Shown: one piece after another, positions 1 through 37,540 of the stretch
Position numbering within the stretch: the stretch's first letter is position 1
Layout: each line of letters begins with the position of its first letter
Assembly: GCA_031282145.1 (NCBI GenBank)
Contig: JAITEG010000260.1
Span: 1-37,540, forward strand
From: Spirochaetaceae bacterium
Lineage (GTDB): Bacteria > Spirochaetota > Spirochaetia > Treponematales > Breznakiellaceae
Direction: 5' to 3'
Length of the DNA stretch: 37,540 bases
The notes under the pieces: model-generated
Database searches by the model: none
What the model was told of the DNA's origin: nothing
The model's input: the letters and a program-made list of their open reading frames with translations, nothing else
Position numbers and translations under genes: made by a program

Positions 1-350
1 GCCTTGTTATCCGCGCTGAGGCTCCCCCCCACCGTTACGCTGGGGATAAACTGGTTCCAGGACAGATCGGACTTCCGCTTTTTGGTCTCCACCGAGAGGC
101 GGGAAGACTCAAGGGTCAGGTTGTTTTTGACCGCCAAAGCTACCGCCTCATCCGGGGAAATCACCCGTGTTTCCGCCTCTCCAAAGGCCGGACCAATAAA
201 AATCAGGAAAAGACCTGCCAGAAGCAAAGGACCAAACCATGGTTTCCCCTTGCGCGTAAAGCGGCATAAAGATTCACGAAAGGGAATTTTTATGCCCCTG
301 CGGCAGGCTGCCGGTTTCCGCCATCGGGCGCCGTCAAAAAATAGGATCAT
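1..350 (-). CDS. TolC-family outer membrane efflux protein, N-terminal part (runs off the left edge)
   Basis: About 116 codons are visible. The ATG at 350 follows a GGAG ribosome site six bases upstream. A basic N-region of about 35 residues is followed by a hydrophobic stretch (about residues 39-57) ending in GPAFGEAE, a likely signal peptide. The mature start reads ISPDEAVALAVKNN, then LSWNQFIPSVTVGGSLS, the typical opening of outer membrane factors (helix repeats, then the first beta segment). Such proteins form the outer membrane channel of RND or ABC exporters. The gene lies downstream of a double-TetR repressor on the same strand, so a TetR-TolC-adaptor-pump operon is expected to continue left of the window (inference). 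The N-region is unusually long, but no better start is seen. Confidence 0.8.
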   Translation of the reverse strand, partial: MILFFDGARWRKPAACRRGIKIPFRESLCRFTRKGKPWFGPLLLAGLFLIFIGPAFGEAETRVISPDEAVALAVKNNLTLESSRLSVETKKRKSDLSWNQFIPSVTVGGSLSADNK

Positions 351-567
351 AGAGAACTCCTTCGGTTAACCCGGGGAACGTGTTTAACCACCGAATCCGC
401 CGGGGAACTGCAGGGATAGCTTATCCCCCGGTCCCCCCGGTCAACCAATGCTATAGGCCCGCACCACGCGCGGCCTTTTACGGCTTCTTGCCGTTTGCTG
501 CCAAAACCAGTTTCACTATCTACACGGGCCGGTTTTTTTAACCTGCCCGGTTGAATATACGCCATTT

Positions 568-1785
568 CTAACATGAAATATACTCATTTATCCCCAAAGC
601 GACGAATTTATACAAAATTCTCAGGCTTTGATTGGGGAATTCCGAAACCGCCATGCCCGGCGGCCGGTGCATCAGCACATTGGCGGTAAGAAATAAAACC
701 CATTGGGCGGTTTGCTCCTTCAAAGATTCGGAAAGAGCCCCCAGCGTATCGCTGCCGCTGATCTTGATATCCGAAAAGATCCGGTAGATCCGGGGCGGAG
801 GGGCCTCCGCCAGATCAAGCCGCCGGGTCTTGAGCCAGTCCAGGGCGATGAGGATCTCCGGCCGGGAACGGAGGTAGTCCGCCACGGCGGTAATGGCCAG
901 GTAAAACTGTTCCTCGGGAACCGCCGATACCCGGATGGCCGCCCCGGCATAATTGACTATCCCTTCGATTTCAGTCAAAAAAAACTGCCCCAGCATATCC
1001 CGTTTGTTTTTAAAGTGGGCATAGAGGCCGCTTTTTGACAGCCCGGAACGGCGGGCTACCATATCCATGGTGGCGTTCCAGGGCCCCGCTTCCGCCACCA
1101 CACCGGCCACCGCCTTGAGCAGTCCCGTATCTTCGATGTCCAAAAGATGGTGGGGGACGGCCCGTTCAAGCCCCTCAAAATCGATACGATCCACCACATC
1201 CTTTCGCAGCCCCAGTCCTCCGGTGATCTTCTCTTCTATCCACCGGATAAGCCCGTCAACCTGCTCATTAGACGGAACTTCATCCGGGGCATGGCTGGTT
1301 TTATGGAAACTCGCCACCCAAAAGGTCAGGGAAACCAGGATCAACTGGGGCATCGGCGGGTATATTTTGCCACCCCCATCGATATGGCGTATTTTCCGCA
1401 TATCTATGCCCCGGCGGTCCAATTCAAGCAAAAAATCCTTCGATTCCCGTTCGCTGTAGACCATAAAAAGGGAGAAAACAAAGGCATCCCTATTACGGGC
1501 ATAGTATTCCCCGATGATCCGCATCATGATGAGTTGGCTTTCTATCAAATCCGTGGCTTCCAGAGCCTTTACATACCCGGGTTTGATAAATGCCGTATAT
1601 TGATTAAAAAAATACTCGTACATGGCGTCCAACAGGGCCTGTTTATTTTTGAAATGCCGGTATAACGCGGCTTTCGTAACCCCCAAGTCCCGGGCCAAAA
1701 GGGAGAGGCTGGTCTGCTGGTAAAACTTCCGACCCCAGGTCCTAAAGGCGGCGTGTATGATGTCCGTTTTCGTCAACTGCGCCAT
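568..1785 (-). CDS. Double TetR/AcrR-family transcriptional regulator (two TetR modules in one chain)
   Basis: The protein has 405 residues, about twice the usual 190-210 for TetR repressors. It contains two separate DNA-binding helix-turn-helix units of TetR type: residues 26-45, ending GVTKAALYRHFKNK, and residues 239-258, ending LSKSGLYAHFKNK. Each is followed by a helical ligand-binding-like part. The two halves are clearly diverged, so this is an old fusion or duplication. TetR proteins repress exporter genes and release DNA on ligand binding. The gene precedes a TolC-type gene, and a palindrome lies 45-70 bases upstream of its ATG, so autoregulation and control of an efflux operon are likely (inference). 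Confidence 0.88.
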   Translation of the reverse strand: MAQLTKTDIIHAAFRTWGRKFYQQTSLSLLARDLGVTKAALYRHFKNKQALLDAMYEYFFNQYTAFIKPGYVKALEATDLIESQLIMMRIIGEYYARNRDAFVFSLFMVYSERESKDFLLELDRRGIDMRKIRHIDGGGKIYPPMPQLILVSLTFWVASFHKTSHAPDEVPSNEQVDGLIRWIEEKITGGLGLRKDVVDRIDFEGLERAVPHHLLDIEDTGLLKAVAGVVAEAGPWNATMDMVARRSGLSKSGLYAHFKNKRDMLGQFFLTEIEGIVNYAGAAIRVSAVPEEQFYLAITAVADYLRSRPEILIALDWLKTRRLDLAEAPPPRIYRIFSDIKISGSDTLGALSESLKEQTAQWVLFLTANVLMHRPPGMAVSEFPNQSLRILYKFVALGINEYISC

Positions 1786-1829
1786 AATCTCCCATAAACC
1801 GGAAAGTTCGGCTCTTCAAAACATTACCG

Positions 1830-1855
1830 TATGTTACCGACCGGTCGTTAACATA
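1830..1855. promoter_or_regulatory. Palindromic TetR operator candidate
   Basis: A 26-bp inverted repeat with only one mismatched pair, centred on CGACCGGTCG and flanked by TATGTTA and TTAACATA arms. It lies 45-70 bases upstream of the double-TetR gene, in the divergent region shared with the ATPase gene. Its size and symmetry fit a TetR-family operator; which gene it controls is inferred from position. Confidence 0.7.
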
Positions 1856-1927
1856 AAAAATACTCTTATTTTTTTTTTTAGACAAGGGGGGTACAGGCTC
1901 AAGGGTAATGCCTCATATTCGCGTTCG

Positions 1928-1957
1928 TTGACAATACCTGATTATGAAGATTATAAT
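1928..1957 (+). promoter_or_regulatory. Sigma-70-type promoter of the ATPase/TOPRIM-like pair
   Basis: TTGACA (1928-1933) and TATAAT (1952-1957) are both perfect consensus, with an 18-base spacer. An inverted repeat TACAA-ATA-TTGTA (1957-1969) overlaps the -10 box and expected start point, a possible operator. The leader to the ATG at 2074 would be about 110 bases. Confidence 0.75.
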
Positions 1958-2020
1958 ACAAATATTGTACAGAATCGCAAATAGTTCGTGCTTAATGTCA
2001 AAATTTACAAAATAGAGAGG

Positions 2021-2051
2021 CTTTCTCGAAACCGACCGGGATTGGAGAAAG
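2021..2051 (+). repeat. Hairpin with AAACCGACCGGG loop, copy 1
   Basis: CTTTCTC (2021-2027) pairs with GAGAAAG (2045-2051) around a 17-base loop containing AAACCGACCGGG. The same 12-base loop core occurs in a second hairpin at 13362-13392 with a different stem. It sits in the expected leader of the ATPase gene, 22 bases before the ATG. Function unknown. Confidence 0.5.
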
Positions 2052-2073
2052 ACGCTGGAAATACGGAAATTGT

Positions 2074-3210
2074 ATGAAGCTGGCAAGAATACAAATACAT
2101 AAATATAAATCATGTTTAGAAACCGAATTAGCGTTACATGAGGACCTTACCGTTCTTATCGGGGTAAACGGAGCGGGTAAAACAAATATCATGACCGCCG
2201 TCAATTTACTGTCCCTTATGAGTCAAACCCATTTTACTATGTTCCCCGCCGATAAGGAGACGGAAGTCTCCTTTCTTTTTGTTGATCCGGATTGGTCGGT
2301 TGAATTACGGGTAAAGTCTTCCGGAGAATTGCGTCCTGAACTTTCCTGGCGTATGGCGGATATTCTTGATCAATATGTCCAGGTACCGCTTTATTTTGTT
2401 CAATCTGATGATGTTGAGAAGAACAGCCGGGCGGTAAAGAACTATTTTGATGTTTTAAATATGGATATCTCCACTGAAAAAATCACCCGCTTTACTTCCC
2501 GGATGCTCAAGACGAAAACCTTTATAGAATCTATCCGTTACTATTCGGCGGTCCAGTTTTCTGATGTAACCAAAGTAGTGCCGCACATACAGAAAGAAGC
2601 CAAAACGCCCCGCGAACAATTTTTGCAGGATCTGTTCAATATGAGAAACGACTTCCCTGAAAAATATACCCGATACCGGGAACTTGTCGGTCCTGAGGAA
2701 ATCCATCTGGTGGATGATATTTCATTTAAAGGTTATATGCAATTTTCTGAATATATGGACTCAGGAAATTCACCGGCGAAAAATGAAGATTCGGAGCTAT
2801 GGATGCCCCTGGTAACCATAAACAACAGGGAGCTAAGATTCAATCAGCTTTCAGAAGGTACGTTTAAAACCCTGGCTTTGCTGTTTTATATCACCGCCCA
2901 TGACGGCGGGTTGTTGCTCCTTGAGGAACCGGAAATAAGCGTACATTATAAATTGCTCAAGGATATAATCGAAATTATCAAAAACGAATCGGAAAACAAA
3001 CAGATCCTATGTTCGACCCACTCCGATTATGTATTGGATATGCTTGACCCGGAAATGGTTGTATTAGTGAAAAACGGCCGCAGGGGAACAAAAGCGGCAG
3101 CCCTGCCCTCCGCCCTTTCCGAGGAAAACGACCAAGGTTTGCGGACGTTTCTTGAATGTGAGGGTTCCTTGGGGGAATACTGGAAGGCGGGGAGCTTCGA
3201 TGAAGCATAG
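2074..3210 (+). CDS. AAA ATPase, OLD/RecF-like (probable anti-phage module)
   Basis: 378 residues. Walker A is GVNGAGKT (residues 30-37), an ABC-type signature LSEGT follows at 259-263, Walker B is LLLLEEPE (280-287), and a switch histidine lies in STHSD (H316). This order is that of SMC/RecF/OLD ATPases with a mid-chain insertion. The protein opens MKLARIQIHKYKS, the usual first strand of this class. It has no TOPRIM domain; that role seems taken by the next gene, which overlaps by 11 bases. The pair resembles two-gene ATPase plus TOPRIM nuclease defence systems (established for OLD and PARIS types; membership here is inferred). Base composition is more AT-rich than the neighbours, suggesting transfer. 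The ribosome site is weak (GGAAAT). Confidence 0.85.
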   Translation: MKLARIQIHKYKSCLETELALHEDLTVLIGVNGAGKTNIMTAVNLLSLMSQTHFTMFPADKETEVSFLFVDPDWSVELRVKSSGELRPELSWRMADILDQYVQVPLYFVQSDDVEKNSRAVKNYFDVLNMDISTEKITRFTSRMLKTKTFIESIRYYSAVQFSDVTKVVPHIQKEAKTPREQFLQDLFNMRNDFPEKYTRYRELVGPEEIHLVDDISFKGYMQFSEYMDSGNSPAKNEDSELWMPLVTINNRELRFNQLSEGTFKTLALLFYITAHDGGLLLLEEPEISVHYKLLKDIIEIIKNESENKQILCSTHSDYVLDMLDPEMVVLVKNGRRGTKAAALPSALSEENDQGLRTFLECEGSLGEYWKAGSFDEA

Positions 3211-3736
3211 TCCAAAACCCAAGATCGGAATCATAACTGAGGATAAAACCGATGCGGACTGTGTTAAAATACTGGTAAAGCGCATATCCAACGACAGGGT
3301 TGTGTCAAAAGGCATGGGAGTCGGCGGAGGCGGCAATATGTTCAATGTTAAAAAAATGACCAGGTTTACCCAGTCTCTGTTTGCTGCGGGATGTACCCAT
3401 TTGCTGGTGGTCCATGATCTGGACAGGAATAGAACAACCAATGAACTTAATGACGAGAAACAATTAAGGGTAAGGCTGGAAAATGCCTTGATACATAATC
3501 CTATCACCCGCAAAACTATTATTGTACCCATAGAAGAATTAGAAGCATGGTTATTATCTGACCAATATCCCCACCCCCAAACAATATCAAACCCCAAGAA
3601 TGAATTGAGGAAACTCAATTGCAATTACCGGACATCCGACAATGCAAAAATAGCCGGCAAAATTAATATTGACGATATAACCCAAAAATGCCCTTCCTTT
3701 ATACCCTTGCAGGAGTTCCTAAAAAGCATCGCATAA
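3200..3736 (+). CDS. TOPRIM-like DUF4276-type protein, partner of the ATPase
   Basis: 178 residues from the ATG at 3200, inside the end of the ATPase gene, which implies translational coupling. The order of acidic residues fits a TOPRIM fold: IGIITEDKTDAD with E14, LLVVHDLDRN with D73 and D75, and VPIEELEAWLLSD with E112, E113 and E115. The glycine-rich GMGVGGGGN (38-46) between them may be an active-site loop. Small proteins of this type are found beside OLD-like ATPases and are presumed metal-dependent nucleases or inhibitors (family knowledge). I assign the DUF4276-type label from motif memory, so the exact family is uncertain. Low GC like its partner. Confidence 0.7.
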   Translation: MKHSPKPKIGIITEDKTDADCVKILVKRISNDRVVSKGMGVGGGGNMFNVKKMTRFTQSLFAAGCTHLLVVHDLDRNRTTNELNDEKQLRVRLENALIHNPITRKTIIVPIEELEAWLLSDQYPHPQTISNPKNELRKLNCNYRTSDNAKIAGKINIDDITQKCPSFIPLQEFLKSIA

Positions 3737-3742
3737 GAACTT

Positions 3743-3779
3743 GTGCATGCATAAACTGCTATGCATTTTATGCATGCAC
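3743..3779. terminator. Strong hairpin between the convergent defence module and SDR gene
   Basis: A perfect 13-bp inverted repeat (GTGCATGCATAAA and its complement) around an 11-base loop, seven bases after the TOPRIM-like stop codon. There is no U-run, so it may be a transcript-end stabiliser rather than a classical terminator. A weaker GCCG/CGGC hairpin with four T residues (3842-3857, minus strand) could end the SDR transcript. Confidence 0.55.
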
Positions 3780-3862
3780 CCCTCTTACCACCCCCCAGTC
3801 AAAAAACAACCAAGCGGTACCTTCACCCCGCAACAGGGGCTAAAAGCCGCTGGCGGCCCGGC

Positions 3863-4651
3863 TCACCAGCAGCAATACCCGCCGTCGATAATCAAATCCG
3901 CGCCGGTCATGTAGTCCGATGCCGGGGAAGCGAGGTACACAATAGCACCCTGAAGATCATCGGTGGAAGCCATCCGGCCCATGGGGATTTTTTCCAGCCA
4001 TTTGGGCAGCATAGTCTTACCCTCAGGGGTCTCCAGCAGCTTGTCCACCAGGGCGGTTTTGGTATAACCGGGGCTGATACTGTTCACCCGGATGTTCTTG
4101 GGGGCCCATTCGGCGGCAAGACTCCTCGTAAGGTGCAGCACCCCGGCTTTGGAGGCGTTATAGGCGCACTGGTTTTGGGGGGTATTCGAGATATGGGCCG
4201 ACATAGAGGCGGTATTGATGATCTTCCCATAACCCGCCTTGACCATTTCCCGGGCCTCCGCCTGGGCACAGAGGAACACCGCGTCCAGGTTCAGGGCGAG
4301 GATCTTCCGCCATTCGCCGAATTCCTGGATCAGGGCATCCCGCCACGCGCCCATACCGGCGTTATTCACCCCAATAGTAAGGCTCCCCCAGTGGCCGGCC
4401 ACGGTCTTTACCATCAGGGCCGCGTCATCGGGATTGGTCACATCCGCTTTAACCGCCATCGCCGTGATGCCCTTTTTTCCCAATGCCTCGGCGGTTTCTT
4501 CCGCCAGGGCCAGGTTAATATCGACCACCGCGATCTTCGCCCCCGCTTCTCCCAGGGCAAAACAATAGGCCTGCCCGATACCCTGGGCCCCGCCGGTCAC
4601 CAGGGCGGTTTTTCCCTCTAATTTAAAACGATCAAGAATTGTCTGTGCCAT
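3863..4651 (-). CDS. Short-chain dehydrogenase/reductase, probable sugar-alcohol (polyol) dehydrogenase
   Basis: 262 residues, classical SDR. The cofactor motif TGGAQGIG is at 19-26, D44 after the second strand points to NAD(H), NNAG is at 96-99, and the catalytic S149, Y164 and K168 are in place. The C-terminus [13 protein letters not shown] resembles sorbose reductase and arabinitol/xylulose-type SDRs. It is the last gene of a leftward polyol uptake operon, 70 bases after the zinc dehydrogenase, so it likely interconverts a polyol and a ketose in the cytoplasm. The exact substrate cannot be told from sequence. Confidence 0.85.
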
Positions 4652-4721
4652 AAAGTAACTCCCTGCATAAAAATAGATTTGCCCGAAAACTTCAGTCTTT
4701 GAACAAAAAATTCACACCGAT

Positions 4722-5729
4722 TTAAAAGGACCCGTTCGGCAGTATTACCACCTTGAGGACCCCCTCAATTCCCTGTTCAATGATCTCTATCCCCTTGGAA
4801 AATTCCTCCAGGGGAAGCTGATGAGAAACCAGCGCTGAAACATCGATCCTGCCCGATTCCAGGAGACGCACCGCCTGGATTGAATTCCGTACCGAAGTAT
4901 AGGAGGTAAGGATAATAAGTCCCTTCTCAAATAGGGTAAAAGCGGGCAGAGTCACCTGGGCGTCCCCTTTGGGTACGCCGAACCAGAGCAGGGTCCCGCC
5001 CTTTCGGACATACCGCAAACTCTGTTCCATAAGAAAAGCGGACCCCGCCGCTTCCACCACCACATCATACCCTTCAAGGTCAAGCTCGTCCAGGGAAGTA
5101 CAAACCTGCCGGGCGCCCGAAGTCCGGGCCAGTTCCAGCCGGCTCTGATTTTTGTCCACCTGGGTAATATCGCTTGCGCCCTGGAGCTGAATCGCCTTGG
5201 AGAGGAGGAGGCCGATGGGACCCGCCCCCAAAATAGCCACCCGGTCCGCCATTTGTATCCGCGCCCGCTGGACCCCGTGGAGTACGCAGGACAGGGGTTC
5301 CACAAAGGCGCCGGAGAGGAAGGGCAGGGTACCGATATTAAACACCGCCTTCTCCGGGACCACCGCGTATTCGGCCATACCCCCCGGCAGGGTAACCCCC
5401 ACCCCGTCCCAATGCTCACAGAAATTCTGCCGGTTGTTGAGGCAGGCATGACAGTTGTCGCAGTTGATATTCGGCTCAATCGCCACATGATTCCCCGGCT
5501 TGAACCGGGTGACCTTTTTACCGGTCTCCACCACCACCCCGGAAAATTCATGCCCCGGAATAACCGGATAAGATCCCAGGTACTCTCCCCGGTAAATATG
5601 CACGTCCGTCCCGCATATTCCCGAGGCCTTAACCTGTATTTTCACCTCCAGATCCCCCACCGGCCGAACCGGGATCGTCTTAATGTGGGCATTCCCCGGT
5701 TTTTCAATAACCAGCGCTTTCATATCCAT
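4722..5729 (-). CDS. Zinc-dependent medium-chain alcohol dehydrogenase (sorbitol/threonine dehydrogenase-like)
   Basis: 335 residues. Catalytic zinc ligands are seen in CGTD (C39) and GHE (H60, E61). The structural zinc site is the four-cysteine lobe C90, C93, C96, C104. A Rossmann motif GAGPIG lies mid-chain, followed by an acidic QVDK region that favours NAD. A strong AGGAGG site precedes the ATG at 5729. Members oxidise polyols or secondary alcohols to ketones in the cytoplasm. It lies between an FGGY kinase (15-base gap) and an SDR, so it probably oxidises the imported polyol to the ketose that the kinase phosphorylates. Confidence 0.9.
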   Translation of the reverse strand: MDMKALVIEKPGNAHIKTIPVRPVGDLEVKIQVKASGICGTDVHIYRGEYLGSYPVIPGHEFSGVVVETGKKVTRFKPGNHVAIEPNINCDNCHACLNNRQNFCEHWDGVGVTLPGGMAEYAVVPEKAVFNIGTLPFLSGAFVEPLSCVLHGVQRARIQMADRVAILGAGPIGLLLSKAIQLQGASDITQVDKNQSRLELARTSGARQVCTSLDELDLEGYDVVVEAAGSAFLMEQSLRYVRKGGTLLWFGVPKGDAQVTLPAFTLFEKGLIILTSYTSVRNSIQAVRLLESGRIDVSALVSHQLPLEEFSKGIEIIEQGIEGVLKVVILPNGSF

Positions 5730-5744
5730 TATGCCGCCTCCTGT

Positions 5745-7262
5745 TTAATTTCGCATTTCCGCTAATCCGTCAAAGACCGGTTTAACCCGGCCGTAAATTT
5801 CCCGGTACAAGGCGCTGTACCCCGCATAGACGGCTGTTTTTTCGGGATCCGGCGTGAGCCCTTCCCCGTTCAAGGCTCCAACCCCCGGCGCCTCCTCCAA
5901 ATTCGGCCAAATTCCCGCCGCCACCCCCGCCGCCATAGCCGCACCCAGGGAAATGGCATGGGTCGGAAAGGGATGAACCCTCATGGGCTTGCCGATGACA
6001 TCACAGATGATCCGCCGCCAAAAGGTACTGCGAATTCCACCCCCCAAAAGGATAAGAGAATCAATAGGGGCGCCCATATCCCCATAAATATCGATTATTT
6101 CTTTAAGCCCAAAGGCGGTTCCCTCATACACCGAACGAAGCAGGGTTTTAGCGCTTGATGAAAGGGAAAGGCCGATAAACATCCCCCGGGCAGAGGCGTC
6201 CCAGTGAGGGGTCCGTTCCCCCATCAGATAGGGAAGGAAGATCACCCCCTCCGAACCGGGGGGAATTGCCTCCAAGTCCCCTTCAACCTGCCGGTAATCC
6301 ATAGCCTCCGATCCGGTTCGGAGCATACCCAAAGCCCAGTCAACGGCGATCCCGGCGCTTTGCAGGGTTCCACAGACGTTACAGGAACGGCCATCCAGAT
6401 CAAAGAAATTCTGTATCCGCCGCTTGGGGTCCGGCACCGGCGAGGGGAACAGCCGGGAAACCCAGGCACTGGACCCCAGGGAGATATAGGCCCCTCCTCC
6501 CACCAAAATGCCGCTGCCCCGGGTCGCGCAGGAGGCATCCCCGCCCCCCAGGGAAACGGGAATCCCCTGGGGTAAACCCAGGACCGCCGCCGCCTCTTTA
6601 CCGAGGACCCCGCCCGCTTCGATACTGCTCCCCACCGAGGGAAACCGGTCCCGGGGCAGACCCAAGGCGTCAATAATATCCCAGGACCAATCCCGTTTTT
6701 CCAGATTAAAGGCCCCCGTGAGGGACGCATCGGAGAAATCGGTGTACCCCAGGATCCCGGTGAGCTTAAAACGAAGGTAGTCCTTGGCGTTAAGAAACCA
6801 GGCGGTTCTTTTAAAAGCCTCTTCCTGTTCGTCCCTGAGCCAAAGGATCTTGGGCAGGGAGAGGTGTTCATCGGTACGGTTCGCCGTTTCCCGGTAGAGG
6901 TAATCCTCCCCCAAAAGGCCGCGGACCCGGGCGCTCTGAACACCGCTTCGGGAATCGGCGTGGATCAGCTCCGGGTAGGTGGGGTTCCCTTCGGCGTCCA
7001 CAGGCAGGCACCCATTCATATGTCCGGTAAGCCCCAGAGCCACTATTTCCCGGGAGGCCGCCTCAGGCCGGGCAAAGAGCTCCCGGGTACCCGTGACTGC
7101 GGCTGCCCAAAATTGTTCCGGATCCTGCTCCGCCCAGCCGGGCCGGGGAAATTCGGTCTTATAGGGCGCCGACACGGAAGCCGCCGGAAAGCCGGATAAA
7201 TCAAATACCGCGGACTTTACACTGGTCGTACCGATATCATAAACAAGGATCCCCTGGTTCAT
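5745..7262 (-). CDS. FGGY-family carbohydrate kinase (xylulokinase-like)
   Basis: 505 residues, normal for the family. The ATP-binding DIGTTSVK (9-16) opens the first lobe, GLTGHMNGCLPVD is the sugar-contact region, the GGGDASCA segment follows mid-chain, and ILLGGGIRS is the second FGGY signature near the C-terminus. These kinases phosphorylate ketoses or polyols such as xylulose with ATP. The stretch ending HADSRS differs from classical XylB (WNDGR-type), so I give no gene symbol. Its start overlaps the stop of the upstream permease by four bases, which indicates translational coupling. Confidence 0.88.
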   Translation of the reverse strand: MNQGILVYDIGTTSVKSAVFDLSGFPAASVSAPYKTEFPRPGWAEQDPEQFWAAAVTGTRELFARPEAASREIVALGLTGHMNGCLPVDAEGNPTYPELIHADSRSGVQSARVRGLLGEDYLYRETANRTDEHLSLPKILWLRDEQEEAFKRTAWFLNAKDYLRFKLTGILGYTDFSDASLTGAFNLEKRDWSWDIIDALGLPRDRFPSVGSSIEAGGVLGKEAAAVLGLPQGIPVSLGGGDASCATRGSGILVGGGAYISLGSSAWVSRLFPSPVPDPKRRIQNFFDLDGRSCNVCGTLQSAGIAVDWALGMLRTGSEAMDYRQVEGDLEAIPPGSEGVIFLPYLMGERTPHWDASARGMFIGLSLSSSAKTLLRSVYEGTAFGLKEIIDIYGDMGAPIDSLILLGGGIRSTFWRRIICDVIGKPMRVHPFPTHAISLGAAMAAGVAAGIWPNLEEAPGVGALNGEGLTPDPEKTAVYAGYSALYREIYGRVKPVFDGLAEMRN

Positions 7263-8122
7263 CCCTTTACCGCACCTGCAACCAGTCCTTTTACCAGGGC
7301 TTTTTGGGTCATCCAGCCGAGGATGATTGCGGGAAGCACCGAGATGGTCGACGATGCCGAGAGCTGGGCAACAAACTGCCCCTGCTGCTCCCGGAACCGG
7401 GCCATATACACCGGCAAGGTTGCGGTGGGATTACCGGTCAGGTTAAAGCCAAGAAAAAATTCATCCCAGATAAAAACCGCGACCAAAAGGCCCGCGGAGA
7501 TAATCCCGGTCCGCGCCAGGGGTATGGCTATCCGGGTCATCCGCTGGAATTTGGTACATCCGTCAATTTCAGCGGCCTCGAATATCTCCTTGGGCAGATC
7601 CGAAAAAAACGAATGCACCATCCACACCACAATGGGAATATGGAATCCCACATAGGCCGCCAGAAGGCCATAGGGGGTATTGATCAGACGGAATTGCTGG
7701 TACCAGGTAAAGAGGGGAATCAATACCGCCACCGGAGGCAGGAGGATCGTGGTGATAAACCACAAATAAATTTTCCCCGAGGACTCCCGTTTTTTAAGGC
7801 GTCCAAACACCAGGGCAAAAGCCGCGGGGATCCCCAACGCCAGGCTGATAAGGGTGCCAAAAAAAACCTGAAACAGGGAATTCCGCAGGTATTGGTGCAT
7901 GGTGGGATCGCTCAACACCTTTTGAAAGGTCACCAGAGTCGGCTTAAAAAAGATTGCCGGCATCACCGCCTGCTGTTCCGTTTTAAACCCGGAAAGGAAC
8001 ATATAGAGGATGGGAAAAAAATACAGGATGGCGATCGCATACACCACAACCGCCAGGAGCAATTTTTTCACAAAATTACGGATTTTTATGGTCCGTTGAA
8101 CACTTTCGATGGTTTTATGCAT
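7259..8122 (-). CDS. Carbohydrate ABC transporter permease, MalG type
   Basis: 287 residues with about six hydrophobic segments. The EAA loop EAAEIDGCTKFQRMTRIAIPLA, which docks to the ATPase, is in the last third. The C-terminus ends VAGAVKG. It is the second permease of the polyol importer, preceded by GGAGG seven bases before the ATG, 15 bases after the MalF-type gene, and overlapping the kinase start. It acts in the inner membrane. Confidence 0.93.
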   Translation of the reverse strand: MHKTIESVQRTIKIRNFVKKLLLAVVVYAIAILYFFPILYMFLSGFKTEQQAVMPAIFFKPTLVTFQKVLSDPTMHQYLRNSLFQVFFGTLISLALGIPAAFALVFGRLKKRESSGKIYLWFITTILLPPVAVLIPLFTWYQQFRLINTPYGLLAAYVGFHIPIVVWMVHSFFSDLPKEIFEAAEIDGCTKFQRMTRIAIPLARTGIISAGLLVAVFIWDEFFLGFNLTGNPTATLPVYMARFREQQGQFVAQLSASSTISVLPAIILGWMTQKALVKGLVAGAVKG

Positions 8123-8137
8123 AGTCCGGCCTCCGGT

Positions 8138-9025
8138 TCACAGATATTTCGCGTTACGCCGTTCAATCGAACGGTAAAGCAGGTTAACCAAAACCAGGGT
8201 AAGGAAAACGGTCATAGTCGCCAAAGCCCCGGCTCTTCCGACATTATTCGCGCTGAAAATCTGCATATACACATAATAGGGCAGGGTGTAGGACCGGGTT
8301 CCCGGCCCTCCGGCGGTGGTCGTTAAAATCAGGCCGAACTCCTTAATTACAAACACCAAACCCAACATAATCGCAACCCGCAGGTGGTTCATAATAAGGG
8401 GCAGCTTAATCCGGAATATCCCTTGAATCCAATTAACCCCATCAATCCGGGTACAATCCAACAGGTCTTGATCCACCCCCTGTAATCCGGCGAGCAAAAC
8501 CAGGACGAAAAACGGCATCCACTGCCATGTGAATAGGGCAATAATGGTTGCCACGGGATGATAACTGATCATATCCACCGGAGTAAAGCCCAGGGCCTTG
8601 GAGATTACCCCATACCAGCCAAAGGTCGTATTAAAAATCGTGGTTTTCCAGATAACCCCGCTCGCGGTGGACATCACAAAAAAGGGCCCCAAAATAAGAG
8701 TCCGGGCGATATTAATCCCCGGCACATTATGATCAAACAAGAGGGCAAGCAGGAATCCCAAAAAAGAACATAACAGCAAGGTGACTCCGGTAATAAGAAT
8801 GGTTTGCCACAAAATACCGTAAAACGCCGGAAGTTCGGAAAAATTTTCAATCCGGAGAAAATAAAGATAATTTTCAAGTCCTGAGAAGGTCCGCGGGATA
8901 TCCGGTCTTGATAAATTCCAGCGCAGGGTGGAAAAAATAAGGGTCATTAAAAACGGAACCTGGGTCATAATTGCGACCACTACTATCGCGGGTACCAGAT
9001 ACCGGTAATCGGTTTTTCTTTTCAT
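8138..9025 (-). CDS. Carbohydrate ABC transporter permease, MalF type
   Basis: 295 residues with about six transmembrane segments. The EAA-like loop reads LLDCTRIDGVNWIQGIFRIKLP, with the conserved D-G pair. It pairs with the downstream MalG-type permease to form the membrane channel. Similarity in layout to SmoF/SmoG polyol transporters is inferred mainly from the binding protein and enzymes nearby. The start has a modest AAGGG site. Confidence 0.92.
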   Translation of the reverse strand: MKRKTDYRYLVPAIVVVAIMTQVPFLMTLIFSTLRWNLSRPDIPRTFSGLENYLYFLRIENFSELPAFYGILWQTILITGVTLLLCSFLGFLLALLFDHNVPGINIARTLILGPFFVMSTASGVIWKTTIFNTTFGWYGVISKALGFTPVDMISYHPVATIIALFTWQWMPFFVLVLLAGLQGVDQDLLDCTRIDGVNWIQGIFRIKLPLIMNHLRVAIMLGLVFVIKEFGLILTTTAGGPGTRSYTLPYYVYMQIFSANNVGRAGALATMTVFLTLVLVNLLYRSIERRNAKYL

Positions 9026-9116
9026 AATATAGCCCTTGTATTCCCCGGAACCCCGGGGAAAATTGAGTCGGGTTTAAACCCAGTAGTCTTTGAACCCAGT
9101 AATGTGGACACGAAAA

Positions 9117-9197
9117 ACCATCCGGCGTTTATAACCGGACGGTCCTGAGTATCTATAGGCAAACATCTCCGGAAAACCCGGCTGGGTCTCCGGAGAT
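9117..9197 (-). other. Stem-loops between binding-protein and permease genes
   Basis: An 8-bp perfect stem ATCTCCGG/CCGGAGAT (9165-9172 with 9190-9197) has an inner ACCC/GGGT stem. A second imperfect hairpin uses TCCGG/CCGGA (about 9117-9143). No T-run follows. Such structures after binding-protein genes commonly protect the upstream mRNA and lower permease expression (established for malE-malF); the role here is inferred. Confidence 0.6.
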
Positions 9198-9214
9198 ACT
9201 CGGAATACGGCGAT

Positions 9215-10587
9215 TTACTTTTTATAACCGCCGTCCCTCGCTACCGCTTCAAAAACCTGCTGGGTCCGCTGCAACGCCTGATCCAGGGTGATATTATCCA
9301 CCACATAATCGGCCAGATTCCGGGTCATAATATCCCCCGCGTCGGCAAATTCGGGAATAGCGATGTACTGCAAGCCCACATAGGGGACCGGGTCCAGACA
9401 GGGCTTGGTGAAGTCCATGCCTTCCAGGACTTTAAGGGTCGGCCCGGCATAGGGTACTGACGCATAGAAGGGCAGTTTGTACGTGGAGGACCGGGCCGCC
9501 GGTGGGATAGCCGAACCGGTCGGGTCATACTTATAGGCCAGCTGCACATAATCCTTGGAAGTCGCCCAGAGCATGAATTTAAAGGCCGCCTCCTTTTTGG
9601 CGGCGGTAGTTTTGGGGTTGATCCCCATAGTCCAGTTCCACAGCCACGCGGTGTTTTTCTGCAGCTTATCATGGGGCGCTGCCACATACCCGATCTTCCC
9701 TTTTACCTTGGAAGTGCTGTCTTCCAGCGGCGGGGCCAGGGAGGTCGCGTCATAGTAGATACCGCAATTGCCGGACGACATAAGCCCAATACACTCATTG
9801 TAGGTGTAGGACAGAATATCCGTCTGCCCCGCTTCCCGGAGGATCTTCTTGTACATTTCCCAGGCGTTCCGTTGTTCCGGCGTATTGACCGTGGCGTTCC
9901 ACTGCATATCAAAGAATTTACCGCCAAAAGCGTTTACCATGGTAACAAAGGGAGCGCCGCTCATACCCCAACCGGGGGTTCCGCGCATGGTGAAGCCCAC
10001 AATACCCCGGGCAGGATCGTGGATCTGCTTGGCCAGTTCATAGATCTGCTGCCAGGTGGGCTCATCGGGCATGGTGAGGCCCTTGGCCGCGAAGAGTTCC
10101 TTGTTATACATAATGAAGGAACTTTCCCCGTAGAAGGGGATCCCGTAGGCCTTGCCGTTGAGGGACACCGAGTCGAGCATCCCCTTGATGAGGTCCGGCC
10201 GATCATACCACGACTTTTCCTGGGCGGTGAGCTTGTCGAAGTAGGGTTCCAGGTTCTCGAGCCAGCCGTTCTTGGCCCAGGTCTGGGCTTCGTAGGGGCC
10301 GACGTAGAAGATGTCGTAGGTGGTGCCGCCGGTGGAGGCTTCGGTGGTGAGGCGCTGCCGGAGGTCGTTTTCAGGTAATACCGAAAGATTAACCGTGATG
10401 CCCGCCGCCTTGTACTCGGCTTGGGCGATCTTCGCCAATTGCTGGGAGATGTAGTTATTCGCCAGGGCAATATTTACCGTGACCGGAGAGCCCCCCCCCC
10501 CTGTTGGCCGCCGCCGGCCGCGAAAACCGGGGCGCCGAGAACCAGGAGCAATCCCAGAACCGCTAAAACCATGTTACTCTTTTTCAT
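9215..10587 (-). CDS. Polyol/sugar ABC solute-binding protein, disrupted by an 11-G tract (phase-variable or frameshifted)
   Basis: The start ATG at 10587 has GGAGG five bases upstream and encodes a signal peptide (MKKSNMVLAVLGLLLVLG, then APVFAAGGGQQ). Eleven G residues (10491-10501 on the plus strand) put this frame into a stop 18 bases later. The rest, from GSPVTVNIALANN through to 9215, continues in another frame. Twelve or nine G residues would restore one 457- or 456-residue protein. The mature part has an extracellular solute-binding fold, with DIFYVGPYEAQTWAKNGWLE resembling SmoE/MtlE-type polyol binders. First gene of the polyol operon. Real ON/OFF switching and a homopolymer sequencing error cannot be separated here. 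Confidence 0.85.
10491..10501 (-). repeat. Poly-G tract (11 G on the coding strand) inside the binding-protein gene
   Basis: Eleven consecutive C on the plus strand are eleven G in the mRNA, right after the signal-peptide codons. Tract length sets the reading frame: 9 or 12 is in frame, 11 is out. Poly-G tracts of this size slip during replication and drive phase variation in Treponema pallidum. Confidence 0.9.
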
Positions 10588-10641
10588 AAATGCCTCCAAA
10601 AACTTACCGGCTGTTACCGGATTAAAAATAGAACTTTACCT

Positions 10642-10671
10642 ATTATCTGTCGAGGAATTCGTAATTGTCAA
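10642..10671 (-). promoter_or_regulatory. Promoter of the polyol operon
   Basis: On the minus strand TTGACA (10666-10671) and GATAAT (10642-10647) are separated by 18 bases, 55 bases upstream of the binding-protein ATG. It lies downstream of the formamidase gene's presumed terminator, so the polyol operon has its own start. Confidence 0.72.
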
Positions 10672-10691
10672 CCTTTTTTATTAATTTAATG

Positions 10692-10748
10692 CTAAAAATC
10701 GACATACCAGAGGGTATGTTGTTCTCATAAGGTATAGTATTCGGGTTT
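10692..10748 (-). terminator. Terminator with dispersed 36-bp repeat, copy A
   Basis: Reading leftward, a 36-base segment (10748-10713) matches 34 of 36 bases at 30777-30812. Its end forms ACATACC-CTCT-GGTATGT, followed by CGATTTTT, a small rho-independent terminator. It lies 12 bases after the formamidase-like stop, so it should end that transcript. The element starts AAACCCG and contains CCTTATGAGAACAACATACC. Confidence 0.65.
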
Positions 10749-10759
10749 TATACCCTGCT

Positions 10760-11707
10760 CTACCCCAGAGCATCCGTCAAGGTTTTGTCCAGATAGGCGT
10801 AAGCGGTACAGGCCCCGGTGATCATTTGACAGATCTGAATTTTTATGCATTGTCCCGCCAGCATGTAGGCGTCCATAAAGGACAGGCGGTGGTCAACTTC
10901 TATCCGCTTGATCACGTCGTACACCGCGCCCCGGATAGCCGCCTCAATATTGTTCGGGACCGTACACACCGAGCCGATAAAACCGCCGCCGTCAATCTGG
11001 GGCAGATCAAAGTACCGGGGATCCCCTTGCTTGATCAACGCCGCCTGAAGGGTCACCACCCCGTCGGATTCGACAGCACACCCCAGGAGTTCGCCGTCCC
11101 CCTGTTTAGCGTGGAGGTCTCCCAGGGAGAGGAGCGCCCCCGGAACATTGACGGGCATCACCACGGTACTTCCCTTTTTGAGTTGGGGACAGTCTACATT
11201 CCCTACCATCTGTTTATTCGCTTCATAAGAAAGGATAGCCGTTTCTTTCATAGCCACACAGATAGTGCCGACAAAGGGTTCCGTGGAAACCTCAATGCGC
11301 CGGGAACCGATGGCAAGGGTAAAGGTATCCCCGGAAACATCGCAAAAACGGGTGTCCGGTGGAAAAACCTCCGGTACAAACCGGTTGGCAAAAAGCCCCT
11401 GTCCCGGCACATAGGTATAATACCCCTCGTTGCCGCTGTCGCCCAGGCGAATCTCCTCAATGGTTACCGCCAGCCGGTCCCCGATTTCGGCGCCTTCCAC
11501 ATATACCGGCCCGGTTACCGGGTTTGCCTGAACCTGCATCACCTCGTGGTGATCTTTAAACACTGGGCTATTATGGCTGAGGAACATATTGTCCGCCCGG
11601 ATGGTTTCCAGGCAAAAGGTTTCCCCCGGCGCAACCCTTAGCCGCGGCTCATTCCGGGCATCCACATAAAAATGGACATTTTCCCGCTCTCTGGTCAATT
11701 TCTTCAT
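10760..11707 (-). CDS. Acetamidase/formamidase family protein
   Basis: 315 residues, the normal family length. Recognisable blocks are SHNSPVFKDHHEV, then TGPVYVEGAEIGD, and MPVNVPGALLSLGDLHAKQG with DGELLG following. These are typical of the FmdA/AmdA fold that hydrolyses formamide or acetamide to ammonia and the acid in the cytoplasm. A GGAGGG site precedes the ATG. The gene lies downstream of tRNA-Leu on the same strand, probably co-transcribed, with a tRNA-linked element in between. The substrate is not decided by sequence; an ammonia-releasing role is the family expectation. Confidence 0.88.
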   Translation of the reverse strand: MKKLTRERENVHFYVDARNEPRLRVAPGETFCLETIRADNMFLSHNSPVFKDHHEVMQVQANPVTGPVYVEGAEIGDRLAVTIEEIRLGDSGNEGYYTYVPGQGLFANRFVPEVFPPDTRFCDVSGDTFTLAIGSRRIEVSTEPFVGTICVAMKETAILSYEANKQMVGNVDCPQLKKGSTVVMPVNVPGALLSLGDLHAKQGDGELLGCAVESDGVVTLQAALIKQGDPRYFDLPQIDGGGFIGSVCTVPNNIEAAIRGAVYDVIKRIEVDHRLSFMDAYMLAGQCIKIQICQMITGACTAYAYLDKTLTDALG

Positions 11708-11739
11708 ACCTGACCCTCCAGCCGCCTGCGAACGCTGAC

Positions 11740-11799
11740 GCGCACTTCCCTGTGCGCTTTTCCTCCCGCTGGTCGGCGCGTTCTCCGGTTCAAGTCCCC
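11740..11799 (-). repeat. tRNA-linked element after tRNA-Leu (anti-T-arm plus shared core)
   Basis: Reading leftward: GGGGACTTGAACC (11799-11787) is the exact reverse complement of the tRNA-Leu T-arm GGTTCAAGTCCCC. Then comes GGAGAACGCGCCGACC (11786-11771), a GGGAGG motif, and the hairpin GCGCACAGGGAAGTGCGC (11757-11740). The second half closely matches the element after tRNA-Thr. Function unknown. Confidence 0.7.
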
Positions 11800-11814
11800 A
11801 ATTACTCCCTAATA

Positions 11815-11850
11815 CAAAGGGGGTATCTGATTATCCAGATACCCCTTTGC
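11815..11850 (-). terminator. Long hairpin just downstream of tRNA-Leu
   Basis: CAAAGGGGTATCTG pairs with CAGATACCCC(C)TTTG across the loop GATAAT, a stem of about 14 bp with one bulge. No strong T-run follows, so it is a processing or partial termination signal rather than a sure terminator. It begins five bases after the tRNA 3' end. Confidence 0.6.
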
Positions 11851-11854
11851 CTTT

Positions 11855-11938
11855 TGCCCGGGGGGGGACTTGAACCCCCAAGCCCTTGCGAGCACTAGTA
11901 CCTGAAACTAGCGTGTCTGCCAATTTCACCACCCGGGC
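11855..11938 (-). tRNA. tRNA-Leu (CAG)
   Basis: 84 bases, class II with a variable arm. Acceptor GCCCGGG pairs with CCCGGGC. The anticodon stem CTAGT/ACTAG holds the loop TTCAGGT, giving anticodon CAG. The T-arm is GGGGGTTCAAGTCCCCC. The discriminator is A and CCA is not encoded. First gene of a leftward unit that continues into the formamidase gene. Confidence 0.96.
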
Positions 11939-11948
11939 GGATGCTGAC

Positions 11949-11978
11949 ACTATAGAACATTCTAAAATAAAAAGTCAA
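11949..11978 (-). promoter_or_regulatory. Promoter of tRNA-Leu
   Basis: Minus-strand TTGACT (11973-11978) and TATAGT (11949-11954) with an 18-base spacer, eleven bases before the tRNA 5' end. Confidence 0.75.
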
Positions 11979-12010
11979 CTATTAGGTAAGCAACAGGACA
12001 AAACAGGTCC

Positions 12011-12715
12011 TTACGCAATAGCCGTTTCCAGGGCGACCTCCATCATCCGGGTAAAGGTGGTTTGCCGCTCCTCGGCGCTGGTTATTTCGTGGGTGATAAG
12101 GCTGTCCGAAATAGTCAGTATAGCCAGGGCTTCCCGGCCGTATTTTGCCGCCAGGGTGTACAGTTCGGCAGTCTCCATTTCCAGGGCCAGGGCGCCGAAG
12201 CCGGCCCAAAGTTTCCATTCTTCCGGGTCTTCGGTGTAGAACATATCGGAACAAACCACATTCCCCACCTTGGGCTGCCAGCCCTTGGAAACCGCGATAT
12301 CATAGGCGGTCTTAAGCAGAAAAAAGTTCGCCGTAGGGGCAAAATTCCTTCCGTTAAACCGAATGGTATTGACGCCGGAATCGGTGGAAGCCGCCATGGC
12401 GAGTACTAAGTCCCGGACCTTTACCTGGTCCTGAATTGCCCCGGCGGTCCCTATCCGAATCGCCCGTTTAACCCCATAATCCCTGAATAATTCGTTAAGA
12501 TATATCGAAATTGAGGGAATTCCCATCCCCGTCCCCTGGACAGAAACCCGTTTCCCCTTATAGCGGCCGGTATACCCCAGAATATTCCGGACATCCGTAT
12601 ATAAATTGGGGGTTTCCAGGAAATTTTCAGCGATAAATTTGGCCCGCAGGGGGTCTCCGGGCAATAAAACAACCTCCGCAATCTCCCCCGCTTTAGCCGC
12701 GATATGAATAGACAT
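12011..12715 (-). CDS. deoD: Purine nucleoside phosphorylase, DeoD type
   Basis: 234 residues, the usual length of hexameric DeoD. It carries [16 protein letters not shown] for phosphate binding, [12 protein letters not shown], the nucleoside-contact [10 protein letters not shown] and the catalytic aspartate in LTISDSL. It cleaves purine (deoxy)ribonucleosides with phosphate to base plus ribose-1-phosphate for salvage, in the cytoplasm. A GGAGGG site precedes the ATG. The upstream region has a minus-strand TATAAT without a clear -35 box. It is the gene before tRNA-Leu on the same strand, but that tRNA has its own promoter. Confidence 0.96.
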
Positions 12716-12853
12716 AATCCCTCCTTAACCTTAAGTGTTGGAACAGCTTCCTCTTATTATAATAAAATTCCGATAAATTGGGAAACCTCCTCTAAAAATT
12801 TCAGTTTTTGCCGGTTTCCTTTCATAATTCCTCATTTTTCTGGTTGTTTCCCC

Positions 12854-12882
12854 TTGACATAATTTGGTTATTCTGGTATGTT
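12854..12882 (+). promoter_or_regulatory. Promoter of the tRNA-Thr/rpmG/tRNA-Trp/secE block
   Basis: TTGACA (12854-12859), a 17-base spacer and TATGTT (12877-12882), 29 bases before tRNA-Thr. No equally clear promoter is seen before nusG, so this may start the whole block. Confidence 0.78.
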
Positions 12883-12911
12883 CCTAGAACGTTATAAAAT
12901 GTGGTTTTTAT

Positions 12912-12984
12912 GCCCTTGTAGCTCAGTCGGTAGAGCACATCCATGGTAAGGATGCGGTCAGCGGTTCGATTCCGCTTGAGGGCT
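12912..12984 (+). tRNA. tRNA-Thr (GGT)
   Basis: 73 bases. Acceptor GCCCTTG pairs with TGAGGGC (with wobbles). The D-arm is GCTCAGTCGGTAGAGC, the anticodon arm CATCC-ATGGTAA-GGATG gives GGT, and the T-arm is AGCGG-TTCGATT-CCGCT. The discriminator is T and no CCA is encoded. Confidence 0.96.
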
Positions 12985-12991
12985 TGACCGA

Positions 12992-13053
12992 AAGCGGAGT
13001 CGAAGGGCGCGAACGCCGACCGTTAGGGAGGTAAGGCGCACAGGAGGTGCGCC
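12992..13053 (+). repeat. tRNA-linked element after tRNA-Thr
   Basis: AAGCGGAGTCGAA (12992-13004) is complementary in 12 of 13 positions to the tRNA-Thr segment TTCGATTCCGCTT. The core GGGCGCGAACGCCGACC (13005-13021) follows, with an internal GGCG-CGAA-CGCC hairpin, then GGGAGG and the hairpin GGCGCACAGGAGGTGCGCC (13035-13053). Same layout as after tRNA-Leu. Confidence 0.7.
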
Positions 13054-13104
13054 GCCAGTGAGCGCCTCGAAGAGAGGAGAATTTAAACCGGAAGGGGATG
13101 GATT

Positions 13105-13278
13105 ATGGCGAGTAAGAAGACGGCGGTGGAACTCATTGCCCTCCAATGCAGCGAATGTAAACGGAAAAATTACACTACCAAAAAGAACCGGCGGAATATG
13201 CAGGAAAAGCTGGAGTTGAATAAATATTGCCCCTTTGACCGGAAGCATACCCTGCATAAGGAAACGAAGATAAAGTAG
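13105..13278 (+). CDS. rpmG: 50S ribosomal protein L33
   Basis: 57 residues, the normal size. It reads [20 protein letters not shown] with the first CxxC of the zinc ribbon. In the second knuckle, [14 protein letters not shown], the usual CxxC is CxxD, so only three cysteines remain. L33 binds 23S rRNA near the E site. The ATG at 13105 follows AAGGGG. Placement between tRNA-Thr and tRNA-Trp, upstream of secE, is the conserved bacterial order. Confidence 0.95.
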
Positions 13279-13356
13279 AATTGTTCGGAAGCTTTGATTT
13301 CCAAACAAATTCTGCTAAAAAAACCGCAATTTCGCGGCCCTGGGGGAAGAAATTGC
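13278..13356 (+). other. Two successive stem-loops after rpmG
   Basis: The first (13278-13313) is an almost complete palindrome starting AGAATTGTT and ending AACAAATTCT. The second pairs GCAATTTC with GAAATTGC (about 13326-13356). No T-run is seen. They probably separate L33 mRNA from the tRNA-Trp precursor by RNase processing (inference). Confidence 0.45.
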
Positions 13357-13361
13357 ATGAT

Positions 13362-13392
13362 TTGTTCAAAAACCGACCGGGTTCTTGAACAA
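13362..13392 (+). repeat. Hairpin with AAACCGACCGGG loop, copy 2
   Basis: TTGTTCAA (13362-13369) pairs with TTGAACAA (13385-13392) around AAACCGACCGGGTTC. The loop core equals that of the hairpin at 2021-2051 while the stems differ. It ends 14 bases before tRNA-Trp. Confidence 0.5.
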
Positions 13393-13406
13393 GTCCAGTG
13401 TTTTTT

Positions 13407-13479
13407 AGGCCAGTAGCTCTAATGGTAGAGCGTCGGTCTCCAAAACCGAATGTTGTGGGTTCGAGTCCTACCTGGCCTG
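13407..13479 (+). tRNA. tRNA-Trp (CCA)
   Basis: 73 bases. Acceptor AGGCCAG pairs with CTGGCCT. The anticodon loop CTCCAAA gives CCA. The T-arm is GTGGG-TTCGAGT-CCTAC. The discriminator is G. Position before secE is the classic bacterial arrangement. Confidence 0.96.
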
Positions 13480-13507
13480 GGATTGAGGTTTTAGTGAAAA
13501 GAAAGGT

Positions 13508-13541
13508 CCAGGTAGGACTCGAAGGGTTCGACCCGCCGACC
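13508..13541 (+). repeat. tRNA-linked element after tRNA-Trp
   Basis: CCAGGTAGGACTCGAA (13508-13523) is the perfect 16-base reverse complement of tRNA-Trp positions 13460-13475 (T-loop, T-stem 3' side, acceptor start). It is followed by GGGTTCGACCCGCCGACC (13524-13541), carrying the shared CGCCGACC core. The GCGCACAGG tail seen after tRNA-Leu and tRNA-Thr is absent. Confidence 0.72.
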
Positions 13542-13627
13542 AATAGAGGGGATGATGTTGTCCAAAGCCAGATTCAAGACTAATCGGGGTTTGAACCTGA
13601 CTTATTTGAGCGCATAAAGAGGGTAAA

Positions 13628-13810
13628 ATGAACAACAAATTGGTTCAATTTATAAAAGAATCTTACGCAGAGCTTCGTAAAGTAGTATGGCCCAGCAGGG
13701 ACGATGTGGTCAGTTCTGTAAAGGTCGTTATTGTTTCTACGGTAATCTTTGCGGCGGTTTTGGGCTTGGTGGATGTGTTGCTTCTTCTGGGCGTACAGGC
13801 TATATTTTAA
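13628..13810 (+). CDS. secE: Preprotein translocase subunit SecE
   Basis: 60 residues, the short one-membrane-helix form. The amphipathic front FIKESYAELRKVVWPSRDD is the SecE signature, followed by a hydrophobic span (about residues 33-57). It clamps SecY in the inner membrane. AGAGGG precedes the ATG, and nusG follows after 12 bases. Confidence 0.96.
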   Translation: MNNKLVQFIKESYAELRKVVWPSRDDVVSSVKVVIVSTVIFAAVLGLVDVLLLLGVQAIF

Positions 13811-13822
13811 TAAAGGAAAAAC

Positions 13823-14380
13823 ATGGCGACGGGCTGGTATGTTCTCCATACCTATTCGGGATACGAGAATAAAATAGAAAAAACCATCCGTATCATGATC
13901 GACTCGGGGGAACTCGAAAAAGAAGTGGTTCGGGATGTAAAGGTCCCTTCTGAAGAAGTGGTGGAGGTCAAGGACGGCAAAAAGCGAACCTTGACTAAGA
14001 AATTTTTCCCTGGATACATCCTCGTGGAGCTGGATCTTCCCGATTCCGGTTGGAAGGTGGTTTGCTCAAAGATTAAAAAGATCCAGGGGGTTACGGGTTT
14101 TGTGGGAACCCCGGCGGATAAGAAGCCTCAGCCCCTCAGCGGGGACGAGGCCCGGGCAATTCTGCAAAAATCCGGGGAAATTAAGGGCGAACGTCCGGTC
14201 CGCTCCCGTCAGACCTTTGTGGCCGGGGAACAGGTTAAGATCATCGACGGTCCTTTTGAATCTTTTACCGGTACTATTGAAGAAGTGAACCAGGAGAAAA
14301 ATAAACTCAAGGTTATGGTCGGTATTTTTGGCCGAAACACCCCGGTGGAGGTGGATATCCTCCAGGTGGAAAAGCTGTAA
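13823..14380 (+). CDS. nusG: Transcription termination/antitermination protein NusG
   Basis: 185 residues, full length. The N-terminal NGN domain opens GWYVLHTYSGYENKI and contains KFFPGYILVEL; the C-terminal KOW domain has GEQVKIIDGPFESFTGTI. NusG binds RNA polymerase and links it to Rho or ribosomal protein S10. It directly follows secE. Confidence 0.97.
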   Translation: MATGWYVLHTYSGYENKIEKTIRIMIDSGELEKEVVRDVKVPSEEVVEVKDGKKRTLTKKFFPGYILVELDLPDSGWKVVCSKIKKIQGVTGFVGTPADKKPQPLSGDEARAILQKSGEIKGERPVRSRQTFVAGEQVKIIDGPFESFTGTIEEVNQEKNKLKVMVGIFGRNTPVEVDILQVEKL

Positions 14381-14405
14381 TATAAGTAAAAAGATAGAAG
14401 GCAGG

Positions 14406-14460
14406 AGTGAGAAGATTGTGGATAACAAAGCCCCTCTCTCCCAATTTCTAACTTCTCACT
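14406..14460 (+). repeat. Inverted repeat AGTGAGAAG/CTTCTCACT upstream of rplK
   Basis: A 9-bp perfect stem (14406-14414 with 14452-14460) encloses a pyrimidine-rich segment, CCCCTCTCTCCCAATTTCTA. Related purine/pyrimidine blocks occur at 29273-29362. It could be a leader structure of the L11-L1 genes or a dispersed repeat. Confidence 0.45.
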
Positions 14461-14534
14461 TACGATAAAGTAGGAGGGGGCCAAGGCCCCCGTTAGTCCG
14501 GCAGCGGCCGGGCATACTACAAAGGAGTACATGA

Positions 14535-14966
14535 ATGGCAAAGAAAAAGATAACCGCCATGATCAAGCTCCAGTGTCCCGCGGGCAAGGCCACTCCGGCC
14601 CCGCCGGTGGGACCTGCTCTGGGGCCCCATGGCGTCAGCGCTCCTCAATTCGTCCAGCAGTTTAATGACCGGACGAAAAGCATGGAGCAGGGACTCATTA
14701 TACCGGTGGTGATCACCGTGTATGCGGATAAATCGTTTACCTTTATCCTCAAAACCCCGCCGGCGGCGGTTTTGATCAAAAAGGCCATCGGCCTTGAAAA
14801 GGGTTCCGGCGAATCCCACAAAACCAAGGTCGGTAAGATCCCCCGGGCTAAACTTGAGGAAATCGCCAAATTAAAAATGGCCGATCTTTCAGCCAATGAT
14901 ATTGAAGGGGCTATGAAGATCATCGCCGGAACCGCCCGGTCCATGGGAGTAGAGGTGGAAAAATGA
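14535..14966 (+). CDS. rplK: 50S ribosomal protein L11
   Basis: 143 residues, the standard length. It begins [20 protein letters not shown] with the conserved proline-rich turn, and the C-terminal rRNA-binding domain has [12 protein letters not shown] and the end [11 protein letters not shown]11 forms the GTPase-associated centre with L10 and L12. Its stop overlaps the rplA start by four bases (ATGA), so the pair is translationally coupled. Confidence 0.97.
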
Positions 14967-15643
14967 AACGCGGAAAAAAATACCTCGAAAACCTCAAAAA
15001 ATACGATTCGACCCTTTCCTATGATATAAAATCCGCGCTGGATTTGGTTAAAACCTTTGCGCCCGCCAAATTTGATGAAACCGTGGACCTTTCGGTGAAA
15101 CTCAACCTGAAAAAAAGCCAATCCGTCCGGGATACGGTGGTGCTTCCCCATCAGTTCCGGGGGGAAAAGCGGATTTTGGTGTTCTGTAAGGCGGAGAAAG
15201 AGAAGGAAGCCCAGGATGCCGGGGCCACCTATGTGGGCGCCGAGGATCTTATCGAGAAGGTCCGGGGAGGGTGGCTTGATTTTGATGTGGCGGTAGCTAC
15301 CCCGGACATGATGAAAGATGTGGGTAAACTCGGTATGGTCCTGGGCCGCCGGGGTCTCATGCCGAATCCCAAGACCGGGACCGTTACCTTTGACCTTAAG
15401 GGCGCCCTTTCGGAACTGAAAAAGGGCCGGGTGGAATTCAGGGCCGATAAGACCGGGGTGGTACACCTCGCGGTGGGCAAGGTTTCCATGGACAGCGAAA
15501 AGGTCGCGGAAAATATCCGAACCGTGGTTACCGAGATTAAGCGGAAAAAGCCCGCCGACGCAAAGGGTGATTTTATCCGGTCCGTATCGGTGGCTTCCAC
15601 CATGGGGCCCGGGGTGTGGGTTTCCATAAAGGATGAAGACTAG
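14963..15643 (+). CDS. rplA: 50S ribosomal protein L1
   Basis: 226 residues, full length. The L1 hallmark region [12 protein letters not shown] and the [13 protein letters not shown] block are present. L1 forms the mobile stalk at the E site and in many bacteria represses its own L11-L1 mRNA. Coupled to rplK by a four-base overlap. Confidence 0.97.
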
Positions 15644-15712
15644 CCCGGCCTGGCCGGTACTTGGATTAACATGGGGTTGGCATTAACACCCCGGGTTAAT
15701 TCGATTTAATGT

Positions 15713-15735
15713 AAGCGGCGATGCCGCCGCTTTTT
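15713..15735 (+). promoter_or_regulatory. Attenuator-like hairpin in the rplJ leader
   Basis: AAGCGGCG (15713-15720) pairs with CGCCGCTT (15725-15732) around ATGC, followed by a run of T ending at 15735, directly before the GGAGAGG ribosome site. This looks like a rho-independent hairpin that could control L10-L12-RNA polymerase expression. A second dyad around 15676-15700 could be part of the L10-binding leader. Confidence 0.6.
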
Positions 15736-15748
15736 GGAGAGGTTAGTT

Positions 15749-16294
15749 ATGGCGATAGTCGCTAAGAAAATACAGGATGTGAAGGTTACCTCCATCAATG
15801 AACTAAAAGATGTCTTTGGTAAAACCAAAGATTTTATCTTTACCGATTACCGGGGGCTTACGGTAGAGCAAATCACCCTCCTCCGGAAGCAGCTTAGGGC
15901 CAAAGAAGCCCAGTATAAGGTGGTAAAAAACAACTTCGCCCGGATCGCCTTTGAGCAATTATCCGCGCCGGATGTGGCGGCCTATCTTACCGGGCCCACG
16001 GCGGTGGCGATTTCTCCCAAGGATCCCAATGAGGTCGCTAAAATTCTCCTTGATTTTGCCAAGGAAACGCCGGCGCTTCATATTAAAGGCGGGTTGATGG
16101 GGGATACGGTGTACGATGCCGGGCAGATTGAGGCCTTTTCCAAACTCCCCGGCAGGCTGGAACTTATCGCCATGCTTATGTCGGTGATGAACGCCCCTGT
16201 CCGGAACCTTGCCACGGCCCTGAACGACATCAACGCCCGGCTGGTTCGTACCATTAAGGCAGTGGGGGATAAAAAGGCCGGTGAGCCGGTTTAA
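15749..16294 (+). CDS. rplJ: 50S ribosomal protein L10
   Basis: 181 residues from the ATG at 15749, chosen because GGAGAGG lies six bases upstream; an in-frame TTG at 15734 overlaps the attenuator stem. The protein has the L10 core FIFTDYRGLTVEQITLLRKQ and LAYL-like stalk-base helices. L10 anchors L7/L12 dimers through its C-terminal helix and can autoregulate its operon. Confidence 0.95.
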   Translation: MAIVAKKIQDVKVTSINELKDVFGKTKDFIFTDYRGLTVEQITLLRKQLRAKEAQYKVVKNNFARIAFEQLSAPDVAAYLTGPTAVAISPKDPNEVAKILLDFAKETPALHIKGGLMGDTVYDAGQIEAFSKLPGRLELIAMLMSVMNAPVRNLATALNDINARLVRTIKAVGDKKAGEPV

Positions 16295-16321
16295 GACGCG
16301 GTTAAAAGAACCTTCAGGCTT

Positions 16322-16423
16322 CGGATGCTGCCGTTCCTGTCGGTTTATATACCCGGGGTTGTTCCCCGGAAGCATCCGGGGGATGCGATATCCCCTTGAT
16401 GCGCTGTGCCCGTATGGGCGCAT
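16322..16423 (+). other. Structured rplJ-rplL intergenic RNA
   Basis: An outer stem CGGATGCT/AGCATCCG (16322-16329 with 16371-16378) encloses CCGGGG-TTGTT-CCCCGG (16353-16369). A second stem ATGCGC/GCGCAT spans 16399-16423. No T-run is seen, so mRNA processing or L12 translation control is likelier than termination (inference). Confidence 0.55.
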
Positions 16424-16455
16424 ATTTTAAGGTATTTTATTGAGGAGAAGATAAT

Positions 16456-16842
16456 ATGGCAGCCCTTACTACTGATCAGATTATTGAAGCGATTTCGTCC
16501 ATGACCGTTTTGGAAGTTTCCGAACTGGTTAAAGCCATGGAAGAAAAATTCGGTGTTTCCGCCGCTGCTCCTGTGGCTGTGGCCGCGGCCGGCGCCGCTC
16601 CGGCCGCAGCGGAAGCTGTGGAGGAGAAGACGGAATTCAATGTTATTCTCAAGGCCTATGACGATTCCAAAAAAATCGCGGTCATCAAAGAGGTCCGGGC
16701 AGTTACCGGACTTGGTCTCAAGGAGGCAAAGGATCTGGTTGAAGGCGCTCCCAAGCCCCTCAAAGAGAATGTCTCCAAGGAAGAGGCCGCGAAAATTAAG
16801 GAGCAGGTCACTGCTGCCGGCGGTACGGTTGAAATTCAGTAG
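16456..16842 (+). CDS. rplL: 50S ribosomal protein L7/L12
   Basis: 128 residues. An N-terminal dimerisation helix region ([19 protein letters not shown]) is followed by an alanine-rich hinge (about residues 36-57) and the C-terminal factor-binding domain with [20 protein letters not shown]. It recruits translation GTPases. The GGAG ribosome site is ten bases before the ATG. Confidence 0.97.
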
Positions 16843-16899
16843 ACGAGACAGAAAACAGTTCTTTTTTTCTCTTGAACAAGGGATGAGGCAAAGGATGGT

Positions 16900-16981
16900 C
16901 CCCCGTTTTGGTATTGCCGAAACGGGGGTATATTGTCCTCTAGCCGTCCCGGAGGCTTCCGGTGTTTGCCGGGGCCTTTTT
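16900..16981 (+). terminator. Partial terminator/processing hairpins between rplL and rpoB
   Basis: A 9-bp hairpin CCCCCGTTT/AAACGGGGG (16900-16908 with 16920-16928) is followed by a terminator-like fold AGGC..CCGG..CCGG..GCCT with a T-run (16953-16981). Attenuation and RNase III cleavage between rplL and rpoB are known in other bacteria, and this layout fits that role. Confidence 0.6.
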
Positions 16982-17045
16982 GTAGTTTGGGGGTCAACGC
17001 AGCCCCAAAATATCCGTCAGGGTAAAGGCTGCAGCAGGGGGTAAT

Positions 17046-20000
17046 ATGGCAAAGGGAAAGACAATGACCCAAAGGACCTATGTGGGGAAGGATATTCAGG
17101 ATGTGATGGAACTTCCGGATTTGATAGATATTCAGCTCTGTTCCTACGAGCGTTTCCTGCAGCGGGAGTGTTTGCGGGAGCGTAAGAGCCCGGAAGTCCA
17201 GGGGCTTGAAGAAGTTTTCAGAACTACCTTCCCCATTGAAAGCCCTAGCGGTGATATGGTGTTGGAATACGAATATTACACCTTGGATGAGGAAAACATC
17301 AAATTTTCGGAACAGGATTGTAAACAGAAGGGGCTTACCTACGCGATGTCCCTTAAAGCGCGGATTAACCTGATCTTCCAGCAAACCGGTGAAATCCGTC
17401 AAAAGGATATTTATATGGGGGATATCCCCATCATGAGTGAGCGGGGTACCTTCATTATAAACGGGGCCGAACGGGTGGTGGTCTCCCAGATCCACCGTTC
17501 TCCGGGGGTTATTTTTAGCCATGAAAAGGGAATTTATTCTTCCCGGATCATTCCCTACCGGGGTTCCTGGCTGGAATTTGAAATAGACCAAAAACGGGAA
17601 CTGATCTACGCAAAGATAGACCGGAAAAAACGTATCCTGGGAACCATATTTTTGCGGGCTTTGGGATATGAAAGCCGGGAAGCGATTATCCGGGCTTTTT
17701 ATACCGTGGAAACCCTGGAAGTAAAGGACGATAGGGAGACCAGGGAACGCTTTTCCGGCAAGGTCCTGGCCGCGGCGGTGTGGGTTACTGAAACCGCCGA
17801 TGACGCCGGTAAAAAGGGGGAGGGGAATACCGGCGAACAGAAAAAACTCTACCGGGTTGGCGAGAAACTACACCCCCATAACGTGGATGAACTCCTGGCC
17901 AACGGCGTGACCTCCGTGGAGGTTATCAACTTTGAAGCCCCGGATTCCCTCAATTCCCCGATGCTCCTCAACTGCTTCGAGCGGGAGGAGATCAAATTTC
18001 TCAAGGAAGACCCCAACCGGGATGAACCTTCCAAGGAAGACGCCCTTTCCGCGGTTTATTCGGTCCTCATGCCCGGGGAATCCATCACCGTGGATGCCGC
18101 TGAAAAGGACCTTTTGGGGATGTTTTTCACCTCCCGGCGTTACGACCTGGGCAAGGTGGGGCGGTATAAGCTCAACAAAAAATTCGACTTTAAACCTCCG
18201 CTGGATGAATTTACCCTGACCAAACAGGATATCATCGCTACCATGAAATTCCTTATCAAGGTTTATGTGGGGGATGAAAATATCGACGATATCGATCATC
18301 TGGGGAACCGGCGGGTCCGGTCCGTGGGTGAATTAATGGCCAATGCCCTTAAAACCGCCTTTAGCCGGATGGAACGGATCGCCAAGGAACGGATGAGCCT
18401 TAAGGAGACCGATACCATTAAGCCCCAGGACTTAATTTCCATTAAGCCCGTGGTGGCGGCGATTAAGGAATTTTTTGGATCCAGTCAGCTTTCCCAGTTC
18501 ATGGATCAGGTAAATCCCCTGGCGGAGCTGACCCACAAACGCCGGCTCAACGCCCTGGGCCCCGGGGGACTTTCCCGGGATCGGGCGGGTTTTGAGGTTC
18601 GGGATGTGCATTACACCCATTATGGCCGGATGTGCCCCATTGAAACCCCGGAAGGTCCCAATATCGGTCTTATCGTGTCCCTGGCAAACTACACCCGGGT
18701 AAATGAATACGGCTTCCTGGAAACCCCCTACCGGAAGGTGGCCAATAGGGTGGCCACCAAGGACATTGAGTACCTTTCCGCCATGGATGAGGACCGGTAT
18801 TACATAGCCCAGGCATCGGCGAAACTGAAACACAACGGTTCCTTTGTGGACGACCAGATCTCCTGCCGCCGCCAGGGGGATTATACCACCCGGGGGCCCG
18901 AGGATATTCAATACATGGATGTTTCCCCGAAGCAGATTATTTCGGTTTCCGCTTCCCTCATCCCTTTTTTGGAGCACGATGACGCCAACCGGGCCCTGAT
19001 GGGTTCCAATATGCAGCGTCAGGCGGTTCCCCTGGTGTTCCCCGAACCCCCCCGGGTCGGAACCGGCATGGAGGGGAAATGCGCCTATGATTCGGGGGTA
19101 CTGGTCAAGGCCCGCAGGAACGGTACGGTGATCCGGGTGACTGCCCAGGAGATCGTTATGAGGCCCGCCGAAGGGGGAAAACCCAATGCCGCTACCAACG
19201 CCGACGGGCTGGATGTGTATCCGCTGATCAAATATCAGCGGACCAATCAGGATACCTGTTACAACCAGCGGCCCCTGGTAAAGACCGGGGATAAGGTCGT
19301 GGCCGGCCAGGTTATTGCCGACGGACCCGCCACCCGGAACGGGGAATTGGCCCTGGGCCGGAATATCCTGGTGGGTTTTATGCCCTGGAACGGGTACAAC
19401 TACGAAGATTCTATCCTCATCTCCCAGCGGGTGGTGAAGGATGATATGTTCACCTCCATTCATATAAAGGAATTTATTACCGAGGTCCGGGAAACCAAAT
19501 TGGGGCCGGAAAAGATAACCCGGGATATCCCCAATACCTCTGAAAAAAGCCTGGACAACCTGGACGCCGAGGGGATCATCCGGGTGGGTGCCAAGGTCCG
19601 TTCCGGGGACATCCTGGTGGGAAAGGTAACCCCCAAGAGCGAAACCGAAACCACCCCGGAATTTAAGCTCCTCAACTCCATTTTCGGGGAAAAGGCCAAG
19701 GAGGTTCGGGATTCCAGCCTCCGGGTACCCCACGGCATTGACGGAACCATCATCGACATCCAGCGGCTCAAACGTACCGAAGGGGACGACTTGAACCCCG
19801 GGGTGGATGAGGTGGTAAAGGTCCTGCTCGCCACCAAGCGCAAGCTCCGGGAAGGGGACAAGATGGCGGGCCGTCATGGAAATAAGGGGGTTGTGGCCCG
19901 GATTCTCCCCGAGGAGGACATGCCCTATATGGAGGACGGTACCCCGTTGGATATTTGCCTCACCCCCCTGGGGGTTCCTTCCCGGATGAACATCGGCCAG

Positions 20001-20600
20001 CTCCTGGAAACGGAATTGGGCTGGGCGGCCAGTACCCTGGATCAGTGGTTCTCCGCCCCGGTATTCCAGTCCCCTTCCACGGATCAGATCGAGGAAAAAC
20101 TCAAGGAAGCGGGGCTCCCGGTGACCAGTAAAACCATACTTCGGGACGGCCGGACCGGCGAAGCCTTTGTAAACCCCATTTTTTGCGGGGTGATCTACTT
20201 CCTCAAACTCCACCACCTGGTGGATGACAAGATGCATGCCCGGTCTACCGGTCCCTACTCCCTGGTGACCCAGCAGCCCCTGGGGGGCAAGGCCCAGTTT
20301 GGCGGCCAGCGTCTGGGAGAAATGGAGGTCTGGGCCCTGGAAGCCTATGGGGCGGCCAATACCTTGCAGGAGCTTTTGACCATTAAGTCCGATGATATGA
20401 CCGGCCGGTCCAAAATATACGAAGCCATTGTAAAGGGGGAACCCTCCACTACGGCGGGGATCCCCGAATCCTTCAACGTGCTGGTCCAGGAACTGCGGGG
20501 ATTAGCTCTGGACATGACCATCTATGACGCCAAGGGCAAACAGATTCCCCTCACCGAACGGGACGAGGAACTGATCACCAAGAGCGGCAGTAATTTTTAG
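17046..20600 (+). CDS. rpoB: DNA-directed RNA polymerase subunit beta
   Basis: 1184 residues, shorter than the 1342 of E. coli and close to treponemal beta. Rifampicin-region motif [17 protein letters not shown], then [11 protein letters not shown]: the residue matching E. coli Ser531 is Asn (N502 here). Later blocks include [30 protein letters not shown] and the C-terminal [20 protein letters not shown]. With beta' it forms the catalytic core. The ATG at 17046 follows AGGGGG; a second ATG seven codons on is possible. rpoC follows after six bases. Confidence 0.98.
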
Positions 20601-20606
20601 GGGGAT

Positions 20607-23600
20607 ATGACGATGCGGGATATACAGGATTTCGATTCCATCATGATACGGTTGGCTTCTCCGGAGATGATCCGGGCCTGGTCCTATGGGGAAGTTAAAA
20701 AGCCGGAAACCATCAATTACCGGACCCTGCGGCCCGAAAAGGACGGCCTTTTCTGTGAGCGGATCTTTGGAACCACCAAAGAATGGGAATGTTATTGCGG
20801 AAAATTTAAGTCCATCCGGTATAAGGGGGTCATCTGTGACCGCTGCGGGGTGGAGGTAACCCACTTCAAGGTGCGCCGGGAGCGGATGGGCCATATTGAG
20901 CTGGCCGCCCCGGTATCCCATATCTGGTATTACCGCTCGGTGCCAAGCCGGATGGGGCTGCTTCTGGATCTTCCCATGGCCAGCCTCCGTTCCATCCTTT
21001 ACTACGAAAAATACGTGGTCATTGACGCCGGGGATACGGATTTAAAACGGATGCAGCTCCTTACCGAGGAAGAGTATATGGAGGCCCAGGAACGGTATGG
21101 CGGGGCATTCAGCGCCGGCATGGGGGCGGAGGCGATCCGGACCCTCCTGGAAAACATCAACCTGGACCAAATTGCGTTGGAACTCCGGGCCAAGATGATC
21201 GAAAAGGGCGTTAAAAGCGATAAGCGGCTCCTTAAACGGATCGAAATCGTGGAAAATTTTCGGAATTCCAACAATAAACCCGAATGGATGATCCTCGACG
21301 TAATTCCGGTGATCCCTCCGGAGTTACGGCCCATGGTACAGCTTGACGGCGGCCGTTTCGCCACCAGCGACCTCAACGACCTTTACCGCCGGGTAATAAA
21401 CCGGAACAACCGGCTGAAACGGCTTCAGGGCCTGAATGCCCCGGATATCATCATCCGTAATGAGAAGCGGATGCTCCAGGAGGCGGTGGATGCCCTTTTC
21501 GACAACTCCAAGAAGAAACGGGTGGTAAAGGGCGCCAGCAACCGGCCCCTCAAGTCCATCAGCGATATGCTCAAGGGGAAACAGGGCCGGTTCCGGCAGA
21601 ACCTTTTGGGTAAACGGGTGGATTATTCGGGTCGCAGCGTGATCACCGTGGGACCGGACCTTAAGATGTGGCAGTGCGGGCTTCCCACCAAGATGGCCCT
21701 GGAACTTTTTAAACCCTTTATCATGAAAAAGCTCGTGGATAAGGATGTGGTGTACAATATCAAAAAGGCCAAGATGCTGGTGGAGGCGGAAACCCCCGAG
21801 GTTTTTGCCATTCTGGATGAGGTGGTCAAGGAACACCCGGTGCTCTTGAATCGGGCCCCCACCCTCCACCGCCTGGGGATCCAGGCCTTTGAGCCGGTCC
21901 TGGTGGAGGGCAAGGCCATTAAGCTCCACCCCCTGGTATGCCACGCCTTTAACGCGGACTTTGACGGGGATCAAATGGCGGTCCATGTGCCCCTGACCCA
22001 GGCGGCCCAGATGGAATGTTGGACCCTGATGCTCTCCGCCCGGAACCTCCTCAACCCAGCCAATGGGAAAACCATCGTGTTCCCCTCCCAGGACATGGTG
22101 TTGGGGATCAACTTTTTGACCCGTATCAAGTCAAATGCCAAAGGCGAGGGCCGCCGCTATACCTGTACCGAGGAAATTCTCATGGCCGTGGAGACCAAGT
22201 CCCTGGATTGGGAGGCGGCCATTTTGGTAAAAACCCCCAAGCGTCCTGTTTGGGAAAAGGTGGGGGTCGAAATCAAACTGGCGAGGGACGGGCTGGTAAA
22301 AACCACCGCGGGGCGGCTGATATTCAACGAAGAACTGCCCCCGGAACTTCCCTTTATCAATTATGAACTTAAGGATAAGGAACTGCGGGCGCTGATCGAA
22401 TATGTTTTTGCTGAAAAGGGTTCCTGGACCACGGTACGGATGCTGGACGCCATAAAGAACACGGGATATAAATATGCCACGGTCTTTGGGGCCACCATCG
22501 GGGTGGATGATATTGTGGTGCCCAAGGAAAAAACCGAGATGATCGACAAGGCCAACAAGGAAGTCGATTCCATCCAGCGCCAGTACCGCCAGGGGCATAT
22601 CACCCAGGAAGAACGGTACAACCGGGTCGTGGAGGTTTGGTCCAAGACCAACGAGGATCTGACCAATATCATGATGAAGACCCTGGAGGCGGACCGGGAC
22701 GGGTTTAACTCGGTGTATATGATGGCCAACTCCGGCGCCCGGGGAAGCCGCAATCAGATCCGTCAGCTCGCGGGGATGCGGGGCCTTATGGCCAAGCCCT
22801 CGGGGGATATTATCGAGCTGCCCATCCGGTCCAACTTTAAGGAAGGACTTTCGGTGATCGAATTTTTCATCTCCACCAACGGAGCCCGGAAGGGTCTGGC
22901 AGATACGGCCCTCAAGACCGCCGAGGCGGGATACTTGACCCGGCGTTTGGTGGATATTGCCCAGGATGTGGTGGTGAACGAGGATGACTGCGGAACCATC
23001 AACGGTATTTCTTATTCCGCCATTAAGGAAGGGGAGGATATCGTTGAACCCTTAAGCGAGCGCATTGTGGGCCGCTATACCCTGGAGCGGGTGAAACACC
23101 CCATTACCGGGGAACTGATCATCGACGTAAATGAGGAAATTACCGAGGAAATTGCCGCCGCCATTGAATCCGCGGGGGTTGAAACCGTGCGGATCCGGAC
23201 GGTCCTTACCTGTGAGGCAAAACACGGGGTCTGCCGCCGCTGTTACGGGCGGAACCTCGCCACCAATCGTACCGTGGATATCGGTGAGGCGGTGGGGACC
23301 ATCGCGGCCCAGTCCATCGGCCAGCCCGGTACCCAGCTTACCATGCGGACCTTCCACATCGGCGGGGCCGCCACCAAGATCAGTGAGGAGAACCGGACTT
23401 TCCTCAAGTACCCGGTGTATATCCGGGAGATAATCGGCGCCCATGTGGAGCTTCCAAGCGGAAGCGGCGCTTCCGCGGGCCACTGGCTTTTTACCCGCAA
23501 GGGGTACGCCATAATCAATAAGGTGATGAAGGAATATAAGCTTGAGGCCCATGACGAAGTTTTAGTGGAAGACGGCAAACGGATCATCCGGGGAGAACCG

Positions 23601-24908
23601 ATTATCCACCGGGGGACGAGGGACATCCTCTCCACCGAAATCGCCTATGCCATGGTGCAGAAAAAACACCTCTATCTTATCGGTCAGGATCAGAAGATCG
23701 AAATACGGAACGGTTCGGAATTTGTGGTTCAAAAAGGGGACGTGGTGGGAGCGGAAAAAACCATTGCCACCTTTGACCCCTTCTCGGACCCCATTATTGC
23801 CGAAGCGGCGGGGATTATCAAATATGATGAAATTATCCCCGGCACCACCTTAAAAGAAGAAATTGACGAAGAAACCGGTAATACGGAAAAACGGATCACC
23901 GAATACCAGTTGGAAAGCAAACAGCCCCGGATCCTCATTGTGGATGATGAGGGGACGGAATTGGCCTCGTATTTCCTTCCCGGCGGGGCCTATATCCAGG
24001 TTGACGAGGGGGAACGGATCAACGCGGGGCGGACCATCGCCAAAACCCTTAAGGAATCGGCCAAGGCTATGGATATTACCAGCGGTCTGCCCCGGGTCAG
24101 CGAGCTTTTTGAGGCACGCAAACCCAAGAGCCCCGCGGTGCTGGCCCAGGTTTCGGGGGTTGTCCGTTTTAACAAGGGCATTGTCAAGGGTAAACGGGTG
24201 GTGATCATCCAGGACGCCTTTGGTAAAGAGTACAAACACCTTATTCCCATGACCAAACGGCTGCAGGTCCGGGACGGCGATACCGTAGAAGCCGGGGAAA
24301 CCCTCTGCGTGGGGGCCGTCAATCCCCATGACATCCTGCACATCCTGGGGGAAAGCACCCTTCAGCGTTATCTGATGGATGAGATCCAACAGGTATACCG
24401 CCTCCAGGGGGTGTCCATCAACGACAAACACATCGGGGTTATCATCCGCCAGATGATGCGGAAGGTGGAGATCGTGGCGGTGGGGGATACCAAATTCATC
24501 TACGGTCAGATGGTGGATAAGTACCGCTTCCACGAGGAAAACAACCGGGTCATCGGCGAAGGCGGACAACCCGCGGTGGCCCGGCCCATGTTCCAGGGCA
24601 TCACCAAGGCAAGTCTCAACATCGATTCTTTCCTTTCCGCGGCCAGTTTCCAGGAAACCACCCGGGTACTCACCAATGCCGCCATTGCCGGGTCCACCGA
24701 CTACCTCCGGGGGCTTAAGGAAAACATCATCATCGGTCATCCCATTCCCGCGGGTACCGGCATGAAGCGTTACCGGGCGGTAAAGCTCTTTGACGAGGAG
24801 CAGCAGGACCTGGACCTCTATATGCAGGAGATCCTGGAAAAACGGAAACTCGAAACGGTTGCCGAACCGGTGGAAGAGGATTATACGGTGGAGGAAAGCG
24901 AAGAATAG
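20607..24908 (+). CDS. rpoC: DNA-directed RNA polymerase subunit beta'
   Basis: 1433 residues, matching treponemal beta' length. The N-terminal zinc site starts CYCG (C62, C64) and continues CDRCG. The catalytic magnesium motif NADFDGD is at residues 449-455, the switch/lid region [16 protein letters not shown] precedes it, and [19 protein letters not shown] marks the trigger-loop side. The acidic tail ends [11 protein letters not shown]. Unlike in several other bacteria, no rpsL follows; the next gene is convergent. Confidence 0.98.
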
Positions 24909-24916
24909 CCTGCCAA

Positions 24917-24973
24917 GGGCTGTCCGTGCCCGGTAAACCGGGCGAAAAATCTGTTCGGACAGCCCCGGTTTTT
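24917..24973 (+). terminator. Terminator of the rpoBC operon
   Basis: A 10-bp stem GGGCTGTCCG/CGGACAGCCC (24917-24926 with 24956-24965) holds an inner GCCCGG/CCGGGC hairpin and is followed by CGGTTTTT. It begins eight bases after the rpoC stop and touches the stop codon of the convergent peroxiredoxin gene. Confidence 0.88.
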
Positions 24974-25535
24974 AGAGGGTTCCTATCAGTTCCAGACTGG
25001 GTTTTAGGGTTTTGGCGCCGGGAATCCACTTGGCCGGGCAGGCCTGGTCTCCGTGTTCCGCCACAAATTGGGATGCCTGGACCCGGCGCAGAAGTTCATC
25101 GGCGTTACGCCCCACATTCCCCGCGAGTACTTCGTAGGCGACAATTTTTCCCTGGGGATTAATGATAAAACTGCCCCGTTCCGCGATTCCGTCAACCTGG
25201 TTGAATACCTCAAAGTCCCGGGCCAGATGTCCGACGGGGTCCGCCAGCATGGGGTATTTAATCTTTTGTATGGTCTTGGAAACATCATGCCACGCCTTGT
25301 GGATATAGTGGGTATCGCAGGAAACAGAATAAATCTCACATTTCAGGGCTTTAAACTGGTCGTAGATATTGGCCAGATCCTCCAATTCCGTGGGACATAC
25401 AAAGGTAAAATCCGCAGGGTAAAAGAAAAATATTGCCCAAGAACCTAATACATCCTTTTTGGTTACTGTTTTAAAAGTATCCATATGGAAGGCCTGCACA
25501 GAAAAATCACCAATTTCTTTGTTTATCAGCGACAT
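24972..25535 (-). CDS. ahpC: Alkyl hydroperoxide reductase/peroxiredoxin AhpC
   Basis: 187 residues from the ATG at 25535, the same length as E. coli AhpC; this start has GAGGAG six bases upstream, while an in-frame ATG at 25589 does not fit the family. The peroxidatic cysteine is C47 in DFTFVCPTE; the resolving cysteine is in GDQACPAKW near the C-terminus. It is a two-Cys enzyme reducing peroxides in the cytoplasm. No ahpF-like reductase is present in the window, so the electron donor is unknown. For an anaerobe it is an oxygen-defence gene. Confidence 0.95.
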   Translation of the reverse strand: MSLINKEIGDFSVQAFHMDTFKTVTKKDVLGSWAIFFFYPADFTFVCPTELEDLANIYDQFKALKCEIYSVSCDTHYIHKAWHDVSKTIQKIKYPMLADPVGHLARDFEVFNQVDGIAERGSFIINPQGKIVAYEVLAGNVGRNADELLRRVQASQFVAEHGDQACPAKWIPGAKTLKPSLELIGTL

Positions 25536-25603
25536 ATAAATCTCCTCATGTTTAAGTGCGGCTGTTTTAAAAAGCAGAATTTGAAACAACCATATACCGT
25601 TAA

Positions 25604-25632
25604 AATTTACTTATCTGCCTGGACATAGTCAA
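25604..25632 (-). promoter_or_regulatory. Promoter of ahpC
   Basis: Minus-strand TTGACT (25627-25632) and TAAATT (25604-25609) with a 17-base spacer, about 70 bases before the ahpC start. Confidence 0.62.
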
Positions 25633-25642
25633 GAAAAATATG

Positions 25643-25678
25643 AAAAAATACCAGACGCCGGATGCCGCCTTACGGCAT
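25643..25678 (-). terminator. Possible terminator of the liv-type operon
   Basis: Reading leftward, ATGCCG-TAAGG-CGGCAT (25678-25662) is followed by a small CCGG/CTGG hairpin and TATTTTTT (to 25643). The T-run sits 13 bases from the main stem, so efficiency is doubtful. Confidence 0.42.
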
Positions 25679-25711
25679 AAGCAATGAGGGGGATAAAATA
25701 CAAGGCTTCGG

Positions 25712-26452
25712 TTATCCCCCAAGGTATGCCTTTTTTACATCGGGATTTTCCGCCAGTTCCTGGGAAGTACCGCTGGCAAAAATCTCCCCGGTTTTAAGCA
25801 CATAACCCCGGCCGGCGAATTCCAAGGCTACCTTGGCATTTTGTTCCACCACTAAAATGGTAATATGTTTGACAAAATTAAGCTGCTTGAGGGCGCGGAA
25901 CATTTCGTACATCAGTTTCGGGGCCAGGCCCATGGAGGGTTCATCCAGCATGATAAAGTTACTCCCGGTCATCAGCGCCCGGCCCACCGCCAGCATCTGC
26001 TGTTCCCCGCCTGAGAGCAATTCTCCCCGCTGCTTCCGCCGTTCATAGAGCCGGGGGAAAAGGCTGTAAACCAGGTCAAGATTTTCTCCAATAATGTTCG
26101 CCCGGTTGATATCCCGCCGGTGGGGAAAGGACGCGATCTGGAGGTTTTCCGCCACCGAAAGGTTGCCGAAAATATGCCGGCCTTCGGGGACCAGGGCCAT
26201 CATCTTCTTTTGGATCAACGTGTGGGGTTCGGTCTTGAGGATACTCTCCCCGGCATACCGGATGTCCCCGCCGGACACCACCGGCGCTTCCGGCCGGGGC
26301 AGCCGGGCCAGGCTGAGGAGGGTTGAGGTTTTTCCCGCGCCGTTAGCCCCGATAAGGGTCACGATCTCCCCCGTATCAATGCTGAAGGAAATACCGTGGA
26401 GGGCTTCGATGTTCCCGTAGGAAACTTTTAGATCCTTTACTTCCAGGAGCAT
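25712..26452 (-). CDS. livF: Branched-chain-amino-acid-type ABC transporter ATP-binding protein LivF
   Basis: 246 residues. Walker A GANGAGKT at 35-42, signature LLSGGEQQ, Walker B FIMLDEPS followed by MGLAP, and a late VVEQNAK switch histidine-region variant typical of LivF. One of two ATPases of a HAAT-family importer. Its start overlaps the livG stop by one base. Confidence 0.93.
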   Translation of the reverse strand: MLLEVKDLKVSYGNIEALHGISFSIDTGEIVTLIGANGAGKTSTLLSLARLPRPEAPVVSGGDIRYAGESILKTEPHTLIQKKMMALVPEGRHIFGNLSVAENLQIASFPHRRDINRANIIGENLDLVYSLFPRLYERRKQRGELLSGGEQQMLAVGRALMTGSNFIMLDEPSMGLAPKLMYEMFRALKQLNFVKHITILVVEQNAKVALEFAGRGYVLKTGEIFASGTSQELAENPDVKKAYLGG

Positions 26453-27222
26453 TATATTTCTCCATCCCCAAGGTAGGCTTTAATAACCTCCGGGTTAGTT
26501 CTGATTTGTTCAGGGGTACCCCAGGCTATCTCCTTCCCAAAATCAATGACCGAAATATTATGGCAGAGGGACATGATGACCTCCATTTGATGTTCGATCA
26601 TCCAGATGGTCAGCTTGAAGGTATCGTGGATCCAGTGGATATAATCAATGAGACTTGAGATATCCGCGGTACTTAAACCCGCGGCGGGCTCATCCAGCAA
26701 AAGCAAATCCGGCTGCAGGGAAAGGGCCCGGGCGATTTCCACCCGGCGCTGGATCCCGTAGGGGAGGTTTTTCGGGTACTCATCGGCCAGATCCGCCAGG
26801 TTGAATACCTCGAGGAGTTCCCGGGCGGAACGGGTGATTTCCGCCTCCCGTTCCCGGTAACGCCGGGTATGGAAAAAGGCGTCCGCCGCGTTGTACCCCA
26901 ACTGGTAGTGCTGGGAGATACGGATATTGTCCAGAACCGTCATCTCGTTCCAGAGCCGGATGTTCTGAAAGGTCCTGCCTATTCTCATTGCGGCGATTTC
27001 GTGGGGCTTCATGGCGTTGATCCGCGTTCCGCCAACAATAATATCCCCCTCGGAGGGAATATAAAAACCGCTCACCAGGTTAAAAACCGTGGTTTTTCCC
27101 GCCCCGTTGGGACCGATTAAGCCGGCGATCTCTCCCTTTTTAAGGGAAACGTTGATATCGGTCAGGGCCTGGAGTCCGCCGAAACGGTGGGTCAGGCTCT
27201 TAATTTCAAGATGCCGTTCCAT
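26452..27222 (-). CDS. livG: Branched-chain-amino-acid-type ABC transporter ATP-binding protein LivG
   Basis: About 256 residues from the ATG at 27222, preferred over the in-frame ATG at 27261 because GGAGG lies eight bases upstream and the domain starts LEIKSLTHRFGGLQAL. Walker A GPNGAGKT, a LivG-type long insertion around the QNIRLWNEMTVLDNI region, Walker B LLLLDEPAAGLS and the switch WMIEHQMEV. Overlaps the end of livM by 17 bases. Confidence 0.93.
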   Translation of the reverse strand: MERHLEIKSLTHRFGGLQALTDINVSLKKGEIAGLIGPNGAGKTTVFNLVSGFYIPSEGDIIVGGTRINAMKPHEIAAMRIGRTFQNIRLWNEMTVLDNIRISQHYQLGYNAADAFFHTRRYREREAEITRSARELLEVFNLADLADEYPKNLPYGIQRRVEIARALSLQPDLLLLDEPAAGLSTADISSLIDYIHWIHDTFKLTIWMIEHQMEVIMSLCHNISVIDFGKEIAWGTPEQIRTNPEVIKAYLGDGEI

Positions 27223-28336
27223 GATTCTTGCCTCCGTTGTTGGTTTTTTTAGGCGCTTCATTACCGGTCCGCTTTATTCCCGGAAGAAAATCGCTCAATT
27301 CCCGGTTCCCCAGGAGACCCTCAGGGCGGAATTGCATGAGTAAAATGAGCAAGAGGGGGATAAACACCCATTTGAGGATCTGCAGGGGCCTGAGCAATTC
27401 CAAAAGAAAGGTGAAAAACACCGCCGAAAGGACCGACCCCGAAAGGGAGCCCATACCCCCCAGGTACACCATCACCATGCCTTCGGTGGATTTCATAATA
27501 TTGAAGGAGCTGGGGTTAATAAACCCGAGCATGTGGGCAAAGAGCCCGCCGGCAATTCCCGCAAGCCCCGAGGAAAACATAAAGGCCAGGAGCTTCATCC
27601 GGTTGGTGTTCACGCTCATAATTTCCGCGGAAATTTCATCGTACCGGATGGCGGAAATTCCCTTTCCCAAAACGGAACCCATCAGGCGTTTGATGGCGAT
27701 CACGCAGATAATCACAAACAGCATGATCCAGATCAGCATCCAGGGCAGGGGGATAAGGTCGGACATGGCGAAAAGGGTGTTTTTCATCCCCATCAAGCCC
27801 CGGCTGGCCCCGACTACCTCGAGGTTATTGATGGCGGTCATAATGATGTAATTTGCCGCGATGGTGATAATCGCCAGGTAATCGTCCCGGGTTTTAAAGG
27901 ACGGGATAGCTACCAGGATTCCCGCCGCCGCCGCCGCCGCCCCCCCTGCGAGGATAACCACCGGAAAGAGGAAAAGGGCGGTCTGGGGAGGCAAAACCGC
28001 CGTCCCGGTGAATTTGTTTTCGGTAAATAAGATCAGGGAAAGCACCGAGGATACATAGGCCCCCACGGCCATAAATCCCGCGTGGCCGCAGGAAAATTCT
28101 CCCATATACCCGTTTACGATATTAAGGCTCGAGGCAAAGATGATATTGATGCCGATGGACATCAACACGCTCTGGATATATTGGTTTATCACCCCCAGGG
28201 CCGCCAAAACGGTTATGATAATCAGGGAACCGCTGATGATTCCGATGGTCAGCGCCTGGTATTTTTTTCGTGTATACATATAGATGCTTACCCCCTGGTT
28301 GTCTCGTTTCACCTGTACGTCTAATGGCTGCGCCAT
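27206..28336 (-). CDS. livM: Branched-chain-amino-acid-type ABC permease LivM
   Basis: 376 residues with about nine hydrophobic segments. The LivM pattern NIVNGYMGEFSCGHAGFMAVGAY is in the first third, and GLAGIAGGLFAHM with the later VYLGGMGSLSGSV near the ATPase-contact loop. An alanine-rich run (AGGAAAAAAG) occurs mid-chain. The C-terminal tail after FRPEGLLG is extended and polar. A GGAGGG site precedes the ATG. Inner membrane half of the channel with LivH. Confidence 0.93.
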   Translation of the reverse strand: MAQPLDVQVKRDNQGVSIYMYTRKKYQALTIGIISGSLIIITVLAALGVINQYIQSVLMSIGINIIFASSLNIVNGYMGEFSCGHAGFMAVGAYVSSVLSLILFTENKFTGTAVLPPQTALFLFPVVILAGGAAAAAAGILVAIPSFKTRDDYLAIITIAANYIIMTAINNLEVVGASRGLMGMKNTLFAMSDLIPLPWMLIWIMLFVIICVIAIKRLMGSVLGKGISAIRYDEISAEIMSVNTNRMKLLAFMFSSGLAGIAGGLFAHMLGFINPSSFNIMKSTEGMVMVYLGGMGSLSGSVLSAVFFTFLLELLRPLQILKWVFIPLLLILLMQFRPEGLLGNRELSDFLPGIKRTGNEAPKKTNNGGKNHGTAS

Positions 28337-28345
28337 AGGGCCCTC

Positions 28346-29257
28346 CTATATTTTTGTACTCCGGGGCACCCCAAAAAACCCGGTCGGTTTCAGAACCAAA
28401 ATGATGAGCAGAATCACAAAAGAAATCAGATCCTTAAAACTGGAGGGGAAAAAAGCGGCAAAGAAGATCTCGATGAAGCCCAGGATGAAGCCGCCGATAA
28501 ACGCCCCCTTGATGTCTCCGATGCCCCCGACGACCGCGGCGATAAAGGCCTTCCAGCCGATGATGGTTCCCATATAGGGGTCCAATACCGGATAGGACAT
28601 GCCAAAGAGGATCCCCGCCACCGCCGCGAGGCTTGAGCCCAGGGCAAAGGTGAAGGTGATAACCTGACTCACCGGAATTCCCATGAGGGGAATGGCGAAT
28701 TTGTCGTATGAAATAGCCCGCATGGACATACCAAACAGGGTTTTTTGCACAATAAATTGAAGGATGCCGAAGACCACAAAGGCCGCAACAATCACCATTA
28801 CTTTTAGGTTGGTAATGACAATGGGACCTAATTGCCACAGTTGTTTATCGATAATATCGGGAAAACTGCGGGAACTGGCCCCCAGGACCGCGAGGTTTCC
28901 GTTTTCAAGGATAAACCCTACCATGAGGGCGGTGATTACCACATAAAGGCGGTTAACCCCCTTTTTCCGCAGGGGCCGGTAGGCGATCCGTTCTATGGTG
29001 ACTCCCAAGATGGCGGTACCGATCATGGTTAAGATCAGGGTGAGACAAAAAACCGCCCCGCCGTTACCGGCGAGTTTTCCCAAGAGGGCCGTGGCAATAA
29101 AAAAAGCGATATAACAGGCGGTCATAAAAATATCGCCGTGGGCAAAGTTAATCAGCCGTAAAACCCCGTAAACAAGACAGTACCCCAGGGCTATCATCGA
29201 ATAAAAACTACCCCACTGGAGGGCGTTAAGGATATTTTGTAGAAGCGTGGTCAACAC
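28346..29257 (-). CDS. livH: Branched-chain-amino-acid-type ABC permease LivH
   Basis: 303 residues, starting with GTG at 29257 after GGAGG five bases upstream. It shows the LivH opening GSFYSMIALGYCLVYGVLRLINFAHGD and the late AAVVGGIGDIKGAFIGG coupling region, with about eight membrane segments. livM follows nine bases later. Confidence 0.92.
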   Translation of the reverse strand: MLTTLLQNILNALQWGSFYSMIALGYCLVYGVLRLINFAHGDIFMTACYIAFFIATALLGKLAGNGGAVFCLTLILTMIGTAILGVTIERIAYRPLRKKGVNRLYVVITALMVGFILENGNLAVLGASSRSFPDIIDKQLWQLGPIVITNLKVMVIVAAFVVFGILQFIVQKTLFGMSMRAISYDKFAIPLMGIPVSQVITFTFALGSSLAAVAGILFGMSYPVLDPYMGTIIGWKAFIAAVVGGIGDIKGAFIGGFILGFIEIFFAAFFPSSFKDLISFVILLIILVLKPTGFFGVPRSTKI

Positions 29258-29272
29258 AGAAACCTCCAGAGA

Positions 29273-29362
29273 AGTGAGAAATGGTATAAAGTGAACAGTA
29301 AGGAGGGAGAAATTAGAAGCGGGGAGATTTAACTTCTCCCTTTTAACTCCTCCCTTCTCACT
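29273..29362 (-). repeat. Nested inverted repeats between the binding protein and livH
   Basis: AGTGAGAA (29273-29280) pairs with TTCTCACT (29355-29362), and GGGAGAA (29305-29311) pairs with TTCTCCC (29334-29340). The left half is purine-rich, the right half pyrimidine-rich. It may stabilise the binding-protein mRNA; related blocks occur before rplK. Confidence 0.5.
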
Positions 29363-29389
29363 CCTTACCTTGCCCTCCTCACTTTTAAC

Positions 29390-30556
29390 TTATTTTAAGC
29401 TCGTCACGTACACAAATTCCCCGGTATTGCTGATCCGGACCACTACGGCGTCCTTTTCAGGATCCCCTTCGGCGTTAAAGGTCATCTTGCCGGTGATGCC
29501 GTCGTAGTCCCGCAGCGCCGCGATGGCGTTTTTGATATTGTCCCTATCCCGCTGCAGATTGCCCGTGAGCCCGGCGTTTTTGATGGCTTCAAGGACTATC
29601 ATAATGGCGTCATGGGAAAGGGCCGCTACATCGTCAGGAATATACCCATAGGCGGCGTTATATTCGTCGATAAATTCCTTGGTTTTCCCCACCGCCCCTG
29701 CGGCGGCATAGTGGGTGGTAAAATAATACCCCGCTACCGAACCTTTACTCAAGGACCAGAGGTCGGCGGATCCCCAGGCATCGGCCCCCATGATGGGTTT
29801 ATTCCAGCCGAGGTCCTTGGCCTGGGGTACGACGAGGCCCACAAAGTTGTAGTACACCGGGAGGTACAGCATTTCCGCGTTGGAATTGACGATCCGGGTG
29901 AGCTGGACGGAAAAATCCTGATCCCGCTGGCCGAAACTCTCAAAGGCCACCACCGAACCGGGACCATTCAATTTTTCCCAGTTATCCCGGTACAATTCCG
30001 CCAGGGTTTTGGAATAATCGTCTTCCAGGTTATAGAGGATCGCGGTCCGGGTAACTTTAAACTGATCCTTGGCAAATTTAGCCGCTACCGGGGCTTGAAA
30101 GGGGTCCAGGAAACAGGCCCGGAACACATAGGGCCGGTTTTTGGTAGTATCCGGGTTGGTGGACCAGGCGGACACCATGGGGGTACGGTTGTCGTTGTTG
30201 ACCTGGCCCGCGGGAATAGCCCGGCCCGACCCTTGAGGACCGATCACCGCCAGAACCCGGTCCTGCTCGATGAGGCGGATGGCGGCCTGAACCGCGGATT
30301 CCGCTTTGAGTTCATTATCCACATAAACAAATTCCAAAGGATACTTTTTTCCATTGACCTCAAGGCCGCCCTGGGCGTTGATCTTGTTTTTAATAAGTTC
30401 CCCGGCAAATTTACTGCCTTCGCCAACCTTAGGAGAATCACCGGTTAATGGAATATTAAAACCGATCTTGATGGTGTTTTCTCCACCGCCCCCGGCCGCC
30501 AGCATGGACAGGGTGAGTAAAAAAAAGATTCCTAGGAAAACAGTAGTTTTTTTCAT
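29390..30556 (-). CDS. ABC transporter substrate-binding protein, LivJ/Leu-Ile-Val type
   Basis: 388 residues. The signal peptide MKKTTVFLGIFFLLTLSMLA precedes AGGGGENTIKIGFNIPLTGD, the usual opening of the type I periplasmic binding fold (Peripla_BP_6). AVIGPQGSGRAIPAGQV and the end GKMTFNAEGDPEKDAVV fit this family. First gene of the leftward five-gene importer, with a strong GGAGGAG site. Family members bind amino acids, amides or urea; the ligand here is unknown, and amide-hydrolase genes next door make a nitrogen compound plausible (inference). Confidence 0.9.
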   Translation of the reverse strand: MKKTTVFLGIFFLLTLSMLAAGGGGENTIKIGFNIPLTGDSPKVGEGSKFAGELIKNKINAQGGLEVNGKKYPLEFVYVDNELKAESAVQAAIRLIEQDRVLAVIGPQGSGRAIPAGQVNNDNRTPMVSAWSTNPDTTKNRPYVFRACFLDPFQAPVAAKFAKDQFKVTRTAILYNLEDDYSKTLAELYRDNWEKLNGPGSVVAFESFGQRDQDFSVQLTRIVNSNAEMLYLPVYYNFVGLVVPQAKDLGWNKPIMGADAWGSADLWSLSKGSVAGYYFTTHYAAAGAVGKTKEFIDEYNAAYGYIPDDVAALSHDAIMIVLEAIKNAGLTGNLQRDRDNIKNAIAALRDYDGITGKMTFNAEGDPEKDAVVVRISNTGEFVYVTSLK

Positions 30557-30649
30557 TCTGTTTCTCCTCCTCTTGTGAGGGGCCTAAACCCCTTTCTTAA
30601 ATTAAGTCCGGAATAGATCCGGTTTTGCAACAACCTATGTTGCGACTCT

Positions 30650-30678
30650 ACTGTAGGGAAAAATAAAGAAACGATCAA
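30650..30678 (-). promoter_or_regulatory. Promoter of the Liv-type operon
   Basis: Minus-strand TTGATC (30673-30678) and TACAGT (30650-30655) with a 17-base spacer, about 95 bases upstream of the binding-protein ATG. Confidence 0.6.
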
Positions 30679-30776
30679 GTATTTTTATACAAAAATCAAC
30701 GTTTTTTTACCTTTTTTTGGAAAAAAGTGAATATTTATGCATATCCTGATGAGCCGCCTTTACCGGGTAAGGCATG

Positions 30777-30844
30777 AAACCCGGATACAATACCTTATGA
30801 GAACAACATACCCCGCGGCTCTGCCGCGGGGTTGTTGATTTTTT
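30777..30844 (+). terminator. Strong terminator with dispersed 36-bp repeat, copy B
   Basis: 30777-30812 repeats the segment found in inverse orientation at 10713-10748 (34 of 36 bases). It runs into CCCCGCGG-CTCTG-CCGCGGGG (30811-30831), extended by AACAA/TTGTT, and a T-run (30839-30844). It lies 90 bases before the amidohydrolase gene, so on the plus strand it could act as an attenuator. Confidence 0.75.
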
Positions 30845-30846
30845 AC

Positions 30847-30908
30847 TTGTCCGGGGGGAGAATGGACAAATATCCGCCGCCTTCCGGCGAGTTCTTTTCC
30901 CGGCGGCG
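30847..30908 (+). promoter_or_regulatory. Amidohydrolase leader with two mutually exclusive hairpins
   Basis: TTGTCC/GGACAA (30847-30852 with 30864-30869) forms one stem. CGCCG (30875-30879) can pair with CGGCG (30885-30889), or as CGCCGCC (30875-30881) with GGCGGCG (30902-30908), followed by ATTTT. Only one can form at a time, a layout seen in attenuators and riboswitches. No known class recognised. Confidence 0.42.
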
Positions 30909-30934
30909 ATTTTGGTTCTTTAAGGAGGAAGCCT

Positions 30935-32197
30935 ATGTTCATCTGTGATAAAGACCGGGTAAAGGATAAGATTGAAACCTTCGCCCGGTTCGGAGCCACC
31001 GGTCAGGGGGGGATAACCCGTTTTTCTTTGTCAAAAGAGGCGATTCAAGCCAGAAACGAGTTTGCGAAGCGGATGAAGGCCCTTAACCTTAAGGTCCGCA
31101 CCGATGATCTGGCCAATATGTACGCCACGGTTCCGGGGACCGATCCGGCCCTGCCCCGGATTGTCATGGCCTCTCACCTGGATTCGGTGCGGAATGGCGG
31201 CAACTATGACGGGGTTCTGGGGGTGATCGCCGCCATGGAGGTGGCTGAGACCATAGTCCGGGATAAAATTCCCCACCGGCATCCCTTTACCGCCATGGTC
31301 TGGACCAATGAGGAGGGGTCCCTTTATCTTCCGGCAATGATGAGTTCCGGAATCCTCTGCGGTAAATTTGAAAAGGAGGCCATGCTCCTGTCCAAAAGTC
31401 CCGAGGGGAAAACCTTTGGGGATGCCCTAAAGGCCAGCGGCTTTGCGGGGGACCCGGCGAACCGGCTTAATCCCCGGGATTACGCCCTGATGCTGGAACT
31501 CCATATCGAGCAGGGTCCTATCCTGGAGGCTAAAAAAAGGCAAATCGGTGTGGTGGAGGGAGTTTTGGGTATGGTAAACTACCGGATAAGCACCCGGGGA
31601 CAGGCGGATCATGCGGGGACTACCCCCATGTCCTATCGGAAGGATGCCCTTCTGGCCGCCGCGGAGGCCATTAAGTACCTCCATACCGAATTGGATAAAC
31701 TGGACAAAAATCTTGTGTATACTACCGGGGAACTGGTGGTTCATCCCTGTGTTCATACGGTTATCCCCGATTATGTGGAGTTTTCCCTGGACGCCCGGCA
31801 TCGGGACCCGGAGGTGATTAAACAGGTGGTCAAGGTAATCAAGGGCCTCCCCAAAAAGCTGGCTAAATGCGCGGTAAGCTACCGGGAAGCCTGGACCCGA
31901 AAAACGGTTCTCTTTAACCGGGATCTGGTAACTATGGTAGAAAAAAATGTCAGGGCCCTGGGGTATTCCTCCATGAAGATCTACAGCGGCGCGGGGCATG
32001 ACGCCCAGTATGTGGCGGAAATGCTCCCCACCACCATGATCTTTGTTCCCAGCAAAGACGGCCACAGCCACTGCGAGGAGGAGTTTACCCCGGTAGAAGA
32101 TGCCTGGCGGGGGATCAACGTGGCCCTGAATACGGTCCTGGAGGCGGATGCCGTATACCCGGACTTCGCGGGGTTCCGTAAGCTCCCGGCGGATTAG
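30935..32197 (+). CDS. M20-family N-carbamoyl-amino-acid hydrolase / allantoate amidohydrolase-like enzyme
   Basis: 420 residues, normal for the AllC/HyuC/beta-ureidopropionase group. Metal ligands are seen in MASHLDSV (H81), GNYDG (D92) and WTNEEGS (E126/E127), with LELHIEQGP further on and DGHSHCEEEFT near the end. The ADHAGTTPM block marks the lid domain of this group. These enzymes release ammonia and CO2 from N-carbamoyl amino acids or ammonia from allantoate. Good ribosome site AAGGAGG. Neighbours (a YtcJ-like hydrolase, a symporter, an aminotransferase) suggest catabolism of ureido or amide compounds. The exact substrate is unknown. Confidence 0.9.
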   Translation: MFICDKDRVKDKIETFARFGATGQGGITRFSLSKEAIQARNEFAKRMKALNLKVRTDDLANMYATVPGTDPALPRIVMASHLDSVRNGGNYDGVLGVIAAMEVAETIVRDKIPHRHPFTAMVWTNEEGSLYLPAMMSSGILCGKFEKEAMLLSKSPEGKTFGDALKASGFAGDPANRLNPRDYALMLELHIEQGPILEAKKRQIGVVEGVLGMVNYRISTRGQADHAGTTPMSYRKDALLAAAEAIKYLHTELDKLDKNLVYTTGELVVHPCVHTVIPDYVEFSLDARHRDPEVIKQVVKVIKGLPKKLAKCAVSYREAWTRKTVLFNRDLVTMVEKNVRALGYSSMKIYSGAGHDAQYVAEMLPTTMIFVPSKDGHSHCEEEFTPVEDAWRGINVALNTVLEADAVYPDFAGFRKLPAD

Positions 32198-32224
32198 GGG
32201 GTATTTCAATATTGCATAAAAATA

Positions 32225-32254
32225 CAAGAAAGTAATATTTTTTCTTGCTTTTTT
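32225..32254 (+). terminator. Terminator after the carbamoyl hydrolase gene
   Basis: CAAGAAA (32225-32231) pairs with TTTCTTG (32241-32247), followed by C and six T. An AT-rich stretch with TATAAT (32296-32301) lies downstream, a possible -10 box for the next gene without a clear -35 box. Confidence 0.6.
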
Positions 32255-32356
32255 GTTGTTTATGTATTATTATACTAAAACAGTTTCTTATTATCTATAA
32301 TATTTTTTTTGGCGCTCAGGTAACGGAAATATCATTATCGCAACGGGGGTTCTGGC

Positions 32357-33970
32357 ATGGTGTATGCGGATGCGATTTTTGTTAATGGAAACATCTATAC
32401 CCTGGATGATGATAATCCCCGGGCCCGGGCTCTGGCCTTGTGGAAGGGGAAATTTCTGGAGGCGGGGGATCGGGAGGATTGTGAGATTTTTAAAGGACCG
32501 GATACCAGGGTCGTTGACCTTGAGGGAAAGACGGTCCTGCCCGGCTTTAACGATACCCATTGCCACCTCTTATCCCTCCGGGGACAGCAGCTATTACAGT
32601 TGGATTGTTCTTCCGGTAAAGTAAAATCCATAGACGATATTCTGGGGATCGTTAAAAAAGCCGCAGAGACAACCCCCGAGGGGCAATGGATCCTGGCCGG
32701 TTCCCTGGATACGGCGAAGCTGGCGGAAAAACGTCCCCCCACCCGGGGGGAGTTGGATAAGGTTTCCCCCCGGCATCCGGTCCATATCCGGACCCAGTCC
32801 TGCCACATAGGGATAGTCAACAGCCGGGGCTTTTCCCTGGCGGGGATCACCAGGGATACCCCCAATCCCCCGGGCGGGGAATTTGAAAAGGACAGCCAGG
32901 GGGAGCTGACCGGCATTTGTAAAGAAGAGGCCCATTTTCTTTTTGTTACCGGCATGGGCGGGGCCGGCAGTTTTGTGCCCCCCTACACCCCGGAACAGTA
33001 CCTTAAAGCCCTGGAACTCAGCAGTAAGGAGTATAACCGGTACGGTATCACCAGTGTGGGGGATGCCCTGACCGGTCCCCCGGAGATCCGCGCCTATACG
33101 CAGGCGTATAATTCCGGAACCTTGACGGTTCGGGTGTATATGATCGTCCTGGATATTAACCTCCCCCTGATAAAACAACTGGGCCTCTCCAGCGGATTCG
33201 GCAACGAGTGGATCCGGATGGGGGGGATCAAGAGTTTTGTGGACGGCGCCATCGCGGGGCATACCGCCTGGGTCAGCGAACCCTACCGTAACCGGCCGGA
33301 TTATTACGGGATCCCTACCAAAACCCCGGAGGAAATAGAGGCCCTGGTCATGGAGGCCCACGGGGCGGGGATGCAGATGGAGATCCACGCCAACGGCGAC
33401 CGGGCTATCGAGATGGTTCTGGATGCCTACGAAAAGGCCCAGAAAGCGATTCCCCGGCAAGACCCCCGGCACCGAATCGCCCATTGTACCGTGGTGAACG
33501 ATAAAATTCTGGAACGAATTAAGCGTCTGGGGGTGGTGGTTTGCCCCTTTGTCTCCTATGTATGGGAACACGGCGATAAAATGGGGCCCTATGGGGATCG
33601 CATTGAACGGATGTTTGCCCATCGTTCCTTTCTGGACCGGGGAATTCCCGTGGGGGCAAGCTCGGATAACCCCTGCGGGACCCAGCACCCCTACCAGGCG
33701 CTGCAGGCTATGGTAACTCGGGTCAGCAGTACCGGGGAATCCCTGGGCTTAAACCAGAAAGTGAGCCTGGAAGAGGCCCTTAAAATTTACACCCAGGGAA
33801 GCGCCTATGCCACTTTTGAGGAAAACCGGAAGGGAAAACTCTCACCCGGTATGCTCGCTGATTTTATCGTCATTTCCCAGGATCCCTTTACCATCGATCC
33901 CTTTGGATTACATGAATTACAGACCCTTCAGACGTATGTAGGGGGTAAGCTGGTTTATGATGCCCGGTAA
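32357..33970 (+). CDS. YtcJ-like metal-dependent amidohydrolase
   Basis: 537 residues, the amidohydrolase_3 length. The beta-sandwich opening NGNIYTLDDDNPRARALAL leads to LPGFNDTHCHL with the metal-binding HxH (H68, H70). Later IHANGDRAIEMVLDAY and HRIAHCT supply further ligands, and GASSDNPCG carries the catalytic aspartate. The C-terminal LSPGMLADFIVISQDPF closes the sandwich. Substrates of this group are poorly defined (amides, N-substituted compounds). The ATG at 32357 follows GGGGG. Confidence 0.9.
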   Translation: MVYADAIFVNGNIYTLDDDNPRARALALWKGKFLEAGDREDCEIFKGPDTRVVDLEGKTVLPGFNDTHCHLLSLRGQQLLQLDCSSGKVKSIDDILGIVKKAAETTPEGQWILAGSLDTAKLAEKRPPTRGELDKVSPRHPVHIRTQSCHIGIVNSRGFSLAGITRDTPNPPGGEFEKDSQGELTGICKEEAHFLFVTGMGGAGSFVPPYTPEQYLKALELSSKEYNRYGITSVGDALTGPPEIRAYTQAYNSGTLTVRVYMIVLDINLPLIKQLGLSSGFGNEWIRMGGIKSFVDGAIAGHTAWVSEPYRNRPDYYGIPTKTPEEIEALVMEAHGAGMQMEIHANGDRAIEMVLDAYEKAQKAIPRQDPRHRIAHCTVVNDKILERIKRLGVVVCPFVSYVWEHGDKMGPYGDRIERMFAHRSFLDRGIPVGASSDNPCGTQHPYQALQAMVTRVSSTGESLGLNQKVSLEEALKIYTQGSAYATFEENRKGKLSPGMLADFIVISQDPFTIDPFGLHELQTLQTYVGGKLVYDAR

Positions 33971-34041
33971 CCGGGGATTATTCATGCTAAGGGGTTTAAT
34001 ACCCGCTGTACGCTTTCTCGTGCGAATTTCAGGGCGAGGTT

Positions 34042-34087
34042 GTTGATTACGGGGCGGTTTCAAAATCAACCGGGTTTTTAAACCGCC
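34042..34087 (+). promoter_or_regulatory. Candidate H-type pseudoknot in the symporter-operon leader
   Basis: Stem 1 GTTGATT/AATCAAC (34042-34048 with 34064-34070) and stem 2 GGCGGTTT/AAACCGCC (34053-34060 with 34080-34087) interleave in H-type pseudoknot order, with loops of 4, 3 and 9 bases. If not knotted they are competing hairpins. It lies 55 bases before the DUF3311-like gene. Not a riboswitch class I recognise. Confidence 0.5.
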
Positions 34088-34098
34088 TCTGGGCCTAA

Positions 34099-34117
34099 AA
34101 GTTTTCATAGAAAACTT
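34099..34117 (+). promoter_or_regulatory. Perfect 8-bp hairpin before the DUF3311-like gene
   Basis: AAGTTTTC-ATA-GAAAACTT, followed by TAATTTG, ends 24 bases before the ATG and just upstream of the GGAGG site. No T-run. Confidence 0.5.
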
Positions 34118-34141
34118 AATTTGAACTTCGGAGGTTAAGGT

Positions 34142-34378
34142 ATGGAAAAAAAAGTTTATCCTGGCAGAATTTTGTTGTTTCTTTTAATTTTTATCGGTTT
34201 TTTGATAATGGAATTTCCCGGTGTTCTTTTTTTTAACCGGATAGACCCTATGATCTTTGGGCTGCCCTTTATCTACAGTTTTACCCTTATCATGTGGGCG
34301 ATCATGGTGGTTTTGATGTTCATCGGGTACAAAACCAATTGGGGTAAGGGCAAAGAATTTACCGGGAAAGAAATTTAG
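34142..34378 (+). CDS. Small two-helix membrane protein (DUF3311-like), symporter partner
   Basis: 78 residues with two hydrophobic segments (about residues 9-30 and 41-63) and a polar tail KTNWGKGKEF. The LLFLLIFIGFLIMEFPGVLFFN and GLPFIYSF patterns match the small subunits that precede sodium:solute symporters. Inner membrane. GGAGG precedes the ATG, and the symporter gene begins nine bases after its stop, so the two are co-expressed. It may assist assembly or function of the carrier (inference). Confidence 0.78.
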   Translation: MEKKVYPGRILLFLLIFIGFLIMEFPGVLFFNRIDPMIFGLPFIYSFTLIMWAIMVVLMFIGYKTNWGKGKEFTGKEI

Positions 34379-34387
34379 GAGGACCCT

Positions 34388-35869
34388 ATGCTGCAGACTA
34401 CGAGCGCTATAATTATTTTAGGTTTGTTTATGTTCATCCCTCTGTGTATGGGGTTTATAGCTAATAAAAAGCTTCTGCCCACTACCGAAGACTTTTTTGT
34501 TCAGGGCCGGGCCATGGGATCGGTGGCGGTGTTTTTTACCGTGGCCGCTACCTGGTGGAGCGCCTTTGCCTTTTTAGGTTCCAATGGGTATTTTTACGCC
34601 CAGGGGCCGGTCTACTGGACCGCGATTGCCTGGAACCTTCTTTTTGGTTTCCTCTACTATTGGATTGGAAAACGGATATGGTTCTACGGCCATAAAAACA
34701 ACTGTATTACCGCCAGCGATTTTTTCCGGAAGCTCTACGATTCCCCGGCACTGGCCAATTTGGTGGCCATCGTGATGCTGGTTTTTACCGTTCCCTATCT
34801 TCAGATTCAGCTTACCGGCGGGGCTTATCTTATTGAGGTCGCTTCCGGCGGCCTTATCCCCTGGAAGATCGGCGGACTCATCTTTTATGCGGTGATCATC
34901 GTGTATGTATGGGCCGGCGGACTGCGGGCGGTGGCCTGGACGGATATTTTTTACGGGGTCCTGTTGTTTTTCGGCATGGTTTTTGCGGGGTTCTACCTGG
35001 CCGCCAAGGTTGGGGGTTCTACGGCGCTTTTCCAAACCCTCAGGCAAACGGCCCCGGAATCCTTGACCCTGCCGGGACCCAAGGGGACCTTTGGCCCCAT
35101 GATGTGGGTCTCCATGTTTGTCATCACCCCCCTGGGTTCCTTTATGGGACCCCAGCTCTGGACCCGGATGTACGCGGTAAAATCTTCCCGGCTCTTTAAC
35201 CTTATGCCCTTCCTCCTGGGGTTCGCGGCCATTGCGTACATCGGCTCCATGCTGGTGGGTAACACCGGGATCGTGCTGGAACCGGGGGTGGCGGTAGCGG
35301 ATCAGATCCTGCCGCTGATGCTTTTCAAATACGCCCCCTTTGCCCTGGCTGCCCTGATCTGCGCCGGCGGGGCTGCGGCGGCCATGTCCACGGCCAATTC
35401 CCAGATCCACTCCATGTCGGCGGTTTATACCATGGATATTTACCAGCGGTATATCAATACCAAGGCGGATCATAAAAAATTGATCCTCGTCGGCAGGGTG
35501 GCTATTGTGGTATTTGCCCTGATCGCCTATTTTATGTCCGTTTTTATCCCCGGCTTCCTGGTAACCATAGGCCTGGTGGCCATGTCCGGTACCGCCCAGG
35601 TCTTTGTAGCCACCGTGGGCATCCTGTTCTGGAAACGTTCCACCGCACCCGGGGCCATCGCAGGGCTGGTTGTGGGGATCTTCCTGATCTGTCTTTTTAC
35701 CTTTATTCCCGCAATCAAGGTTCCCTGGGGAATGCATTCGGGTCTGTTTTCGATTATTATCAATACCGTAGTGTTTATCGTGGTGAGCCTTTTAACGCCC
35801 CTCCGTTCCGGGGAGGTTATTAAAGCCCAGGATGCACAAAAAGCCGAATACGAGGAGAATTACGCCTAG
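34388..35869 (+). CDS. Sodium:solute symporter family protein
   Basis: 493 residues with about 13 membrane segments, the SSS (LeuT-fold) length. AATWWSAFAFLGSNGYFYAQG near the first helices, VYVWAGGLRAVAWTDIFYG and the helix-8-region GGAAAAMSTANSQIHSMSAVY with small residues for sodium binding. It imports an organic solute with sodium. The strong AGGAGG site is eight bases before the ATG. Substrate unknown; nearby hydrolases and aminotransferase suggest an amino acid, pantothenate-like or ureido compound. Confidence 0.92.
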   Translation: MLQTTSAIIILGLFMFIPLCMGFIANKKLLPTTEDFFVQGRAMGSVAVFFTVAATWWSAFAFLGSNGYFYAQGPVYWTAIAWNLLFGFLYYWIGKRIWFYGHKNNCITASDFFRKLYDSPALANLVAIVMLVFTVPYLQIQLTGGAYLIEVASGGLIPWKIGGLIFYAVIIVYVWAGGLRAVAWTDIFYGVLLFFGMVFAGFYLAAKVGGSTALFQTLRQTAPESLTLPGPKGTFGPMMWVSMFVITPLGSFMGPQLWTRMYAVKSSRLFNLMPFLLGFAAIAYIGSMLVGNTGIVLEPGVAVADQILPLMLFKYAPFALAALICAGGAAAAMSTANSQIHSMSAVYTMDIYQRYINTKADHKKLILVGRVAIVVFALIAYFMSVFIPGFLVTIGLVAMSGTAQVFVATVGILFWKRSTAPGAIAGLVVGIFLICLFTFIPAIKVPWGMHSGLFSIIINTVVFIVVSLLTPLRSGEVIKAQDAQKAEYEENYA

Positions 35870-35873
35870 TAAC

Positions 35874-35910
35874 GGAACGCCCCCCACCGGGGGCGTTCCC
35901 CGGTCTTTTT
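35874..35910 (+). terminator. Terminator of the symporter operon
   Basis: GGAACGCCCC (35874-35883) pairs with GGGGCGTTCC (35890-35899), followed by CCGGTCTTTTT. It starts four bases after the symporter stop codon. Confidence 0.85.
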
Positions 35911-35999
35911 CCCCCGGTCCGCCTGCTGTACGGCCGGATACGTCCCAATTTACCGCGGCTTTTAGTAAAGGCCGATTTCTCGTGCGGCGGGACCTTAGA

Positions 36000-36028
36000 T
36001 TGACTTTTTATTCTATAAGCGGTAAAAC
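36000..36028 (+). promoter_or_regulatory. Possible promoter of the aminotransferase gene
   Basis: TTGACT (36000-36005), a 17-base spacer and TAAAAC (36023-36028), about 40 bases before the ATG. The -10 box is a poor match. Confidence 0.45.
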
Positions 36029-36069
36029 CAAAATGACAGCGAGAAATTGAGTTTTTAAAGGAGTTTTTC

Positions 36070-37392
36070 ATGTCCGAAGCGTCAATAAAATCGAACCATA
36101 CGACATACAATCTGCAATCCTGGTCAAAGCAGCGGGGCCTTAATCCGGTGGTTATTGAAAAAGCGGAGGGGATCTATATGTGGGACCCCTCGGGCAAGCG
36201 GTATACCGATATGAGCAGCCAGCTCGTGAACCTCAATGTGGGCCATGGGAATAAGGCGATTATCGAAGCCATCAAAAAGCAGGCGGATCAGTATTGTTAC
36301 ATAAGCCCGTCTTACGCCAGCGAGAGCCGGGGGGAACTGGCGAAATTGTTGATCGAGCTGCTGCCCGACAATATGGGCAAGATCCTCTTTACCAATGCCG
36401 GGGCGGACGCCAATGAAAACGCCGTAAAAATAGCGAAGATGTTCACCGGCCGGCATAAGGTTTTTTCCCGGTACCGCAGTTACCACGGTTCCAGTTTCGG
36501 CGCGGGGAACCTGACCGGTGAACCCCGGCGTTACCCCCTGGAACCGGGGATTCCCGGTTTTGTTAAATTTTTTGACCCCTATATCTACCGGGAACCGATC
36601 AAATTCGCTTCGGAAAAAGAAGCCGCGGACTATTACCTTTATAAACTGCGGGAACAGGTGGTGTATGAAAAACCTGATAGCGTGGCGGCCCTGATTGTGG
36701 AAACCGTTACCGGTTCTAACGGGGTTATCATTCCCCCGGAGGGGTACCTCGCGGGGGTTCGTAAGATATGTGACGAATTCGGGATCCTCCTGATTTGTGA
36801 CGAGGTGATGATGGGGTTCGGCAGAACCGGGAAAATGTTCGCCTTTGAGCATTACGGCATCAAGCCCGATATTGTTACCTTTGCCAAGGGGGCGACCTGC
36901 GGTTATGTCCAGCTTGGCGGGGTCGCGGTATCCAAAACCATCGCCGCCTATTTTGACGACAACCTCCTTTCCTGCGGCTTAACCTACTCGGGCCATCCCC
37001 TGGCCTGCGCCGCGGGGATCGCCTGCGTTAATTTTTATAAAGAAAACAGGATCATCGGAAACGTGCAAGAGCGGGGCGCGGAACTGACGGCGATTTTTAA
37101 AACCCTCAAGGAAAAACATAAGACCGTGGGGGATGTCCGCAGTATCGGCCTTATGGGGGCGGTGGAACTGGTCAAGGATAAGGCCACCAAGGAACCGGTG
37201 GTCCCCTATGGTAAGGATCCCGAGGGGGTGATGAAGAAGATTAACGGCCAGTTGGCCGCCAAGGGCTTTATGACCTACACCCACGAAAACATGATCCTCG
37301 TCGCCCCGCCCCTGATCATAACCAGGGAACAACTGGCTGAGGAGCTGCAAAAGCTCGACGAGGTTCTGGACGCGGTAGACCGTATGTTTTAA
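36070..37392 (+). CDS. Class III (omega-type) PLP-dependent aminotransferase
   Basis: 440 residues. ILFTNAGADANENAVKIAK binds the PLP phosphate, ICDEVMMGFGRTG carries the cofactor aspartate and the TFAKGATCGY lysine (K273) forms the Schiff base. The front NPVVIEKAEGIYMWDPSGKRY and VNLNVGHGN fit beta-alanine/taurine:pyruvate-type and related omega-aminotransferases. The gene follows a carbamoyl hydrolase that could yield an omega-amino acid, so deamination of that product is a reasonable guess. GGAG ribosome site at 36059-36062. Confidence 0.9.
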   Translation: MSEASIKSNHTTYNLQSWSKQRGLNPVVIEKAEGIYMWDPSGKRYTDMSSQLVNLNVGHGNKAIIEAIKKQADQYCYISPSYASESRGELAKLLIELLPDNMGKILFTNAGADANENAVKIAKMFTGRHKVFSRYRSYHGSSFGAGNLTGEPRRYPLEPGIPGFVKFFDPYIYREPIKFASEKEAADYYLYKLREQVVYEKPDSVAALIVETVTGSNGVIIPPEGYLAGVRKICDEFGILLICDEVMMGFGRTGKMFAFEHYGIKPDIVTFAKGATCGYVQLGGVAVSKTIAAYFDDNLLSCGLTYSGHPLACAAGIACVNFYKENRIIGNVQERGAELTAIFKTLKEKHKTVGDVRSIGLMGAVELVKDKATKEPVVPYGKDPEGVMKKINGQLAAKGFMTYTHENMILVAPPLIITREQLAEELQKLDEVLDAVDRMF

Positions 37393-37404
37393 GGAAACTT
37401 CGTT

Positions 37405-37540
37405 TTAGCCTTTTACTGCTCCGGCGGCGACGGGGCGTCGCCGAATATGTTCAGCGCGCTAGCCTTTCACGGCTCCGGCGGCGACGGGGCGTCGCCGAAT
37501 ATGTTCAGCGTGTTAGCCTTTTACTGCTCCTGCGGCGACG
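37405..37540. repeat. 54-bp tandem repeat (at least 2.5 units), runs off the right edge
   Basis: Units start at 37405, 37459 and 37513; the first two differ at only about five positions. Each contains the palindrome GGCGACG-GGG-CGTCGCC. Read leftward each unit encodes VAAGAVKG followed by a stop (TAA, TAG, TAA), with differences only at third codon positions. Confidence 0.85.
37513..37540 (-). CDS. 3' end of a leftward gene, possibly a MalG-type ABC permease (partial)
   Basis: Only the last eight codons are visible: VAAGAVKG and TAA. They match the C-terminus VAGAVKG of the MalG-type permease ending at 7259. Very short evidence, but the repeated gene end and the convergent position support a real coding end here. 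Confidence 0.35.

Follow-up and report, generated by a model that had tools for sequence, protein, structure and literature searches.

A poly-G tract at the signal-peptide junction of a polyol-type binding protein gene in a treponeme: a candidate translational switch

We report a homopolymer of eleven guanines between the signal peptide and the mature domain of a gene for an ABC-transporter substrate-binding protein (SBP) of the polyol (sorbitol) type. The tract puts the start codon out of frame with a protein body that is otherwise intact and conserved; tracts recur at exactly the same site in orthologs, and at the equivalent place in many other SBP genes, in some of them in frame and in some out of frame. 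On balance, we consider it probable, with considerable reservation, that the tract mutates at a high rate, as a simple-sequence repeat, and serves as a translational ON/OFF switch of this binding protein. The gene lies in a stretch of 37,540 nucleotides that was analysed as a whole and is called the window here (53% GC); it comes from a genome assembly of 3.04 Mb in 268 contigs. The source organism is not Treponema pallidum but belongs to a large family of other treponemes, and judging from the names of related metagenome records it probably lives in the insect gut.

Table 1. Coordinates of the SBP gene, its tract and the neighbouring polyol cluster in the window
Feature	Position	Strand	Basis or remark
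G11 homopolymer (C11 on the plus strand)	10491..10501	-	where the SBP signal peptide meets the mature domain
SBP start codon (10585-10587) with the signal peptide and the Gly-rich linker MKKSNMVLAVLGLLLVLGAPVFAAGGGQ(Q)	10502..10587	-	sequence; orthologs with the same architecture
Premature stop (codon 38) that ends the start-codon frame when the tract is G11	10474..10476	-	translation
Intact body of the sorbitol/polyol-type SBP (SBP_bac_1), 423 aa and stop codon, not in the frame of the start codon	9215..10486	-	
TTGACA-18-GATAAT resembling a promoter (11 of 12), immediately before the SBP gene	10642..10671	-	consensus match only
Inverted repeat CCGGTAACAGCCGG resembling an operator, lying after the promoter and before the start codon	10607..10620	-	by eye and scan
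Gap from SBP to permease, folding into strong hairpins (z = -4.4), of which one resembles a terminator	9065..9218	-	folding
ABC transporter permease 1 (BPD_transp_1)	8138..9025	-	
ABC transporter permease 2 (BPD_transp_1)	7259..8122	-	
FGGY-family carbohydrate kinase, xylulokinase-like	5745..7262	-	
Zinc-type medium-chain alcohol/polyol dehydrogenase	4722..5729	-	
Short-chain dehydrogenase	3863..4651	-	

The plus strand carries exactly eleven C at this site, so that the coding (minus) strand reads G11. The gene begins with an ATG at 10587, which is preceded by a GGAGG site and followed by a typical signal peptide, and with G11 the start-codon frame reads MKKSNMVLAVLGLLLVLGAPVFAAGGGQQGGGALRSR and ends at codon 38. 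The frame of the body contains no ATG, GTG or TTG between the preceding stop and the tract, its earliest listed start being a TTG at 10438. The tract thus occupies a frame-determining position within the SBP coding sequence and, judged by reading frame only, lengths divisible by three would join the frames of signal peptide and body. This bears out the first-pass annotation of this DNA, according to which eleven G after the signal peptide leave the binding protein out of frame and nine or twelve would restore it.

Analysis of the body (423 aa) assigned it to SBP_bac_1 (PF01547, E 2e-40, Pfam), and its best PDB match is 4RYA, a named sorbitol-binding protein (E 7.9e-84, residues 3-423). Polyol binding is predicted from the family, from this match and from the gene neighbours, and the earlier designation as a polyol-type binding protein can be retained on that basis. 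4RYA matches the body over its full length; it is a protein structure only, unlike the tract-bearing SBP gene, and we know of no poly-G context for it. A second close polyol SBP was not found in the genome, the other matches listed being at most 32% identical and covering partial stretches. Orthologous SBPs of 72-80% identity occur in records labelled Synergistaceae, KSB3, Desulfobacterales and SAR324 (L017, L038 (a Synergistaceae MAG), L024, L028 and L029), which reflects either transfer or misbinned contigs.

Downstream of the SBP gene and on the same strand follow two permeases, the FGGY kinase, the zinc-type dehydrogenase and the short-chain dehydrogenase, all of them present and open, and this gene order is kept, wholly or partly, in most of 34 related loci. 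Since the start codon is separated from the upstream gene by a promoter-like site and an operator-like repeat, the SBP gene is probably the first of its transcript, in keeping with its initial description as the first gene of an operon, here a conserved cluster for transport and catabolism. CCGG-type repeats between promoter and start codon also precede the orthologous SBP genes L011, L012, L018, L020 and L034 and are perhaps the site of a LacI-type regulator. In the gap before the permeases, one hairpin is followed by UUUUU and could be an attenuator. An acetamidase/formamidase-like gene (window 10760-11707, same strand) lies upstream of the SBP gene, a place it keeps in L009-L013, and window 2074-3210 encodes an AAA ATPase with weak similarity, far below the respective cut-offs, to the defence ATPases MAD3 and PtuA.

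Comparison with about 29 orthologs with readable 5' ends identified two that carry a tract at exactly the same site, namely L013 with G13, in frame, and L016 with G17, out of frame. Across three species the length at this site is therefore G11, G13 and G17, and the presence of in-frame and out-of-frame versions in related species agrees with the proposal that tract length sets the frame. The other orthologs (about 26/29) have no tract. In the tree, L016 groups with the tract-less L014 and L015, apart from the clade of the window, and hence the tract at the SBP site must have arisen at least twice independently.

The position behind the signal peptide was then surveyed across 200 genomes of the window's family with a pattern consisting of a ribosome site, ATGAARAR, N45-75 and G10. 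Tracts of G10 or more at 45-75 nt after the start codon were found in 28/200 genomes, vs 3/200 for a control pattern with the tract 200 nt deeper (245-275 nt; Fisher p = 2e-6). Five of the family matches lie at contig ends and are possibly artefacts or assembly breaks; when they are left out, the counts are 23 vs 3 (p = 5e-5). Outside the family but within the same order, 4/124 genomes gave matches. At least 19 of the tract genes inspected, including the window gene and its two orthologs, are SBPs by Pfam or homology, and most matched genes belong to SBPs of differing Pfam families (SBP_bac_1/8, Peripla_BP_4, SBP_bac_3 and SBP_bac_5), along with a DUF3502 protein; a DctP-type SBP with the tract inside its signal peptide was found separately. 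An imbalance between strands in the family tract counts was traced to the counting of overlapping matches and is not biological. A gene resembling a TonB-dependent receptor (L152:848-2809) has an in-frame G14 behind its signal peptide.

The alternative that survives best, although we regard it as unlikely, is neutral slippage, in which a Gly-rich linker tolerates changes in length, GGG is favoured and mutation pressure alone produces the tracts, so that frameshifts would be transient deleterious mutations and not a selected switch. GGG is indeed the favoured Gly codon in the window (43% of Gly codons), and by codon use the chance of G11 or more in a four-Gly linker is about 0.08. Moreover, C10 tracts occur at the same distance behind start codons in 16/200 family genomes, many of them in lipoprotein-like genes; a Gly-specific effect is thus not supported, and the position may simply tolerate homopolymers, an observation equally compatible with a tolerant linker and with a switch. 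Together with the scarcity of the tract among orthologs, these facts speak for neutral slippage and we count them against the switch, as we do the intact state of mutS and mutL, by which mismatch-repair loss is rejected as the cause of tract slippage and slippage would not be raised in this way. Length alone carries no weight either, as dinucleotide-preserving shuffles gave more G8 runs than the window contains and 20 tracts of at least G10 occur in the genome; weight was therefore placed on position, on orthologs and other SBPs, and on frame. Here neutral slippage fares less well. Among 28 SBP genes with a clear signal peptide, picked by body homology regardless of tracts, the G run in the first 180 bases never exceeds five, which weakens the view of the tract as an ordinary result of Gly-rich linkers and makes the runs of G10-17 look like a separate class. 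Furthermore, the frame is broken in about half of the SBPs with a tract despite intact bodies (10 of the 22 SBP-type genes inspected, against 12 in frame; the in-frame L153 and L168 gave no Pfam hit and were counted from signal peptide and size).

A further explanation, to which we give slightly less credence, is that the tract length was miscalled in metagenome assembly and that the cells carry the gene in frame. The length of a homopolymer is difficult to call, mixed populations yield an arbitrary consensus, the assembly with its many contigs is probably short-read, and the matches at contig ends illustrate that some poly-G tracts may be artefactual. The G11 tract, however, is interior to its contig, with ortholog-like sequence on either side, and all ten other readable coding tracts of G10-12 from this assembly keep their genes in frame (10/10), which argues against a high general rate of length miscalls; among the readable coding tracts of the genome, only that of the SBP breaks its gene. 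Compared with these ten (10:0), the SBP-type genes without the window gene split 12:9 (one-sided p = 0.015), and their out-of-frame tracts are rarer than the two thirds expected without constraint (p = 0.03). A mixture of ON and OFF with an excess of ON is expected if each species contributes one sample of a switching population; miscalled lengths could also yield it. Miscalling of a fixed tract would nevertheless leave the recurrence of long tracts at this position unexplained.

Tracts of other kinds were encountered as well. Whereas the G10-12 coding tracts of the window's own genome are in frame, its tracts of G14-G20+ (L043, L047, L050, L052 and L053) are found beyond long reading frames or at their margins. 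Two tracts outside long reading frames, L046 (G000:C32, G12) and L047 (G000:C57, G20), share the context CTTGCT[G]n(T)AAAAAATCA, and the L046 tract is preceded by a sigma-54-like TTGGCACGGTTCTTGCT, which would place it at a transcription start. Two family genomes, G017 and G012, have more than 50 tracts of exactly G11 each, compared with 0-5 in most relatives; in 20 stretches read from G017 (L226-L245), many tracts are outside long reading frames, and several lie in a repeated element, a few bases before TTGACAG.

That the SBP gene is a young pseudogene, inactivated by a recent and fixed mutation, is very improbable. The frame is broken in the consensus, as this explanation demands, but the body contains no further stop or frameshift, its dN/dS against nine orthologs is 0.03-0.11 and falls inside the range of ortholog-ortholog comparisons, the operon genes are present and open, and the same state is found in L016 and other SBPs. 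Pseudogene decay is ruled out by the dN/dS values and the intact body, and the gene has therefore been functional until very recently. Polymerases are generally known to slip on long homopolymers, and transcriptional or ribosomal slippage on the G run might restore the frame in a fraction of the products and keep the gene always partly on, yet we give this hardly any credence.

We therefore return to the translational switch as our preferred reading. Slipped-strand mispairing at replication would add or remove G's; whenever the length is divisible by three, the signal peptide would be read through into the body and a secreted binding protein would result, while other lengths would yield a 37-residue peptide and leave the binding protein absent. 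The sequenced consensus of G11 would represent the OFF state. The end of translation at codon 38 would leave more than 1 kb of untranslated message, which, together with the hairpin-rich gap before the permeases, may lower downstream expression, a polar effect that we infer. Slippage would take place within the population and would be reversible, OFF cells would lose polyol uptake, and the selective benefit would presumably be bet-hedging over nutrients.

Phase variation has mostly been described for surface antigens of pathogens. More tentatively, we suggest that in this treponeme family poly-G tracts just behind signal peptides may repeatedly have appeared in nutrient-binding proteins from unrelated families, allowing the cells of a population to express different subsets of uptake systems, heritable and reversible. 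Treponemes not known to be pathogens would then possess a nutrient-uptake phasome; a description of repeated poly-G use behind signal peptides of ABC-transporter SBPs in this family was not found in the literature searched. If the SBP genes of these treponemes do switch alike, nutrient bet-hedging would be written in the genome and could be tested from existing metagenome reads. Automatic annotation may, in that case, call live, switchable transport genes pseudogenes.

Our literature search found no description uniting phase variation, a substrate-binding protein and poly-G, and for phase variation with termite gut and Treponema it retrieved only a mycoplasma study, coverage in both cases being thin for subscription journals. 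As the first-pass annotation had stated, poly-G phase variation is established in T. pallidum, where tract length acts on promoters and varies within isolates (tprE/G/J, tp0126 and tprL; PMC7864442). This system, too, belongs to a spirochaete, and its poly-G lengths are comparable (7-11 for the tprL tract; PMC7864442); the tracts described there act on promoters of putative outer-membrane proteins, whereas the SBP tract lies in coding sequence. The accompanying view that such switching is mostly limited to antigens and promoters and does not extend to nutrient uptake is not supported, given two precedents from nutrient uptake or catabolism. In Neisseria, the haemoglobin receptors HmbR and HpuAB are subject to poly-G phase variation that affects nutrient (iron) uptake (PMC3786947), and as in the SBP gene the tract of hmbR/hpuA is inside the open reading frame and acts by an ON/OFF frameshift; HpuA is moreover the lipoprotein of a two-component receptor, which we count as a likeness to the SBP (PMC3786947). 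HmbR and HpuAB, however, are surface iron receptors of a pathogen with measured length variants, whereas the protein described here is a periplasmic ABC-transporter SBP for a polyol, from another kind of bacterium. In Mycobacterium tuberculosis, a frameshift in a G7 tract of glpK turns off glycerol use and has been described as reversible high-frequency variation (PMC6667613), which resembles the present case in that a G homopolymer is frameshifted in a polyol-related gene; unlike the SBP, GlpK is a cytoplasmic kinase, its tract is shorter and the variation was seen in association with drug resistance. Hence, with poly-G precedents in T. pallidum, Neisseria and M. tuberculosis, the mechanism that we propose for the SBP gene is of a known kind.
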